Part shown: one piece after another, positions 1 through 64,000 of the stretch
Layout: the number at the start of each line of letters is the position of its first letter
How positions within the stretch are numbered: position 1 is the stretch's first letter
DNA from: Glutamicibacter sp. JL.03c
GTDB taxonomy: Bacteria; Actinomycetota; Actinomycetes; Actinomycetales; Micrococcaceae
DNA: 64,000 bases
Assembly (NCBI RefSeq): GCF_025854375.1
Contig: NZ_CP107575.1
Span: forward strand, 1,178,001 to 1,242,000
Reading direction: 5' to 3'
The notes under the pieces: model-generated
The model's database searches: none
What the model saw: only the letters and a program-made list of their open reading frames with translations
Told to the model about the DNA's origin: nothing
Program-made: the position numbers and the translations under genes

Positions 1-378
1 TCTTTCGGGGTTGTTGTGGTGTTGGAAAAGCGGTGGTGGTGTTGTGTGGTTTGTATGGTTTGGCATGCTGTTGGGTTTTGAGGCAACAAGCCTCCAGGCC
101 GCGGTGATGGCCCCTTTTTTGTGGGGGTTGTTGTTGTGGTGTGGGGTTCTTGGTGTTTCGGTGTTTGTCCTGTGTTTGCCGTGGTCGTGCTGCCTTTGCC
201 GGTGGTGTGGTTGCGGGGGTGCGGGGTTGTTGTTTGGGAACTGTATAGTGAACGCGAGCATCTTGCGGATGAGATGAGTCGGGTGGCCCTTTTCCTGGGG
301 TTGCCTGGTGTTTGAGTCTTGTCTGCGTGATTTTGTTAGATTGTTTTATTGCTCATACTTTTGAGACTTTGATGTTGT
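1..378 (+). other. 16S-23S spacer (3' part) of an rRNA operon
   Basis: This stretch precedes the 23S gene and is GT-rich, with no tRNA inside, as is usual for actinobacterial 16S-23S spacers. It holds a small hairpin (80-84 with 90-94) and the left arms of two inverted repeats that continue after the 23S gene. Short open frames here have no ribosome-binding site and biased composition, so I do not call genes. The 16S gene must lie to the left of the window. Confidence 0.75.
245..351 (+). other. left arms of the pre-23S processing stem
   Basis: Positions 340-351 are perfectly complementary to 3512-3523, and 245-256 to 3551-3562 (12 bp each). The two pairings are nested around the whole 23S gene. 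That is the arrangement of the long helix cut by RNase III during rRNA maturation. The complementarity is seen directly; the RNase III role is inferred from other bacteria. Confidence 0.65.
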
Positions 379-3508
<3,130 letters not shown>

Positions 3509-3511
3509 ACA

Positions 3512-3562
3512 CAATAAAACAATATTTTACTAGCAATTATTATTGCTGTTCGCGTTCACTAT
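3512..3562 (+). other. right arms of the pre-23S processing stem
   Basis: Positions 3512-3523 pair with 340-351 and 3551-3562 pair with 245-256. The remaining 23S-5S spacer up to 3682 shows no tRNA or open frame of note. Confidence 0.65.
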
Positions 3563-3682
3563 GCGGTTACGAGACAACAACCTCTTACCGGAAAACATGA
3601 GGTTTGAGGCAGGACCCTTGGTGGTCTTGCTGGTAGCACCGAATACACGTTCACCATGAGTTGGTTTGTGTGCTTCGTGATT

Positions 3683-3801
3683 GTTACGGCGGTCATAGCG
3701 TGGGGGAAACGCCCGGTCCCATACCGAACCCGGAAGCTAAGGCCCATTGCGCCGATGGTACTGCACTCGTGAGGGTGTGGGAGAGTAGGTCACCGCCGGA
3801 C
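3683..3801 (+). rRNA. rrf: 5S ribosomal RNA
   Basis: The sequence opens gttacggcggtcatagcg and closes with the complementary caccgccgga end. The central block cccggtcccataccgaaccc is characteristic of actinobacterial 5S rRNA. The length, about 119 nt, is normal, and its position after 23S fits an rRNA operon. Confidence 0.95.
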
Positions 3802-3820
3802 TTAACTTGAGATGATGGTT

Positions 3821-3855
3821 TGAGGCCCTGGCACACGGTGTGTGTCAGGGCCTCA
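3821..3855 (+). terminator. rRNA operon terminator hairpin
   Basis: Positions 3821-3836 pair with 3840-3855, a 16-bp stem with one G-U pair and a three-base loop, 20 bases after the 5S gene. The downstream T-tract is short (ttt). Position and stem strength support intrinsic termination of the rRNA operon. Confidence 0.75.
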
Positions 3856-4191
3856 CCTGTTTAACCAGTAGTTTGGTGGTGGGCTGGTTGCCGGCTTGGT
3901 GTTGGTGTTGGTGTTGGGGCTGGTGGCCTGGCTCCCTTGTCGTGTTTAAGGGGCGCGTGCCCGCCGGCCGCCCGTAACCGTAATCTTCAACATCAATCTG
4001 GCTGGAAAGTTCATTGAACTGAGTGTCTGACCACATTGCCCCTTATTCCCTATGGTATGGCTCTTTGCTCCCGTAGACTTGAGGGTAGTTGTTCGTGCCT
4101 TTGGAGCACGCTGATTAGTTAATAGTGAAGTGCATTGCGCAAGCGATCACGAAGGTTGCGGTATTGAGATTGCCGCTGAAGGGGACATTAA
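3856..4191. other. intergenic region before the RGGF-repeat gene
   Basis: No gene is evident. The region holds a short GT-rich hexamer repeat (ttggtg three times, 3896-3913). A strong Shine-Dalgarno, gaagggg at 4178-4184, sits 7 bases before the ATG at 4192. I could not pick a convincing -35/-10 pair. Confidence 0.5.
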
Positions 4192-6126
4192 ATGTCTAAC
4201 GATTTCCGCCGTAGTTCCGATAACGGGCGAGGCGACTTCCGGAACTCAGATTCAAACCGCAACAATTCGCGCGATGGCTTCAAGCGCCGTGACGATCGAG
4301 GCGAATTCAAGCGCAACGATGACCGTGGTGGCTTCCGTAACGATCGTCGCGAAGATAACCGTGGCGGCTTCAAGCGCAATGATGACCGTGGTGGCTTCCG
4401 TAACGATCGCCGTGACGATAACCGTGGCGGCTTCAAACGCAATGATGACCGTGGTGGCTTCCGCAATGATCGCCGTGACGATAACCGTGGCGGCTTCAAG
4501 CGCAATGATGACCGTGGTGGCTTCAAGCGCAACGAAGACCGCGGTGGCTTCCGTAACGATCGCCGCGATGACAACCGTGGCGGCTTCCGCCAAGACCGTG
4601 ACGACAACCGTGGCGGTTTCAAGCGCAACGAAGACCGCGCTGGCTTCCGTAACGATCGCCGTGACGACAACCGCGGTGGTTTCAAGCGCAACGAAGACCG
4701 CGGTGGCTTCCGCAACGATCGCCGTGACGACAACCGTGGCGGCTTCAAGCACAATGATGACCGTGGCGGCTTCAAGCGCAATGATGACCGTGGTGGCTTC
4801 CGCAATGATCGCCGTGACGATAACCGTGGCGGCTTCAAGCGCAACGAAGACCGCGGTGGCTTCCGTAACGATCGCCGCGATGACAACCGTGGCGGCTTCC
4901 GCCAAGACCGTGACGACAACCGTGGCGGCTTCAAGCGCAACGAAGACCGCGGTGGCTTCCGTAACGATCGCCGTGACGACAACCGCGGTGGCTTCAAGCG
5001 CAATGAAGACCGTGGTGGTTTCCGCAACGATCGCCGTGACGACAACCGTGGTGGTTTCAAGCGCAATGAAGACCGTGGTGGCTTCCGCGAGGACCGTGAC
5101 GACAACCGTGGTGGTTTCAAGCGCAATGAGGACCGCGGCAATTTCCGCAAGGATGACCGTTCAAAGGGCGACCGCCCGGCACGCGGCCAGCGCTTCGACG
5201 ATCCACGGGCCGAGGCTGCGCGTCCTCACAACCCAGGCGATCTGCGAATCTCCAACCGCGCAGATCGTTCACAGTCTCCAGACATCGATGAAGATGTCAC
5301 TGGCAAGGAGCTGGATCGCGTTGCTCGCGCTCAGCTTCGATACCTCGAAGAGCGTTCGGCAAGCTGGGTTGCCAAGCACCTGGTCATGGCTGGCCGTCTA
5401 CTGGAAGAAGATCCAGAGCTGGCCTACGAGCACACCTTGGCAGCATCCCGTCGTGGCGGTCGCGTAGCTGTGGTTCGCGAAGCTGTCGGCATTGCTGCCT
5501 ACCACGCTGGCAAGTACGCCGATGCCCTGCGCGAATTGCGGACCCACCGTCGCATTTCCGGTTCCGATTACAACCTGCCGTTGATCGCTGATTCGCTGCG
5601 CGCGCTGGGCCGCCCGGAGAAGGCCATCGAATTGGCGCACTCTGAGGAGTCGGCGAACCTGGAAGCTGCCGTCAAGGTCGAAATGCAGATCGTCGCTGCC
5701 GGCGCCTACGGCGACCAGGGCAAGCTGAACGAAGCATTGGCCGAGTTGGAGTCGCTAGAGCAGTTGAACTTCAACCGTGCATTCTCCTTCAGCCCTCGAT
5801 TGTTCACCGCCTATGCTGACCTGCTGTCCGCTGCAGGCCGTGCAGAAGACGCGAAGCGCTGGAACCAGCAGGTCGAGGTTGCCGAACGCGCGTTGGGCAT
5901 CGAGCAGGAAACCGAATCATTCATCATGGATCTGGCTCCGGAAATGGATGAAGAGGAAGAAGCTCCTCGTGCCAAGGACCTGATTGAATCGGGCCAGGAC
6001 GAGGAAAAGGCTGAAGAAGCCGAGGTCGCTGAGAGCGGAATCGACGAGGAAGACGGCCTAGTAGAGATCGCCGAATCCGACACGGAGGCCGGGCCAGCTG
6101 ACGCAGAGGACGAATCATCTAAGTAA
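4192..6126 (+). CDS. RGGF-repeat protein with C-terminal TPR-like domain (Rv1691-type)
   Basis: A 644-residue protein of three parts. Residues about 40-320 are a low-complexity array of RGGFKRNDD (9 residues) and RGGFRNDRRDDN (12 residues) units, usually alternating, with about 25 RGGF motifs. Residues about 365-590 are helical and TPR-like, with blocks such as LRYLEERSASWVAKHL. Residues about 590-644 are strongly acidic. Position before a HAD phosphatase, a 57-residue protein and tlyA matches the mycobacterial TPR protein Rv1691, which as I recall lacks this extension. RGG/RGGF arrays in other proteins bind RNA; any RNA-binding role here is inferred. The ATG is supported by gaagggg 7 bases upstream. 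DNA identity between repeats makes copy number likely to vary between strains. Confidence 0.85.
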   Translation: MSNDFRRSSDNGRGDFRNSDSNRNNSRDGFKRRDDRGEFKRNDDRGGFRNDRREDNRGGFKRNDDRGGFRNDRRDDNRGGFKRNDDRGGFRNDRRDDNRGGFKRNDDRGGFKRNEDRGGFRNDRRDDNRGGFRQDRDDNRGGFKRNEDRAGFRNDRRDDNRGGFKRNEDRGGFRNDRRDDNRGGFKHNDDRGGFKRNDDRGGFRNDRRDDNRGGFKRNEDRGGFRNDRRDDNRGGFRQDRDDNRGGFKRNEDRGGFRNDRRDDNRGGFKRNEDRGGFRNDRRDDNRGGFKRNEDRGGFREDRDDNRGGFKRNEDRGNFRKDDRSKGDRPARGQRFDDPRAEAARPHNPGDLRISNRADRSQSPDIDEDVTGKELDRVARAQLRYLEERSASWVAKHLVMAGRLLEEDPELAYEHTLAASRRGGRVAVVREAVGIAAYHAGKYADALRELRTHRRISGSDYNLPLIADSLRALGRPEKAIELAHSEESANLEAAVKVEMQIVAAGAYGDQGKLNEALAELESLEQLNFNRAFSFSPRLFTAYADLLSAAGRAEDAKRWNQQVEVAERALGIEQETESFIMDLAPEMDEEEEAPRAKDLIESGQDEEKAEEAEVAESGIDEEDGLVEIAESDTEAGPADAEDESSK

Positions 6127-6175
6127 GCTGTGGCAGTAGCAGCCAAAAACTACAAGTAGTAGGAACCACCACCGA

Positions 6176-7183
6176 ATGCTGATTTCTGGATTTGATTCTG
6201 TCCTCTCCGATCTCGACGGGGTCGTATACGCTGGCGCCAACGCCATCGACGACGCTGTAGAGTCGCTGAACACCCTTGCGGAAGTGAACGTTACTTTGGC
6301 GTTCATTACCAACAATGCGGGGCGTTCACCGATGTCTGTCGCAGCGCACCTGCGCCAGCTCGGAGTCAAGACCAGCGCAGAGCAGGTTTTCGGTTCAGCG
6401 GACGCTGGCGCCGAGTTGCTCGCGCGCGAGCTGAATCCCGGGGCCAAGGTCCTGGTGGTGGGTTCCCCCTACCTGCGTGAATGCATCGCGGTGCGCGGCC
6501 TGGAGGTCGTCGAGTCCCACGCCGATGAACCGGTAGCAGTCATCCAGGGGTTTGACCCCGATCTGTCATGGAAGAACCTCGCGGAAGCCAGCTACGCCAT
6601 CAACAATGGCGCGTCCTGGGTCGCCACCAATTCCGATCTGACCATCCCGCGTGCCGAGGGCATTGCCCCGGGCAACGGCTCACTGGTCAACGCGGTGAAG
6701 CTTGCCACGGGTGCCGAACCCAAGGTCGCAGGCAAGCCGGAGTCCTACCTCTTTGCCCGGGCCGCTGATCGATTGGATTCGCATCGCCCGCTGGTGGTCG
6801 GCGACCGGCTGGATACCGACATTCTCGGTGGCTTCCGCGCTGGATTCTCTACCGCCTTGGTGCTGACCGGCGTCGATTCGCCGCGGACAGCCCTGGGTGC
6901 TCCGGTCGAACAGCGGCCCAACTACCTCATCAACACGCTCGCTGACTTGTACCGGCCATACCCGACCATCAAGGTGCTGGGCTATGGCGTGCAGGTCGGC
7001 GATGCAGTGGCCAAGGTCGACGCCGGTTCCATTGAGGTTTCGGGCAGCGAATCGGACTTGAACGCATGGCGGGCAGCCAGCCATGCCTGGTGGCTGGCCC
7101 ATCCGCGACAAAGCGGGCATGAAGATCCCGAAATCCGGTTTACCGAGCGCGGACTGGACACCCTGCGCCGGGTTCGGGGCTAG
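6176..7183 (+). CDS. HAD-superfamily (class IIA) sugar-phosphate phosphatase
   Basis: 335 residues. The N-terminal motif DLDGVVYAG holds the HAD nucleophile aspartate and acid/base aspartate. FITNNAGRS supplies motif II, and VGDRLDTDILGG near residue 205 supplies the metal-binding acidic motif. The NagD/glycerol-3-phosphate phosphatase subfamily (class IIA cap) fits, and the M. tuberculosis equivalent by position is Rv1692. Substrate is not determinable from sequence. The C-terminal extension after about residue 265 carries WRAASHAWW and is common to actinobacterial members. It is followed by the next gene after 2 bases, so co-transcription is likely. Confidence 0.9.
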   Translation: MLISGFDSVLSDLDGVVYAGANAIDDAVESLNTLAEVNVTLAFITNNAGRSPMSVAAHLRQLGVKTSAEQVFGSADAGAELLARELNPGAKVLVVGSPYLRECIAVRGLEVVESHADEPVAVIQGFDPDLSWKNLAEASYAINNGASWVATNSDLTIPRAEGIAPGNGSLVNAVKLATGAEPKVAGKPESYLFARAADRLDSHRPLVVGDRLDTDILGGFRAGFSTALVLTGVDSPRTALGAPVEQRPNYLINTLADLYRPYPTIKVLGYGVQVGDAVAKVDAGSIEVSGSESDLNAWRAASHAWWLAHPRQSGHEDPEIRFTERGLDTLRRVRG

Positions 7184-7185
7184 CG

Positions 7186-7359
7186 ATGAACTCGCAGAAC
7201 CCCCAGCCGGCTCCCGGCCCGCTTGGCATGGACGATGCGCAGGTGGAGCAGGCGCTGTCATCGCTGGCCGATCACGACATTACCGAACATGCAGGCATCT
7301 ATGAGCGGCTGCTCGATGGACTGCAGCAAGAACTCAACCGTACGGAGCATGGCCGGTGA
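7186..7359 (+). CDS. small conserved protein (57 residues, Rv1693-like by position)
   Basis: ATG at 7186 opens a 57-residue frame ending TGA at 7357-7359, with the stop overlapping the GTG start of tlyA. It begins MNSQNPQPAPGPLGMDDAQ and contains DHDITEHAGIYERLLDGL, a short acidic amphipathic helix. Mycobacteria carry a protein of nearly the same size (Rv1693) in the same place between the HAD phosphatase and TlyA. Function is unknown. The gapless fit between two genes and the conserved position are the main evidence that it is real. Confidence 0.85.
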   Translation: MNSQNPQPAPGPLGMDDAQVEQALSSLADHDITEHAGIYERLLDGLQQELNRTEHGR

Positions 7360-8144
7360 ATCGGCTTGATCAAGAACTCGTTACCCGTGCCCTGGCGCGT
7401 TCGCGCACCGAGGCGGCCAAGCTGCTCGCCTCCGGACGCGTCTTGCTCGATGGCACCGCGGTGACCAAGGCTTCGAAGAAGGTTGCGCCAACGGATGAGC
7501 TGAAAGTGCTGCCCAGCGAAGGCGAAGAGTACGTGTCCCGCGCCGGACATAAACTGGCTGGCGCACTAGATGTATTTACCAGTATCGATCCCGCCGGGCT
7601 GCGCTGCCTGGATGCCGGGGCATCCACCGGCGGCTTTACCGACGTGCTATTGCGCAGAGGTGCAGAACATGTGGTCGCAGCCGATGTCGGCCATGGCCAG
7701 CTCGTCGCAGAAATTCGCGAAAACCCCCGGGTCTCAGTTCATGAGGGGCTGAATGTCCGCTACCTCACGCTCGATGATATTGGGGGAGTTGTCGACCTGG
7801 TAGTAGCCGACTTGTCCTTCATCTCGCTGCGGCTGGTGATTGATGCCTTGGCCGGCGCCACCAAGCCTGGCGGGTCGCTGGTTCTGATGGTCAAGCCCCA
7901 GTTCGAGGTCGGTCGCGAACATCTGATCCGCACCGGCGTGGTCACCGATCCGCAACTGCGCCAATCATCAGTCCAGGCCGTTATTGCCAGCGCACGGGCA
8001 GCGGGGCTGAATTTGCGAGGCCTGGCACGCAGTCCGCTGCCCGGCCAAGACGGCAATGTCGAATTCTTCCTCTGGCTCATGGCCAGCGAGAATGCACTGC
8101 CTGCAGATGTTCCGCTGATCGAGCAGAACGTTGACTATTCTTAG
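7356..8144 (+). CDS. tlyA: TlyA-family 16S/23S rRNA 2'-O-methyltransferase
   Basis: 262 residues. An N-terminal S4-type RNA-binding domain (about 1-65, RTEAAKLLASGRVLLDG) precedes an FtsJ-like Rossmann methyltransferase with SAM motif LDAGASTGGFTDVLL near residue 88 and DLSFISLR near 148. Mycobacterial TlyA methylates C1409 of 16S and C1920 of 23S rRNA and gives capreomycin susceptibility; the same activity is inferred here. The GTG start at 7356 overlaps the preceding stop (GTGA), indicating translational coupling. Confidence 0.93.
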   Translation: MNRLDQELVTRALARSRTEAAKLLASGRVLLDGTAVTKASKKVAPTDELKVLPSEGEEYVSRAGHKLAGALDVFTSIDPAGLRCLDAGASTGGFTDVLLRRGAEHVVAADVGHGQLVAEIRENPRVSVHEGLNVRYLTLDDIGGVVDLVVADLSFISLRLVIDALAGATKPGGSLVLMVKPQFEVGREHLIRTGVVTDPQLRQSSVQAVIASARAAGLNLRGLARSPLPGQDGNVEFFLWLMASENALPADVPLIEQNVDYS

Positions 8145-8218
8145 AAGTGACGTGCATTAGCTGGGGTCGAACGCCTTGGTCATTTTGCACCTCACAATCC
8201 TGAGAGGGGCCGCCCGCC

Positions 8219-9244
8219 TTGCGCCGAATCCTAGTTTTCACCCATACCGGACGCCAAGAAGCGATTGCCGCGGCCATAGAAACTTGTTCCCTGCTCAAGT
8301 CTGCCGGTGCCATAACGGTGATGCGGCGTAAAGACCATGAGGCCATGACCGAGGCCATCGGCAAGCCCATGGACGCCATCGAGATCCTGGGCGAAGACTG
8401 CCAGATCGATGACGTGGATCTGGGCGTCGTGCTCGGGGGAGACGGATCGGTGCTTCGTGCCGCCGAACTTGTCCGCGAAGCCCCGCTGCCACTGGTCGGC
8501 GTGAACCTCGGGCATGTGGGCTTCCTAGCCGAAGCTGAACGCAGTGAGCTCGCAGCCACCGTAGATGCGCTGGTGAACCAGGCCTACACCGTGGAAGAGC
8601 GCATGACCATCGAGGTCAAGGTCTGGCTCGACAATGTTTGCCTTGCGCAGACGTGGGCCCTCAACGAAGCAGCCGTGGAAAAGGCCAACCGAGAGCGCAT
8701 GATCGAGGTCGTGATCGAAGTTGACGGTCGCCCGATTTCCACTTTCGGCTGCGACGGAGTGGTGATGGCAACCCCTACCGGTTCTACCGCATATTCCTTC
8801 TCCGCTGGCGGACCCGTGGTATGGCCAGATGTGGCCGCGCTGATCATGGTGCCCATTTCAGCCCATGCGTTGTTCGCCAAGCCGTTGGTAGTTTCCCCGG
8901 ATTCGGTGATGGCCGTGGAAATCCTCACCCGAACCGATGCCGGTGCCGTGCTCTGGTGCGATGGCCGGCGCACGATTGAACTGCCGCCCGGAGCGCGCGT
9001 GGAAGTCACGCGAAGCAGCCGGCCGGTGTATCTGGCTCGCCTTAACACCACTCCGTTTTCTGAACGACTTGTCAACAAGTTCGAATTGCCGATCACAGGG
9101 TGGCGCGGGCCAGCCAAGGAAGATACTCGCCGCCCTGCTACCACCGCCCTTCCGATCGTTGGGCCTGGCTTGCAAAGCGTCGAGCCGCATCACCGTGATG
9201 AACCGGGAATTCCGATGGTCGCTCGGCCTGAGGACAACGCGTAG
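8219..9244 (+). CDS. nadK: NAD kinase
   Basis: 341 residues; phosphorylates NAD to NADP. Diagnostic motifs are the GGDG motif (VVLGGDGSVLRAAE, near residue 82), NLGHVGFLAE, and TPTGSTAYSFSAGGPVV near residue 182, which shape the NAD site. The start is TTG at 8219 with gagagggg at about 8201-8208 as ribosome-binding site. No in-frame ATG lies closer to the conserved N-terminal strand RRILVFTHTGR. A C-terminal tail after about residue 295 is not conserved in character. Confidence 0.93.
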   Translation: MRRILVFTHTGRQEAIAAAIETCSLLKSAGAITVMRRKDHEAMTEAIGKPMDAIEILGEDCQIDDVDLGVVLGGDGSVLRAAELVREAPLPLVGVNLGHVGFLAEAERSELAATVDALVNQAYTVEERMTIEVKVWLDNVCLAQTWALNEAAVEKANRERMIEVVIEVDGRPISTFGCDGVVMATPTGSTAYSFSAGGPVVWPDVAALIMVPISAHALFAKPLVVSPDSVMAVEILTRTDAGAVLWCDGRRTIELPPGARVEVTRSSRPVYLARLNTTPFSERLVNKFELPITGWRGPAKEDTRRPATTALPIVGPGLQSVEPHHRDEPGIPMVARPEDNA

Positions 9245-9276
9245 GCAACGAGTTTCTCGAAAAATTTTCCACAGGG

Positions 9277-9316
9277 TCGAACAAAGTTACGAAAAAGAGG
9301 TTAGAACACATATACT
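9277..9316 (+). promoter_or_regulatory. candidate LexA (SOS) box and promoter of recN
   Basis: Positions 9277-9292 read TCGAAC-4-TTACGA, matching 10 of 12 defined bases of the actinobacterial LexA consensus TCGAAC-N4-GTTCGA. A -10-like TATACT lies at 9311-9316, 18 bases after TTACGA at 9287-9292, so the box would overlap the -35 element. The fit to consensus is seen; LexA control is inferred. Confidence 0.5.
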
Positions 9317-9360
9317 AAACTCGCACGGTACGACTTGAACTCGAGACTCGGGAGCAGGCA

Positions 9361-11103
9361 ATGATTCAGGAAATCCAGATCTCCAACCTTGGTGTAATCA
9401 CCGAGGCCACCTTACCTCTGGGCCCGGGGCTCACGGTGGTCACCGGTGAGACCGGTGCTGGCAAGACGATGGTGATTACCGCCCTGTCGTTGCTGCTGGG
9501 GCGACGTGCGGATGCCGGAGCGGTTCGCAATGGCGCCAAGCATGCGCTGGCCGAAGCCGTGGTGCATCTGCCACCTGACCATCACGTTCTTGACGCGGCA
9601 AGCCAGGCGGGCGCCTTCATCGAACCTGCCGGCGAACAAAGCGAATTATTGCTTTCACGATCGCTCTCGGCGCAAGGGCGTTCCCGGGCTACTATCGGCG
9701 GGCGCGGCGCCCCTGTGGGTTTGCTTGCTGAACTGGGCCATGACCTCGTTGCGGTCCATGGCCAATCCGACCAGATCCGGCTCAAGGAACCGGTCGCCCA
9801 ACGTGACGCGCTGGATCGCTACGCCGGCCAGTCGCTCAGCCGCCTGTTGAGCAGCTACCAGCGTTCGTACCGACAGTGGCGCTCGGCGGTCAAAGAACTT
9901 TCAAGCCTGAAAACCGAATCGCGCAACCGTGTACGCGAAGCCGAAAACCTGCGTCTAGCCCTGGACGAGATTGATTCTCTTGATCCGCAACCCGGTGAAG
10001 ACGAAACTCTGCGTGAGCAGTCCATCAAGCTGGGCAACGTCGAGTCGCTGCGATCGGCCAGCCAGCAAGCACAGGCCGTGATCGACTCCGAGGACTTTGA
10101 AAACCCTGGCGTCACCACTCTGGTGGAAACCGCCAGGGGAGTGCTCGCGCAGGCCAGCGGTGATGACCCCGTGCTGTCTTCATTTGCCGAACGCGCCGCT
10201 GAATTGGGGATCCTCGCTTCAGAACTTTCCAGCGATCTTGCCGCCTATGCCGCCGATCTGGACGAAGAAGGCCCGGAGCGGCTCGCGCAAATCGAAGCGC
10301 GCCGCGCCGACCTCAGCAAGCTCATGCGCAAATACGCTCCGAGCATTGATGACGTGATCGCTTGGGCGGCCGAAGCCCGTTCCAGGCTGGAACAACTCGG
10401 CGGTGACGATTCGCGGATCGAAGAACTTGAAGGCCAAGTCGTTGAGCAAGAGCACCATGTCGCGTCCCTGGCTTCGGAATTATCCGAGTCACGCCGCAAG
10501 GCAGCAAAGAAACTTTCCGCGCAGGTCTCGGCTGAATTGAAGGTCTTGGCGATGCCCGACGCCAAACTCGTCATCGAGGTCAACGAATTGGATGAGCCAG
10601 GGGCATTCGGCCAGGACGCCATCTCGATGTTGCTCTCGCCTCATGCAGGCGCGTCCCCTCGCCCCTTGGGGAAGGGTGCCAGCGGCGGCGAGCTATCGCG
10701 TGTCATGCTGGCCATTGAAGTCGTCTTGGCAGCGGTTGACCCGGTGCCGACCTTTGTCTTTGACGAAGTCGACCAGGGTGTTGGCGGCAAGGCTGCCGTG
10801 GCCATTGGCGAACGCCTGGCAATGTTAGCCCGACACGTGCAGGTCATCGTCGTGACGCATCTGCCTCAGGTCGCCGCATATGCGGATCGCCATATCAGGG
10901 TGATCAAGAATTCGGACGCGAAATCAAAATCAGGCGCCGGGTACACCGCAAGCGATGTGATCAGCCTTGATCAAGATGCGCGCGTCAAGGAATTGGCGCG
11001 AATGCTGGCGGGCCAAGAGGAATCGGACACAGCTCAGGCGCATGCCGAGGAACTGCTTTCCGAAGCCCAGATTCTAGTGTCATCGCTCACCACTGCAAAT
11101 TGA
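9361..11103 (+). CDS. recN: DNA repair protein RecN
   Basis: 580 residues, an SMC-like ATPase for double-strand break repair. Walker A is GETGAGKT near residue 30, the ABC-type signature ASGGELSRVMLAIE near 440, and Walker B TFVFDEVDQGVGG near 465. Between them, about 160-370, is a long helical region typical of the coiled-coil arm. ATG at 9361 follows gggagcaggc, a workable ribosome-binding site. It sits between nadK and pyrG as in mycobacteria, although the two genes usually found between recN and pyrG there (Rv1697, Rv1698) are missing. Confidence 0.95.
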   Translation: MIQEIQISNLGVITEATLPLGPGLTVVTGETGAGKTMVITALSLLLGRRADAGAVRNGAKHALAEAVVHLPPDHHVLDAASQAGAFIEPAGEQSELLLSRSLSAQGRSRATIGGRGAPVGLLAELGHDLVAVHGQSDQIRLKEPVAQRDALDRYAGQSLSRLLSSYQRSYRQWRSAVKELSSLKTESRNRVREAENLRLALDEIDSLDPQPGEDETLREQSIKLGNVESLRSASQQAQAVIDSEDFENPGVTTLVETARGVLAQASGDDPVLSSFAERAAELGILASELSSDLAAYAADLDEEGPERLAQIEARRADLSKLMRKYAPSIDDVIAWAAEARSRLEQLGGDDSRIEELEGQVVEQEHHVASLASELSESRRKAAKKLSAQVSAELKVLAMPDAKLVIEVNELDEPGAFGQDAISMLLSPHAGASPRPLGKGASGGELSRVMLAIEVVLAAVDPVPTFVFDEVDQGVGGKAAVAIGERLAMLARHVQVIVVTHLPQVAAYADRHIRVIKNSDAKSKSGAGYTASDVISLDQDARVKELARMLAGQEESDTAQAHAEELLSEAQILVSSLTTAN

Positions 11104-11222
11104 TTTTCGGGCTAAAAGTCTTGATGAATGGCTGAATTGCGCCGACGCTAGGGCTTCGGGTCAAGGTGCACTAGAGTTCTAGAAGGATGCGAAATATTGG
11201 AATGGTGATAGGATGAAATCCC

Positions 11223-12902
11223 GTGGTGCAGCGTAATTCAACTCGTGATTCTCGGTCGTCTGAAACGACAAAGCATATCTTCGTCACCGGCGGTGTGGCC
11301 TCATCCCTGGGTAAGGGTTTGACGGCATCCAGCCTTGGACATCTACTTCGAGCTCGTGGTCTCTCCGTGACCATGCAGAAGCTCGACCCGTACCTGAACG
11401 TCGATCCAGGTACCATGAACCCATTCCAGCACGGCGAAGTCTTCGTGACCGATGATGGCGCCGAAACCGATCTGGATATCGGACACTACGAGCGTTTCCT
11501 GGATGAAAACCTTCCAGGTACCGCCAACGTGACCACCGGTCAGGTTTACTCAACCGTTCTTGAACGTGAACGTCGTGGCGAGTACCTGGGCGATACCGTT
11601 CAGGTGATCCCTCACATTACTGATGAAATCAAGCGCCGCATGCGTTTGGCAGCCACCGATCCTGCTCCTGGGAAGCCGGCTCCAGACGTGATTATCACCG
11701 AAATCGGTGGAACCGTCGGCGATATCGAGTCCCAGCCGTTCTTGGAAGCAGCTCGCCAGGTCCGCCAGGACATCGGCCGCAAGAACGCCTTCTTCGTCCA
11801 CGTTTCCCTGGTGCCTTTCATCGGCCCAAGCCATGAATTGAAGACCAAGCCAACCCAGCACTCAGTCGCTGCGTTGCGTTCCATCGGTATCCAGCCGGAC
11901 TCCCTGGTGATCCGTTCGGACCGTCCGATTCCAGCTGAAATGCGCGCCAAGCTCGGCCGCACCTGTGACGTGGACACCGAAGCCGTCATCAACTGCGCAG
12001 ATGCACCAAGCATCTATGACATTCCTAAGGTCATCCACGCACAGGGCCTGGATGCTTACATCGTTCAGACTCTCGAACTGAAGTTCCGCGATGTTGATTG
12101 GACCTCGTGGGATCGACTGCTCGACGTCGTGCACAACCCCAGCACCGAACTGACGGTTGCCCTGGTTGGCAAGTACATCGACCTTCCTGACGCCTACCTG
12201 TCGGTGACCGAAGCACTGCGTGCTGGCGGTTTCGCCAACAACGCTAAGGTCAACATCCGCTGGGTTCCAGCTGACGACTGCGCAACCGAAGCTGGGGCTG
12301 CCAAGGCCCTTGCTGGTGCTGAAGCGATTTGCGTTCCCGGCGGTTTCGGTATCCGTGGCCTAGAGGGCAAACTGGGCGCTCTGCGTTTTGCTCGCGAGAA
12401 CAAGCTGCCTACCTTGGGCCTGTGCCTGGGGTTGCAGTCCATGGTCATTGAATACGCACGAAACGTGGCAGGCCTCGAAGGCGCCTCATCGACTGAATTC
12501 GATCCAGAAACCACCACCCCGGTCATTGCGACCATGGAGGAGCAGCTGGAGATCGTCGACGGCAAGGGCGACTTGGGTGGCACCATGCGCCTCGGCCTCT
12601 ATGAAGCCAAATTGGCCGCAGGTTCGGTCCTCGCCGAAACTTACGGCACGACCGATGTTGCAGAACGTCACCGCCACCGTTACGAAGTCAACAACTCGTA
12701 CCGTGCGCAGCTTGAAGAAGCAGGCCTGGTCTTCTCCGGCACCTCGCCGGATGGCAGCCTCGTAGAATTCGTTGAGCTGCCAAAGGACGTGCACCCTTAC
12801 TACGTTTCCACCCAGGCGCACCCTGAACTCTCCAGCCGCCCAACCCGACCTCACCCGATGTTCGCGGGTCTGGTTGCTGCAGCTCTGGAGCAGCGTAGCT
12901 AG
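11223..12902 (+). CDS. pyrG: CTP synthase
   Basis: 559 residues; converts UTP, ATP and glutamine to CTP. The synthetase domain has [18 protein letters not shown] at the N-terminus and [19 protein letters not shown]. The glutamine amidotransferase domain begins near residue 300, with GGFGIRG and the nucleophile cysteine in GLCLGLQS near residue 400; the His-Glu end of the triad is in [12 protein letters not shown] at 11223 is used as start, with GTG also at 11226. The 119-bp gap from recN suggests its own promoter, but none is clear. Confidence 0.95.
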
Positions 12903-12938
12903 ATATACCCGAGCAGAGTGAATTCTCTGCAAGCGCTA

Positions 12939-12966
12939 GCGCGCCGGTCACTCTTGACCGGCGCGC
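12939..12966 (+). terminator. hairpin after pyrG
   Basis: A perfect 12-bp GC-rich stem (12939-12950 with 12955-12966) with a ctct loop, 37 bases after the pyrG stop. The downstream T-run is weak (ttt after six bases), so termination may be partial. Confidence 0.6.
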
Positions 12967-13012
12967 AGCTGTTTAAGCTTGAAAATGAAGGACAGCTCTT
13001 ACCTACCAAAGG

Positions 13013-13666
13013 ATGAATCCGGTGCCGATGCCTCCGATTTCTGACGAATTCTCTCCCCGCGAACTGCTGAGCCGGGAAACTGTGTATGAAGGGCGTATCT
13101 GGAACGTCATTCACGACTCGGTGAAGCTTTCGGATACCGGTGGGACTATCGAGCGTGATTACATCAGCCACCCTGGCGCAGTCAGTGTCCTGGTGATGGA
13201 CGATGAAGAGCGCGTGCTCATGGTCAATCAGTACCGTCATCCAGTTGGCATGCGTTTATGGGAGATCCCAGCAGGGCTATTGGATGTCGACGGCGAGGCA
13301 CCTCTGGATGCAGCAAAGCGAGAACTGTGGGAAGAAGCAGATCGAACAGCCGAGCATTGGGCTATTTTGACCGACGTCTTCCTGACCCCGGGTTCTTCAG
13401 CGGAAGCCGTGCGAGTCTATCTGGCTCGTGAACCGCGGCTCGTTCCCGAAGATCAGCAGCACGAGCGCACCGAAGAAGAAGCCGAAATGATCAGCACCTG
13501 GGTACCCCTTGAGGAAGCGGTTGCCGCGGTTCTGGCCGGAAAAATCCACAATCCAACGGCAATGATCGCCATCCTGGCGGCTCAAGCCGCGCGATCAAGC
13601 AACTACACCAATCTGCGCGACGCGAACGAGCCGTTCGACGTTCACCCTTATTTGCGCGAAGGATGA
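13013..13666 (+). CDS. Nudix hydrolase, ADP-ribose pyrophosphatase type
   Basis: 217 residues. The Nudix box starts at GLLDVDGEAPL and continues AAKRELWEEAD; the catalytic REx2EE core is present, but the usual glycine after the EEx step is aspartate, a departure worth noting. Upstream strand VLVMDDEERVLMVNQYRHP and position between pyrG and xerD match Rv1700, an ADP-ribose pyrophosphatase. Start at ATG 13013 follows aaagg; an alternative is ATG at 13028. The stop overlaps the xerD start (ATGA). Confidence 0.87.
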   Translation: MNPVPMPPISDEFSPRELLSRETVYEGRIWNVIHDSVKLSDTGGTIERDYISHPGAVSVLVMDDEERVLMVNQYRHPVGMRLWEIPAGLLDVDGEAPLDAAKRELWEEADRTAEHWAILTDVFLTPGSSAEAVRVYLAREPRLVPEDQQHERTEEEAEMISTWVPLEEAVAAVLAGKIHNPTAMIAILAAQAARSSNYTNLRDANEPFDVHPYLREG

Positions 13667-14586
13667 GTGAATCTTTTGAGCGGGCGGTCAAACGCTACTT
13701 GCAGCACCTGGCTATCGAGCGTGGCCTGGCTGAGAATACCTTGGCATCGTACCGGCGCGATCTCTCCCGTTACGTCCACGCCCTGCAGGCTTACCAGCTA
13801 ACAGATCTGCAGCAGATTACTGCGGCCACAATCAGCGGATATCTGCAGGATCTCTCTCGCGGGGACGAGACACACAAGCCGCTGGCAGCGCGGTCCGTGG
13901 CTCGTCATGCTGTGGCGATTCGGCAACTGCACAAGTATTGGGAGCTCGAAGGAATGTGTGCTCCGAATCCTGCACGCGAGATTCAGCCACCAGCCATTGG
14001 GCAATCCTTGCCCAAAGCCGTCTCAATTGCGCAAGTTAGCCGGCTGCTTGATTCGATCAATACCGACACACCCGCGGGACTGCGCGATAAGGCCATCCTT
14101 GAATTCCTGTACGCCACGGGAGCACGAATTTCGGAGGTCGTTGATCTCGATGTGGACGACCTTCATTTTGCCGAAGACGCAGTAGTCCGGCTCTTCGGAA
14201 AAGGTTCTAAAGAGCGCATCGTTCCCGTTGGCGGGTATGCCCAGAGGGCAGTCAGCGACTATTTGGTGCGTTCGCGCCCTGGACTGGCCTTGAAGGGCAA
14301 GGGCACACCCGCACTGTTTCTGAACCAGCGCGGTGGTCGGCTTTCCCGTCAGTCCGTTTGGCTACTAATCAGCAAGGCGGCGGAGCGTTCCGGGATCAAT
14401 GTGGAAGTATCGCCACATACGCTGCGCCACTCTTTCGCCACTCACCTGCTGGAAGGTGGCGCGGACGTCCGCGTAGTTCAAGAACTCCTCGGACATGCAT
14501 CGGTAACCACGACTCAGATCTATACCAAAGTGACGGTTGATTCGTTGCGTGAGGCTTATCAATTGGCCCATCCAAGGGTCAAGTAG
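13663..14586 (+). CDS. xerD: site-specific tyrosine recombinase XerD
   Basis: 307 residues. The N-terminal SAM-like core-binding domain (1-105) precedes the tyrosine recombinase domain. All catalytic residues are visible: R155 in ATGARISEV, K180 in FGKGSKERIVPV, H252 and R255 in PHTLRHSFATH, H278 in LLGHAS and nucleophile Y287 in TQIYTKV. XerD with XerC resolves chromosome dimers at dif. ATG at 13663 overlaps the Nudix stop. Its place after the Nudix gene and pyrG, as in other actinobacteria, argues against a mobile integrase. Confidence 0.95.
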   Translation: MSESFERAVKRYLQHLAIERGLAENTLASYRRDLSRYVHALQAYQLTDLQQITAATISGYLQDLSRGDETHKPLAARSVARHAVAIRQLHKYWELEGMCAPNPAREIQPPAIGQSLPKAVSIAQVSRLLDSINTDTPAGLRDKAILEFLYATGARISEVVDLDVDDLHFAEDAVVRLFGKGSKERIVPVGGYAQRAVSDYLVRSRPGLALKGKGTPALFLNQRGGRLSRQSVWLLISKAAERSGINVEVSPHTLRHSFATHLLEGGADVRVVQELLGHASVTTTQIYTKVTVDSLREAYQLAHPRVK

Positions 14587-14588
14587 CT

Positions 14589-15095
14589 ATGGGTGGGGAG
14601 AACCAGTCGACGGCTGCCCGTCCGGTGGCACTGGTGGCGTTGATTGCTGAGCGAGAAGGCAGCCCGCACATTCTCCTGGGGCGAAAGCTGAGAGGATTTG
14701 GGCGAGGCAAAATCGTCTTGCCTGGCGGCAAAGCAGAACCGGGGGAGCCGGTGATGGACGCGGCCATACGAGAGTTCTTCGAGGAAACCGGACTGCGGGT
14801 TACGGCAGCAGAACTGACGCACACTGCTCAGATTAATTTCAGGTTCAGCGCCCTGCCTGACGCCGACATGGACTGCACGGCCTATATTGCGCGTTCAGCC
14901 TCGGGCGAGGTGCACATTAGCGACGAACTCGAGCCGCTGTGGTCGCGTGTGGACCAGTTGCCAGTCGATCAGATGTGGCAAGACTCCAGCATGTGGCTGC
15001 CGCAACTGGCAGCGGGTCAGCGGTTCACGGCAACTATAGTATTAGCCACCGATAATGCGTCAGTACGATCAATCAATTTTGAAGCGTGGGACTAG
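14589..15095 (+). CDS. MutT-like Nudix hydrolase
   Basis: 168 residues with a canonical Nudix box starting GGKAEPGEPVMDAAIREFFEETG and the preceding strand LLGRKLRGFGRGKIVLPGGK. The FG(R/K)GK segment is typical of MutT/8-oxo-dGTP diphosphatases, so nucleotide-pool cleaning is a reasonable inference, but substrate cannot be fixed. ATG at 14589 follows the xerD stop after 2 bases, so the pyrG-side genes likely form an operon. It converges on the minus-strand regulator gene at 15105. Confidence 0.85.
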   Translation: MGGENQSTAARPVALVALIAEREGSPHILLGRKLRGFGRGKIVLPGGKAEPGEPVMDAAIREFFEETGLRVTAAELTHTAQINFRFSALPDADMDCTAYIARSASGEVHISDELEPLWSRVDQLPVDQMWQDSSMWLPQLAAGQRFTATIVLATDNASVRSINFEAWD

Positions 15096-15104
15096 CTCTG
15101 GTCA

Positions 15105-15332
15105 TTAGTTTGTGCTTTCGCCATCGCTGTCCTCCTCGAACATCAGCAAATCCCCTGGCTGGCATTCCAATTCACGGCACAATGCTTCTAGGGTGCTGAA
15201 TCTGACGGCTTTAGCCCGGCCGTTTTTCAGCACTGCAAGATTCGCTGGAGTGATGCCGATTTTCTCTGATAGCTCGCCCACCCCCATTTTTCGCTTGGCC
15301 AGCATGACATCGACCTCAACACGTATCCCCAC
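15105..15332 (-). CDS. small Xre/YozG-type HTH regulator
   Basis: 75 residues, almost all of it one Cro/C1-type helix-turn-helix: KMGVGELSEKIGITPANLA then FSTLEALCRELECQPGDLL. This is the YozG-type family commonly paired with DUF2975 membrane proteins. GTG at 15332 overlaps the stop of the upstream DUF2975 gene by one base (TAGTG), so the two are translated together. It probably binds the palindrome at 15862-15878 before the pair, which is inferred. Confidence 0.85.
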   Translation of the reverse strand: MGIRVEVDVMLAKRKMGVGELSEKIGITPANLAVLKNGRAKAVRFSTLEALCRELECQPGDLLMFEEDSDGESTN

Positions 15333-15829
15333 TAGATCACGCCACCCAATTCGTCGCGAAGTTCGGCAGCTTGCGCCTGGGTCATCGCTGCTTGCTCCAG
15401 CAGCTGCCGCAAGACGAGCACGATAATGCTGATGCCGACCATCAGTAATCCAGCGCCGCCAACGAGGAGAACTGCTCCCGGCGCGATTTCGGTGCTGGCC
15501 GCGAAGATGACGCCCAATGCCAGCGTTGCCACCGAGCCGATGGCAAAGGCAATGATGATTGGAGTGACAAAACCCAGCGATGCGGGGTCGAATACGGTGC
15601 CTCGCTTAACCCTGGTTGCTAGCTTCCAGACGCAGTAGACGCAAGTTTCAATAATGAGTCCAGCCACGAACAGGTAGCCGAGGAACGAAGCCTGAAAGAA
15701 TTTATCGGTACCGTTTCCAGGTGCTTCGTGAATCAAGATCATCGGGATCATGAATAGCTGCACGAAAAGAGTGCCAGCCAGAATCAGGGCCAAAACTACC
15801 TTGAGGCCGACAATGCTGAATTTTCCCAT
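15332..15829 (-). CDS. DUF2975 membrane protein
   Basis: 165 residues with four hydrophobic segments: about 7-30, 48-68, 88-112 and 118-140. It starts MGKFSIVGLKVVLALILAG. The architecture and the downstream YozG-type regulator match the DUF2975/HTH pairs found in many Gram-positives. Function unknown; such pairs are often discussed as sensor-like or stress modules, but that is not visible here. ATG at 15829. Confidence 0.85.
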   Translation of the reverse strand: MGKFSIVGLKVVLALILAGTLFVQLFMIPMILIHEAPGNGTDKFFQASFLGYLFVAGLIIETCVYCVWKLATRVKRGTVFDPASLGFVTPIIIAFAIGSVATLALGVIFAASTEIAPGAVLLVGGAGLLMVGISIIVLVLRQLLEQAAMTQAQAAELRDELGGVI

Positions 15830-15861
15830 AGCGCTAGACCTTATCGTTCTTCGAAATGTTT

Positions 15862-15878
15862 CTATCGTTAAACGATAG
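15862..15878. promoter_or_regulatory. palindromic operator before the DUF2975/YozG pair
   Basis: CTATCGTT-a-AACGATAG, perfect 8-bp arms around one base, lies 33 bp upstream of the DUF2975 ATG. A further half-site, TATCGTT at 15842-15848, lies closer to the gene. A site for autoregulation by the YozG-type protein is the simplest reading. Confidence 0.5.
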
Positions 15879-15941
15879 GTTGCTCGTTTCGAAACCGCAA
15901 CCTTGGTCTCCGAGTCGCACCGGTGCCAGCGGCCAGCAAAT

Positions 15942-15991
15942 AACGATGGCCACGGGGCCGGTAGTTAGTTGCCGGCCGCGTGGCCATCGTT
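15942..15991 (-). terminator. terminator of the prp operon
   Basis: A long hairpin: 15942-15954 pairs perfectly with 15979-15991 (13 bp), and inside it 15956-15961 pairs with 15972-15977. It lies 17 bases past the prpC stop on the minus strand. T-richness after it is weak on either strand, so it may work with Rho or as a processing barrier. Confidence 0.6.
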
Positions 15992-16007
15992 GCTCGCTGA
16001 ACGCGTG

Positions 16008-17147
16008 CTACAGTGCGCGCTGCTCTGAGCCGTTGTAGGCAGAGAGCGGGCGGATCAGCGCATTCGCCGCGCGCTGTTCGAAGATGTGGCTCGTCCAGCC
16101 GGTAATGCGAGCCGCGATGAAGATCGGCGTGAACATCTCGGTGTCGAAGCCCATCAGGTGATAGGTTGGGCCGGCCGGGTAATCCAGATTCGGCTTGATG
16201 GACTTCGCTTCGTCCATGGCGGCTTCCAGCCCGTCATACAGCCCCAGCATCTCATGGCGGCCATAATGCTCGATCATCCGATCCAAAGCGGCTTTCATGG
16301 TTGGCACGCGGGAGTCGCCATGCTTGTACACGCGGTGTCCGAAGCCCATGACTTTCTGCTTGGCAGCTAGCGCTTCTTCCATCCATGCCTTGGCGCGCTG
16401 TGCCGCGTCTTCGCGGGATTCGTCCTTGTTGATGCCGATCTCGGTGAAGGTATGCATCACCGCTTCGTTGGCACCGCCATGCAACGGGCCTTTCAAGGCT
16501 CCGATGGCGCCGGTGACCGCCGAGTGCAGGTCCGACAGGGTTGAGGTGATTACGCGGGCGGTGAAGGTCGAGGCATTGAACGAGTGCTCCGCGTAGAGCA
16601 CCATCGAGACGCGGAACGCATCAACCACCGCTGGGGCGGCTTCTTCGCCGAAGGTCATCCACAGGAAGTTGGAGGAATAGTCCAAGTCCTCGCGGGGAGC
16701 GACGAGCTCCAGTCCACGGCGTCGGCGCTGATCGTAAGCGACGACAGCCGGGAAGGCGGCAAAGAGCTCCTTGGCCTTGAGCAGCTCGGCTTCGGGGGAG
16801 GAGTTCTCGGCTTCTGGGTGGTTTGCGCCGATCACCGAGACCGCGGTGCGTCCAACGTCCATCGGGTGGCAGTCGGTGGGGAGCAAGTCGATCGCGGCCT
16901 TGACTCGGGGATCCAGCGCCCGGTTGGCTCGTTCAAAGGCGGTGAACTCGGTGAGTTCGCTTTGGGTCGGCAGCTCGCCGGTCCACAGCAGCAGCGCGAC
17001 TTCTTCGAACGACTTGTTGGCCGCTAGATCCTGGACCGGGTAGCCGCGGTACAGCAGCGAGTTGGTTTCCGGGTTGACCTTGGAGACGGCGGTGTAGTCA
17101 ACGACGACGCCTGCCAGGCCTTTTTTGATTTCCTCGGTGGTAGTCAT
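16008..17147 (-). CDS. prpC: 2-methylcitrate synthase
   Basis: 379 residues, citrate synthase fold; condenses propionyl-CoA with oxaloacetate. Catalytic histidines are in GPLHGGANE (near residue 220) and MGFGHRVYKHGD (near 265); the catalytic aspartate is likely in LMGFDTEMFTPIF near 330. The short type-II-like length and YRGYPVQDLA at the N-terminus suit methylcitrate synthases. Assignment over plain citrate synthase rests mainly on the adjacent prpB and prpD. Strong ribosome-binding site aagaggagcaag just before ATG at 17147. Confidence 0.92.
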   Translation of the reverse strand: MTTTEEIKKGLAGVVVDYTAVSKVNPETNSLLYRGYPVQDLAANKSFEEVALLLWTGELPTQSELTEFTAFERANRALDPRVKAAIDLLPTDCHPMDVGRTAVSVIGANHPEAENSSPEAELLKAKELFAAFPAVVAYDQRRRRGLELVAPREDLDYSSNFLWMTFGEEAAPAVVDAFRVSMVLYAEHSFNASTFTARVITSTLSDLHSAVTGAIGALKGPLHGGANEAVMHTFTEIGINKDESREDAAQRAKAWMEEALAAKQKVMGFGHRVYKHGDSRVPTMKAALDRMIEHYGRHEMLGLYDGLEAAMDEAKSIKPNLDYPAGPTYHLMGFDTEMFTPIFIAARITGWTSHIFEQRAANALIRPLSAYNGSEQRAL

Positions 17148-17187
17148 TCTTGCTCCTCTTCATTGGCGGAGAACTAATGCATTGGGA

Positions 17188-17218
17188 GTGCGCCGGCCGG
17201 GCGGGCCGACCGGCGCAC
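17188..17218 (-). other. intercistronic hairpin between prpB and prpC
   Basis: Positions 17188-17196 pair with 17210-17218, a 9-bp perfect GC-rich stem with a 13-base GC-rich loop, in the 93-bp gap between prpB and prpC. It has no T-run. It may stabilise or process the polycistronic mRNA. Confidence 0.45.
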
Positions 17219-17240
17219 GGGGTAGTTATCTCGCGAGAAC

Positions 17241-18170
17241 CTAGAGGTTCGCGCTATTGGAATCAATGTCCAAGGTCGGGACCTGGAAATTGAAAATTCC
17301 GGTGTCAAAGCGGTTGTAGGCTTCGTAGTCCACGAGCTCGTAGAGACGTGACCTGGTTAACATGTTATCCACCTCGCGCTGCTGGGTGCCATCTTCGCTG
17401 ATCGCATCCAGCACACGTTCGGCCGCGCCCATGGCGCTGCGCAGCAACGTGACCGGGTAGATGATCAACGCGACACCGGCGTCGGCCAGCTCCTGGCGGT
17501 TGAACAGTTCGGACTTGCCGAACTCGGTCATATTCGCCAAAACCGGTACGTCCACCGCGTTGCACACGGCCTCGAACTCGGCGACGTTCTTCATCGCTTC
17601 GGGGAAGATCGCGTCGGCGCCGGCATCCACCATGGCCTTGGCCCGGTCGATTGCAGCGTCCAGGCCTTCCACCGCGCGGATGTCGGTGCGGGCCATGATC
17701 AGGAAGTTCTCATCGATGCGCGCGTCGGCGGCGGCAGCGATGCGCTTGAGCATGGTGGCGGTATCCACCACATTCTTGCCGTCCAGGTGGCCGCAACGCT
17801 TCGGGTTGAACTGGTCCTCGATATGGCAGCCAGCCAGCCCGGCGTATTCCAGCTCTTGGATGGTGCGGGCCACGTTCATGGGTTCGCCGAAGCCGGTGTC
17901 GGCATCCACGATCGCCGGCAAGTCGGACATGCGGGCGATCTGCCCGGCACGCGTGGCTACCTCTGTCAACGAGGTCAGCCCGATATCGGGCAGGCCCAGA
18001 TCGTTGGCGAGCACTGCGCCGGAGATGTAGATGCCGTCAAACTGCTTCTCGCTGATCAGCTTGGCCGAGAGCGGGTTGAAGGCGCCGGGGAACTGGCGGG
18101 CAGCCCCCGGGGTGAGCAATTCGCGCAGCGCTTGCCGCTTCGCGGCAGGAGTCTTCGTTGAGTACAACAT
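17241..18170 (-). CDS. prpB: 2-methylisocitrate lyase
   Basis: 309 residues; cleaves 2-methylisocitrate to pyruvate and succinate. Hallmarks of the isocitrate lyase/PEP mutase family are DADTGFGEPMNVARTI near residue 90 (metal site) and the catalytic-loop motif KRCGH near residue 127, where the common form is KKCGH. MTEFGKSELF near 215 also fits PrpB. It starts at ATG 18170, one base after the prpD stop codon. Confidence 0.94.
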   Translation of the reverse strand: MLYSTKTPAAKRQALRELLTPGAARQFPGAFNPLSAKLISEKQFDGIYISGAVLANDLGLPDIGLTSLTEVATRAGQIARMSDLPAIVDADTGFGEPMNVARTIQELEYAGLAGCHIEDQFNPKRCGHLDGKNVVDTATMLKRIAAAADARIDENFLIMARTDIRAVEGLDAAIDRAKAMVDAGADAIFPEAMKNVAEFEAVCNAVDVPVLANMTEFGKSELFNRQELADAGVALIIYPVTLLRSAMGAAERVLDAISEDGTQQREVDNMLTRSRLYELVDYEAYNRFDTGIFNFQVPTLDIDSNSANL

Positions 18171-18171
18171 A

Positions 18172-19689
18172 TTAGAACAGGCCCTTCGGTGCGGCCGCAG
18201 GATCGATCACGCCGGCTGCGGCAATGATGTTCAACTGGTCCAGTTCACCGGCGGCGAGGTTTTCCAGGTTTTCGGCGGCCGCGATGAAGCGGTCGATTTC
18301 AGCGTCGTCCACTAGGCCGGTGGCCAGCGTGCGGAACTTGTTGATGTACTGTTCGCGGGCGAAGGGACGTGCGCCCAGCGGGTGCGCGTCGGCCACTGCA
18401 ATCTCATCGGTGATCACGGTGCCGTCGGCCAAGGTGATTTCCACCGAGCCGCCGAAGGCCTTCTCCGCGATGTCCAGCGAGTGGTAGCGGCGGGTCCACT
18501 CCGGGTCTTCCTCGGTGGTGACCTTGTGCCACAGCTCGACGGTGTCGGCACGGCCGGCACGCGCTGGCGAGTAGGAATCCACGTGATGCCAAGCGCCGTC
18601 CTGCAATGCGACGGTGAAGATATATGGAATCGAGTGGTCCAGGGTCTCGCGGCTGGCGGTCGGATCGTACTTCTGCGGGTCGTTGGCGCCGGAGCCGATG
18701 ACGTAGTGGGTGTGGTGGCTGGTCTTGATCAGCACCGAGGCCACGTTCTTCGGATCGGCAGCTTCCGGGTGCTCGTTGTGCAGCTTGCGAGCCAGGTCGA
18801 TCCAGGCCTGGGCCTGGTATTCGGCCGAGTGTTCCTTGGTGTAGGTGTCGAGGATGGCGCGCTTGGCTTCGCCAGCCTCTGGCAGCGGAACCTCGTAGGC
18901 GGCGTCCTTGCCATCGAGCATCCATGCGATCACGCCGTCTTCGCCTTCGTAGATCGGCACTGGGGAGGTCTGGCCGCGCATGGCGCGGTCGGCAGCTTCG
19001 ACAGCCATCTTGCCGGCGAAGGCCGGGGCATGGGCCTTCCAGGTGGAGATTTCGCCCTTGCGCGACTGGCGGGTAGCGGTGGTGGTGTGCAGCCCCTGGC
19101 CAACGGCCTGGAAGATGGTCTCGACATCCAGACCCAGCAGGGTGCCGATGCCAGCGGCCGCCGATGGGCCCAGGTGCGCGACGTGGTCGATCTTGTGCTT
19201 GTGCAGGCAGATGGCCTTGACCAGATCCACCTGGATTTCGTAGCCGGTGGCGATGCCGCGGATCAACTCCTTGCCCGAAGCTCCTGCGTGCTGGGCTACG
19301 GCCAGGATCGGCGGGATGTTATCGCCCGGGTGGGAGTATTCGGCAGCCAGGAAGGTGTCGTGGTAGTCCAGTTCGCGCACGGCCACGCCGTTGGCCCAGG
19401 CGGCCCATTCGGGGGAGACTTTTTCGGTGATGCCGAAGACCGAGGCGCCGGATCCGCCGGTGGATGGCGCGTGGGTCAGCGCTTGCGCGCGGGCGGCCAC
19501 GATGGGGCCTCGGTTCAGCGAAGCGATGGCCACCGAGGCATTGTCGATGATGCGGTTGATGATCATGTCGGTCACTTCGGCGGTGACCTCTACCGGATCG
19601 GCGGCGACGGCAGCGATCTTATGTGCCAGCTGGTCTTCGCGAGCCAGGTTCTCCTCGGAGCGGTATACGCGTACAGGGTGCTTGATCAT
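18172..19689 (-). CDS. prpD: 2-methylcitrate dehydratase
   Basis: About 505 residues, MmgE/PrpD family; dehydrates 2-methylcitrate. The N-terminus [19 protein letters not shown] is typical of actinobacterial PrpD. Start chosen at ATG 19689, because gaaagg sits 8 bases before it; an upstream ATG at 19695 overlaps the gntR stop (ATGA) but is only 2 bases from the same Shine-Dalgarno. Other conserved stretches are [13 protein letters not shown] and [17 protein letters not shown]. First enzyme gene of the minus-strand prp operon. Confidence 0.94.
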
Positions 19690-19691
19690 AA

Positions 19692-20339
19692 TCATTGCCT
19701 TTCTGATCCGGCCGCGTGGGCCATGATGTGGGTGAGGGATTGGTGCAGGTGAACTGTGGTGGCCGCCGCGGCAACCTCGGGATTCCCGCTGGCAATCGCT
19801 CGCGCTATGGCGGCGTGTTCGCCGGCGGAGGCCTTGAGCCGTTCCGGATTGTCCTTGGCCATGCGCCTCACCCTTTGCAGGTGGACTCGCAGGGTGCGCA
19901 GTGCGTTGGACAGGTATTTGTTGTTCGCTGCTTCGTCGATGGAATCATCGAGCAGCTGCACTAGCCGGTAGTAGGCCTCGCGGGTTCCCGGGATCTCGAC
20001 CTCGTGGGCGGCAAGCTCGAAACGCTGCGCCAGTACTGCGAAGCTTGCGCGTTGCGCAGAGCCGGCAGCTTGCCGAGCGCTGGCGCATTCCAGTGCCACG
20101 CGCAGGACGAACAGGTCTTCCACATGGTCTTCGCTGACCTCCGAGACGACCGTGCCGCGTCCGCGTTGCTGTACTGCCAGTCCGTCGGCAACCAGCCGCC
20201 CCAGCGCTTCTCGAACGGGCGTCCGCGACACCCCCAGGCGTTCTGACTGCTCAACTTCGGCAAGTACGGTACCCGGGGCCAAGCGCCATTCGACAATGTC
20301 GGCGCGCAGGCTCTCGTAGACCTTGTCGCTTGCTCTCAT
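19692..20339 (-). CDS. GntR-family (FCD domain) regulator of the prp locus
   Basis: 215 residues from ATG 20339. An N-terminal winged HTH ([25 protein letters not shown]) is followed by an all-helical FCD effector domain, with [16 protein letters not shown] near residue 85. An upstream in-frame start at 20396 would run through one TGTATACA operator, so the shorter form is preferred. It is the first gene of the prpD-B-C operon and probably senses a propionate or methylcitrate-cycle metabolite, which is inferred from context. It is not the PrpR/RamB-type regulator known in mycobacteria. Confidence 0.85.
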
Positions 20340-20347
20340 GCTGCAAT

Positions 20348-20355
20348 TGTATACA
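20348..20355. promoter_or_regulatory. operator copy 1 of the prp divergent promoter
   Basis: TGTATACA, 9 bases upstream of the gntR ATG. On the minus strand it reads as part of tccatgtataca, the same 12-mer that contains copy 2 on the plus strand, so the two sites face each other. A match to GntR-type half-sites; binding is inferred. Confidence 0.55.
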
Positions 20356-20410
20356 TGGAACTGGCAAAAGCGAGAGATGTGGCGAAAAATCCGCATAGAT
20401 TTTCAATCCA

Positions 20411-20453
20411 TGTATACACAAACCTTGCGGTGGTGTGATTGCCCTCATAAAGT
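20411..20453 (+). promoter_or_regulatory. operator copy 2 and promoter of the propionyl-CoA synthetase gene
   Basis: TGTATACA at 20411-20418 is followed by a -35-like TTGCGG at 20425-20430 and -10-like TAAAGT at 20448-20453 with 17-bp spacing. The operator lies just upstream of the -35. Copy 1 is 63 bp away, about six helical turns, so both sites face the same side of the DNA. Confidence 0.5.
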
Positions 20454-20524
20454 TGAGGCAGAGGACGACCTCAGTCACCACGCAGATGCCGGGTAATGAC
20501 GCCCGGTGCCAGGAGGAAAGTACA

Positions 20525-22441
20525 ATGGCACAGGAATACCGTCGGGCCTTTGCCCAAGCCACCCATGACCCCGCTGCTTTCTGGCTGCAAGCGGCCCAGG
20601 ATCTCCAATGGGACGTTGCTCCGCAGGCGGCCATCGACGACTCGCGCAAGCCGCTGTATTCATGGTTCCCCGACGGGAAGCTCAACCTCTCGGTCAACGC
20701 GCTGGATCGCCACGTCGCCGCAGGCCGCGGGGAGAACACCGCACTGATCTACGATTCCGCCATGCTCGGCAGCGTCGAATCGTACACCTATGCCCAGCTG
20801 CTCAGTGAAGTCGAGACCTTCGCCGGCGTGCTGGCCGGACGCGGTGTCACGACGGGGGACCGCGTGCTGATCTACTTGCCGATGATCCCGCAGGCCGTGA
20901 TCGCCATGCTCGCTTGCGCTCGACTCGGCGCCGTGCATTCGGTGGTCTTTGGCGGCTTTGCCCCGAAGGAACTGGCGGCCCGTATTACCGACTGCGCGCC
21001 GGTCGCGGTGGTCACCGCCTCCGGCGGCATCGAGCCGAGCAGGCGCATCGAATACCTGCCGGCGGTGGCCGAGGCGCTGTCGCTGGCAGAACCAGCGGTT
21101 AAGGACGTGATCGTGGCCCACCGCGACGGGTTCGAGCATGGCCTCGCCGAATACCGGAATCAGCCGATCAACGGCCAGCAGATCACCTGGCTGGACTGGG
21201 ATGAGCAGGCGCAGCAGGCAGCTCCCGCCGCGGCCGTGCCAGTGCCATCGACCCATCCGCTCTATGTGCTGTATACCTCGGGCACCACCGGTGCGCCCAA
21301 GGGAGTGGTCCGTGATACCGGTGGCTACGGCACAGCGCTGCAATACTCGATGAACGCCATCTATGATGTGCATCCCGGGGACACCATGTTCACCGCCTCC
21401 GATGTCGGCTGGGTCGTCGGCCACTCCTACATCGTGTACGCGCCGCTGATCGCCGGAGCCACCACGGTGCTCTATGAAGGCAAGCCGGTGGGCACGCCCG
21501 ATGCCGGAGCTATTGGGCGCATTATCGAGGACCACGGGGTCACAACGATGTTCACCGCGCCAACTGCTTTGCGGGCCGTGCGCAAGGCGGATCCGCAGGG
21601 GGCGCTGATCGCCAGCCATGACCTGTCCAGCCTGCGGGCGCTGTTTGTCGCCGGAGAGCGCCTGGACCCGGAAACCTTCCACTTCGCCTCCGATCTTCTG
21701 CGGATTCCCGTGGTGGACAACTGGTGGCAGACCGAGACCGGCTGGCCGATCGCCGCGAATCCGCTGGGGCTGGAAGCCCTGCCGGCCAAGGCGGGATCGC
21801 CCACCACCCCGGTGCCTGGTTTCACGGTGCAGATTCGCGATGGCCTGGGCGAGCAGCTGCCGGCGGGCCAGGAGGGAAATATTGTTGTCCGCCTGCCGTT
21901 GCCACCCGGTGCCTTGACCACGCTGTGGGGCAACGACCAGCGCTTTATCGACACGTATCTGGCGCAAATCGAGGGATGCTACCTGACCGGGGACTCGGGG
22001 TTCCTGGATGAGGACGGCTACCTCTTCGTGATGGGCCGCACCGATGACGTGATCAACGTTTCCGGGCACCGGCTGTCCACCGGCGCCATCGAGCAGGTGC
22101 TGTCCAGCCATCCGGCGGTCGCGGAATGCGCCGTGATCGGCCTGGCGGATGCGCTCAAGGGGCAACGCGCCAGCGGCTATGTGGTGCTCAAATCCGGCGT
22201 GCAGATCGATGACGAAACATTGGCGCGGGAAATTGTCGCCCTCGTGCGCCAGCAGATCGGTGCCGTGGCGGACTTCCGCGAAGTCACTGTGGTCGCGGCG
22301 TTGCCGAAGACCCGTTCGGGCAAAATCCTGCGCAAGACCATGCGCCAGATTGCCGACGGCAAGGAGTACACCGTTCCATCCACCATCGAAGACCCTGCAG
22401 TGCTCGATGAATTGGTGCCGCTGCTGCGTGCGCAAGTCTAG
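20525..22441 (+). CDS. prpE: propionyl-CoA (acetyl-CoA-type) synthetase
   Basis: 638 residues, acyl-adenylate-forming family; activates propionate or acetate with ATP and CoA. The AMP-binding motif YTSGTTGAPKGVV is near residue 255, WWQTETGWPI near 403, YLTGDSGFLDEDGY near 484, and the acetylatable lysine motif TRSGKILRK near 600. ATG at 20525 has a near-perfect aggaggaaag, which excludes the upstream in-frame start at 20435. PrpE over Acs is inferred from the divergent prp operon and shared operators. Confidence 0.88.
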   Translation: MAQEYRRAFAQATHDPAAFWLQAAQDLQWDVAPQAAIDDSRKPLYSWFPDGKLNLSVNALDRHVAAGRGENTALIYDSAMLGSVESYTYAQLLSEVETFAGVLAGRGVTTGDRVLIYLPMIPQAVIAMLACARLGAVHSVVFGGFAPKELAARITDCAPVAVVTASGGIEPSRRIEYLPAVAEALSLAEPAVKDVIVAHRDGFEHGLAEYRNQPINGQQITWLDWDEQAQQAAPAAAVPVPSTHPLYVLYTSGTTGAPKGVVRDTGGYGTALQYSMNAIYDVHPGDTMFTASDVGWVVGHSYIVYAPLIAGATTVLYEGKPVGTPDAGAIGRIIEDHGVTTMFTAPTALRAVRKADPQGALIASHDLSSLRALFVAGERLDPETFHFASDLLRIPVVDNWWQTETGWPIAANPLGLEALPAKAGSPTTPVPGFTVQIRDGLGEQLPAGQEGNIVVRLPLPPGALTTLWGNDQRFIDTYLAQIEGCYLTGDSGFLDEDGYLFVMGRTDDVINVSGHRLSTGAIEQVLSSHPAVAECAVIGLADALKGQRASGYVVLKSGVQIDDETLAREIVALVRQQIGAVADFREVTVVAALPKTRSGKILRKTMRQIADGKEYTVPSTIEDPAVLDELVPLLRAQV

Positions 22442-22450
22442 GCTGGCGGC

Positions 22451-23200
22451 CTAGCTTCGAGGCGCTGCCCGGTATTCATATTCCGGGCGGCCCCTGGTGC
22501 CATGCCGCGGTTGTTTGAGCACCGCCCTGGTTTCGAACAGGTGCTCCAGATAGCGCCGCGCGGTGACCCGCGAGATGCCTAGTTCTTCGCCCAGTTCGGT
22601 GGCTGAAAAGCAGCGCTCGGCCTGCCGGGCCAGATGCTCGCTGATCTGTGCCAAGGTCTCCGGGATCAGGCCCTTGGGCAGGGAAGCGGAAGCGGTAGAT
22701 GTGCGCAGCGCGGAAAAGGCGGTGTCCAGGGCGGCCTGGCTGGTGTCCGGCCCGGTGGACCGCATGGTGGAGATGAAGCGACGGTGATTCTCCAGCTTCT
22801 CGCTGAAAGCCGCAAAGGTGAAGGGCTTGATGAGGTACTGGGTGATGCCGGTGGCGACCGCGGAGCGGACCACGGCAAGATCGCGGACCGCGGTGATGGC
22901 GATGATGTCGGTGGTCAGGCCCAGCCCGCGCATCCGTTTGGCCACGTCAATCCCGTGCAAATCGGGCAAAGTCATGTCAAGGAGGACCAGATCGAAGGCG
23001 GCCCCTGAATTACGGGCGCGTGTGAGCAGGGACAGTGCTTCTTGCCCGTTGCTGGCGATCGCGCCGGTCGCGAATCCGGGGACCCGATTAACGTACTTGG
23101 CGTGGGATGCCGCCGTTTCGGGTTCGTCGTCGACCACGAGCACAACGATGTCCTCGCCGTGTGAAGAACGGGCGGGTGGGACGATGCGGGGATCTGTCAT
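22451..23200 (-). CDS. CitB/DcuR-type response regulator
   Basis: 249 residues. The receiver domain (about 17-135) has acidic pocket VDDEPE, phospho-acceptor D75 in LLDMTLPDL and the lysine in YLIKPFTF. The C-terminal domain carries FSATELGEELGISRVTARRYLEHL, as in DcuR/CitB regulators of dicarboxylate or citrate uptake. It ends only 9 bases from the prpE stop (convergent). It lies 14 bases downstream of its sensor kinase gene. Confidence 0.9.
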   Translation of the reverse strand: MTDPRIVPPARSSHGEDIVVLVVDDEPETAASHAKYVNRVPGFATGAIASNGQEALSLLTRARNSGAAFDLVLLDMTLPDLHGIDVAKRMRGLGLTTDIIAITAVRDLAVVRSAVATGITQYLIKPFTFAAFSEKLENHRRFISTMRSTGPDTSQAALDTAFSALRTSTASASLPKGLIPETLAQISEHLARQAERCFSATELGEELGISRVTARRYLEHLFETRAVLKQPRHGTRGRPEYEYRAAPRS

Positions 23201-23214
23201 GGAACTCTCCTTGG

Positions 23215-24912
23215 CTAGCTGCTGGACTCTAGCGGCAGGGTCACGGTGAAGATCGCCCCGGCATCGTTGTCAACATTCATTGTGCCACCCAGGCGCAGCA
23301 CGGCCTGCTGCACCAGGGCCAAGCCCAGTCCGCGCGGCTGCTCCCCCTTTTTGGTGCTCACCCCGAAACGCAGCAGCTGGTCCAGGAATTCCGGTTCAAT
23401 GCCGGGCCCGGAATCGGCCACGGATATGATCAGTTCCCCATGCCCCGCGGTGACCTCCACCCAGACGGTGGATTCCCTGGTGCCGGCCGAAACGTCCAGG
23501 GCGTTGTCCAGGAGATTGCCCACAATGGTGACCATGTCGCTGGCGGCCACTGCATCGGCGGGGATGAATCCCTGCGCGGTGATATCCAGTTTGACCCCGC
23601 GCTCATGTGCCTGGGCGGCTTTGGCCACCAGCAGGCTGGAGAGGTAGGCGTCATCGATGGAATGCACGATGGCATCGGTGAGCTTTTGCGAATGCTGCCG
23701 GTCGTCCACCGCAAAAGCCAAGGCCCGCTCGTTCTGGCCATTTTCTATCAGCGTGGCGATGGTGTGCAGCCGGTTGGCATGCTCATGGGTTTGCGCTCGC
23801 AGGGCGGTGGAGAAGGTTTTCAGCGACTGGACCTCGCCGGCCAGTTCCTGCACCTCGGTGAGGTCGCGCAAGGTCAGAACCTGGCCGGTGAGCGGCTGCA
23901 CGCCAAGCCAGCGCCGGGGAGCGCCGCCTCGCCGGGGCAATCCCGCGTTGGTCAAGCGTGCGGGCCCTTGGGAAATGGACAGTACGCTGCGGGTTCCCAG
24001 ATGAATCTCGTCCTTGCAGCTGCGGCCGGTGGCCATGACCGTGCGCAGGGTTTCGGGCATCTGGACCTGGTTGAGATCCAGGCCATGGGGAGGTACCTCA
24101 TCGGGCAAATCCAGCAATTTCGCGGCCTCTTGGTTATAGAGCACGATCCGATGCCGCCGATCGAGCAGCACTAGCCCTTCGCGCACCGAATGCAGTGCGG
24201 AGAAATAGAAGGCATAGAGCCGGCGCAGGCCATGCGGGCCGAAGCCCAAGGTCGCCTGGTAGACGTAGCGTGAGAAGCACCACGAGGTGAAGCCGGCCAG
24301 GATCAGGGCGAGTGCGGAAACCAACAAGATTTGCGGTACCTCGCTGCGGTAGATCATCTGCAGGTTCTCCAGGGTGATTCCGGTGGCCACCAGCCCGACA
24401 AGCTTTCCGTCGTGGTACACCGGCGCAATGGTGCGCACCGAGCGGCCCAGGGTTCCCAGCGCCACCTCGTTATAGGTGTGGCCGGCGAGCGCCTGTTCGG
24501 TGGAACCTGCGTAGTTCTGGCCAATCCGCTCGGGATTGGGGTGGGTGACGCGCTTGGTGTCCGGGGTCATGATCGAAATGAAATCGACACCTTGGCCGCG
24601 GTCCAGGATCTTGTTGGTGTAGGGCTGCAACAGTTCCGAGGGATGGTCCCCGGCCAGCGCGCTGCTCACGAAAGGGTCGTTGGCCAGCGTAATGGAGATC
24701 GCGGCAACGGTGGCTTGCTTGTCGTCGAGGATGACCCGGGCCTGTTGCCGGTAGGTCGAGACCGCCATTCCAATGACCACCAAAATGACCACGAGCATTT
24801 GCGCGGCGAAGATCAGCACCGCAAAAGACCAGCCGTTGCGGCTCAGCGGAGCGGGGATGGCATCGTTCTGAGCCTCGCGGGGCGAGGACAAGTCCGTGAA
24901 GTGGTCTGTCAT
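23215..24912 (-). CDS. CitA/DcuS-type sensor histidine kinase
   Basis: 565 residues. TM1 (29-52), an extracytoplasmic PAS-like sensor (about 55-190, with the family motif YAGSTEQALAGHTYNE), TM2 (192-212), cytoplasmic PAS (about 240-350), then a dimerisation helix with H376 in THEHANRLHTI. The ATPase N-box is GNLLDNALDVS and the G-box DSGPGI. Such kinases sense citrate or C4-dicarboxylates; the neighbouring dctA supports a dicarboxylate. Start at ATG 24912 behind aagaggagg; an upstream in-frame start at 25068 lacks support. Confidence 0.9.
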   Translation of the reverse strand: MTDHFTDLSSPREAQNDAIPAPLSRNGWSFAVLIFAAQMLVVILVVIGMAVSTYRQQARVILDDKQATVAAISITLANDPFVSSALAGDHPSELLQPYTNKILDRGQGVDFISIMTPDTKRVTHPNPERIGQNYAGSTEQALAGHTYNEVALGTLGRSVRTIAPVYHDGKLVGLVATGITLENLQMIYRSEVPQILLVSALALILAGFTSWCFSRYVYQATLGFGPHGLRRLYAFYFSALHSVREGLVLLDRRHRIVLYNQEAAKLLDLPDEVPPHGLDLNQVQMPETLRTVMATGRSCKDEIHLGTRSVLSISQGPARLTNAGLPRRGGAPRRWLGVQPLTGQVLTLRDLTEVQELAGEVQSLKTFSTALRAQTHEHANRLHTIATLIENGQNERALAFAVDDRQHSQKLTDAIVHSIDDAYLSSLLVAKAAQAHERGVKLDITAQGFIPADAVAASDMVTIVGNLLDNALDVSAGTRESTVWVEVTAGHGELIISVADSGPGIEPEFLDQLLRFGVSTKKGEQPRGLGLALVQQAVLRLGGTMNVDNDAGAIFTVTLPLESSS

Positions 24913-25091
24913 GTTGCGCTCCTCCTCTTGCGGCGTCGTCCTTTGGAGTGCTACTGCGTGACCAATATGAACGCAATAGAGATGCACATCACCTTGGCGC
25001 GCACCATTGAACAGAACGATTCTACGTAATACCGGCTTGGCAAGGACGCTAGAGGCGGTTGCAGGCAATTTTCAAGGGTAGGACTAAGCAC

Positions 25092-26390
25092 ATGACTGTC
25101 ACTGACGACATCAAGCCGGGCGGCAACTCAGCCCAGGCCGGAACGAAGAAAAAAGACAAGACCCACTGGCTCTACATCATGGTGATTGCCGCCGTGGTGC
25201 TCGGCGCAGCGGTCGGACTGCTCGCCCCGGACCTCGGCAAGGCGCTCAAGCCACTGGGCACCGGGTTCGTGGCATTGATCAAGATGCTGATCGCCCCGGT
25301 GATCTTCTGCACCATCGCCCTCGGCGTCGGCTCCATCGCCAAGGCCGCCACGGTCGGCAAGGTCGGCGGCCTGGCCCTGCTGTACTTCATCACCATGTCC
25401 ACCTTCGCCCTGGCCATCGGCCTGGTCGTCGGCAACATCATCAACCCCGGATCCGGATTGAAGCTCGAGCCATATGAGGCGAGCACCGGCGGGGGAGAGA
25501 ACGCCACCGTCGCCTTCTTGCTGGAACTGATCCCCGGCGACATCCCGGTGCTGCCCACCCTGGTGCTGGCCCTGCTGGTCGGCTTCGCCCTGCAGTCCAT
25601 GGGCAAGGCCGGCGAGCCGGTGCTCAACGGCATCAAGCACATCCAGGCCGTGGTCTTCCGCCTGATGATGATGATCATGTGGGTTGCCCCGATCGGTGCC
25701 TTCGGCGCCATTGCCGCAGTGGTCGGTGCCACCGGTTGGGCCGCCATCGGTTCCATGGCGATCCTGATGGGCGCCTTCTACCTGACTTGCGCCCTGTTCA
25801 TCGTTGTCATCCTTGGCTCCTTGCTGCGCGTGGTGACCGGCCTGAATATCTTCTTGCTGCTCAAGTACCTGGCTCGTGAATACCTGCTGATTTTCTCCAC
25901 CAGCTCCTCCGAGTCGGCCCTGCCGCGCTTGATCGCCAAGATGGAGCATGCCGGTGTTTCGAAGCCGGTTGTCGGCATCACCGTGCCCACCGGCTACTCC
26001 TTCAACCTTGACGGCACCGCGATCTACCTGACCATGGCGGCATTGTTCGTGTCCACTGCGATGGGTATGCCGATGGATCTGGGCGAGCAGATTGGCTTGC
26101 TGGTCTTCATGATCATTGCTTCCAAGGGCGCCGCCGGAGTGACCGGAGCCGGCCTGGCCACCTTGGCCGCGGGGCTGCAGTCGCACCGTCCGGAACTGCT
26201 GGACGGCATGGGCGTGATCGTGGGCATCGACAAGTTCATGTCCGAAGCCCGCGCGCTGACCAACTTCACCGGCAATGCCGTGGCCACGTTGCTGATTGGC
26301 AAATGGACCAGCGAAATTGATATGGACCAGGCCAAGGCCGTGCTGGCCGGCAACCGCCCGTTCGACGAAACCAGCGTCGAGGGCCACTAG
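25092..26390 (+). CDS. dctA: DctA-type dicarboxylate:cation symporter
   Basis: 432 residues, DAACS family, with about eight membrane helices and hairpin loops. Signature segments are FSTSSSESALPRLIAKME near residue 270, VPTGYSFNLDGTAIYLTMAA near 300 and ASKGAAGVTGAG near 347, with DKFMSEARALTNFTGNAVAT near 385. The family imports succinate, fumarate and malate. It is transcribed away from the CitA/CitB-type pair, its likely regulators. Start at 25092; an in-frame start 11 codons upstream is less likely. Confidence 0.93.
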   Translation: MTVTDDIKPGGNSAQAGTKKKDKTHWLYIMVIAAVVLGAAVGLLAPDLGKALKPLGTGFVALIKMLIAPVIFCTIALGVGSIAKAATVGKVGGLALLYFITMSTFALAIGLVVGNIINPGSGLKLEPYEASTGGGENATVAFLLELIPGDIPVLPTLVLALLVGFALQSMGKAGEPVLNGIKHIQAVVFRLMMMIMWVAPIGAFGAIAAVVGATGWAAIGSMAILMGAFYLTCALFIVVILGSLLRVVTGLNIFLLLKYLAREYLLIFSTSSSESALPRLIAKMEHAGVSKPVVGITVPTGYSFNLDGTAIYLTMAALFVSTAMGMPMDLGEQIGLLVFMIIASKGAAGVTGAGLATLAAGLQSHRPELLDGMGVIVGIDKFMSEARALTNFTGNAVATLLIGKWTSEIDMDQAKAVLAGNRPFDETSVEGH

Positions 26391-26402
26391 CCCGCAGTGG
26401 AG

Positions 26403-26439
26403 AATCCGCTATCCGAAGTGTTCGGGTAGCGGATTTTTT
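26403..26439 (+). terminator. intrinsic terminator of dctA
   Basis: Positions 26403-26417 pair with 26421-26435, a 15-bp stem with one G-U pair and a gtg loop. It runs into a T6 tract (26434-26439). Textbook Rho-independent terminator 13 bases after dctA. Confidence 0.92.
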
Positions 26440-26505
26440 GCGTCTTGGAATCTTTGGGAGGATTCGCCTTGGGTGGCAAGACAGCCAACCGGTCGAGCCG
26501 ACATC

Positions 26506-27130
26506 ATGGGTGCAGCGCTGCGAGTGTGCTTCGTCGGGGGATTCATTGGTCACGGGAGTCGGCGATGAAACCCACCGCGGATGGGCAGGACGGCTTATCG
26601 CCCGGGGAATCAAACGCGGCTACGAGCTCACTGGCTATAATCTCGGGGTGCGCGGCGATACCAGCTCCATGATCAGACAGCGATTCGAAGCCGAATGCGC
26701 TGCGCGGCTCCCGCCAGGGGGCCATGCGGTGGGCGTGGTCTTCTCCTTCGGCGTCAACGACGTCATTCGCTGGGGCGCGAAGCCACGGTTGGCAGCCGAA
26801 GATCGGATCCCCAGCCTCGCGGCAATCCTGGATGCGGCCGGGGAACGGAGCTTGCCGGCATTGATGATCGGGCCGCCAGCGCTTGCCGACGATGCCTTGA
26901 ACGCGGAACTGCTTGAGCTGGACGCGCAGATGCGAGCAATCTGCCGCCCGAAGACGGTGCCGTATCTGGGCGTCCACGAAGACCTGGCCGGCAATGAACT
27001 GTGGCGTCGTGAAGTGGCCGCCGATGACGGGGCGCATCCACGCGCCGCAGGATACGACTTGCTGGCCGGGCTGGCCAGCGGGGCGTGGGATGCCTGGCTA
27101 CAGGACGCGGCAGCTAGGCTGGAGCCATGA
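26506..27130 (+). pseudogene. SGNH/GDSL hydrolase with an N-terminal frameshift
   Basis: From ATG 26506 the frame begins MGAALRVCFVGG and then leaves the family pattern. One base fewer in the G5 run at 26536-26540 would give RVCFVGDSLVTGVGDETHRGW, the expected block I with the serine nucleophile. The rest of the hydrolase is in that second frame: NLGVRGDTSSM (block II), FSFGVNDVIRW (block III) and DGAHPRAAGYDLL (catalytic Asp-His), to the stop at 27128-27130. A TTG at 26438 could keep the second frame open but would lose the first beta strand. It could be a real mutation, a phase-variable tract, or a homopolymer error. The stop overlaps the next gene. Confidence 0.75.
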
Positions 27131-27570
27131 ACGCGACACCCTACCAGCAGCACTATCGAGAACTGGCTGATGCCGAAAAAGCACTAATCGAATTGGCCCG
27201 GCAGACCATCGAGGCCACCACCGATGCGCCCGAAGGCGGGGACGGGGTGCACACCATGGGGGCCGCGGTGCTGGCTGCCAATGGCACGATGCACGCGGGC
27301 GTGAATTTCTACCACTTCACCGGCGGGCCCTGCGCCGAGCTGGTGGCTTTCGGGGCGGCCCGTGCCGCCGGGGCCGTGAACCCGCAGGTGGTAGTTGCGG
27401 TGGGCAACGAGGGGCGCGGAATCAAGAACCCGTGCGGTCGCTGCCGCCAGGTGATGGCGGATAACTACCCGCAGTTGCGGGTCATCGTCGATACCCCGAA
27501 CGGGCCGCGCAGCGTCAGCGCTCGAGAGCTGCTGCCGTTGTCATTCGATTGGCTAGCGGAGCAAGCCTGA
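27127..27570 (+). CDS. cytidine/blasticidin deaminase-like protein
   Basis: 147 residues of the cytidine deaminase superfamily. Zinc-site motifs are visible: GGPCAELVAFGAA (Cys plus catalytic Glu, near residue 68) and NPCGRCRQVM (PCxxC, near 103). A cysteine-type first ligand and short length resemble blasticidin-S deaminase-like members more than standard cytidine deaminase. The substrate is uncertain. ATG at 27127 overlaps the stop of the SGNH gene (ATGA), so the pair was probably co-expressed. Confidence 0.85.
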   Translation: MNATPYQQHYRELADAEKALIELARQTIEATTDAPEGGDGVHTMGAAVLAANGTMHAGVNFYHFTGGPCAELVAFGAARAAGAVNPQVVVAVGNEGRGIKNPCGRCRQVMADNYPQLRVIVDTPNGPRSVSARELLPLSFDWLAEQA

Positions 27571-27586
27571 GTTCCTGAGGCCAGGT

Positions 27587-27937
27587 TCAGCGCGCGAGGC
27601 CGGTCAACGGGGAAGTGAGCACTACCCGATTGCCGTCGGGATCCTGTAGCTGCAGGATTCGCCCCCCGCCGCCAGGCTGCGGGCCGTGATGCTCGATCCC
27701 CGATTCCAGCAGCCGCGACGCCTGGGTGTCGAGATCGGCAACTTCCAGGACCAGGGTGCTGTGCCCGGCGCGTTCGGGTTCGCAGTACACCTGGACGCCG
27801 TAGCCCGGGGCCAGGTGCCATTCGAGCAATCCGTCCATGGGCCGCCGATCCGGGGATCTGCCAAAGAGCCGGGCATACCAGAGCTCGGCGCGGGCCACCT
27901 CCGATACCGTGCAATTGCCGAGCATTCCCGTGAACAT
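27587..27937 (-). CDS. VOC-family (glyoxalase/bleomycin-resistance-like) protein
   Basis: 116 residues with the two beta-alpha-beta-beta-beta modules of the VOC superfamily: N-terminal AELWYARLFGRSPDRRPM and WHLAPGYGVQVY, then STLVLEVADLD and the terminal ILQLQDPDGNRVVLTSPL. Members bind a metal and a small ligand or act as antibiotic-binding proteins; nothing here decides which. It converges with the deaminase gene, 16 bases apart. Confidence 0.82.
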   Translation of the reverse strand: MFTGMLGNCTVSEVARAELWYARLFGRSPDRRPMDGLLEWHLAPGYGVQVYCEPERAGHSTLVLEVADLDTQASRLLESGIEHHGPQPGGGGRILQLQDPDGNRVVLTSPLTGLAR

Positions 27938-28025
27938 CTGGCTCGCCCCTCACGCCGTCTGGTCTTGGTGTGTGGCACCATTTGACCACCGGGGTGCGCC
28001 CGGTTCAAGGACTTCTGCGGATCGA

Positions 28026-28440
28026 GGGCAAATTATCGGTGCGGGGTCTACAGCACTGGCTGGCCGAGGAACGCGGCGAGCCGGTCCAGGGCCGGCGCCT
28101 CGTCGCTGACCGGCTGCGGGGGAACGAAGCGTCCGGAGCGCGGAGAATCAGCGAGCTGCCCGCTGGCTTGGGCCAGATCCCAGAGGCGGGCGAGCAAATC
28201 ATAGCTGATGGGCGGGCGAAGGCGTCGGCAGGATCCTTGCCCAGCACATCGGCATCGCCAGAGGGCGGGCGCTTCCCGGACAGCATGGCGGCGAAGACCA
28301 GATTCATGCCCGCCACATGTCCGAGCAGCTTGCGCACCGTCCAATCGCTGCACGGTGTGGGAGCGTTCCGCTGCTGGGCTGCAACGAGTGCTCCAAAGAA
28401 GCGAGCATGGTCCGGGATTCCTTGTCCGTGATGGTTCTCG
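28026..28440 (-). pseudogene. broken TIGR03086-like (DinB/maleylpyruvate isomerase fold) gene
   Basis: On the minus strand one frame reads FFGALVAAQQRNAPTPCSDW, then TVRKLLGHVAGMNLVFAAML and DPADAFAR, a good match to the metal-binding TIGR03086 family. After about 28220 the family pattern continues in another frame (SYDLLARLWDLAQASGQLAD, RSGRFVPPQPV, APALDRLAAFLGQPVL) to a stop near 28048. Around 100 residues expected between these parts are missing, and the first part has no start codon in its frame. Frameshift plus internal deletion make this a decayed gene. Exact ends are uncertain. Confidence 0.7.
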
Positions 28441-28845
28441 TCTCTTGCCCCGATCCCAGGCCGGGTCCATGGCCTGACGCGGCCAGCAGGTTTTGCAGAC
28501 GCGGGGCGAACTGGACTTCATGCTCGGGGGCGTTCAGCTCGTAGATCGGCAAGTTCAGCTGTTGCGCAGCGGGGATCGACTGGATGTGCTCCCAGCCATC
28601 GTGCAGGGTTTGGGCCCAGGTCGCCCCGGGGCCGGTTCGTCCGGTCCCGCCATGACGAGCGCGGATTCGCGGATGCCAGCCGGCACCGCCTGCAACCAGC
28701 TGCTGTTGGAGGAGCGGCCCTGGTCGCCACGCACGCTGATCAGCCACCCGTCATCCGGCTGTGCCTGGAGCAGCGCGGCAACGCTGGCTCCTTCGCTCTC
28801 CGGCTCGGCTGACGCCGGGCCCGCGAACATCTCCATGGTGCTCAT
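28441..28845 (-). pseudogene. unrecognised coding-like remnant, frameshifted
   Basis: From ATG 28845 (minus) an open frame begins MSTMEMFAGPASAEPES. Near the tract ccccgggg at 28624-28631 the coding-like signal moves to another frame, WAQTLHDGWEHIQSIPAAQQ then LPIYELNAPEHEVQFAP. The two halves have GC-rich third positions, as expected of real genes here. I do not recognise the family. No convincing ribosome-binding site precedes 28845. The 28846-29030 region up to the parA-like gene shows nothing else I can name. Confidence 0.4.
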
Positions 28846-29030
28846 CGTGTGATTTCGTGAAATGCCAGTGGGTATTCAGCTCGCATACAACATTAGAGCT
28901 AAGGTTCAAGGTAAAGGCTCGCCGTGCAAGAGCCCAAAAACCGGGATCTTTTGCTTCGGCCGATAACCTTGAAATGAGCCTATAGCTCAAAGAATTTGGT
29001 GTATCGAACGGGAAGTGTGGTTGACCCATC

Positions 29031-29927
29031 GTGAGCGAGGAACAGGGAAATAAGCACCGCGGGGCGGGAATGCTCAAGGAGCCTCGTCCGGTGGGTCCAA
29101 CTGGCAAGCCATTGACAGATTTCCCGGTGCCAGCACCGTTGCCTTCGCACGGCCCAGCACGCGTGATCGCCATGGTTAACCAGAAGGGTGGCGTCGGCAA
29201 GACCACCTCCACCATCAATCTGGCCGCCGCGCTCGCCGAGTACGGCCGCAAGGTGCTGCTGGTGGACTTCGACCCGCAGGGCGCTCTGTCTGCCGGATTT
29301 GGCACCAACCCGCATGAAATGGACATCACCGTCTACAACGTGCTGATGGATCGCCAGGTGAAAATCACGGACGCGATCTTGCATACCGATGTGGAAAACA
29401 TCGACCTGCTGCCGGCAAACATCGACCTGTCGGCCGCTGAAGTGCAACTGGTCAACGAAGTCGCGCGCGAGCAGGTGCTCGAGCGGGCGCTGCGCCACGT
29501 CATCGACGACTATGACGTAGTGCTGATCGATTGCCAGCCATCGCTGGGCCTGCTGACCATCAATGCGCTGACTGCCGCCCATGGCGTGATCATCCCGCTG
29601 ACTGCAGAATTCTTCGCCCTGCGTGCTGTGGCCCTGCTGATGGAGACCATCGACAAGGTCAAGGACCGGCTGAACCAGGTCTTGGAGCTCGACGGCGTAG
29701 TGGCCACCATGTACGACGCGCGCACCTTGCACAGCCGCGAAGTGATTACCCGCCTGGACGAGGCCTTCGGCGACAAGCTCTTTGAAACGGTGATCAAGCG
29801 AACCATCAAGTTCGCTGATGCCAACGTGGCTGCGGAGCCGATTACCAGCTATGCGGCCAACCACCCCGGTGCCGAGGCCTACCGCAATCTGGCGCGCGAA
29901 TTGATTTGGCGCGGTGGCGCCCCGTAA
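29031..29927 (+). CDS. ParA/Soj-family ATPase of the scpAB cluster
   Basis: 298 residues. Deviant Walker A NQKGGVGKTTSTINLA near residue 50, switch I DFDPQGALSAGFG near 83, and Walker B VVLIDCQPSLGLLT near 163. A ParA-like ATPase directly before scpA is common in actinobacteria and distinct from the parAB pair near the origin; its role in segregation is inferred. GTG at 29031 is taken as start. The stop TAA shares a base with the scpA ATG. Confidence 0.9.
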   Translation: MSEEQGNKHRGAGMLKEPRPVGPTGKPLTDFPVPAPLPSHGPARVIAMVNQKGGVGKTTSTINLAAALAEYGRKVLLVDFDPQGALSAGFGTNPHEMDITVYNVLMDRQVKITDAILHTDVENIDLLPANIDLSAAEVQLVNEVAREQVLERALRHVIDDYDVVLIDCQPSLGLLTINALTAAHGVIIPLTAEFFALRAVALLMETIDKVKDRLNQVLELDGVVATMYDARTLHSREVITRLDEAFGDKLFETVIKRTIKFADANVAAEPITSYAANHPGAEAYRNLARELIWRGGAP

Positions 29928-30826
29928 TGAGCACCACGCTCACCGAGCAAACCGCCAACGATTCCCCACCGCCAGCTGAGACTGAGCAGGAATCGTCTGG
30001 CGGTTTTCGCCTTGCCCTGGAGAATTTTAATGGGCCCTTCGACCTCCTGCTGCACCTGATCACCCAGCGCGAACTGGACATCACCGAGGTGGCGCTGGCC
30101 GAAGTGACCGACGAATTCATCGCCTACCTGCGCGAGCTCCAGGCCAGCATGGCCGAAGGCAATGACGGGATGAAGGTCCTGGATGAGACCACCGAATTCC
30201 TGGTGGTCGCCTCCACGCTGCTTGATCTGAAGGCGGCGCGATTGCTGCCCCGCGGCGAAATGGCCGACGAGGAGGACTTCGAGCTGCTGGAGGCCCGCGA
30301 TCTGCTCTTTGCCCGGTTGCTGCAGTACAAGGCCTTTAAGCAGGCCGCGGAATTCCTTGGCGAACGCTATGAGATCGAAGGCTCGCGCCATCCTCGCGAG
30401 GTATCGCTGGAGCCCGAGTTCGCTTCGTTGCTCCCCGAGTTGGTTTTCACCATCGGACCCGACGCCTTGGCGGCGCTGGCTGCCAAGGCCCTGGCACCTA
30501 AGGCCGAGCCGATCACCGAAGTGGGGATCGGGCACCTGCATGGGGCTAACGTCACCATCGCCGAGGAAGCCGAGGCCATCACCGCGCTGCTCCAGGCGCG
30601 CGGCCCGCTGGACTTCCGCGAGGTGGTTGCTGACGCTTCAGCGCATCTGGTGGTCGTGGTGCGTTTTCTGGCATTGTTGGAGATGTTCAGGCAGCGTGCG
30701 ATTAGCTTTGAGCAAGAGGATCCGCTCGGCCCGCTGCGGATCAGCCTGGCTTCGGAGTCTTCCTTCGATGCCGAAGCGGTGCAAGACGAGTATGAGGGAA
30801 GCGGGGGTGAGGTGAATCATGAGTGA
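29927..30826 (+). CDS. scpA: segregation and condensation protein A
   Basis: 299 residues, the kleisin of the SMC-ScpAB condensin. The N-terminal signature FRLALENFNGPFDLLLHLI near residue 25 binds SMC; LDETTEFLVVASTLLDLKAARLLP follows, and the C-terminal winged-helix part carries HLVVVVRFLALLEMFRQ. Start is ATG 29927, overlapping the preceding TAA, rather than the in-frame ATG at 29906 inside the parA-like gene. The 3' end overlaps scpB by 8 bases. Confidence 0.95.
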   Translation: MSTTLTEQTANDSPPPAETEQESSGGFRLALENFNGPFDLLLHLITQRELDITEVALAEVTDEFIAYLRELQASMAEGNDGMKVLDETTEFLVVASTLLDLKAARLLPRGEMADEEDFELLEARDLLFARLLQYKAFKQAAEFLGERYEIEGSRHPREVSLEPEFASLLPELVFTIGPDALAALAAKALAPKAEPITEVGIGHLHGANVTIAEEAEAITALLQARGPLDFREVVADASAHLVVVVRFLALLEMFRQRAISFEQEDPLGPLRISLASESSFDAEAVQDEYEGSGGEVNHE

Positions 30827-31409
30827 GATTGCACCCATTGACCAGCTGCCAGGAGGCCTGGAATCGGGCCTCGAAGCGGTGCTGATGGTCGCTGATATCC
30901 CCGTCAGTTCGGCGCGTTTGGCCGAAATCTTCCAGGTGCCTACGGCGCGAGTTGCCGAAGCTTTGGAGAAACTGGCAACCGAGTATGATGGAAAGGATCG
31001 CCCGCGCGGATTTGAACTGCGTCGTGTCGCCTCCGGGTGGCGTTTCTATACGCGCAGCGATTACGCCGATTTCGTCTCCAGCTTTGTGCTCGACGGGCAG
31101 AGCGCGCGCTTGTCGCAGGCCGCCTTGGAAACCCTGGCTGTCATCGCCTACCGTCAGCCGGTCTCGCGTGGACGTATTTCGGCGATTCGAGGTGTGAACG
31201 TCGATTCTGTGGTGCGCACATTGCTCACCCGCGGATTGATCACGGAGTATCCGGAAACTGGTGATGGCGGTGCCACGCTGTACCAGAGCACCGAATACTT
31301 CCTGGAACGACTGGGATTGGGCTCGCTAGATGAGTTGCCTGCGCTATCCCCGTATCTTCCTGGGGTGGCCGATCTTGAATCGCTCGATTCGGCAACCTAC
31401 GACGACTAA
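30819..31409 (+). CDS. scpB: segregation and condensation protein B
   Basis: 196 residues with the two winged-helix domains of ScpB. LEAVLMVADIPVSSARLAEI opens the first, and the second contains SQAALETLAVIAYRQPVSR and IRGVNVDSVVRTLLTRGLI, the most conserved block of the family. It binds ScpA in the condensin complex. ATG at 30819 overlaps the scpA end, so expression is coupled. Confidence 0.95.
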   Translation: MSEIAPIDQLPGGLESGLEAVLMVADIPVSSARLAEIFQVPTARVAEALEKLATEYDGKDRPRGFELRRVASGWRFYTRSDYADFVSSFVLDGQSARLSQAALETLAVIAYRQPVSRGRISAIRGVNVDSVVRTLLTRGLITEYPETGDGGATLYQSTEYFLERLGLGSLDELPALSPYLPGVADLESLDSATYDD

Positions 31410-31508
31410 GTAGCAGCCAGCTGGCGGCTACAACGGACTAAGCACGCGTGGAGCCCCCCATCGATGGGCCCGCGCAGTGAAACGCAACAGCAAGGGACAC
31501 AGCGAAGC

Positions 31509-32573
31509 ATGAGCAGGGGATCTTCCTCCGGCCGCACACCACGCGGCAACAATTCCAACTTCGGCGGCAAGCCGGCAGGCGGCCGCGGCAAGCAGCAGGG
31601 CGGCAAGTCCTTCGGCGAGAAGCCATATGACAGGACCGCGAAGCCAGGAGCCAAGTCGGGTTCGGCCAAGTCGAACTCGGCCAAGCGCAACACCTCAGCA
31701 GTACGCAAGAACTCCGAACGCGCCTTCGGCAAGGAACGCTTCGGAAATTCGGTGCCGACCAATTACGCCCGTCCAACCCAGCGCGCACGCGCCCAGGCTC
31801 GCGCTGAGAACCAGGCGACTCGCGAGGCCAACGGCGAAATGCAGGACGGCATCCGCCTGCAAAAGGCCATGGCCAACGCCGGTGTCGCTTCGCGACGCGT
31901 CTGCGAAGAGATGATCCTCGAAGGCCGCGTCGAGGTCAACGGCAGCCTCGTGGTCGAGCTGGGAACCCGCGTGGACCCGGCCAAGGATTCCATCCACGTC
32001 GACGGCATGCGCATCCAGATGAACCAGGCCAACCGCTACTACGTGTTCAACAAGCCGAAGCACGTGATGTGCACGATGGATGACCCGGAAGGCCGTCGCA
32101 CCATCGCCGACTACTTCAAGAACGAGCACCACTCCCAGCGCCTGTTCCACGTCGGACGCCTGGACTACAAGACCGAGGGCGTGCTGATCCTGACCAACGA
32201 CGGCGAGCTGGCCAACCGCCTGCAGCACCCGAAGTACGAAGTGCCCAAGACCTACCTGGTGCAGATCCCAGGCCCGCTGCCACGTGCAGTGAGCAACCAG
32301 CTGCGCGAAGGCATCAAGCTCGAAGACGGCTGGATCAAGGTCGATGACCTGAAGATCATCGCCACCACCCCGAAGAACGTCATGGTCGAGGTGACCCTGC
32401 ACTCGGGCCGCAACCGCATCGTGCGCCGCATGTTCGACGCCGTCGGACACCCGGTCCAGCGCCTGGTGCGCGTCGCCGTGGGACCGATCCAGCTGGGCGA
32501 CCAGAAGCAGGGCACCATCCGCTCCCTGGGCAACCAGGAAGTCGGGCACCTGATGGCCATGGTGGGGATGTAA
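31509..32573 (+). CDS. rluB: pseudouridine synthase, RluB/RsuA family
   Basis: About 354 residues. A basic, Gly/Ser/Lys-rich low-complexity N-terminus (1-110) precedes an S4 RNA-binding domain (IRLQKAMANAGVASRRVCEE) and the RsuA/RluB catalytic domain with GRLDYKTEGVLILTNDGEL (catalytic Asp) and HSGRNRIVRRMFDAVGHPV. RluB makes pseudouridine in the 23S peptidyl-transferase region; target inferred. Two starts are possible, ATG 31464 and ATG 31509. The second is preferred because aaggga is upstream and the first has none. Confidence 0.9.
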   Translation: MSRGSSSGRTPRGNNSNFGGKPAGGRGKQQGGKSFGEKPYDRTAKPGAKSGSAKSNSAKRNTSAVRKNSERAFGKERFGNSVPTNYARPTQRARAQARAENQATREANGEMQDGIRLQKAMANAGVASRRVCEEMILEGRVEVNGSLVVELGTRVDPAKDSIHVDGMRIQMNQANRYYVFNKPKHVMCTMDDPEGRRTIADYFKNEHHSQRLFHVGRLDYKTEGVLILTNDGELANRLQHPKYEVPKTYLVQIPGPLPRAVSNQLREGIKLEDGWIKVDDLKIIATTPKNVMVEVTLHSGRNRIVRRMFDAVGHPVQRLVRVAVGPIQLGDQKQGTIRSLGNQEVGHLMAMVGM

Positions 32574-32576
32574 CCC

Positions 32577-33677
32577 ATGCTGTCCTCTCACCTTGCCGGC
32601 CCGGTTCTGGTCATCGGCACCGGGCTGCTGGGCACCTCGGTGGGACTGGGCCTGCGCGCCAAAGGCGTGCCGGTCTACCTGAGCGATGTCTCGCCGACCG
32701 CCGCCGGCGTAGCGCAAGACATCGGAGCCGGCGTGCTGCTCGAGCAGCGCGCTATCGCCCCGGAACTCGTCGTCATCGGCGCGCCACCGGATGTCACCGC
32801 AAGCCTGGCGTCTGACGCGCTGTTGGCGTATCCCAATGCCACCGTGGTGGACATCGCCAGCGTGAAGGGCTCGATCCTTTCCGCGGTCCTGGCAGATGAG
32901 CGGCTGCGCCCGGCCGAGACCGCCCGCTATGTGGGCACCCACCCCATGGCAGGACGCGAAAAGTCGGGCCCGGCCGCAGCACGCGGCGAGCTGTTCACCT
33001 CCATGCCATGGGTGATTTGCGCTCACGAGGGGGCAGACCCGGCCCGCGTGAAGGTCGCCGAATCCCTGGCGATCGACCTTGGTGCCACCATGCATCGGAT
33101 GTCGGCCACCGAACATGACCAGTCCGTGGCCTTGATCAGCCACTTCCCGCAGGCCGCCAGCTCGATGATCGCCTCGCGGCTGCTGAATGCCGAGGCTCAT
33201 CAGCTGGCATTGGCGGGCAACGGGCTGCGGGATACCACGCGTATCGCGGCCAGCGACGAGAAGCTCTGGATCCAGATTTTCTCGCACAACGCCCAGGCGC
33301 TGGTGCCAATCTTGAGCGGGATGAAAGAAGACCTGGACCGGTTGATCAAGACCTTGAGCAACCCGCAGGGCCCTGGCGCGCTGCTGGACCTCTCGCAGCT
33401 GATGACCGAGGGCAACGCCGGCAAGGCGCGCATTCCGGGCAAGCATGGCGCCCCGCCTCAAGCCTTCGCGCTGGTCACGGTTCTGGTCGACGACCGACCG
33501 GGACAGATCGCGCAACTGCTGGCCGACATCGGCGAGGCCGGCATTAATATTGAAGATTTGCGCATGGAGCACTCTGCCGGCCACCAGGTCGGCATGGTGG
33601 ATGTTTCGGTGGTCCCCGGACGCCGCGACGAACTGATTAACGTATTGACTACGAACGGATGGAAAGTAGCCCAGTGA
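32577..33677 (+). CDS. tyrA: prephenate dehydrogenase with ACT domain
   Basis: 366 residues; tyrosine synthesis. The NAD-binding motif is VIGTGLLGTSVGLGL near residue 12. The dehydrogenase core includes GTHPMAGREKSGP near 120 and EHDQSVALISHFPQ near 178. A C-terminal ACT domain (about 295-365, LVTVLVDDRPGQIAQLLADI) suggests feedback control by an aromatic amino acid. It starts 3 bases after rluB. The end overlaps cmk. Confidence 0.93.
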   Translation: MLSSHLAGPVLVIGTGLLGTSVGLGLRAKGVPVYLSDVSPTAAGVAQDIGAGVLLEQRAIAPELVVIGAPPDVTASLASDALLAYPNATVVDIASVKGSILSAVLADERLRPAETARYVGTHPMAGREKSGPAAARGELFTSMPWVICAHEGADPARVKVAESLAIDLGATMHRMSATEHDQSVALISHFPQAASSMIASRLLNAEAHQLALAGNGLRDTTRIAASDEKLWIQIFSHNAQALVPILSGMKEDLDRLIKTLSNPQGPGALLDLSQLMTEGNAGKARIPGKHGAPPQAFALVTVLVDDRPGQIAQLLADIGEAGINIEDLRMEHSAGHQVGMVDVSVVPGRRDELINVLTTNGWKVAQ

Positions 33678-34354
33678 GCACCTTGAACAACGACCAGCTC
33701 GTCATTGCCATCGACGGCCCCAGCGGCTCTGGCAAGTCTTCGGTCTCCAAGGCCGTCGCCCGGGAATTGGGTGCTGCCTACCTCGATACCGGGGCGATGT
33801 ACCGTGCCATTACCTACTCGGTGCTCGCCGACGGAACCGACCTGGCAGACGCCAGCGCGATCGCCCAGGCCGTGCGCGATGCCCAGCTGGAGATCTCGGT
33901 GGACCCGGACGCCGAATTGGTGGAGATCGGCGGCGTCGATGTCACCAGCGCCATCCGCGAACCGCGCATCTCCGAGCAGGTTTCAACCGTGGCCACCAAC
34001 CTGGAGGCCCGCGCCGAACTGGTGCGCCGACAGCAGGACATCATCAAGGCCAACGCACGCATCGTGGCCGAAGGCCGCGACATCACCACCGTGGTGGCCC
34101 CGGACGCCGATGCCCGCATCCTGCTGACCGCTTCGGAAGAAGCGCGTTTGCGCCGCCGTGGCCTGCAGCTCGGCGGCACCCAGAACGACTCGCAGCTGGC
34201 CAACCAGGTGCTGGCCCGCGATGCCAAGGATTCCACCGTGGTGAACTTCACCCAGGCCGCCGATGGCGTGATGACCGTGGATTCCTCAGACTTGGATTTC
34301 GAGCAAACCATCAAGGCCGTGCTTGACGCAATCAGCACTGCAACGAAAAACTAG
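33674..34354 (+). CDS. cmk: cytidylate kinase
   Basis: 226 residues; phosphorylates CMP/dCMP. P-loop [20 protein letters not shown] near residue 13, CMP-binding [14 protein letters not shown], and [19 protein letters not shown] near 133. GTG at 33674 overlaps the tyrA stop (GTGA) and has ggaaag 8 bases upstream; ATG 33659 is a weaker alternative because it lacks a ribosome-binding site. cmk next to der is the usual actinobacterial order. Confidence 0.93.
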
Positions 34355-34419
34355 CCACAAGCTGGTGCCCATCCTCGGCGAGAGCCGATGAAGATTACGA
34401 TCGCTGTGAAGGGAAAATC

Positions 34420-35952
34420 ATGAGCGAGAACAACTCCACCCACGACGAGGAATACATCCCCGTTGGAGACGACGATATCGCCGAGCGCCTGGCCGAACTG
34501 AGCGAGGAAGAAGCCGCCATTCGCGCGCAGGCTCTGCTCAGCGGACTGGAAGACTACGAGCTGGATGAGGAAGACTCGGCCCTGCTCGCAGGTTTGGATG
34601 ACTTTGATGACGACGACGCCGATGTGGTCATTCCACCCGTGCTCGCCGTGATCGGGCGCCCCAACGTGGGCAAGTCCACCCTGGTCAACCGCATCCTGGG
34701 CCGCCGCGAAGCCGTGGTTGAAGACACCCCGGGTGTCACCCGCGACCGCGTGTCCTACTCCGCCGAGTGGATGGGCCGCCCCTTCACCATCGTTGATACC
34801 GGCGGCTGGGAGCACGACGCCAAGGGCATCCATGCCTCCGTGGCCGACCAGGCGGAGATCGCGGCAGACGTCGCCGACGCCATCCTCTTTGTCGTGGACT
34901 CGCACGTTGGCGCCACCGCCACCGACGAGGCCGTGGTGAAGATGCTGCGCAAGAAGGGCAAGCCGGTCTTCCTCGTGGCCAACAAGGTCGATGACTTCAA
35001 CCAGGAAGCCGAAGCCGCCGTGCTCTGGGGCCTGGGCTTCGGCCAGCCTTGGCCGGTCTCGGCTCTGCACGGCCGCGGCACCGCGGACCTGCTCGATGCT
35101 GTCATGGAGAAGCTGCCTGAGCACTCGGCATTCGGCGGCCTGATTCCATCTGGCGGTCCTCGCCGTATCGCCCTGATCGGGCGCCCGAACGTGGGCAAGT
35201 CCTCGCTGTTGAACAAGCTGGCTGGTTCCGAGCGCGTCGTGGTCGACGACTACGCTGGCACCACCCGCGACCCGGTGGATGAGCTGATCGAACTCGGCGG
35301 AAATGTCTGGCGCTTTGTTGATACCGCCGGTATCCGCCGCCGCCAGCATATGGCCGTGGGGTCCGACTACTACGCATCACTGCGCACCCAGAGCGCACTG
35401 GAAAAGGCCGAAGTGGCCGTCATCCTGCTGGCCGCGAATGAAGTGGTTTCCGAGCAGGACGTGCGGATCATCCAGTTGGCCATTGAAGCCGGACGCGCCA
35501 TGGTGATTGTCTATAACAAGTGGGATGAAGTCGACGAAGATCGTCGCTACTACCTGGACCAGGAGATCGAGCGCGACCTCGCGCACATCGAATGGGCGCC
35601 ACGAGTGAATATTTCGGCCAAGACCGGATGGCACAAGGACAAGCTGGTTCCCGCGCTGAACACCGCGCTGGACTCGTGGGATAAGCGCATTCCCACCGGC
35701 AAGCTCAACGCCTTCCTCGGCGAACTCGTCGCCGCGCACCCGCACCCGGTGCGCGGCGGCAAGCAGCCACGTATCCTCTTCGGCACCCAGGCATCGGCTC
35801 GTCCGCCACGCTTCGTGCTGTTCACCACCGGCTTCCTGGATCCTGGCTACCGCCGATTCATCACCCGCCGACTGCGTGAGACCTTTGGATTCGAGGGCAC
35901 TCCGATCGAAGTTTCCATGCGAATCCGTGAACGCCGCGGACGTAAGCGCTAG
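34420..35952 (+). CDS. der: ribosome-assembly GTPase Der (EngA)
   Basis: 510 residues with two tandem GTPase domains and a C-terminal KH-like domain. First G domain: [16 protein letters not shown] near residue 78, DTGGWE and NKVD. Second: [16 protein letters not shown] near 254, DTAGIRRR and NKWD. An acidic 65-residue N-terminal extension (rich in Asp/Glu, with [13 protein letters not shown]) precedes the first domain, as in many actinobacteria. gaaggga 6 bases before ATG 34420. Der acts in 50S subunit maturation. Confidence 0.96.
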
Positions 35953-36052
35953 AGTTCGAAATTAGCCCTTCACTTGGTGTAGGGTAATAGAGGAGCTTTT
36001 GCAGACGGCACCCTTGGTTCTCACGACTTGGGGATAACGGCTGCGGAGGCAT

Positions 36053-36129
36053 CGGGCTATGGCGCAGCTTGGTAGCGCGCCTCACTGGGGGTGAGGAGGC
36101 CGTGGGTTCAAATCCCGCTAGCCCGACCA
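36053..36129 (+). tRNA. tRNA-Pro (anticodon GGG)
   Basis: A complete cloverleaf: acceptor cgggcta/tagcccg, D-arm gcgcagcttggtagcgc, anticodon stem cctca/tgagg with loop ctgggggt giving anticodon GGG, T-arm gtgggttcaaatcccgc, and an encoded CCA end. The ct-ggg-gg loop is typical of tRNA-Pro. It stands alone after der and before an accessory stretch. Confidence 0.95.
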
Positions 36130-36137
36130 GCTCGCGC

Positions 36138-36168
36138 AACCCCGTCGAGAACACTCTCGGCGGGGTTT
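36138..36168 (+). terminator. terminator of tRNA-Pro
   Basis: Positions 36138-36150 pair with 36155-36167, 13 bp with one G-U pair and an acac loop, 8 bases after the tRNA. It ends in a short ttt. Good intrinsic terminator. Confidence 0.85.
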
Positions 36169-36202
36169 CGTGCTACCCAGGACAAGTTCGGAAGGGCGCC
36201 CG

Positions 36203-37045
36203 ATGCATCGTCGGTTCTACCAGGTAGATGTTTTCAGCAGCACCGCCTACAAGGGCAATCCACTGGGTGTGGTGCTCGATGGCCAAGAACTGGACACGCC
36301 GGCGATGCAGGACTATTCACTGTGGTCCAATCTCTCCGAAGTCACCTACGTTCTTCCTGCCACGGATCCGAAAGCGGACTTCAGATTCCGTATTTTCGCG
36401 CGGCAGCATGAGTACCGTTTTGCAGGCCATCCTGCTCTGGGCACCGCCCGCGCGTGGCTGGAAGCCGGGGGAGTGCCGCGAGATCCGCGCCAACTCATTG
36501 TTGAATGCGGCGCAGGGTTGGTGCCGATCAACATCGATCAGGACATGCTCTCCTTCGCCTCGCCAGCGCCCGTGCGCAGCGGACCGATCGATGCTGACGA
36601 ACTGGCGGAAATGCTGGAGATCCTTGATATCGAACCAACTGCAATGATCGATGCCCAATGGGTCGACAACGGGCCGGGATGGGCAGCGATCCTCCTGGAG
36701 AACTCGGAACGGGTGCTGGACATTGTTCCCAAGATTCCGCAGCGCCCGGGCCGATGGAAAATCGGCGTGATCGGCGCCCTGCCGTTAGGGCGGTGGCCAG
36801 AAAAATTCGAAGTCCGGGCGCTGACCATCGAGGACGGGGCCTTGCGTGAGGACCCCGTGACCGGCAGCCTGAACGGTGCCGCAGCGCAATGGCTGATCGA
36901 TGCAGGGTATGCAACCGCGCCTTGGACAAACCACCAGGGAACCGCTGTCGGGCGTGACGGGCAGGTGCACATGAATCTTGTCGATGACCAGCTATGGGTC
37001 GGCGGGACGAGTGCAATATTGATCAAGGGAACCATCGAGCTCTAG
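36203..37045 (+). CDS. PhzF-family isomerase-like protein
   Basis: 280 residues. N-terminal FYQVDVFSSTAYKGNPLGVV and SEVTYVL, then IFARQHEYRFAGHPALGTA near residue 70 and REDPVTGSLNGAAAQWL near 223 are PhzF-family hallmarks of the two-lobed diaminopimelate-epimerase fold. PhzF proteins isomerise dihydro-hydroxyanthranilate in phenazine synthesis, but most genomic members have unknown substrates and no other phenazine gene is here. The usual catalytic Glu after SEVT-type motif is plausible but not certain. ATG at 36203 behind cggaaggg. Confidence 0.87.
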   Translation: MHRRFYQVDVFSSTAYKGNPLGVVLDGQELDTPAMQDYSLWSNLSEVTYVLPATDPKADFRFRIFARQHEYRFAGHPALGTARAWLEAGGVPRDPRQLIVECGAGLVPINIDQDMLSFASPAPVRSGPIDADELAEMLEILDIEPTAMIDAQWVDNGPGWAAILLENSERVLDIVPKIPQRPGRWKIGVIGALPLGRWPEKFEVRALTIEDGALREDPVTGSLNGAAAQWLIDAGYATAPWTNHQGTAVGRDGQVHMNLVDDQLWVGGTSAILIKGTIEL

Positions 37046-37092
37046 GTGAAGGAAATCTTGCGAGTACCAGCTAACCGGCTTAGTCTTGAGAA

Positions 37093-37128
37093 ATGGGCAC
37101 GATAATTTCCGGGATCTATTTCCTCTAG
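37093..37128 (+). CDS. candidate 11-residue leader peptide of the ABC-F gene
   Basis: ATG 37093 to TAG 37128 encodes MGTIISGIYFL, 122 bases before the ABC-F start. Short hydrophobic leaders of this kind precede inducible erm and ABC-F resistance genes. Only weak Shine-Dalgarno sequence (cttgag) is present, which lowers confidence. A competing 15-codon frame from TTG 37058, behind gaagga, overlaps it in another frame. Confidence 0.4.
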   Translation: MGTIISGIYFL

Positions 37129-37131
37129 GCA

Positions 37132-37243
37132 GCAGGCGATTGCTCGCCGCTTCTTCTCCCTATACTCTTTTGCATCGTTGTGATGCCCGATAATCGCCGC
37201 CTTTCGGAACTTCTGCGAGAAAGCCGCCCGGCGATAGGCAGGA
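37132..37243 (+). promoter_or_regulatory. possible translational attenuator before the ABC-F gene
   Basis: Four segments can pair in competing ways. Segment 1 (37135-37139) with segment 2 (37144-37148) forms a hairpin right after the leader stop. Segment 1 extended (37135-37141) is also perfectly complementary to segment 3 (37192-37198). Segment 3 (37193-37199) pairs with segment 4 (37229-37235), extended by 37201-37205/37219-37223 and tgcc 37184-37187 with ggca 37237-37240. That last helix covers the Shine-Dalgarno aggcagga at 37236-37243. Pairings are seen; regulation is inferred. Confidence 0.5.
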
Positions 37244-37250
37244 AAATCCC

Positions 37251-38957
37251 ATGACCCAATTCCATGACCAGCGCCGTTCGTCGCCTGAAAATCGTGAAAG
37301 TGCCCCTGACTATATTTGCTTGCTGGACGACATCAGTGTCAGCTTCGCAGATCGTGACGTGCTCGTGCACTGCGACTTGACTATTTCCGGGCGGGAACGC
37401 CTGGCAGTGCTCGGCGATAACGGTTCGGGCAAGTCCACGCTGATGCGGGTGATCGCCGGGACACTGGAAGCCGACGGCGGCCAGCGGCACATGAATGCTC
37501 CGGGTGGCGTAGCTTATGCGGCGCAGAATCCTCGGTTTGCCGCCAGGATGAGTATTCAGCAGGTAATCGATTCCTATCATGCTCGCTTCCGAGAGCTGGA
37601 GAACCTGATGCGCATCATCAGTGGCAAGCTTCAAGCAGCTGAGGGTGCGGCAGCTGAGCGCCTCATGGCCCAGCTGCAACAGGTCACCGACATTTACGAA
37701 GCCGCCGACGGCTATACACTGGCCCAGCGACTGGACAGCGCGCTGCAGCAACTGGGGCTGGGGGAGATGGACCGAGAGGCTGATGTCTCGCGGCTCTCCG
37801 GCGGCCAGCGGTCACGACTCGCCTTGGCATGTGTACTGTGTTCCGGAACGCAACTATTGCTGCTCGATGAACCGACCAACGACCTGGATGAAGCTGCTTT
37901 GGCTTGGCTGGAGAGAAGCGTGGACAAGCATCGTGGCGCCTTGGTTCTCATCACGCACGACCGCATGTTCCTCAAACGCTTTGCGCGATCAATCCTCGAA
38001 GTCCACGACGGGCAATTGGGCAGATACGGCAATGGCTATGACGGCTACCTCCATTCCAAGGAGCAGGAGCGGGCAGCCGCTGTGGAAGCCTACGACCTGT
38101 GGCTGGCAGAGATGGAGCATTCCAAGAAACTAATCGAGAAGAACGCCGCGAGGGTCGCGGCCATTCCCCGAAAAATGGAGATGGCCGGTTTTGGGCACGG
38201 AAATTTTCGTTCGCGTGAACGCAGCCATGGATCTACCTCCAAGATCCGCCAAGCCAAGTCCCGGATGGAAGAGCTAGAGTCTGATCCAGCGCCAAAGCCT
38301 GCCACGGAACTTGAGTTTTCCCTGCCCGCTGGCGCAGCGCTTCATGACTCGGCGGAGACCTTGATCCTCGTCCAGAACGCCCGGCGCGAGCAATCTCCAA
38401 CGCTCAGCACGGGATCCTTCGAGGTCAAACTCGGCGAACGATGGCTGGTCACCGGCCCTAACGGTGCCGGTAAAAGCTCACTGCTCAAGATGCTCTCTGG
38501 CGAGCTGGACCATGAAGAAGGCATCATTCAGCGAGCATCAGATGTGCGTTGCGCTTGGTTGCGGCAAGATCTTGGCGAGGTGACGGGCGATAGCCTGATT
38601 GAAGCCTTCGCGCTGGCAACTGATCAATATGTTGATGACGCTGCCGAAGTCCTGGCCAAGCTGGGGCTATTTGCGCCCGAAGACTTCTTGAGGCATCCGC
38701 TGGCGCTTTCGGTAGGGCAACGCCGCAGGCTCGAACTGGCCATTGCGGTGAGTTCGCAAGCGCATGTGCTGTTCCTCGATGAGCCAACTAACCATATCTC
38801 GCCGGCGCTGGTTGAACAGCTTGAAGACGCGCTGGAGGATTTCCCCGGAACCGTGATCACAGTGAGCCATGACCGCAGATGGCAACAGAAACTGAAGGAG
38901 CATCCGGGCCTGCAACGTTTGCATGTGCGTGAAGGGACAGTCCAGGTCGTGCGCTAG
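37251..38957 (+). CDS. ABC-F ribosome-protection-type ATPase
   Basis: 568 residues, two ABC domains and no membrane segments. First: GDNGSGKSTLMRVIAG, signature LSGGQRSRLALA, Walker B LLLDEPTNDLDEAAL. Second: GPNGAGKSSLLKML, an altered signature LSVGQRRRLELA, and LFLDEPTNHISPA. The linker between them (about 270-345, AEMEHSKKLIEKNAARVAA) is the region that reaches the ribosome in ABC-F resistance factors. Resemblance to actinobacterial macrolide/lincosamide-type resistance ABC-F proteins is inferred from overall layout and from the leader region; a housekeeping ABC-F is possible. SD aggcagga, 7 bases from ATG. Confidence 0.85.
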   Translation: MTQFHDQRRSSPENRESAPDYICLLDDISVSFADRDVLVHCDLTISGRERLAVLGDNGSGKSTLMRVIAGTLEADGGQRHMNAPGGVAYAAQNPRFAARMSIQQVIDSYHARFRELENLMRIISGKLQAAEGAAAERLMAQLQQVTDIYEAADGYTLAQRLDSALQQLGLGEMDREADVSRLSGGQRSRLALACVLCSGTQLLLLDEPTNDLDEAALAWLERSVDKHRGALVLITHDRMFLKRFARSILEVHDGQLGRYGNGYDGYLHSKEQERAAAVEAYDLWLAEMEHSKKLIEKNAARVAAIPRKMEMAGFGHGNFRSRERSHGSTSKIRQAKSRMEELESDPAPKPATELEFSLPAGAALHDSAETLILVQNARREQSPTLSTGSFEVKLGERWLVTGPNGAGKSSLLKMLSGELDHEEGIIQRASDVRCAWLRQDLGEVTGDSLIEAFALATDQYVDDAAEVLAKLGLFAPEDFLRHPLALSVGQRRRLELAIAVSSQAHVLFLDEPTNHISPALVEQLEDALEDFPGTVITVSHDRRWQQKLKEHPGLQRLHVREGTVQVVR

Positions 38958-39025
38958 TTCACCCGAGTCGTTCTTCTGCATTCATGCAGAGGCGAAGCGG
39001 AGCACAGCCCGTTGTCGGCAACAGT

Positions 39026-39060
39026 GCCCCGGCAATCATCGATGGTTGCCGGGGCTTTTT
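39026..39060 (+). terminator. intrinsic terminator after the ABC-F gene
   Basis: Positions 39026-39035 pair with 39046-39055 (10 bp, GC-rich), followed by T5 at 39056-39060. The ten-base loop contains a further catcgatg palindrome. 68 bases after the stop. Confidence 0.9.
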
Positions 39061-39219
39061 GCGCCCTGAATTGGCGGATATCTGCTGCACCACCAGTCGC
39101 CTTGTGCCTGAGCTCACAGATTGCATATGATTTGAGTGCGATAAAAGATTACAGTGTTCGTTTATAGAATTTTGATTCAGAAGTCTGGATGCACTGTTAG
39201 AGAATTAGGGAATGGAACA

Positions 39220-41109
39220 ATGCAGTTTCACCACAACGGATATGTATCCGCTGATCCACGCGTTCAGCCCGCCGCCGGTACGGGGTTGGGCCGACCCACC
39301 GAGCTGCCGGAACAGATGGACGTGCTGATTGTCGGCACTGGTCCTGCAGGCATCATTGCTGCAGCCCAACTCTCACAGTTCCCTCAAGTTCACACCCGGA
39401 TTATTGACCGACGAGCCGGACGTCTGGAGATCGGGCAAGCTGACGGCATCCAGTGCCGAACGGTGGAGACCTTTCAGGCTTTCGGCTTTGCCGAGCGCAT
39501 CATCTCGGAGGCCTACGTCATCAGGGAGACCACCTTCTGGAATCCGGATCCGCAGAATCCCGATCGTATTATCCGCACCGATCGAACCCCGGATGATCCC
39601 ACTGGCGTCAGCGAATTCCCGCACCTTGTTGTCAATCAAGCCCGCGTGATTGATTACTTCGCCGAGTATGCTTACAACTCTCCAACACGCCTTGCTCCAG
39701 ACTTCGGCTGGGATTTCCAGGGTCTAGTGGTGGAGGAAAACCATGAATACCCGGTGAGGGTAACCCTGCTGGGCTGCGGCGACGATAATCAGGGTCTTGA
39801 GCGGGTCGTGCGTGCCAAATATGTTGTTGGCGCCGACGGGGCACGCAGCAACGTCCGCCGTTCCATCGGAACCAAGCTGTCTGGCGACAAGGCGAATCAC
39901 GCATGGGGAGTGATGGACACTTTGGCGCTCACGGATTTCCCCGACGTGCGCGCCAAATGCGCGATCCACTCACAGGCCGGATCAATTCTGCTGATCCCTC
40001 GCGAGGGGGGCCAGCTCTTCCGGCTCTACGTTGATCTGGGTGAAGTGCCCGAGAACGACAACGGCAAAGTTCGCCAGACACCGCTGCAAGAAATCATCGA
40101 ACGCGCCAAGGCGATCCTCAACCCATACTCCCTGGACGTGAAGGACGTGGCGTGGCATAGCGTCTACGAGGTCGGGCACCGTTTGGCAGATCGCTTCGAC
40201 GACGTAGCTGTCGAAGAGATCGGCAAGCGCGATCCACGAGTATTCATCACCGGCGATGCCTGCCACACCCACTCCGCCAAGGCAGGCCAGGGGATGAACG
40301 TTTCCATGCAGGACGGTTTTAACCTGGCATGGAAGCTCGGGTACGTCTTGTCCGGCCAAGCCCCGCAGAGCCTGTTGCGTACCTATTCGGCCGAACGAAA
40401 AGTCATCGCCAAGGACCTTATCGATTTTGACAAGCAATGGTCTTCGATCATGGCCGCAACGCCCGAGGCCTTGGAAGGACAAGAAGGCGTCGCGCAGTTC
40501 TACGTGCGCACCGCTGAATTCCCGGCTGGATTCATGACCGAATACGCTGCCTCTGAACTCACCGCCGACCAAGTGCATCAGGGCCTGGCTGCCGGCTTCC
40601 CGATTGGAAAGCGGTTCAAGTCTGCGGAAGTCATGCGGATTGCGGACGCGAATCCCAAGCATTTGGGACACCACCACCGCGCTGATGGCCGTTACCGAAT
40701 CTACGTCTTTGCAGACCAGAGCCACGTCGGCGAAGCGGGCAAAGTCGCGTCGCTGGCCCAATGGCTTTTGGAATCTAGTGAATCGCCGGTCAACCGCTTC
40801 ACGCCGAAGGGGGCAGACCTTGACGCCCTCTTCGACGTGAAAGTCATCTATCAGCAGGACTATACGACCATCAACGTCAACGAAGCGCCAAAAATCTTCC
40901 GCCCCAATGTGGGCGCATTCGGTTTGGCGGACTACGAGAAGGTCTATACGGTTTTGGAATCGTCCGATATTTTCGATGATCGCCAGATCTCGCGCGATGG
41001 CGCCATCGTCATCGTCCGACCAGATATGTACGTAGCCAATGTTCTACCACTGAACGCGACAGCGGAGCTGGCTCGATTCTTTGACGGAGTCTTGGTCGCG
41101 CAGAACTAA
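39220..41109 (+). CDS. mobA: 3-hydroxybenzoate 4-monooxygenase-type flavoprotein
   Basis: 629 residues, class A FAD monooxygenase. The N-terminus MQFHHNGY strongly recalls Comamonas MobA (MQFHLNG as I remember it). Motifs: GxGxxG dinucleotide site VLIVGTGPAGIIAAAQL near residue 34, LEIGQADGIQCRTVE, DG motif VVGADGARSNVRRSIG near 210, and GD motif ITGDACHTHSAKAGQGMN near 345. A thioredoxin-like C-terminal domain follows (after about 480), as in phenol hydroxylase relatives. It would convert 3-hydroxybenzoate to protocatechuate. No ring-cleavage gene or regulator is nearby. ATG 39220 has taggga 8 bases before. Confidence 0.83.
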   Translation: MQFHHNGYVSADPRVQPAAGTGLGRPTELPEQMDVLIVGTGPAGIIAAAQLSQFPQVHTRIIDRRAGRLEIGQADGIQCRTVETFQAFGFAERIISEAYVIRETTFWNPDPQNPDRIIRTDRTPDDPTGVSEFPHLVVNQARVIDYFAEYAYNSPTRLAPDFGWDFQGLVVEENHEYPVRVTLLGCGDDNQGLERVVRAKYVVGADGARSNVRRSIGTKLSGDKANHAWGVMDTLALTDFPDVRAKCAIHSQAGSILLIPREGGQLFRLYVDLGEVPENDNGKVRQTPLQEIIERAKAILNPYSLDVKDVAWHSVYEVGHRLADRFDDVAVEEIGKRDPRVFITGDACHTHSAKAGQGMNVSMQDGFNLAWKLGYVLSGQAPQSLLRTYSAERKVIAKDLIDFDKQWSSIMAATPEALEGQEGVAQFYVRTAEFPAGFMTEYAASELTADQVHQGLAAGFPIGKRFKSAEVMRIADANPKHLGHHHRADGRYRIYVFADQSHVGEAGKVASLAQWLLESSESPVNRFTPKGADLDALFDVKVIYQQDYTTINVNEAPKIFRPNVGAFGLADYEKVYTVLESSDIFDDRQISRDGAIVIVRPDMYVANVLPLNATAELARFFDGVLVAQN

Positions 41110-41253
41110 GTCACGCTGGAAGAGCACCGTTGGGGCGCAGTTGAGAACGAAGCGCCTCAACGGAATTCTGGTCTGCCAGCAATGGAATATTTTCCGGGCA
41201 TCAGAAGTTGGAAGCAGTGACAGATGAATTGATCCGAGCACAAGGGTGAAACC

Positions 41254-41391
41254 ATGAGCCAAGAATTTAGTTTTGACCTTCAGCAGGTTGTTGAGTCGGA
41301 CTTGGTGTGCACCGACGGAGTCTGCTTTGTTCCGTCTAGCGGAGCTTCATCTGTTCAAGAAGATACTCTCGCAACACCATCGCGTGATTAG
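41254..41391 (+). CDS. possible 45-residue Cys-containing peptide
   Basis: ATG 41254, with aaggg 7 bases upstream, opens MSQEFSFDLQQVVESDL followed by VCTDGVCFVPSS and ends at TAG 41389-41391. The two cysteines in CTDGVC and the acidic leader-like N-terminus are notable. It overlaps the 3' end of the convergent DUF488 gene by 56 bases, so the last third may be a fortuitous extension. I do not recognise it; it may be a real small protein or a truncated gene. Confidence 0.35.
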   Translation: MSQEFSFDLQQVVESDLVCTDGVCFVPSSGASSVQEDTLATPSRD

Positions 41392-41698
41392 CCTGTTCAT
41401 TGCGCGCCGCAAAAACCAAGGTGATCGTAGGGAACTGCTCAGCTAGTTCCAGGAACTCGTCGACGCCTGCGTTCTGATTCAGCTCGTCCTTGTACTGTTC
41501 GGCGAACTGCTCAAACCTATCTGGGTCGTGGTTCCATGCCTTCCGCAACTCGGAACTGGGGGCCAAGGATTTGGCCCACTGATCAAGCTCGAGCGCGGCT
41601 TTGGTTAGCCCGCGAGGCCACAGGCGGTCCACCAGTATTCGGTACCCGTCGTCTTCACTGGGCTCCGCGTAAGCACGCTTAATCAGAATTTCTGTCAT
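41336..41698 (-). CDS. DUF488 family protein
   Basis: 120 residues. Family-typical features: IKRAYAEPSEDDGYRILVDRLWPRGLTK at the N-terminus, then KSLAPSSELRKAWNHDPDRF and LVFAARNEQANHAMVLREYL. The full canonical length is present. Function unknown. It stands alone between two plus-strand genes and may belong to the accessory stretch after tRNA-Pro. Confidence 0.9.
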   Translation of the reverse strand: MTEILIKRAYAEPSEDDGYRILVDRLWPRGLTKAALELDQWAKSLAPSSELRKAWNHDPDRFEQFAEQYKDELNQNAGVDEFLELAEQFPTITLVFAARNEQANHAMVLREYLLEQMKLR

Positions 41699-41963
41699 TG
41701 TCCACCTGCAGGATAGTGATCATGGCTTCCACGGACACCCGATTCAGCGAATGGTCGATGTTATAGCGACGGTCGCATCAATGGTCGTTCACCAGCAGCC
41801 GTGGCGTCAAGAAATCCGCGCACCGGAAATTATCGATACTTCTGTTATCACTTGGGTGGTGAGTAGGCTAATCTGTAGATAGTTTGGTATTGCATACTAT
41901 GCCGAATTTGAACACAAGGTCGTCGCGCACGAGCCGTTAGCAAGATTTTCTGGAGGATCCCAA
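41699..41963. other. intergenic region upstream of garA
   Basis: 265 bases without a gene. It contains a direct repeat aatggtcg at 41750-41757 and 41780-41787. A ribosome-binding site tggagga lies just before the garA ATG at 41964. No promoter could be assigned with confidence. Confidence 0.5.
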
Positions 41964-42416
41964 ATGTCGGAACATGGGCCGGTTGACCCAAATAACGAGT
42001 CTGCCTCCGAGACGACCAATATTGCTCTACCTTCAATGAACAAGGCTACAGAGCCTTCGGTGATTTACACGTTGAGCGAGGATGAGAAGAATGCGGTACG
42101 CGCACTTCCATCGGGCTCTGCTTTGCTCATTGCCCACTCGGGGCCAAACAAGGGAGCCCGCTTCCTGCTGGACACCGATGAGAGCATTGCCGGGCGTCAT
42201 CCTAATGCAGATATTTTCTTGGATGATGTCACGGTATCGCGTCGCCATGCGAAGTTCACCAGGACGGGTGAAAACTTCTTGCTCAGCGACATCGGCTCGC
42301 TCAATGGCACATACATCAATGGCGACCGTATTGACGAAATCCAATTGAATAGCGGAGTCCAAGTGCAGATTGGCAAGTTCCGCCTGAATTTCTACCAGAG
42401 CGTGCCGAACCTTTAA
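41964..42416 (+). CDS. garA: GarA/OdhI-type FHA protein, 2-oxoglutarate dehydrogenase inhibitor
   Basis: 150 residues. The N-terminal ETTN motif (residues 16-19) corresponds to the ETTS/ETTQ site phosphorylated by PknB and PknG in relatives. The FHA domain (about 55-140) has AGRHPNADIFLDDVTVSRRHA and SLNGTYINGDRI. Unphosphorylated GarA inhibits 2-oxoglutarate dehydrogenase and adjusts glutamate metabolism; the same role is inferred. Followed by ftsR, as in mycobacteria (Rv1827-Rv1828). A PknL-like kinase is at 55.4 kb, but the responsible kinase is unknown. Confidence 0.93.
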   Translation: MSEHGPVDPNNESASETTNIALPSMNKATEPSVIYTLSEDEKNAVRALPSGSALLIAHSGPNKGARFLLDTDESIAGRHPNADIFLDDVTVSRRHAKFTRTGENFLLSDIGSLNGTYINGDRIDEIQLNSGVQVQIGKFRLNFYQSVPNL

Positions 42417-42440
42417 ACTGGTAGGGCTCTAGATTTCCGC

Positions 42441-42467
42441 CGACGGCCTGTCCGTCGAGATATTTTT
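42441..42467 (+). terminator. weak terminator-like hairpin after garA
   Basis: A 6-bp stem 42441-42446/42452-42457, then T5 at 42463-42467. It may attenuate garA transcripts before ftsR. Confidence 0.45.
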
Positions 42468-42487
42468 ACTTCCGAGGTGCAGACCCT

Positions 42488-43243
42488 TTGCCGATCTTTG
42501 ACGCAGCCCGTAGCCCACGACTCGAGGCAGCACGTCGCGAGACTGTCCGGCACACAGCGCTGAATATCGGCGAAGTGCTCTCGGAGCTAAAGGATGAATT
42601 CCCACGGGCCACGGCATCCAAGATCCGTTTTCTGGAGGACAAGGGACTGATCATCCCGCAGCGGACCTCCGCCGGCTACCGCAAATACACTGCTTCCGAT
42701 GTCAGCCGTCTTCGCTTCATCCTCTCAGTGCAGCGCGACCAATATCTGCCTCTGAAGGTCATCAAAGACCACTTGGACGCTGTTGACCGAGGCGAAGCTC
42801 CAGAAGCTCTGCCCGGGGGAGCGCCAGCCGCTCCACAACTGGTCAATAGCGACATGGCCGAAGCCGTGGAGAGCAAGACCCGTCTGGTCTCCCTGGCCGA
42901 GCTGCAAGGACTCTCCGGCGCCAGCGAAGAACTCGTCGACGAGTTGCTGAAGTTTGGCCTCATCGAATCACAAGGAGGCTTGTTCGATTCGAATTGCATC
43001 AAGGTGACTAAATCCGCCGTGCAGCTGGCCAATCACGGTGTGGAGCCAAGGCACCTGCGCCAGTTCCGTACTGCAGCTGATCGCGAATTTTCACTGATTG
43101 AATCGATCATTGGCAATGACTTGAAGAAGCCGGAAGTTTCAGCCCGTGCACGGGCGGCGGAAGAAGCGCAAGAAATTTCACGTCAATTCCTGGAAATTCA
43201 CGAAGCACTCGTGCAACGTGCTATTTCACAGCTTGATCGCTAG
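42488..43243 (+). CDS. ftsR: MerR-family regulator FtsR
   Basis: 251 residues from TTG 42488, with cgaggtg 7-8 bases upstream. A MerR-type winged HTH: LNIGEVLSELKDEFPRATAS then KIRFLEDKGLIIPQRTSAGYRKYTASDVSRL. The 25-residue N-terminal lead-in and the long C-terminal part are as in Corynebacterium FtsR and mycobacterial Rv1828, which activate ftsZ expression. Target inferred. Context (garA upstream, DUF151 downstream) is conserved. Confidence 0.9.
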   Translation: MPIFDAARSPRLEAARRETVRHTALNIGEVLSELKDEFPRATASKIRFLEDKGLIIPQRTSAGYRKYTASDVSRLRFILSVQRDQYLPLKVIKDHLDAVDRGEAPEALPGGAPAAPQLVNSDMAEAVESKTRLVSLAELQGLSGASEELVDELLKFGLIESQGGLFDSNCIKVTKSAVQLANHGVEPRHLRQFRTAADREFSLIESIIGNDLKKPEVSARARAAEEAQEISRQFLEIHEALVQRAISQLDR

Positions 43244-43283
43244 GCTAATTTTCATCAGGCTTTTACAACTCTAGGAGGCCGGC

Positions 43284-43766
43284 ATGCTGGAACTGGAGTT
43301 TTCCGGGATTCGTATTCAACTGCCTGCGAATCAGCCACTGCTGTTGCTTAAATATCCAGATCAGAATCTCTATCTCCCATTGTGGATCGGAGCCCCCGAA
43401 GCGTCGGCTATCGCAATGTCGGAACAGGGGCTTACCCCGCCTCGTCCAATGACTCATGATCTGATGATTAGCGTTTTTGAGGCATTGGGAGTGACGCTAG
43501 AAAGAATTGAAATCGTTTCGGTGCACAATGCTGTTTTTGTTGCCGAACTTGTCTTTTCCAACGGCAAACGTGTCGACTCCAGGTCTTCTGACGCGGTGGC
43601 TCTGGCTGTTCGGGCCAAATGCCCCATCATGTGCGCCGAAGATGTTCTGGAAGAAGCCGGAGTATCCATCGAAACTGATGGCGATGGCGAAGAAGCTCCT
43701 GAAGAGCAGCTTCGTGAGTTCCGCGAATTTTTGGACAACATTGATCCCGAAGACTTTTCTTCTTAG
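43284..43766 (+). CDS. bifunctional nuclease family (DUF151) protein
   Basis: 160 residues; equivalent by position to Rv1829. Family blocks: LLLKYPDQNLYLPLWIGAPEA near residue 24, RPMTHDLMISVFEALGVTLE near 55, and SRSSDAVALAVRAKCPIMCAEDVL near 103. The C-terminal tail is acidic (EEAPEEQLREFREFLDNIDP), consistent with the UvrB/UvrC-like motif common in this family. Nuclease activity is described only for some members. aggagg precedes ATG 43284. Confidence 0.92.
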   Translation: MLELEFSGIRIQLPANQPLLLLKYPDQNLYLPLWIGAPEASAIAMSEQGLTPPRPMTHDLMISVFEALGVTLERIEIVSVHNAVFVAELVFSNGKRVDSRSSDAVALAVRAKCPIMCAEDVLEEAGVSIETDGDGEEAPEEQLREFREFLDNIDPEDFSS

Positions 43767-43860
43767 CCGAAGCATTGCTGAATTCAGTGAATTATCGAAG
43801 CTCATTTGGGATATTCGATTTGCGTGCGCGACACGGCTTAAAGTTAAGCTTGAAGGTCTT

Positions 43861-43874
43861 TGACCATTAGGTCA
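43861..43874. promoter_or_regulatory. palindrome upstream of the second merR gene
   Basis: TGACC-atta-GGTCA, perfect 5-bp arms, 134 bp before the merR-type start in a 241-base gap. A MerR-family operator is possible. No -10/-35 pair was convincing. Confidence 0.3.
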
Positions 43875-44007
43875 GATGGCCGTACCGTCAATGAATAGAG
43901 ACATTAATCGGGAACTGTTTGTGTGATCATCGCTCGCATCTGCACGGTTCTAATTTAGTCGTCTATTTACTCGTTTAGGAACGTGCTGATACGCAAGGAG
44001 CAATTGG

Positions 44008-44601
44008 ATGGAGTCACGCCAGACAGGGTCTCATTATGGGTCCGACGGTGGCAACAAGCAATCCAATACACAGGGGTTGCTCTTCACCGATGACCTGCCC
44101 GAGCTGGATGAGCATGCTGGTTACCGTGGCCCGGTTGTTTGCAAGGCTGCGGGTATCACTTACCGTCAGCTCGATTATTGGGCACGTACCGGCCTGGTTG
44201 AGCCGGCGGTTCGGGGCGCCAAGGGTTCTGGCAGCCACCGGTTGTATTCCTTCCGCGATATCCTGGTCCTGAAGGTCGTCAAGCGCCTGCTGGACACGGG
44301 AGTATCCCTGCAGCAGATCAGGGCGGCCGTACTGCATCTGCGCGAGCGCGGCGTAGAAGACCTGGCGCAGATTACATTGATGAGCGATGGTGCCTCCGTA
44401 TACGAATGCACCAGTGCGGACGAAGTCATTGACCTCGTGCAAAAAGGCCAAGGAGTCTTTGGCATCGCCGTTGGACGCGTCTGGCGCGAGGTTGAAGGTT
44501 CGCTGGCGCAGCTTCCTTCGGAAAACTCCGCTGAGCAAGCCATGCCGGAAGACGAGCTCGCAGCGCGTCGTGCTGCCAAGGCCGCACGCAACGTCGGCTA
44601 A
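44008..44601 (+). CDS. MerR-family regulator (Rv1830-like)
   Basis: 197 residues. The winged HTH is VVCKAAGITYRQLDYWARTGL with RLYSFRDILVLKVVKRLLD following; the C-terminal part includes LMSDGASVYECTSADEVIDLVQKGQGVFGIAVG. It is the usual last member of the garA-ftsR-DUF151-merR block and in mycobacteria is tied to growth control. aaggagc lies 6 bases before ATG 44008. It ends at a strong bidirectional terminator. Confidence 0.9.
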   Translation: MESRQTGSHYGSDGGNKQSNTQGLLFTDDLPELDEHAGYRGPVVCKAAGITYRQLDYWARTGLVEPAVRGAKGSGSHRLYSFRDILVLKVVKRLLDTGVSLQQIRAAVLHLRERGVEDLAQITLMSDGASVYECTSADEVIDLVQKGQGVFGIAVGRVWREVEGSLAQLPSENSAEQAMPEDELAARRAAKAARNVG

Positions 44602-44620
44602 TTATTCCTTATAAACGTAA

Positions 44621-44668
44621 ATAGACTTCGGGCCGGACCACCAGATGGTGATCCGGCCCGAAGTCTAT
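44621..44668. terminator. bidirectional terminator between merR and the ParA-like gene
   Basis: Perfect 17-bp stem (44621-44637 with 44652-44668) with an inner 4-bp hairpin, between two convergent genes. It can work for both strands; flanking T-richness is modest. Confidence 0.85.
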
Positions 44669-44689
44669 CTAGCCGAAGTTTGGCGAACG

Positions 44690-45505
44690 CTAGCGGTTCG
44701 AAGCTCCTGCGCTCGCCATGACTTCCTTGAGCAAGGCATCAAACTGGTTGAGCATTGGCGCAGTGGCCTTTGAAGGCCACTGGTGAACCGAATAGGCGGC
44801 ACCCTGAATTTGCTGCCACTCCGGGTGTTCCGGAATTTCTGGCTTGACCATGGACTCGCCGAACATCTGGCGCATCTCGCCTAGACGGAAAGTGTGCTCC
44901 GCCGAGTCCTTGCGGACTCGGTTGGCGACCACCTTGACCGGGCCCAGCGACGGCGCGAATTCGCGTCGGAACAGGTCCAGGGCGCGTTGGGTGCGTTCGG
45001 TGCCGGCCACCGAGAAGAGGCTTGGTTCTGCTACGAGCAGCAACTGATCCGATGCGCTCCATGCCATGCGGGTCAGGCCGTTGAGCGATGGGGGGCAGTC
45101 GATCAGCACGAGCTGGTAACCGCTCGTGCGGCTAAGAATCTGGGTGAGGCGTCGAAGGTCCCTGGTGCGCAGATCCGGGCGGTCATAGATTCCGGTGTAA
45201 GCATCGCCTACGGCAACATCCAGCACTGGAATGCGGGTGCGGGACTTCTTCTCTGCTGCCTTGGACTGCCACGCGCTGGCGACTACCTGATCTTGCAGGC
45301 GGGCACGACGAGCATTCTTGAGCATTTGCCCAATTGGCTGTTTTCCGTTTGCCCGAACTCCGAGGCCAGTGCTGGCATCCGCATGGGGATCCAAGTCAAT
45401 GACGAGAGTCGGAATGCCGGCGGCAAGTGCTGCTGAAGCCAGGCCGAGCGTTACGGAGGTTTTTCCCACGCCACCCTTGAGGCTGCTGATGCTCACTACG
45501 TGCAC
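44690..45505 (-). CDS. orphan ParA/MinD-like ATPase
   Basis: About 271 residues. Deviant Walker A SISSLKGGVGKTSVTLGL at the N-terminus, switch DLDPHADASTGLG, and Walker B LVLIDCPPSLNGLT near residue 125. There is no ParB-like partner beside it. Start set at GTG 45505, because the family begins directly with the first strand; an upstream GTG at 45526 is possible and also lacks a good ribosome-binding site. Probably a positioning ATPase with unknown cargo. Confidence 0.85.
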   Translation of the reverse strand: MHVVSISSLKGGVGKTSVTLGLASAALAAGIPTLVIDLDPHADASTGLGVRANGKQPIGQMLKNARRARLQDQVVASAWQSKAAEKKSRTRIPVLDVAVGDAYTGIYDRPDLRTRDLRRLTQILSRTSGYQLVLIDCPPSLNGLTRMAWSASDQLLLVAEPSLFSVAGTERTQRALDLFRREFAPSLGPVKVVANRVRKDSAEHTFRLGEMRQMFGESMVKPEIPEHPEWQQIQGAAYSVHQWPSKATAPMLNQFDALLKEVMASAGASNR

Positions 45506-45853
45506 GGACCAGACCACGCCTTTCACTGTTCGCTAATTTAACGTCCCACCGAATATTTAGTCTCTCATCATCATAGTGTGCCGAAGCCCATTTCCCCGAC
45601 TTTGCAACGTCAGTTTTTGGCTATGGATCCAACTTAGTGATTAAAAGATCATCCTCATCAAATATTTCTTGTGGTCTGACCACATGGCGAAATGTTTGGA
45701 CGTTCAGCACGACGTCGATGTAGTGTGTTTCACAGAAGTGGCAAAGCTGTTACTTTTCGAGACCCGACAGGCTGTTGATGTCTCACGTCGGACCAGGGGA
45801 TTCCATCCCCGTCTGAGCACAATCAACCTGTACTGATTCGATGTAGGGAAACT
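45506..45853. other. divergent region before pyc, with a GntR-type palindrome
   Basis: About 350 bases without a gene. At 45670-45684 lies TGTGGTC-t-GACCACA, a perfect 7-bp palindrome about 170 bp before pyc. Its core TGGTCTGACCA fits the TNGTNNNACNA pattern of FadR/LldR-type GntR regulators. The rest shows nothing I can name. Confidence 0.5.
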
Positions 45854-48800
45854 ATGTTTGAAAAAATCTTGGTCGCCAACCGCGGTGAGATTGCAATTCG
45901 CGCTTTCCGAGCCAGCTACGAGCTAGGCGCAAAGACCGTTGCCGTCTACCCACACGAGGATCGAAATTCGATTCACCGCCAGAAGGCCGCAGAGGCCTAC
46001 CAGATTGGCGAAGAGGGCCACCCGGTCCGCGCCTACCTGGATATCGACGAGATCATCCGCGTTGCCAAGGAAGCCGGCGCCGATGCAATCTACCCTGGCT
46101 ATGGATTCATGTCCGAAAATCCCGATCTCGCTCGCGCCGCTGCGGCTGAAGGCATCAAGTTCATTGGTCCAAAGGCGGACGTACTTGAACTGGCCGGCAA
46201 CAAGGTCGCGGCGCTGAAGGCAGCCCGCGAAGCCGGCATTCCAGTGCTCGAATCCTCCGCGCCAAGCGACGATGTAGATTTCCTGATCGCCGAAGCTGAC
46301 CGAATCGGCTTCCCGATCTTCGTCAAGGCAGTTGCCGGCGGCGGCGGACGCGGCATGCGCCGTGTCGACAAGCGCGAGGACCTGCCGGAGCTGATGGGTG
46401 CGGCCATGCGTGAAGCAGGCACCGCTTTCGGCGATCCAACGGTCTTCCTGGAGCAGGCAGTGCTCCGCCCTCGCCACATCGAGGTCCAGATCCTGGCCGA
46501 TGAACATGGAAACATCGTTCACCTCCACGAGCGCGACTGCTCGCTGCAGCGTCGCCACCAGAAGGTCGTCGAGATCGCTCCAGCGCCAAACCTGGATGAC
46601 TCCATTCGCCAGGCGCTGTTCCGCGACGCGGTGAAGTTCGCCAAAACCCTGGGCTACCAGAACGCGGGAACGGTCGAGTTCCTCGTAGACACCGTGGGCG
46701 AACGTGCCGGCCAGCACGTGTTCATCGAAATGAACCCGCGCATCCAGGTCGAGCACACGGTGACCGAAGAAGTCACCGACATCGACTTGGTGCAGGCGCA
46801 GATGCGCATTGCCGCTGGCGAGTCGCTGGCGGATCTGGGCATCACCCAGGACAGCGTGCAGGTCCGCGGCTGGGCCCTGCAGTCGCGCATCACTACCGAG
46901 GATCCTGCCAATGGCTTCCGCCCGGACGTGGGAACCATTACCGTGTACCGCTCGGCCGGCGGTTCGGGCGTGCGCCTGGACGGCGGCACCATCTACACCG
47001 GCGCCGAGGTCTCCCCGCACTTCGACTCGATGCTGGTCAAGCTCACCTGCCGCGGCCGTGACTACAAGACCGCGGTAGCACGCGCGCGTCGTGCGCTGGC
47101 AGAATTCCGTGTTCGCGGTGTGGCCACCAATATCCCGTTCATCCAGAACGTGCTGGGCGACCCGCAGTTCCTGGCCGGCGACGTTGCCACCGACTTCATC
47201 GACGCGCGCCCGGACCTGCTGACCGGCAATGAGTCCCAGGACCGAGGCACCAAGGCCCTGAACTTCCTGGCTCACGTCACCGTGAACCAACCCAACGGCG
47301 AGCGTATCGAGGGCATCGACCCTCGCAAGAAACTGCCTGCCTTCCCGGGGGACAAGTCCGACGAGCCGGAGCGTTCGCCATTTGACGGTCCGTCCAAGTC
47401 GGCTGTGCCGGCTGATGGATGGCGCCAGAAGCTGCTGGAGCTCGGCCCAGAAGGATTCGCCAAGGCGCTGCGCGATTCCAAGGCCGTGGGCATCACCGAC
47501 ACCACCTTCCGTGACGCGCACCAGTCCCTGCTGGCTACCCGCGTGCGTACCCGAGACCTTCTGGCTGCCGCGCCGGCGTATGCGCACAGCGTGCCGCAGC
47601 TGTTCTCCATGGAGGTCTGGGGAGGTGCGACCTACGACGTTGCTCTGCGATTCCTTGGCGAAGACCCCTGGAAGCGCTTGGAGCTGCTGCGTGCCGAACT
47701 TCCGAACATCCCGCTGCAGATGCTGTTGCGCGGCCGCAACACCGTGGGCTACACCCCGTACCCAACGGAAGTCACCGACGCCTTCGTGAAGGAAGCCGCA
47801 GCGGCCGGCATCGACATCTTCCGCATCTTCGACGCGCTCAACGACGTGTCGCAGATGGCACCGGCCATCAAGGCCGTGCGGGAGACCGGCACCGCGGTGG
47901 CCGAGGTGGCACTGTGCTACACCGGCAACCTGCTGGATGCCAACGAGAAGCTGTACACGCTGGACTACTACCTGGACCTGGCGCAGCAGATTGTTGATGC
48001 TGGGGCCCACATCATCGCGATCAAGGACATGGCCGGGCTGCTGCGTCCTGCCGCGGCGACCAAGTTGGTGACCGCGTTGCGCGAACGCTTCGACCTTCCG
48101 GTGCACCTGCACACCCACGACACCTCCGGCGGCCAGCTGGCCACCTTGATGGCAGCCATCGACGCCGGTGTGGATGCTGTGGACGTGGCCAGCGCGGCAA
48201 TGGCCGGGACCACCTCGCAGCCTTCTGCCTCTGCGCTGATCGCCGCACTGGAATACACCGAGCGCGATCCGGGCCTGTCATTGGATGCAGTGGCCTCGCT
48301 GGAACCGTACTGGGAAGCAGTACGCGCCCTGTACAAGCCATTCGAGTCGGGACTGCCGGCGCCAACCGGCCGTGTCTACCAGCACGAAATCCCTGGCGGC
48401 CAGCTCTCGAACCTGCGCCAGCAGGCCATCGCGCTGGGATTGGGCGAACGCTTCGAAGCCATCGAGTCGATGTACGCATCGGTGAACGCGATGCTCGGCA
48501 ACGTGGTCAAGGTGACCCCTTCCTCCAAGGTGGTCGGCGACCTGGCGCTGCAGCTGGTCGGATCCGGAGTGTCCGCAGCCGACTTCGAGGCCAATCCGCA
48601 GAATTACGACATCCCGGATTCGGTGATCCAGTTCCTCTCCGGTGAACTGGGCAACCCTCCGGGCGGCTGGCCAGAGCCATTCCGCACCAAGGCGCTGCAG
48701 GGCCGTAACGTGAAGGCCCGCGTCGAGGACCTGTCAGCCGAGGACGCCCAGGCACTAGGCGCTGATTCGGACACCATCCGGGCAACCCTGAACCGCCTGC

Positions 48801-49306
48801 TCTTCGCCGGCCCGACCCGCGACTTCGAGAAGTCGGTGGAGAACTTCGGCGACCTGTCGGTACTGCACACCCGTGATTACCTCTACGGCCTGACCCCGGG
48901 GTTCGAGCATGTGATCTCGCTGGGCACCGGTGTCCGCCTGCTGGTCAAGCTGGTTTCGGTGTCCGACGCCGACGAGAAGGGCCTGCGCACCGTGGTGGTC
49001 ACGCTCAACGGCCAGTCCCGCCAGATCAAGGTCCGCGACGAGTCGGTGGAATCCACCGTGAAGTCCGCCCCGAAGGCCGATCCGAACAACGCAGGCCATG
49101 TGGCAGCGCCGTTCGCCGGCGCGGTGACCGTGAATGTGAAGACCGGCGACCTCGTCGAGGCAGGCCAGTCGGTGGCCACGATCGAGGCGATGAAGATGGA
49201 AGCTGGCATTACCGCCAACGCCACCGGTGTCGTCACCCAGATCACCCTCGACGGGACCAGCCAGGTCCAGGGCGGCGATCTGCTCGTGGTCATCGAAGCC
49301 AAGTAG
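45854..49306 (+). CDS. pyc: pyruvate carboxylase
   Basis: 1150 residues; converts pyruvate and bicarbonate to oxaloacetate, the main anaplerotic step. Biotin carboxylase domain (1-460): AVAGGGGRGMRRVD ATP-grasp loop, ERDCSLQRRHQKVVE and EMNPRIQVEHTVTEE. Carboxyltransferase domain (about 535-810): TDTTFRDAHQSLLATR and biotin-site AIKDMAGLLRP. Carrier domain at the C-terminus with the biotinyl lysine K1114 in IEAMKMEAG. Full-length single-chain type. A GntR-type palindrome upstream may regulate it. Confidence 0.97.
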   Translation: MFEKILVANRGEIAIRAFRASYELGAKTVAVYPHEDRNSIHRQKAAEAYQIGEEGHPVRAYLDIDEIIRVAKEAGADAIYPGYGFMSENPDLARAAAAEGIKFIGPKADVLELAGNKVAALKAAREAGIPVLESSAPSDDVDFLIAEADRIGFPIFVKAVAGGGGRGMRRVDKREDLPELMGAAMREAGTAFGDPTVFLEQAVLRPRHIEVQILADEHGNIVHLHERDCSLQRRHQKVVEIAPAPNLDDSIRQALFRDAVKFAKTLGYQNAGTVEFLVDTVGERAGQHVFIEMNPRIQVEHTVTEEVTDIDLVQAQMRIAAGESLADLGITQDSVQVRGWALQSRITTEDPANGFRPDVGTITVYRSAGGSGVRLDGGTIYTGAEVSPHFDSMLVKLTCRGRDYKTAVARARRALAEFRVRGVATNIPFIQNVLGDPQFLAGDVATDFIDARPDLLTGNESQDRGTKALNFLAHVTVNQPNGERIEGIDPRKKLPAFPGDKSDEPERSPFDGPSKSAVPADGWRQKLLELGPEGFAKALRDSKAVGITDTTFRDAHQSLLATRVRTRDLLAAAPAYAHSVPQLFSMEVWGGATYDVALRFLGEDPWKRLELLRAELPNIPLQMLLRGRNTVGYTPYPTEVTDAFVKEAAAAGIDIFRIFDALNDVSQMAPAIKAVRETGTAVAEVALCYTGNLLDANEKLYTLDYYLDLAQQIVDAGAHIIAIKDMAGLLRPAAATKLVTALRERFDLPVHLHTHDTSGGQLATLMAAIDAGVDAVDVASAAMAGTTSQPSASALIAALEYTERDPGLSLDAVASLEPYWEAVRALYKPFESGLPAPTGRVYQHEIPGGQLSNLRQQAIALGLGERFEAIESMYASVNAMLGNVVKVTPSSKVVGDLALQLVGSGVSAADFEANPQNYDIPDSVIQFLSGELGNPPGGWPEPFRTKALQGRNVKARVEDLSAEDAQALGADSDTIRATLNRLLFAGPTRDFEKSVENFGDLSVLHTRDYLYGLTPGFEHVISLGTGVRLLVKLVSVSDADEKGLRTVVVTLNGQSRQIKVRDESVESTVKSAPKADPNNAGHVAAPFAGAVTVNVKTGDLVEAGQSVATIEAMKMEAGITANATGVVTQITLDGTSQVQGGDLLVVIEAK

Positions 49307-49332
49307 CATCCAGGCCTCCGGCCTGATCGAGC

Positions 49333-49368
49333 GCAGGGGCTCGCAACTTTGGTTGCGGGCCCCTGTGC
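49333..49368 (+). terminator. terminator-like hairpin after pyc
   Basis: Positions 49334-49347 pair with 49352-49365, about 14 bp with one G-U pair and a tttg loop. No long T-run follows. Confidence 0.65.
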
Positions 49369-49384
49369 TCTCACAAGATTTTCC

Positions 49385-49419
49385 ACGCAGATCCAGTACA
49401 AAACGCAGATCCAGTACAA
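49385..49419 (+). repeat. tandem duplication before the 49444 gene
   Basis: The 17-mer acgcagatccagtacaa occurs at 49385-49401 and again at 49403-49419, an 18-base period. It lies 25 bases before the next start codon and may be a slippage product. Confidence 0.8.
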
Positions 49420-49443
49420 GCAGACTCATTACAAGGAGCCGTG

Positions 49444-49986
49444 ATGCGAGCACATAAAACTCCGGCCGGGGCCGCGCCAGCGGAAGTCGCCGCCCGAGCC
49501 AGCGAAGTTGCTGCAGGCCGCGATCGACTGGGGGTGCTGGTCTTCACGCTCAGCACGCACCTGCCCTTTTTCGAAATTGCCGAGCACTTGGCCGAGCAAT
49601 TCGGCGAACTCGAGCTGCGCGCCGAGGTCTCCACCGCCGGTCCGCAACGGGTCGAATCGGTGCTCGAGGGCAAATTCGCCGGTGTCGACGTGCTGGTGGT
49701 CGTCGGGGAGACCGGGCCAGATGGCGAAGATCAGCTGATGGAACTGGTGCAATGGCTGCTGGCCAATGGCCGCCAGCCGCTGGCCGAGAATCTGATCTTC
49801 GCGGTGATCGACGATGGCCAACGTGCCAGCGACCTGCCCGCTTTCAACCGTGTGGTGCTGCCACGCAGCTACTTTGCCCGGACACGGCAAAGCGGCCTCA
49901 GGTTGCCCTGGGCCGCTTCGGCTCGTGAATCGTGGGAGCTGGTTACCGCTGTTCTTGACTACTCCTTGGGCTTGGGCGCCGAGTAG
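49444..49986 (+). CDS. conserved hypothetical protein, Rossmann-like
   Basis: 180 residues; not recognised. Alternating hydrophobic strands and helices (LGVLVFTLSTHLPFFEIAEH, VDVLVVVGETGPDGEDQL, NLIFAVIDD) suggest an alpha/beta, flavodoxin-like fold, but no nucleotide- or flavin-binding loop is clear. ATG 49444 has aaggag 5 bases upstream; a GTG at 49441 is too close to it. The 3' end overlaps the convergent acyl-CoA synthetase gene by 28 bases. Confidence 0.7.
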   Translation: MRAHKTPAGAAPAEVAARASEVAAGRDRLGVLVFTLSTHLPFFEIAEHLAEQFGELELRAEVSTAGPQRVESVLEGKFAGVDVLVVVGETGPDGEDQLMELVQWLLANGRQPLAENLIFAVIDDGQRASDLPAFNRVVLPRSYFARTRQSGLRLPWAASARESWELVTAVLDYSLGLGAE

Positions 49987-51770
49987 ATCTCTTCGATCAG
50001 CTCGTTGTAGTCCTTGAGCACAACAGCGCGCTTGATCTTCATCGAGGGAGTCAAATGGCCGGTTTCCTCGGTGAAGTCTGCTGGCACCACGCGGAAGGAC
50101 TTGATGGCTTCGGCCTTGGACACCGAGGTGTTCGCCTTGGCGATGACCTTGTCAATGGTTTCCAGCACCGCAGGATGATTTGCCAGCTCTTCGAGCGGGG
50201 TGCTCTTATCCAGCTGATGGCGATCAAGCCAGCCCGGAAGCGCTTCGGGATCCAGGGTGACCAGGGCGGCGATGAATGGACGGCCCTCGCCGATCACTAC
50301 GCACTGGGACACCAGCGCATCGGCCCGGATCTGGTCCTCGAGCAATGCGGGAATCACGTTCTTGCCGCTGGAGGTAACGATGATTTCCTTCTTGCGGCCG
50401 GTGATCTTGAGGAATCCGTCGGCATCCAGTTGGCCGATGTCGCCGGTGTGGAACCAGCCGTCGGTGAAGGTCTCTGCTTGCAGCTCGGGGCGATTGTGAT
50501 ACCCGCTCATCACGCACAAGCCCTTGGCAAGGATCTCGCCGTCGTCGGCGATCCGCACCGCATTGCCTGGCAGCGGCTTGCCGACCGTGCCGATCTTGAT
50601 GCGTTCAAGGGTATTCACGGTGATCGGCGCAGTGGTCTCGGTCAATCCGTAGCCTTCGAGCACGGTGACGCCGATGCCGTTGAAGAAGTGGCCCAGGCGT
50701 TCTCCCAGCGGGCCGCCGCCGGAGACCGCGTGGCGGATGTTGCCGCCCATCGCATCGCGCAATTTCTTGTAGAGCAGGGCATCAAAAAGCTTGTGCTTGA
50801 GATTGAGCGCCAGCGGGATCTTGCCCGATTGCTGGGCCTTTGAATAGGCGACCGCGACGTCGACCCCGGCGTGGAAGACCTTGCCCTTGCCGCTGTCTTC
50901 GGCCTTGAGCATGGCCGAGTTGTAGACCTTTTCGAAGACGCGCGGAACGGCGAGGATGAAATTCGGCTTGAAGGACTGCAGATCGCCGAGCAGGTTCTTG
51001 ACGTCCGGAGTATGCCCGGTGCGGCAGCCTGCGGCCACGTTGATCACCGAGATGAATCGCGCGAAGACGTGGGCCAGCGGCAGGAACATGATGGTGGAGG
51101 CGCCGGGGTAGACAGCCTGGGGCAGCGATGCGGCGGCATTTTCGGCCAGCTCCACGAAGTTGCTGTGGGTCAGTTCGCAGCCCTTGGGGCGCCCGGTGGT
51201 GCCGGAGGTGTAGATGATGGTGGCCAGGTCGCTCAACGTCACCGCTGATCGGCGGGCTTCGAGCTGTTCGTCGTCAATGGCCTTGCCGTCTTCGACCAGC
51301 TGATCAAGGCCGTCCCCGAACTGCCAAATGTTCTCCAGGGTGTCGAGCTGTTCTTGATGGGCCGCCCGACGCACCACGCCTTCGTGGGTTGCGGATTCGA
51401 GAACGACGGCTTTGACCTCGGAGTCTGCGACGATCCAGGCTACTTGGCTGGGGGAGGAGGTCTCGTAGATTGGCACGGTGACGCATCCGGCGAACCAGAT
51501 CGCGAAGTCGACCAAGGTCCATTCGTAGCGGGTTTTCGCCATCAGCGCGATGCGCTCGCCTGGATTGATTCCATTGGCGATGAAGCCCTTGGCGATGGCC
51601 TTGGCATCCGCGGCGAACTGTGATGCGGTGACGTCCTGCCAGGTTGAGTCCGCTCCGGGTTTGGCGAACAAGGCTGGATTAGCCGCCGAGTTAGCGTGGC
51701 GGAGCAACAGATCGGTGATATTTGACTGCTGAGGCGTGTGGATGCGAATTGGCGAGCTGTATTCGCGCAT
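49959..51770 (-). CDS. long-chain acyl-CoA synthetase (FadD15-like)
   Basis: 603 residues, acyl-adenylate-forming family. AMP-binding motif TIIYTSGTTGRPKGCELTHSN near residue 190, VLEGYGLTETTAPITVN near 350, and WFHTGDIGQLDADGFLKITGRKKEIIVTSSGKN near 440. The C-terminal LTPSMKIKRAVVLKDY is the usual catalytic-lysine region. It would activate fatty acids. Chain length is inferred only from the FadD15-like layout. A palindrome lies 67 bp before the start codon. Confidence 0.9.
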   Translation of the reverse strand: MREYSSPIRIHTPQQSNITDLLLRHANSAANPALFAKPGADSTWQDVTASQFAADAKAIAKGFIANGINPGERIALMAKTRYEWTLVDFAIWFAGCVTVPIYETSSPSQVAWIVADSEVKAVVLESATHEGVVRRAAHQEQLDTLENIWQFGDGLDQLVEDGKAIDDEQLEARRSAVTLSDLATIIYTSGTTGRPKGCELTHSNFVELAENAAASLPQAVYPGASTIMFLPLAHVFARFISVINVAAGCRTGHTPDVKNLLGDLQSFKPNFILAVPRVFEKVYNSAMLKAEDSGKGKVFHAGVDVAVAYSKAQQSGKIPLALNLKHKLFDALLYKKLRDAMGGNIRHAVSGGGPLGERLGHFFNGIGVTVLEGYGLTETTAPITVNTLERIKIGTVGKPLPGNAVRIADDGEILAKGLCVMSGYHNRPELQAETFTDGWFHTGDIGQLDADGFLKITGRKKEIIVTSSGKNVIPALLEDQIRADALVSQCVVIGEGRPFIAALVTLDPEALPGWLDRHQLDKSTPLEELANHPAVLETIDKVIAKANTSVSKAEAIKSFRVVPADFTEETGHLTPSMKIKRAVVLKDYNELIEEIYSAPKPKE

Positions 51771-51837
51771 CTGGTATTCATCTCCTGAACTTTGTGTGAC
51801 CCCATGAGCAATGTCGGGTAATCCGCATCACATTTTA

Positions 51838-51851
51838 TTACTTTACAGTAA
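51838..51851. promoter_or_regulatory. palindrome upstream of the acyl-CoA synthetase gene
   Basis: TTACT-ttac-AGTAA, perfect 5-bp arms, 67 bp upstream of the start codon. The form resembles TetR-family operators of fatty-acid regulators. Binding factor unknown. Confidence 0.4.
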
Positions 51852-51880
51852 CCTACAGCTCTGGACGCTCCAAGTTCACG

Positions 51881-52315
51881 TCAGACCTGAGCCCCATCAT
51901 CTCCCGGATCGCGGGAAGTGGGAAGACTCTTGACCAAGTAGGCAATGCCAGCCAGGGTGGCGAGCGCCAAGCCGATGACCACAAAAGCCGGTGCCGAACG
52001 GAAGAACAGCACGCACAACAGCAAGCCGATCGGCCCGCCGGCTGCCGCTGTCCAGGCCAGGTTGAGCATCGGGCTCCCGGAACCCAAAGCGGCCGGCTCG
52101 TCAGGGACAAATGGCTCATCAGATTCCTCAGGCGCAAAATCGCGCGGCCCGCTCATGGCTCCAGGCCCGGTATTAAACAGCTTCTTGAGCTGATCTGCGC
52201 GTTCCTGGGCGCTGGGTTCCCGAGGCGCTTGCGCGTCGAGCTGCTGGAAGTTCTTCACCAGATCATCCCAACGAGGATCTTCCTGTTCCGGCGGAACGGC
52301 GTCGGACGGGGTCAT
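51881..52315 (-). CDS. small membrane protein, hypothetical
   Basis: 144 residues. The acidic/proline-rich cytoplasmic N-terminus (1-80, with WDDLVKNFQQLDAQAPREPS) is followed by two membrane helices at about 85-104 and 108-128. Not recognised; proteins of this shape are common beside esterase genes in Micrococcaceae by inference only. ATG 52315 overlaps the stop of the upstream hydrolase gene (ATGA), so the two are coupled. Confidence 0.75.
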   Translation of the reverse strand: MTPSDAVPPEQEDPRWDDLVKNFQQLDAQAPREPSAQERADQLKKLFNTGPGAMSGPRDFAPEESDEPFVPDEPAALGSGSPMLNLAWTAAAGGPIGLLLCVLFFRSAPAFVVIGLALATLAGIAYLVKSLPTSRDPGDDGAQV

Positions 52316-53088
52316 GGATGCCTCCCTGTCGTGCCGGGCGCGCTGCCGGCTAGCTTGGAGAAGAAACGGGCGGACTCGTGGAAAATCTGTTCGGCGTCAT
52401 AATCCAGCGTGGCCACGTGCTTTGAATGCAGCAGCATATGGTGTTCGGTCAAGGTCCCAGGGGCCAGCCCCGCGACCAGCTCCCGTACCGACGCTTCGGA
52501 GACCACATTGTCAACAGTCGATCGAAACAGCTGCACCGGCGCGGCCACCAATTCCAGGCGTGAACGGGTCTGGGCAAACAGGGCGTGCAGCTGCGCCACC
52601 GCCGCCACAGGGGTGCGCGGATAAGCTCCCTCGTCCATCCCTCGTTTGGCGATGTCATTGCTGATGGGCGCCACGCTGCGCAAGACATGCTTCAACCAGG
52701 GCGTGAGCGGCGCCAGCTTGGAGTCGACGACAAGCCCGGGGTTCACCAGCGAAATCCCGGCAACGTTGCGCCGAGTGGCCAAATGCAGGGCCAGGGCCCC
52801 TCCCATGGACAGCCCGGCCACGAAGACCTTCTCGTGGGTGCGGGCAAGATCGTCAAAAGCCTCTTCGGTGGCTTCGATCCAATCTCTGTAGGCCACCGGA
52901 ATCATATCCTGCCAACGAGTCCCATGGCCGGGAAGAAGAGGCATAGCGGTAGCGAATCCCGAGCGCGCTAATGATGCAGCCCACGGCTGGATGGCCGTGG
53001 GAGAACCGGTGAAGCCATGGATCAGCAGCACCGCGCTGGGAGTACGCGACGGGAGATCCGAGGTGTTTTGTGCATCATTTTCCATCAT
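52312..53088 (-). CDS. alpha/beta hydrolase (carboxylesterase/monoglyceride lipase type)
   Basis: 258 residues from ATG 53088. Oxyanion motif LLIHGFTGSP near residue 22, nucleophile elbow VAGLSMGGALALHLATRR near 93, and catalytic histidine in LLHSKHVATLDYD near 225. Matches the Est30-like carboxylesterase family. Start chosen because ggag lies 5 bases upstream; an in-frame start at 53130 is unsupported. It faces a phospholipid acyltransferase gene divergently. Confidence 0.88.
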   Translation of the reverse strand: MMENDAQNTSDLPSRTPSAVLLIHGFTGSPTAIQPWAASLARSGFATAMPLLPGHGTRWQDMIPVAYRDWIEATEEAFDDLARTHEKVFVAGLSMGGALALHLATRRNVAGISLVNPGLVVDSKLAPLTPWLKHVLRSVAPISNDIAKRGMDEGAYPRTPVAAVAQLHALFAQTRSRLELVAAPVQLFRSTVDNVVSEASVRELVAGLAPGTLTEHHMLLHSKHVATLDYDAEQIFHESARFFSKLAGSAPGTTGRHP

Positions 53089-53221
53089 GGCTACTCCAAT
53101 TTTCTGCTGACACCTTCGAGCGTAGTGCACAATTGAAGTGTGCGGACAGTGTCACGAGTTTTGTGATCATCGCATGTCCCCGCGACAAAGCTGAACCCCG
53201 AGAAGAAGGAATTTTACTGCC

Positions 53222-53893
53222 GTGCTGTACGACTTCCTCAAGCGATTTGCCGTTAGGCCACTGGTGGCGATCTTCTTCCGGGTGGATCTGCAGGGGATCA
53301 ACAACATCCCGCAGTCCGGGGCGGCAATCCTGGCTTCAAACCACCTGTCGGTCAGCGACTCGGTGTTCTTGCCGGCGATGCTTGAACGGACGGTGATTTT
53401 TCTGGCCAAGGACGAATATTTCAATGGGCGCGGGCTCAAGGGGCGCACTACTGCCTGGTTCTTCCGCAATATCAATCAGTTGCCCATGGATCGATCAGGT
53501 GGCCAAAAGTCGGCCGCTTCGCTGGCCAGTGCCAAGCAGGCCCTGGATGAGGGGAAGATCCTGGGGATCTACCCCGAAGGCACCCGTTCGCCTGACGGGC
53601 GGCTATACCGAGCCAAGCTCGGAGTTGCGAAACTCGCACTGGAATCCGGGGCTCCGGTGATCCCTGTGGCCATGATCGGCACCGACAAGGTTCAGCCCAT
53701 TGGGCAGAGCCTGCCGCATCCGGGGAAGATCGGGATCAAAATCGGCAAGCCGCTGCGCTTTGAGCATCTGGCAGGAAAACACGACGATCCGCAGGCGCTG
53801 CGAGCCTGCGCCGATGAAATCCGGCAGGCGATCAACGTGCTCTCTGGGCAGAGCTATGTCGACGTGTACGCACCCCGCAAGGCCGAGAAGTAG
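53222..53893 (+). CDS. 1-acyl-sn-glycerol-3-phosphate acyltransferase (PlsC-like)
   Basis: 223 residues. Motif I HX4D is in ASNHLSVSDSVFLP near residue 41; motif II FFRNINQLPMDRSGG; motif III GIYPEGTRSPDG near 119; and motif IV PVIPVAMIGT. The family acylates lysophosphatidic acid in membrane lipid synthesis. GTG 53222 follows gaagaagga. In actinobacteria this gene often precedes the class II DAHP synthase gene, as here. Confidence 0.92.
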   Translation: MLYDFLKRFAVRPLVAIFFRVDLQGINNIPQSGAAILASNHLSVSDSVFLPAMLERTVIFLAKDEYFNGRGLKGRTTAWFFRNINQLPMDRSGGQKSAASLASAKQALDEGKILGIYPEGTRSPDGRLYRAKLGVAKLALESGAPVIPVAMIGTDKVQPIGQSLPHPGKIGIKIGKPLRFEHLAGKHDDPQALRACADEIRQAINVLSGQSYVDVYAPRKAEK

Positions 53894-53970
53894 AAGCCTG
53901 CTCACAGTATTACGCGCCGTTGTTACATTCGTAGCTGTGCTTTGCCGTTCAGGGACGTAGAATCTTCAAG

Positions 53971-55365
53971 GTGAGCGAAGTAAACCGAACCCCATTGCCC
54001 GGCTCCTCTGTAGCCGGCCCCGCCACTGATCCGCAGCTAGATTTGTGGCGTGAATTGCCTATTGCCCAGCAGCCAACCTGGCGTGAGCACAAGGACTATC
54101 AGTCCTCCATCAACGAATTGGGTTCGCGTCCTCCTCTGGTCTTTGCCGGCGAGGTAGATGTCCTGCGCGAACGGCTGGCTCAGGCCGCCCAGGGCAAGGC
54201 CTTCCTGCTGCAGGGTGGTGACTGCGCCGAAACCTTTGCCGACGCTACCGCCGACAAGATTTCCGCACGGGTACGCACGATCCTGCAGATGGCCGTCGTT
54301 TTGACCTACGGTTCGTCGATGCCTGTCATCAAGATGGGCCGCATGGCCGGCCAGTTCGCCAAGCCACGTTCCTCGAATGACGAAACCCGAGACGGCGTAA
54401 CCCTGCCGGCATTCCGCGGCGATATCGTCAATGGCTACGAATTCACCGAGGAATCGCGGGCCCACGATCCAAAGCGCATGGTGCAGGCCTACAACACCTC
54501 ATCGGCCACGCTGAACCTGATCCGCGCCTTCACCCAGGGCGGCTTTGCCGACCTGCGCAGCGTGCACTCGTGGAACAGCGGATTCATGGCCAACCCGGCG
54601 CACTCGGCGTACGAGCAGCTCGCCGGCGAAATCGACTCGGCCATCCGATTCATGGACGCCTGCGGTGCGGACTTCGAGGCGCTCAAGCGCACCGAATTCT
54701 TTGCTTCGCACGAAGCCTTGCTGCTGGACTACGAGCGTGCCTTGACCCGCACCGATTCGCGTACCGGCCTGCCCTACGACACCAGCGGCCACTTCCTGTG
54801 GATCGGCGAACGAACCCGCCAGCTGGATCACGCGCATATCGATTTCCTTTCGCGCGTGCGCAACCCGATTGGCGTGAAGCTAGGCCCGACCACCGAGCCG
54901 GACGACGCGCTGCGTTTGATCGAGAAGCTTGATCCGAATCGCGAACCAGGACGCCTGACCTTCATCACTCGCATGGGCGCGAAGAACATTCGCGAGAAGC
55001 TGCCAAGCCTGGTTGAAAAGGTCACCGCTTCCGGTGCGCAGGTACTGTGGGTCACCGACCCGATGCACGGCAACACCGTCACCAGCCAGAACGGCTACAA
55101 GACCCGCAACTTCGACGCGGTCATGGATGAAGTCCGCGGCTTCTTCGAGGTACACGACTCCCTGGGCACCTTCCCAGGCGGTCTGCATGTCGAGATGACC
55201 GGTGACGACGTAGCTGAGTGCCTCGGTGGCGCAGACCCGATCCGCGAGGAAGACTTCGACTCGCTGTACGAGTCCGTCTGCGACCCACGCCTAAACCACC
55301 GCCAGTCCCTGGAAATGGCCTTCCTGGTTTCCTCGGCACTGCAAAGCCGTAGCCGCAACCGCTAA
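53971..55365 (+). CDS. aroG: class II DAHP synthase
   Basis: 464 residues, first enzyme of the shikimate pathway (PEP plus erythrose 4-phosphate). Class II (plant-like) signatures: LLQGGDCAETFADATADKISAR near residue 80, MGRMAGQFAKPRS near 125, LLLDYERALTR, and GVKLGPTTEPDDALRLIEKL near 305. The C-terminus has FPGGLHVEMTGDDVAECLGG. M. tuberculosis AroG (Rv2178c) is the same length and also close to pknL. GTG 53971 is the start. Confidence 0.95.
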   Translation: MSEVNRTPLPGSSVAGPATDPQLDLWRELPIAQQPTWREHKDYQSSINELGSRPPLVFAGEVDVLRERLAQAAQGKAFLLQGGDCAETFADATADKISARVRTILQMAVVLTYGSSMPVIKMGRMAGQFAKPRSSNDETRDGVTLPAFRGDIVNGYEFTEESRAHDPKRMVQAYNTSSATLNLIRAFTQGGFADLRSVHSWNSGFMANPAHSAYEQLAGEIDSAIRFMDACGADFEALKRTEFFASHEALLLDYERALTRTDSRTGLPYDTSGHFLWIGERTRQLDHAHIDFLSRVRNPIGVKLGPTTEPDDALRLIEKLDPNREPGRLTFITRMGAKNIREKLPSLVEKVTASGAQVLWVTDPMHGNTVTSQNGYKTRNFDAVMDEVRGFFEVHDSLGTFPGGLHVEMTGDDVAECLGGADPIREEDFDSLYESVCDPRLNHRQSLEMAFLVSSALQSRSRNR

Positions 55366-55373
55366 GGCATAAC

Positions 55374-55409
55374 GCAAAGGCTCGGTTCCACAGGGAACCG
55401 AGCCTTTGC
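55374..55409. terminator. bidirectional terminator between aroG and pknL
   Basis: Perfect 16-bp stem (55374-55389 with 55394-55409) and acag loop between convergent genes. T3 on each strand lies inside the stem ends, which is usual for bidirectional terminators. Confidence 0.88.
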
Positions 55410-55417
55410 CGTACCTG

Positions 55418-57616
55418 CTAGAAAGCGTAGATGGTAATCTCGCTGCCGAGGATCGCTTTCTGGTTCAGCGGTGTCTGCATCCGCACTGTTTGGTCCTGGC
55501 CGCCAAAAACGCTGTGGGTTTTGACCTTGAAGCCTGCTTCTTCCAACGTGGAGGTGGCGTCCTGGACGCTCAGGCCGACAACCGATGGAATCTGGACGTA
55601 TTCAGGCCCGGAAGACAGGTTCACGGTGATGGCGCTGCCGAATTGCGCGGTACCCTCTGCCGGTTCCTGGGAAGCGACCAGACCCTGCTCGATCTGCGCT
55701 GAATGAACATCGGCGCCGGATTTCAAGGACAGCCCGACTGCGTTGAGCTTCTGTGAAGCCTCATCGCGGCTCAGCCCGATCACGGAGGGAACCTCGACCG
55801 GAGCGTGGCCCTTGGAAACGGTGAGCGTGATGGTGTTCTTCTTTGGCAGCCGCGTGCCGGCCCCGGGGCTGGCACCGATGACCGCACCGGTTTCAACCGT
55901 CGAGGAATACTCTTCGCTGGTGTCCAGATTCTTGAAGCCGGCCGTGGCCAGCGACTTCTTGGCACTCTCCAGCTTCAGGCCCGTCACATCGGGAACATCG
56001 AAGAGCTCTGGTCCCTGGGAAACCGTGAGCTCTACGCCCTGGAATTTCATGATGTTCTTGCCCGTGCTCGGACGGGAATCGACCACTCGGCCAATGGCGA
56101 CCTCGTCGTCATAGGCAGTATTGACCCTGACGGGGACACCCTGGCTGTCCAGTTGTGCGATAGCTCGTTCCTGGAGCATGCCAGTGAGCGAAGGAATGCG
56201 CACGATCGTACCCGGACCGCGCCCGAAGAACCACCCGGCGCCGGCAACCAGGGCCACGATCACGATCCATAGGAGAGTGGTGACGATCTTCTGCGTGACC
56301 GTTCGCGGTTTTCGAAGCTGGTGCGTGGGAATCTGGGCTTCCTTGCGCCACCGCTTGTTGGCCTGCTTTTGCGCGCGCTTGGAGTCCCGGGGGCTTGGCC
56401 CGTTCTCGATTGACTCGGGCGCAGGCTGGGCAAGCTCATCACGCGCATAGACACTGGTCGCATTCAGCGCAGGCGCATTGCCGGACTGCGCAAGCGCTAG
56501 AGTGGCCTGGGCGTCGCGTAGATCCAGGACCTCGGTTGCGTCGCCAGCGGCGATGACCGTAGTGGGGGATTCGCTGGATTCCTCATCGTCGACCTCGTAG
56601 CTGCCGTCGGCGGAGGTGGAATTGAGTTCGAGCCATTGCTGTTCGCGCTCGAACTCCCGGTCGCGTTGCATAGCGTCAAGACGCTGTTGCAAGGTCGTCG
56701 GCATGTGGGTGAATGTTTGCGGGATCAGATCGTCGATAGTCCCCAGAGAATCCACGCCGAGATCCAGTTGCTCATCGGTGAGCGTCGAGTGGATCTGGCG
56801 GACTTCCTCCAGCAGCAGCGAGGCATCCTGGGGGCGCTTTTCGGGATCCTTTTCGGTGCACCACTGCACCAGCTCGTCGAGGTCTTCTGCCAATCCCGGA
56901 ACCGTTTGCGATGGCAATGGCATGGGGGAGTCCAGATGATGCTTCATCATGGCCGCTGGATTCGTTTCCGAGTACGGCAGCTTGCCGGTGAGCATTTGGT
57001 AGATCATGATGCCAAGAGCGTAGATATCGCTGCGGGAATCAGCGGAGGCACCGGAAACAAGCTCCGGAGAAACGTGGGAAAGCGTTGCCAGGAGGGTTGC
57101 GGACTGGGTGTGCGCGCTGGCAGCGCGCGCCAGGCCGAAGTCGGTGAGCTTGATTTCCCCGCTATCGGCCAGCAAGACATTCGCGGGTTTCATATCCCGG
57201 TGAATGATTCCTTCGCGATGGGCAGCGCTGAGCCCGCTGCAAATTTGTTCCAGCACGCTCAGCGTCTGGCGGGGTGTGAATCGGCCACGCTCGGCGATGA
57301 CTTGGTCGAGGTTGCGGCCGCGCACGTACTCCATGACGAGGTACACGAGATTGTCGCTGACGTTGTGGTCACGGATTGAGACCACGTTCGGGTGCGTGAT
57401 ATTCGCGGCGATTACGGCTTCCGATTGGAAGCGCTCGCGTACGGTGGGTTCGCTCGCGTAATTGTCGTTCAGAATTTTCACGACGACTGCGCGATGGAGC
57501 CTCTTGTCCATGCTGCGGTAGATGCGGGACATGCCGCCAAGGGCTAGAAGATGGTCGAGGCGATATCTGCCGTCGAGAGTTTTGCCCAGATTCGGGTCTG
57601 TCAGGGCTGAGCTCAT
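55418..57616 (-). CDS. pknL: PASTA-domain serine/threonine protein kinase (PknL-like)
   Basis: 732 residues. Kinase domain (about 10-275): glycine loop LALGGMSRIY, catalytic lysine VVVKIL, HRDMKPANVLL, TDFGLAR, and HVSPELVSG. A linker of about 160 residues includes a basic KRAQKQANKRWRKE stretch. One membrane helix (about 445-470) precedes four extracellular PASTA repeats (about 475-732). PknL-type kinases link cell-wall signals to phosphorylation of FHA proteins and others. Placement beside aroG matches mycobacterial pknL. Substrates inferred only. Confidence 0.93.
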   Translation of the reverse strand: MSSALTDPNLGKTLDGRYRLDHLLALGGMSRIYRSMDKRLHRAVVVKILNDNYASEPTVRERFQSEAVIAANITHPNVVSIRDHNVSDNLVYLVMEYVRGRNLDQVIAERGRFTPRQTLSVLEQICSGLSAAHREGIIHRDMKPANVLLADSGEIKLTDFGLARAASAHTQSATLLATLSHVSPELVSGASADSRSDIYALGIMIYQMLTGKLPYSETNPAAMMKHHLDSPMPLPSQTVPGLAEDLDELVQWCTEKDPEKRPQDASLLLEEVRQIHSTLTDEQLDLGVDSLGTIDDLIPQTFTHMPTTLQQRLDAMQRDREFEREQQWLELNSTSADGSYEVDDEESSESPTTVIAAGDATEVLDLRDAQATLALAQSGNAPALNATSVYARDELAQPAPESIENGPSPRDSKRAQKQANKRWRKEAQIPTHQLRKPRTVTQKIVTTLLWIVIVALVAGAGWFFGRGPGTIVRIPSLTGMLQERAIAQLDSQGVPVRVNTAYDDEVAIGRVVDSRPSTGKNIMKFQGVELTVSQGPELFDVPDVTGLKLESAKKSLATAGFKNLDTSEEYSSTVETGAVIGASPGAGTRLPKKNTITLTVSKGHAPVEVPSVIGLSRDEASQKLNAVGLSLKSGADVHSAQIEQGLVASQEPAEGTAQFGSAITVNLSSGPEYVQIPSVVGLSVQDATSTLEEAGFKVKTHSVFGGQDQTVRMQTPLNQKAILGSEITIYAF

Positions 57617-57737
57617 TTTCCGTCCGCACCCGCCTGAATTGTGCGCGCGAAGCAGGCCAAAGTCACTAACAGATCCTTTCGAACAATAACACTACTTTTA
57701 ATTTACCTAGCCGAGCTGGCAAAATGCCGGTTAAACT

Positions 57738-57775
57738 CGAAATCCGCCAGTGGTGTTGACCTCTGGCGGATTTCG
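57738..57775 (-). terminator. terminator of the whiB-type gene
   Basis: Perfect 13-bp stem (57738-57750 with 57763-57775) with a 12-base loop, 40 bases past the whiB stop on the minus strand. T-tract weak. Confidence 0.7.
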
Positions 57776-57815
57776 TTTGGCGTCTCGGGTTGCGAGATTT
57801 ACCTCGAGCGCATAT

Positions 57816-58064
57816 TCACGAAGCGCGACGAGCGCGGGCAGCGCGGCGCTTCAAAGCGCGACGCTCATCTTCGCTCATGCCGCCCCATACGCCTGCATCC
57901 TGACCGGACTCAATAGCCCACTGCAAGCAAGTCTCGGTTACTTCACATCGACGGCAGACGCTCTTGGCCTCTTCGATCTGCAATAGGGCCGGACCGGTGT
58001 TTCCCACTGGGAAAAACAGTTCCGGATCCTTTTCCAGACACGCCGCGCGGCTACGCCAATCCAT
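57816..58064 (-). CDS. whiB1: WhiB1-type iron-sulfur regulator
   Basis: 82 residues from ATG 58064 (SD aggagc). Four cysteines C9, C37, C40 and C46 bind a [4Fe-4S] cluster, and GVWGG (58-62) is the sigma-contact turn. The RRALKRRAARARR tail is the basic DNA-binding end. MDWRSRAACLEKDPELFFPV is nearly identical to mycobacterial and corynebacterial WhiB1/WhcE-type starts as I recall them. An in-frame extension up to 58133 lacks support. Likely NO- or redox-sensitive essential regulator by analogy. Confidence 0.94.
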   Translation of the reverse strand: MDWRSRAACLEKDPELFFPVGNTGPALLQIEEAKSVCRRCEVTETCLQWAIESGQDAGVWGGMSEDERRALKRRAARARRAS

Positions 58065-58420
58065 GCTTATTGATGCTCCTTGAAATCTGAGAGGGGTCTG
58101 AAGGGCCAACGGCAAGCAACGGAGGGGTAACAACTAATTAGGAATGTAATTAAATCCTGATTACCCAACGGTTACCGATTGGCTCTTCTGATCTTCGGCG
58201 AGGACCGATTGGGTTCCTCGTTTAACCGACCACATAAGGTTTTCATGTTACGAGGAAGTAAACAAGAGTCATGATAGCGAAATGTTGCTGAATGCCTGAG
58301 TGCTTTCTCACATGGCATTTGACAGGCAAGTCCGCTAGTACCTCTTGGTGTGTCTTGGGCTACAGCGTGGGTGCTCATGGCAGTTTGAGTTCCTGCCAGA
58401 CGTCGACGAAGATTGTTGAC
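58065..58420. other. AT-rich divergent region between whiB1 and the 58421 gene
   Basis: 356 bases with no convincing gene. 58125-58165 is unusually AT-rich (taattaggaatgtaattaaa) and probably holds the whiB1 promoter on the minus strand. No firm -10/-35 assignment. Confidence 0.45.
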
Positions 58421-58834
58421 GTGAGCAACCAACAAAGTAATGTGCCCCGACCAATCAGTGTTGTCATCGTAGCCGCACTAGTCTTGCTCGAAGCGCTGGC
58501 AGTCCTGGGTTATGCCATCAGCTACCTGGGAAACCTTTCGATCGACGGAGTAGTCAATGTCGGCGGGCAAATCTTCATGCTGGTGCTCTGCCTTTTGCTT
58601 GCTATCTGGCAAGGTTCCGTAGCTATCAACTTCTTCAAGGGCAGCGCTTTTACCCGCGCCCCAATCATCGTCTGGCAATTGTTCCAACTCATCTTGTCAG
58701 TCTCGTTCCTTAATTCGGATATCGGCGTGGTCAAGATTGGGGCAGCGGTTTCGATCCTGGTCGCCGGTGCGAGCATTGTCCTGCTCTTCGCTCCGAAAAC
58801 CACGGCATTCTTAGGGGATCGACCCTCGCAGTAG
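58421..58834 (+). CDS. four-helix membrane protein, hypothetical
   Basis: 137 residues with four membrane helices (about 12-35, 46-66, 78-98 and 104-124). Start set at GTG 58421, just before SNQQSNVPRPISVVIVAALV; an in-frame ATG at 58292 would add a non-membrane, non-conserved lead. I see no motif that indicates function. It converges with the FtsK-like gene, 9 bases apart. Confidence 0.7.
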   Translation: MSNQQSNVPRPISVVIVAALVLLEALAVLGYAISYLGNLSIDGVVNVGGQIFMLVLCLLLAIWQGSVAINFFKGSAFTRAPIIVWQLFQLILSVSFLNSDIGVVKIGAAVSILVAGASIVLLFAPKTTAFLGDRPSQ

Positions 58835-58843
58835 TCGCTTGCT

Positions 58844-61800
58844 TCACGCCTCTCGGGGAACGAGCACCATGCGGGGTTGTCCGTAGCGAGCGACGACGGC
58901 ACGCCAGTAGGGCCGACTTGTTCTCTGGGGGTCTTGGTGCAGGGATGGCCATTGCATTGGTTGCATGTCTTGTGAATGCTCTGCCTCGACAATTGCGACT
59001 TCCCGGTCGTCTACGGCGAGGGACGGTAGACCGAGTTCATAGGCGAGCCGTGCCGAAGGCGGAGCAAACAGAACCAAACGCACATCTGAGGCCTTGAGCC
59101 TTTCCAGCATCGCTACGAGTCGCGGATCTGAGGGGCTGTCCACGTTGATGCACATGAGGTGTGGACGAATTTGCCGTTCTGAATCATAATCATCGAGCGT
59201 GGCGGCCAAGCTTTCGATGCCGTTTGAATGTGCGGCTTTCCAGCGCTTGGCCAGGCAAGAAGAAATTGTTAACCGTTCTTTGGCATCGGCGCAGATGATT
59301 AGGAAGCGCGCCTGATGGGGGAGGACCACGGGGCTACCCGTAAACGGATGGTAGCCAAGAAGCTCGACTTCGTCACCGAACGGCGAGGATTCTGCACGGA
59401 GCATCGCACTGGTATCGATCCAAGTACAGTCTTTGTGATGCTCGGCCCGGGCAGGAGCAAGTTGGAAAACTTGGGCGGAATGATCGGAATTTAGAACCAC
59501 TCCTCTGCCGGGAATGGGCGAGCAAGCCGGAAGTTTGGGCCAGATCATTTTCAATGGCTCTGTGGCATTGAGCGGGAAGTACCACTGTGTAGTGAACAAT
59601 CCTGTGGACTTCAGGCAGTTCTGATCACGATCAACGGCGCAAACGATAAAAGGACCCCGCGAGCCGCCGAGCCGTAGTAACGACCCCACTGCTTCGTCAA
59701 AGCGTTGAAAATGTTGAGGCGGCAGGCTCGATTGGAGCTGCGCCAATGAATGAATCATGATGATCAGGGATTCGTCATTCGGCTGTGCTTCCAGGAAGTC
59801 CAGTGCATCCAGGAATGCATAAGTATCTTCGCCGGTCACCACCTTGAGATTCCCAAATCGCCATGCGTGCTGGACAGGTGACGGCCCGAAACAAAGAATT
59901 TTTCGGGACAACGAAGCGAAATATTCAAATGCCAGTCGAGCGCCGGCCTCGGGTAATCCGCAAATAAGCAGGGAACGCCACCGCTGGGTGTTGATGATCA
60001 ATGGCTCTTGCGTTCCGCCAGCCAAGTTATCTCGCACCCCGCAGAAGATTGCACCCTCGTTCCGGCCCTTCCAACTAGTCGGCATAGGAACATCGTCGAC
60101 GCCTGGGGGAAGCGGCGGTGCGAAGCCAGAATTGCACGTGGGTGCTGAACCCCAGCATGCGTTCACCAAGTCGACTAGTTCTGTAAGCGGATCTCGCCCG
60201 GGTATCGCAGGGGCGGGGGCGAACGTGGCGAATTTGGATAAGGACATGTTGGTGCGGTTTCGCTCAAGAATCTCACCTTTGATTTCAGGTTCAGCCGCGA
60301 GATGAAATTGGAAATGCTCTGTAGGCCTTGCCGAGCTTTTGATTATTGCGAGTCCAGGGCGATCCAGTAACGTCGCCGCTGTTGAGCCCACGAGCTCAAC
60401 AGACTCGCTCGGATCATTAACTCGCAACGCAATGACCGCATTAATGTTCGCGCGTGTCTGGCCGGTGAGTGTGCCGGCAGGACGCTGTGTACTGAGAATC
60501 AGATGGATTCCTAATGCCCGTCCTACCGCTGCCAACCGGTCGATCCGTTGTCCGGCCGTTGGCAGGGTTTCGATAAATACTCGAAACTCATCGACAATCA
60601 CGACAAGCCTAGGCAGGGGCTGTGGTGGTGAAGTAAGCAATCGGTATTCGCCGAGGTCGCTACAACCATTGTCAGCTAGTAGCTTTTCCCTGCGGCGAAC
60701 CTCGAATTCGAGCTGTTCAAGCGTGCGTTGTGCGCAAGAGTCATCCAAATCGCTGGAGAAGAGCTGGACGTGAGGAAGTTGCTCGTAAACTGATAATCCC
60801 GCGCCACCCTTGAAATCGATCAATGCGAACGCCAACTGCTGTGGCGAGAACTGATAAGACAGGTCAGCGACGATTCGACGCAGTGCTTCCGATTTTCCAG
60901 AGCCAGTAGTTCCGCAGATCAACATGTGCGGTCCGTCTGCATCGAAATCTACTGAAACTTCGTCGCCGCTTTTGCTGACCCCAATTGAAGCTAGTAACCG
61001 ATCGCCTGGTTCCTTGAACGGTCGTAACGAGTCTGAATTTGATGATGGCGAAAGAGCCAGAAACCGTTGTACGGTGCGGTCAAAGCGCGTCAGGCTCAAT
61101 TTTTGCAGCTCGGTCAGAGAGAATCGTTGATCTGGCAGATGGGACGCTAAGGAATCGAGCATTATCCAATGCTCAGCGGTCTCATGAAGCGCTGGCCCCA
61201 ACTCGATAACTAGGGTATCGGGTATCGGACCTGTCGGGCTTGTGGTCAGATAAATGGTCTTGAGCGCCGGATTGTCGTGTTTCCAAGAATTCTGATCAGA
61301 ACTCGGAGGCGTCAGATTGGTCGCCGTGACATTCTGCAGAAGCAGCAATGACGCCGGCAAGCAATGAATAGACGGATCGATAACGAGCGAAAGCCTGCCC
61401 GCAGCGATAAGCGGCAAGAACCGCGCGAGAGCTCCAGCTAGGATTTCTCCCATATCTTGGCCTTGAATTCCCACCAGTTGCCAAACGACAGGTGTCGCAG
61501 GAGCAAAGACAGGACCAGGCCATGGAGCATCCAGCTTTTTCTTCCTGAGTATTGGCCAAGCTTTATGGGAGCGCTGAGGCTGAGACGGTGCGGAAATTTG
61601 CGGTGACCATTGGCCATTGCCCCAAACAAGGGGAGGAGCCGTCAGAGAATTGATACCGAGCGTTGTTGCATCCAGCCCGGCCACTATTGCGTGTCCCAAT
61701 GGGGGTGCGTATCGGGACCTGGCTTCGACCACCGCACTGCGTTGCGCGGCCAAGGATCGGTTCCAACGATTGAGTTCTGCGACGATCTGGCACGCCGGGA

Positions 61801-62518
61801 CCAAGCCCATAAGAGCGGAAACTCCACTGATGATGAGAAAAAGCATAGTGCCCATAAGGATTGCCAGCAGGATTCCGGTAAGGACCGGTACGAGGGCAGC
61901 CAGCGTGAGCATCACCAATCTGCTCATTTCAGGCCTTGGCGGGAGCAGGACTTCCAAATCGTCAGCCAGAATCCTCGTTCTAGACTCCGAGACGAGGGGG
62001 TCACCAACGGCGAAATCCGTATTCCCTAAACGAAACCGAGATCCCAATGAGAGATCTATCGAGCTGCAAGCAGTGCCATCGTCACGAATCAATTGATGGT
62101 TGGCTGTTGCCAGGAGTCGTATCCGCCTCGCCGATACGCTCAAGGTTGCGTGGCCCCGTGAAATAAGCGGATCCTCAAGCCAAAGAGGGGCATTACGGCC
62201 AATAGACTGCTCTCCGTGCGTTATAGATATCCAAGCGCCGGCATCTGGGCCGCTGAGAACGTAGAGCTTTAATGTTGACGAAGCGGCCAAAGATTTTGCC
62301 GGTATCCGAGGTATGTCGCTGAGAACTAATCGCTGATCCGACGCCAGAGTGCCAATACTTTCAAGATTTTCTTGTTCGACGTACCAATGTTCATCAGGAA
62401 ACGAGGACTGAAGAAGCGAAGCCAACTTTACGCCGGTCAACCTTCCACTCGAGACCAGCTCAAATTGACGCGGATGCTGGAAATTTTGAGATATCAAGAG
62501 AAATTCGTAGCGGGCCAT
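58844..62518 (-). CDS. FHA-FtsK/SpoIIIE secretion-type ATPase (EssC-like)
   Basis: 1224 residues. Residues about 85-175 form an FHA domain (QSIGRNAPLWLEDPLISRGH); 200-240 are a membrane hairpin; then an FtsK/SpoIIIE domain with Walker A GTTGSGKSE (536-544), LIDFKGGAG, Walker B LVVIVDEF (638-645) and STQRPAGT. A second ATPase-like part near 820-850 has GLPEAGAR where Walker A should be, so it looks inactive. This order is that of EssC/EccC motors of type VII secretion, with one FHA instead of two. Start at ATG 62518 behind agga; an in-frame start 55 codons upstream is less likely. No WXG100 gene is visible in the window. Confidence 0.85.
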   Translation of the reverse strand: MARYEFLLISQNFQHPRQFELVSSGRLTGVKLASLLQSSFPDEHWYVEQENLESIGTLASDQRLVLSDIPRIPAKSLAASSTLKLYVLSGPDAGAWISITHGEQSIGRNAPLWLEDPLISRGHATLSVSARRIRLLATANHQLIRDDGTACSSIDLSLGSRFRLGNTDFAVGDPLVSESRTRILADDLEVLLPPRPEMSRLVMLTLAALVPVLTGILLAILMGTMLFLIISGVSALMGLVPACQIVAELNRWNRSLAAQRSAVVEARSRYAPPLGHAIVAGLDATTLGINSLTAPPLVWGNGQWSPQISAPSQPQRSHKAWPILRKKKLDAPWPGPVFAPATPVVWQLVGIQGQDMGEILAGALARFLPLIAAGRLSLVIDPSIHCLPASLLLLQNVTATNLTPPSSDQNSWKHDNPALKTIYLTTSPTGPIPDTLVIELGPALHETAEHWIMLDSLASHLPDQRFSLTELQKLSLTRFDRTVQRFLALSPSSNSDSLRPFKEPGDRLLASIGVSKSGDEVSVDFDADGPHMLICGTTGSGKSEALRRIVADLSYQFSPQQLAFALIDFKGGAGLSVYEQLPHVQLFSSDLDDSCAQRTLEQLEFEVRRREKLLADNGCSDLGEYRLLTSPPQPLPRLVVIVDEFRVFIETLPTAGQRIDRLAAVGRALGIHLILSTQRPAGTLTGQTRANINAVIALRVNDPSESVELVGSTAATLLDRPGLAIIKSSARPTEHFQFHLAAEPEIKGEILERNRTNMSLSKFATFAPAPAIPGRDPLTELVDLVNACWGSAPTCNSGFAPPLPPGVDDVPMPTSWKGRNEGAIFCGVRDNLAGGTQEPLIINTQRWRSLLICGLPEAGARLAFEYFASLSRKILCFGPSPVQHAWRFGNLKVVTGEDTYAFLDALDFLEAQPNDESLIIMIHSLAQLQSSLPPQHFQRFDEAVGSLLRLGGSRGPFIVCAVDRDQNCLKSTGLFTTQWYFPLNATEPLKMIWPKLPACSPIPGRGVVLNSDHSAQVFQLAPARAEHHKDCTWIDTSAMLRAESSPFGDEVELLGYHPFTGSPVVLPHQARFLIICADAKERLTISSCLAKRWKAAHSNGIESLAATLDDYDSERQIRPHLMCINVDSPSDPRLVAMLERLKASDVRLVLFAPPSARLAYELGLPSLAVDDREVAIVEAEHSQDMQPMQWPSLHQDPQRTSRPYWRAVVARYGQPRMVLVPREA

Positions 62519-62770
62519 GAAGAATCCTGAATAAAAGTGAAGAGCAGTATGGGAGTAATCAAAGCGTGCTAAGTAACCTTCTCGAATAACTAAAAGACCG
62601 CCTGTGGAGAATGAATTTTCGGTTATCCACAACACGAAAAGCTCTTGAAAGGTAGCCGAAGTGCCTATAGCATCCCTTGTCATACGAATATGAATGCTGC
62701 ACCGACGATGCGCTCGCCGATGGTCCCCGACTTCGGGAATCTTTGATACGAAGAACCACAGGAGCTCGTT
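62519..62770. other. divergent promoter region between the EssC-like and CpaF-like genes
   Basis: 252 bases separating the two starts. No further gene is supported. A ribosome-binding site acaggagc lies before the GTG at 62771. Shared regulation of the two outward-facing genes is possible. Confidence 0.5.
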
Positions 62771-63997
62771 GTGGAAGCACTGTCCATCGTTGAAGACGAA
62801 GTTCGTGAGTTGGTGAGAAGGCGTGGACTCGATCCGGCGAAACAGCCTACGATGATCAAGTCATTGATCGAAGAAGTCATCAGGGACTATGACGAGCGTG
62901 CACTGCTTGGTGCAGTGCCTTCTCTTGGATCGCTCGATGCGGCCCGTCAAACCATTTTCGACAACGTAGCAGGCTTTGGTGCCCTCCAGCCACTTCTCGA
63001 TGATCCGACGGTCGAAGAAATTTGGATCAACGCTCCACATCAGGTGTTTTGCGCTCGAGGTGGGCAAAGCCAGCTGACCCACATTCGCATGGAAGCATCA
63101 GAGATCGCTGCCTTGGTTGAGCGCATGCTCAAGTCGTCGGGCCGACGTTTGGATCTGTCCCAACCATTCGTCGACTGCCAGCTTCCGGACGGATCCCGTC
63201 TACATGTCGTCATTCCTGACATCACACACGAACATTGGGCAGTAAACATACGCAAATTCATCGCGAGGGCCAGCAAACTAGATGACCTGGTGGAACTCGA
63301 TTCCCTGAGCCGAACCGCGGCGTTGTATCTGTCGACGGCCATTAATGCGGGCCTCAACGTGATCGTCACGGGCCCGACTCAAGCCGGCAAAACAACGATG
63401 CTTAATTGTTTGGCTTCTTCAATTGGTCCGCGTGAACGCATCATCACCATAGAAGAAATTTTTGAGATTAACCTAGCCCTGAGAGACGTAGTTGCCATGC
63501 AGACGCGATTGGCAAACCTTGAAGGAACCGGCGAAATTACGATGCGGCGCCTCGTGAAAGAGGCACTTCGCATGAGGCCCGATCGCATCGTTGTGGGGGA
63601 GGTACGAGAGGCTGAATCGCTAGACATGCTCATTGCCTTGAATTCCGGCATTTCAGGATTGTGTACGCTCCACGCGAATTCAGCAAGAGATGCGATAACA
63701 AAGATTTGCACTTTGCCTTTGTTAGCAGGCCCGAACATAACGAGCGACTTCACAATTAAGACTGTTGCTGCCTGTATTGATTTGGTCGTTCACTGTGTCC
63801 GAAGTCCAAGTGGACACCGGTATGTCAATGAAATCCTCAGTATTCGAAATCGTGTCGAATCAGGCCAAATTGAATCCTCGACTTTGTTTGAAAGACGAGA
63901 TGGAGCTCTTATCTCCTCGCAGGGGGCCGATTGGGAACATGAAAAGTTTGAACTGTCGGGGATCAATATCGCGGAGCTAATGGCGGGGCAATCATGA
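62771..63997 (+). CDS. tadA: TadA/CpaF-type secretion ATPase
   Basis: 408 residues of the type II/IV secretion ATPase family. An N-terminal helical part (1-65) precedes NVAGFGALQPLLDDPTVEEIWIN. Walker A GPTQAGKTT (201-209), acidic box IITIEEIFEI (225-234; IEDTAEL in most relatives), Walker B RPDRIVVGEVRE (269-280) and the histidine motif TLHANSA (299-305). Powers assembly of Flp/Tad pili in typical clusters. GTG 62771 has acaggagc upstream. The stop overlaps an ATG at 63994 in the next frame, presumably tadB. Confidence 0.9.
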   Translation: MEALSIVEDEVRELVRRRGLDPAKQPTMIKSLIEEVIRDYDERALLGAVPSLGSLDAARQTIFDNVAGFGALQPLLDDPTVEEIWINAPHQVFCARGGQSQLTHIRMEASEIAALVERMLKSSGRRLDLSQPFVDCQLPDGSRLHVVIPDITHEHWAVNIRKFIARASKLDDLVELDSLSRTAALYLSTAINAGLNVIVTGPTQAGKTTMLNCLASSIGPRERIITIEEIFEINLALRDVVAMQTRLANLEGTGEITMRRLVKEALRMRPDRIVVGEVREAESLDMLIALNSGISGLCTLHANSARDAITKICTLPLLAGPNITSDFTIKTVAACIDLVVHCVRSPSGHRYVNEILSIRNRVESGQIESSTLFERRDGALISSQGADWEHEKFELSGINIAELMAGQS

Positions 63998-64000
63998 TCG
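63994..64000 (+). CDS. start of the next Tad gene (cut by the window)
   Basis: ATG 63994 overlaps the TGA of the CpaF-like gene (ATGA) and runs out of the window after two codons. In Tad loci the next gene is normally tadB. Identity is inferred only from position. Confidence 0.35.

Follow-up and report, generated by a model that had tools for sequence, protein, structure and literature searches.

Introduction

RGG/RG-rich arms are well known from eukaryotic proteins of the LAF-1, DDX4 and hnRNP type. TPR domains usually bind proteins. In prokaryotes, arginine in low-complexity regions has been linked with RNA-binding annotations, according to the available part of PMC6821194. The closest described counterparts of the protein reported here are mycobacterial. 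In the accessible sections of PMC7092591, MSMEG_3754 of M. smegmatis and Rv1691 are given as orthologues and as TPR proteins, and MSMEG_3754 is placed among 214 high-confidence proteins from anti-RNAP pull-downs in M. smegmatis, while the tagged protein is reported there to have recovered no DNA. The same sections give 'ribosome' as the most enriched component of a pull-down list rich in ribosomal proteins, and describe a lysate treated with RNase A and nuclease, so that the co-purification may be generic. The pull-down fits, weakly, with an association on the RNA or ribosome side. The M. smegmatis orthologue is also listed in a ClpC1 interactome in the excerpted text of PMC10433963, and Rv1691 precedes Rv1692, Rv1693 and tlyA in the lprJ-recN operon in that of PMC3072309.

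In the open-licence literature that we searched, we found neither a functional study of such an arm-TPR protein or its rRNA linkage nor a description of the pairing of TPR core and arm or of a position behind rRNA that reaches deep into the phylum; Arg-rich arms on RNA proteins are in themselves of a known kind. Rv1691 is about 250 aa long and is not known to have a long arm or to be situated behind rRNA, and its putative orthology with the gene studied here is based on position and name. Here, we describe this gene in a 64,000-nucleotide stretch of the Glutamicibacter sp. JL.03c genome (the window), and we compare its product, its arm and its position with those of relatives across the phylum.

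Results

An ordered RGGF array precedes a TPR-like domain

The features of the locus are collected in Table 1. A preliminary description of this DNA had placed the gene between 23S and 5S rRNA upstream and the rRNA methyltransferase TlyA downstream, and searches with Rfam and Pfam recovered these neighbors, although the TlyA score against the NCBIfam tly model (184.2 bits) lay just under the cut-off of 185.8. The 23S gene directly upstream is one of six copies in the genome. The preliminary description had also counted about 25 RGGF motifs in 9- and 12-residue units, forming a low-complexity arm on a protein with a TPR-like domain and an acidic tail, and this architecture was borne out by composition and by AlphaFold2. 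We counted 25 RGGF and 26 RGG motifs in the arm, the RGGF series beginning with a motif that starts at aa 45 and closing with one that starts at aa 306 (window 4324-5118). They are arranged in 14 units of 9 aa (type FKRN[DE]DRGG, with single variants), 10 units of 12 aa (type FRNDRR[DE]DNRGG) and, in addition to those claimed, three units of 11 aa (type FRxDRDDNRGG). Tandem Repeats Finder located the array within 4306-5138, with a best score of 1224 at a period of 312.

Table 1. Features at and around the arm-TPR gene (window coordinates)
Feature	Coordinates	Strand	Basis
23S rRNA of the operon directly upstream	379..3510	+	Rfam RF02541, 2740 bits
5S rRNA	3685..3801	+	Rfam RF00001, 102 bits
Terminator-like hairpin GAGGCCCTG..CAGGGCCTC behind 5S, then CTGTTT	3822..3854	+	Sequence reading, genus alignment
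Candidate own promoter: conserved block CTGAGTGTCTGACCACATTG (4019-4038) to -10-like TAGACT (4074-4079)	4019..4079	+	Alignments
Structured 5' leader with three hairpins (4094-4110, 4130-4150, 4158-4176)	4071..4191	+	12-sequence alignment
Arm-TPR protein gene, 644 aa (stop codon included)	4192..6126	+	ORF list with translation
Arg/Gly/Asp/Asn/Phe-rich arm, predicted disordered, aa 1-345	4192..5226	+	Composition; AlphaFold2
TPR-like helical solenoid, aa 369-568	5296..5895	+	AlphaFold2, Foldseek, sub-threshold Pfam TPR matches
Acidic tail, aa 584-644	5941..6123	+	Asp/Glu in 27/61 residues
HAD-family phosphatase, next gene	6176..7183	+	Pfam Hydrolase_6, Hydrolase_like
tlyA-like S4/FtsJ rRNA methyltransferase	7356..8144	+	Pfam FtsJ + S4; NCBIfam tly

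The arm (aa 1-345) consists of 27% Arg, 5% Lys, 24% Asp and Glu, 17% Gly and 9% aromatic residues, for a net charge per residue of +0.08, and its RGG/RG motifs are clustered beyond what this composition gives (RG dipeptides, z 4.2 over shuffles). Comparison of the repeat units with one another gave pN/pS values of 0.20 for the 9-mers, 0.016 for the 12-mers and 0.27 for the three 11-mers, and all nine variable columns of the 12-mers were third codon positions. Because the units differ mainly at synonymous sites, the array is a protein repeat kept by selection and neither a by-product of base composition nor merely a young DNA repeat. When the genome was searched with a codon pattern covering RGGF and the type of the following residue, 25 of the 62 matches fell inside the arm. 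Two other matches, at genome positions 1291143-1291174, lie on the strand opposite the Rho gene and were excluded as protein motifs. Antisense open reading frames across the repeat (one of 320 aa at 4188-5150, another of 217 aa) were likewise rejected as genes, being mirrors of the repeat.

The C-terminal domain is predicted to fold into a TPR-like solenoid

To characterize the folded part of the protein, we modeled the C-terminal domain with AlphaFold2 from an alignment of 56 sequences. The model contains 12 helices, with a mean pLDDT of 90.6 and a pTM of 0.83, and its solenoid is an antiparallel array of helix pairs, the arrangement by which a TPR solenoid is recognized (AlphaFold2, Foldseek). 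Its best Foldseek matches were TPR proteins (best E 1.7e-4, TM about 0.5), and Pfam TPR matches stayed below the curated cut-offs, at 21.2 bits or less against 23.5-30.1. In a profile search of the PDB, designed PPR proteins (E 2.3e-14) matched as readily as designed TPR proteins (E 7.1e-14), so the solenoid may be PPR-like and, judged by this resemblance, may contact RNA directly. Among 27 diverse members, the TPR core had a mean column identity of 50% and nine invariant residues, seven of them charged; those of the groove include R65, E71, E89, R95, D108, R111 and Y78 in domain numbering. The NCBIfam search returned no model for the arm-TPR protein, and none of the searched libraries assigned it a function.

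In the full-length model, residues 1-378 had pLDDT values below 50, with most of the arm at 28-39 (alignment of five sequences), and the arm showed no secondary structure except for one three-residue turn; it is predicted to be disordered. The arm also matched the Pfam family RDM3_C (PF23348) at E 6.4e-31, which would make it a beta-solenoid of the RDM3_C kind. The full-length model has no strands in this region, at an alignment depth that is low, and we rejected the match, reading it as a product of repeat composition; a beta-solenoid arm is thus highly improbable.

The Arg-rich arm is widespread and its RGGF syntax is not

The TPR core was present in 56/58 relatives and the TPR domain in 369/394 genomes of the class. 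In a sample of the phylum, a single-sequence search found the core in 80/198 genomes and a profile search in 99/198, 81 of these matches being strong and 18 weak (E above 1e-10). We called an arm Arg-rich where R was at least 0.15 over a length of at least 100 aa, taking as the arm start the first Met among the opening 90 residues of each open frame, an approximation that makes arm lengths rough. By this measure, 93/102 class loci carried an Arg-rich arm (genus 14/14, other family members 25/27, order 25/27, class 29/34), with a median Arg fraction of 0.21-0.25 in the arms of the class groups versus 0.10-0.12 in the core. Outside the class, 7/19 loci had such an arm, and arms were often short there.

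The repeat turned out to be present in the close relatives: all 14 genus loci have the Arg-rich arm, with RGG counts from 5 to 36. One of these loci (L012/L107) has a run of N inside the arm. RG dipeptides exceeded shuffles (z 3.5 or more) in 12/14 genus loci versus 2/107 others. As a general feature, then, the RGGF arm of the preliminary description holds for its Arg-rich character in most of the class; by sequence comparison, dense and ordered RGGF syntax is chiefly a Glutamicibacter trait, and what the wider set of loci has in common is low complexity with a high Arg content. In one distant relative (L057), a different repeat of about RPSSDRP units occupies the same place before the TPR core.

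Two other proteins of the same genome carry Arg-containing arms. A DeaD/CsdA-type DEAD-box helicase (L252, 2153-4066, minus strand) has RGGFRGGRGG repeats in its tail, and Rho (L251, 2015-4159, plus strand) has an R/N/E/D-rich arm.

The class-wide nature of the bias bears on a role in protein quality control, where the protein would be a chaperone adaptor whose arm serves solubility or self-association and does not target RNA. The usual protein binding of TPR domains and the ClpC1 interactome, in the excerpt noted above, speak for such an adaptor. The arms are, however, biased toward Arg and not toward Lys, Ser or Pro, and the gene keeps a position beside rRNA (see below), so that we regard this explanation as distinctly unlikely.

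The gene lies behind rRNA operons across the class and beyond

The adjacency to an rRNA operon that had been noted at this locus was confirmed, and the link reaches far deeper than this locus. We tallied 79 loci with at least 5 kb of upstream sequence, one row per place, taken from complete or long-flank genomes that were chosen non-randomly among the matches listed by E-value. Co-oriented rRNA ended within 1 kb upstream of the ORF in 62/79 loci (genus 5/7, family 4/8, order and class 38/42, named records 9/13, other classes 6/9). Another 8 had rRNA within about 5 kb, for 70/79, and in the other 9 it was farther away or absent; inverted rRNA upstream of the TPR gene was seen at none of the 79. 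A further 80 loci with less than 5 kb upstream, partly second records of genomes already counted, gave 40 with rRNA within 1 kb and 3 with rRNA farther away; the remainder without rRNA comprised 35 with under 1.2 kb of upstream contig and 2 with more. Because rRNA repeats break assemblies, many draft contigs stop a short way before the TPR gene.

As a control, we took 34 rRNA operons from nine genomes of 8 genera and compared all ORFs of at least 90 aa over a maximum of 4.5 kb downstream of each 23S gene. The TPR family lay behind one operon per genome and was the sole downstream family common to all nine. The HAD family, behind the same operons as the TPR gene, was common to 7/9 genomes, and families behind the other 25 operons were common to at most 2. 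The tie of the TPR gene to rRNA therefore exceeds chance, both in the 62/79 loci and in the control. Five class genomes had two TPR matches each, and we obtained the contexts of the duplicates for two of the five (L209/L210 and L253/L254). In these two genomes of one genus, every copy has its own rRNA operon before it, and tyrS lies upstream of just one copy per pair. Together, these results show that location directly downstream of an rRNA operon is a conserved feature of the gene in this class, and one that extends to other classes in the phylum.

Such a position could be inherited gene order. The arm might be a general RNA-binding one, acting in mRNA decay or in cold or stress granules, with the rRNA position a relic of an old tyrS-rrn-TPR-HAD-tlyA cluster. 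Consistent with this, tyrS lies upstream in 46/72 loci with 6.5 kb or more of upstream sequence, often at the edge of the examined stretch, and also in L223, which belongs to another class; tyrS-rrn-TPR is thus an old order. Where rRNA is absent, as in L065 and L098, the TPR gene can sit directly behind tyrS. The HAD and TPR genes are no more than 1 kb apart in 98/106 loci, and in 36 loci with both flanks, mostly from near relatives, HAD was found at this distance more often than rRNA (32/36 versus 26/36). In one locus (L192, 313-3078, minus strand), the arm-TPR ORF continues in frame into the HAD phosphatase, for 922 aa in all, which is either a fusion or a sequencing error.

At greater depth, the two links behave differently. 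In the wider class sample, rRNA was within 1 kb in 27/29 loci and HAD in 10/29 (11 counting the L192 fusion), and in other classes the values were 6/9 and 0/9, where the HAD counts are lower bounds because downstream sequence covered just 0.3-1.45 kb. The rRNA link thus seems the more durable at depth, although inertia is also possible. Since, in addition, no other gene behind an rRNA operon was kept likewise in the nine control genomes, we consider the inherited-order explanation rather unlikely, though a serious contender.

Candidate promoter and leader in Glutamicibacter

Placement behind an rRNA operon raises the possibility of co-transcription. The median distance from 5S to the first start codon was 126 nt (101 loci), and a terminator-like hairpin followed 5S in 98/101 loci. 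The hairpin of the window was missed by a consensus scan because its T run is short. Among 88 loci with an RBS-supported start, the gap between hairpin and start was 60 nt or less in 28 (30-57 nt), and in these 28 the sequence TANNNT was not enriched (10 loci versus a shuffle mean of 7.85); the short gap and the lack of enrichment fit read-through of the rrn terminator in these lineages. As a general rule, co-transcription with rRNA was not established, given the hairpin in 98/101 loci, a median hairpin-start gap of 103.5 nt and a Glutamicibacter spacer of 390 nt between 5S and the gene.

This Glutamicibacter spacer contains the conserved block and the TAGACT box. A sigma70-consensus scan of the upstream region returned 0 sites, and the candidate promoter was instead recognized from the alignments. 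The block and box are kept in L065, where the rRNA is gone. In L063, insertion of a Mutator-family transposase gene (8342-9541, Pfam) has separated 5S from the conserved promoter-leader block. Retention of the block in L065 and downstream of the L063 transposase makes it likely, on this comparison of sequences, that the arm-TPR gene has its own promoter in Glutamicibacter, and the hairpin and candidate promoter between 5S and the gene argue against simple co-transcription there.

The leader spans 121 nt from the TAGACT box to the start codon and contains three hairpins with compensatory changes before the RBS. In the alignment of 12 sequences, 93% of cells were paired, with a covariation score of 0.213 versus 0.004-0.045 for slid pairings. 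Two of five covariation measures were barely above shuffles; pairs changed on both sides were reached by 20/500 shuffles and further pair types by 209/500. Folding of five single sequences was not unusual (z -1.66 to +0.04). A model of the leader found a single site in the genome and, among 64 loci, the four input genus loci and one weak match in Sinomonas (L146, E 0.6). The leader is retained in L065 despite the lack of adjacent rRNA. It matched no known RNA: Rfam gave nothing at the gathering score and nothing credible when E values up to 10 were admitted. The leader appears to be genus-specific and, as a guess, could serve autoregulation by the putative RNA-binding arm.

Discussion

We found that a TPR-like protein with an Arg-rich arm is encoded in almost every genome sampled from a large class, and that its gene lies next to rRNA even in distantly related lineages. 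The position behind rRNA operons suggests, without proof, a role in handling rRNA. Our preferred reading, held tentatively and at a little less than an even chance, is that actinobacteria use the gene product as an RNA-binding adaptor working with rRNA and tied to rRNA synthesis or ribosome assembly. We base it on the proximity to rRNA and the control, in which the gene was common to all nine genomes; on the duplicated genes that each follow an rRNA operon of their own; on the spread of the domain and of the Arg-rich arm in the class; on the low pN/pS of the repeat; on the R-rich arms of the DeaD-type helicase and Rho in the same genome; and on the published excerpts that place MSMEG_3754 in an anti-RNAP list without DNA (PMC7092591) and link Arg in low-complexity regions with RNA-binding annotation (PMC6821194). 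Against it, 17/79 loci have no rRNA within 1 kb and 9 have none within 5 kb, so that persistence of the gene needs no rRNA link; tyrS, rRNA, TPR and HAD form one old cluster, in which near relatives keep HAD more often than rRNA; arms in other classes are often short; the pull-down may be generic; and in Glutamicibacter the hairpin and candidate promoter argue against simple co-transcription.

How could such an adaptor work? The arm would touch RNA weakly at many points, the likeliest target being nascent pre-rRNA, and the acidic tail would compete with RNA for the arm. The TPR groove, with its mostly charged invariant residues, would hold a ribosomal protein, a ribonuclease, a helicase or RNA polymerase. 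The protein would thereby gather maturation factors on new rRNA, and with its gene placed downstream of the operon, its level, and perhaps where it is made, would follow rRNA output. If the protein does act on rRNA, it would fill a gap among the actinobacterial factors for ribosome assembly or rRNA transcription, and its arm would be a natural bacterial example of the RGG type, linked to its likely RNA target by where the gene lies in the genome.

A partner on the transcription side would give a different picture, in which the protein is a factor on RNA polymerase that, for example, acts in rRNA antitermination or counters Rho; its arm would then hold nascent RNA and its TPR domain the polymerase. 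The recovery of the M. smegmatis orthologue with RNA polymerase and without DNA, as excerpted from PMC7092591, is in line with this, as is the R/N/E/D-rich arm of Rho in the same genome. Since the pull-down list is broad, at 214 proteins, with 'ribosome' as its most enriched component, we judge a polymerase factor to be improbable.

On its composition, the arm-TPR protein could possibly condense. This allows a bolder version of the rRNA adaptor, a dedicated nucleolus-like organizer of rRNA in Actinobacteria. Here a disordered Arg-rich scaffold, encoded by a cistron behind the rRNA operon and produced in parallel with rRNA (for certain lineages via read-through of the rrn terminator), would condense on nascent pre-rRNA, recruit maturation factors through its TPR groove and, in Glutamicibacter, set its own amount by binding its leader. 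We put this forward as speculation with a rather small chance of being right.

Several known systems resemble parts of this one. Eukaryotic RGG/RG arms share its disordered Gly/Arg repeats, aromatics and mixed charge; their partner domain is a helicase or an RRM, whereas the arm described here is joined to a TPR solenoid. The DeaD/CsdA-type helicase of the same genome has a short RGGF/RGGRGG arm, but with far fewer repeats and a DbpA-type RNA-binding domain. In the available portions of PMC9312465 and PMC13269538, Caulobacter RNase E of BR-bodies and Bacteroides Rho are likewise RNA-related proteins with a charged disordered region; unlike those scaffolds, the window protein has no catalytic domain, and its folded domain differs. 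The Rv1691 family is alike in gene order, as Rv1691 precedes Rv1692, Rv1693 and tlyA (PMC3072309, as excerpted) just as the window gene precedes the HAD phosphatase and tlyA.
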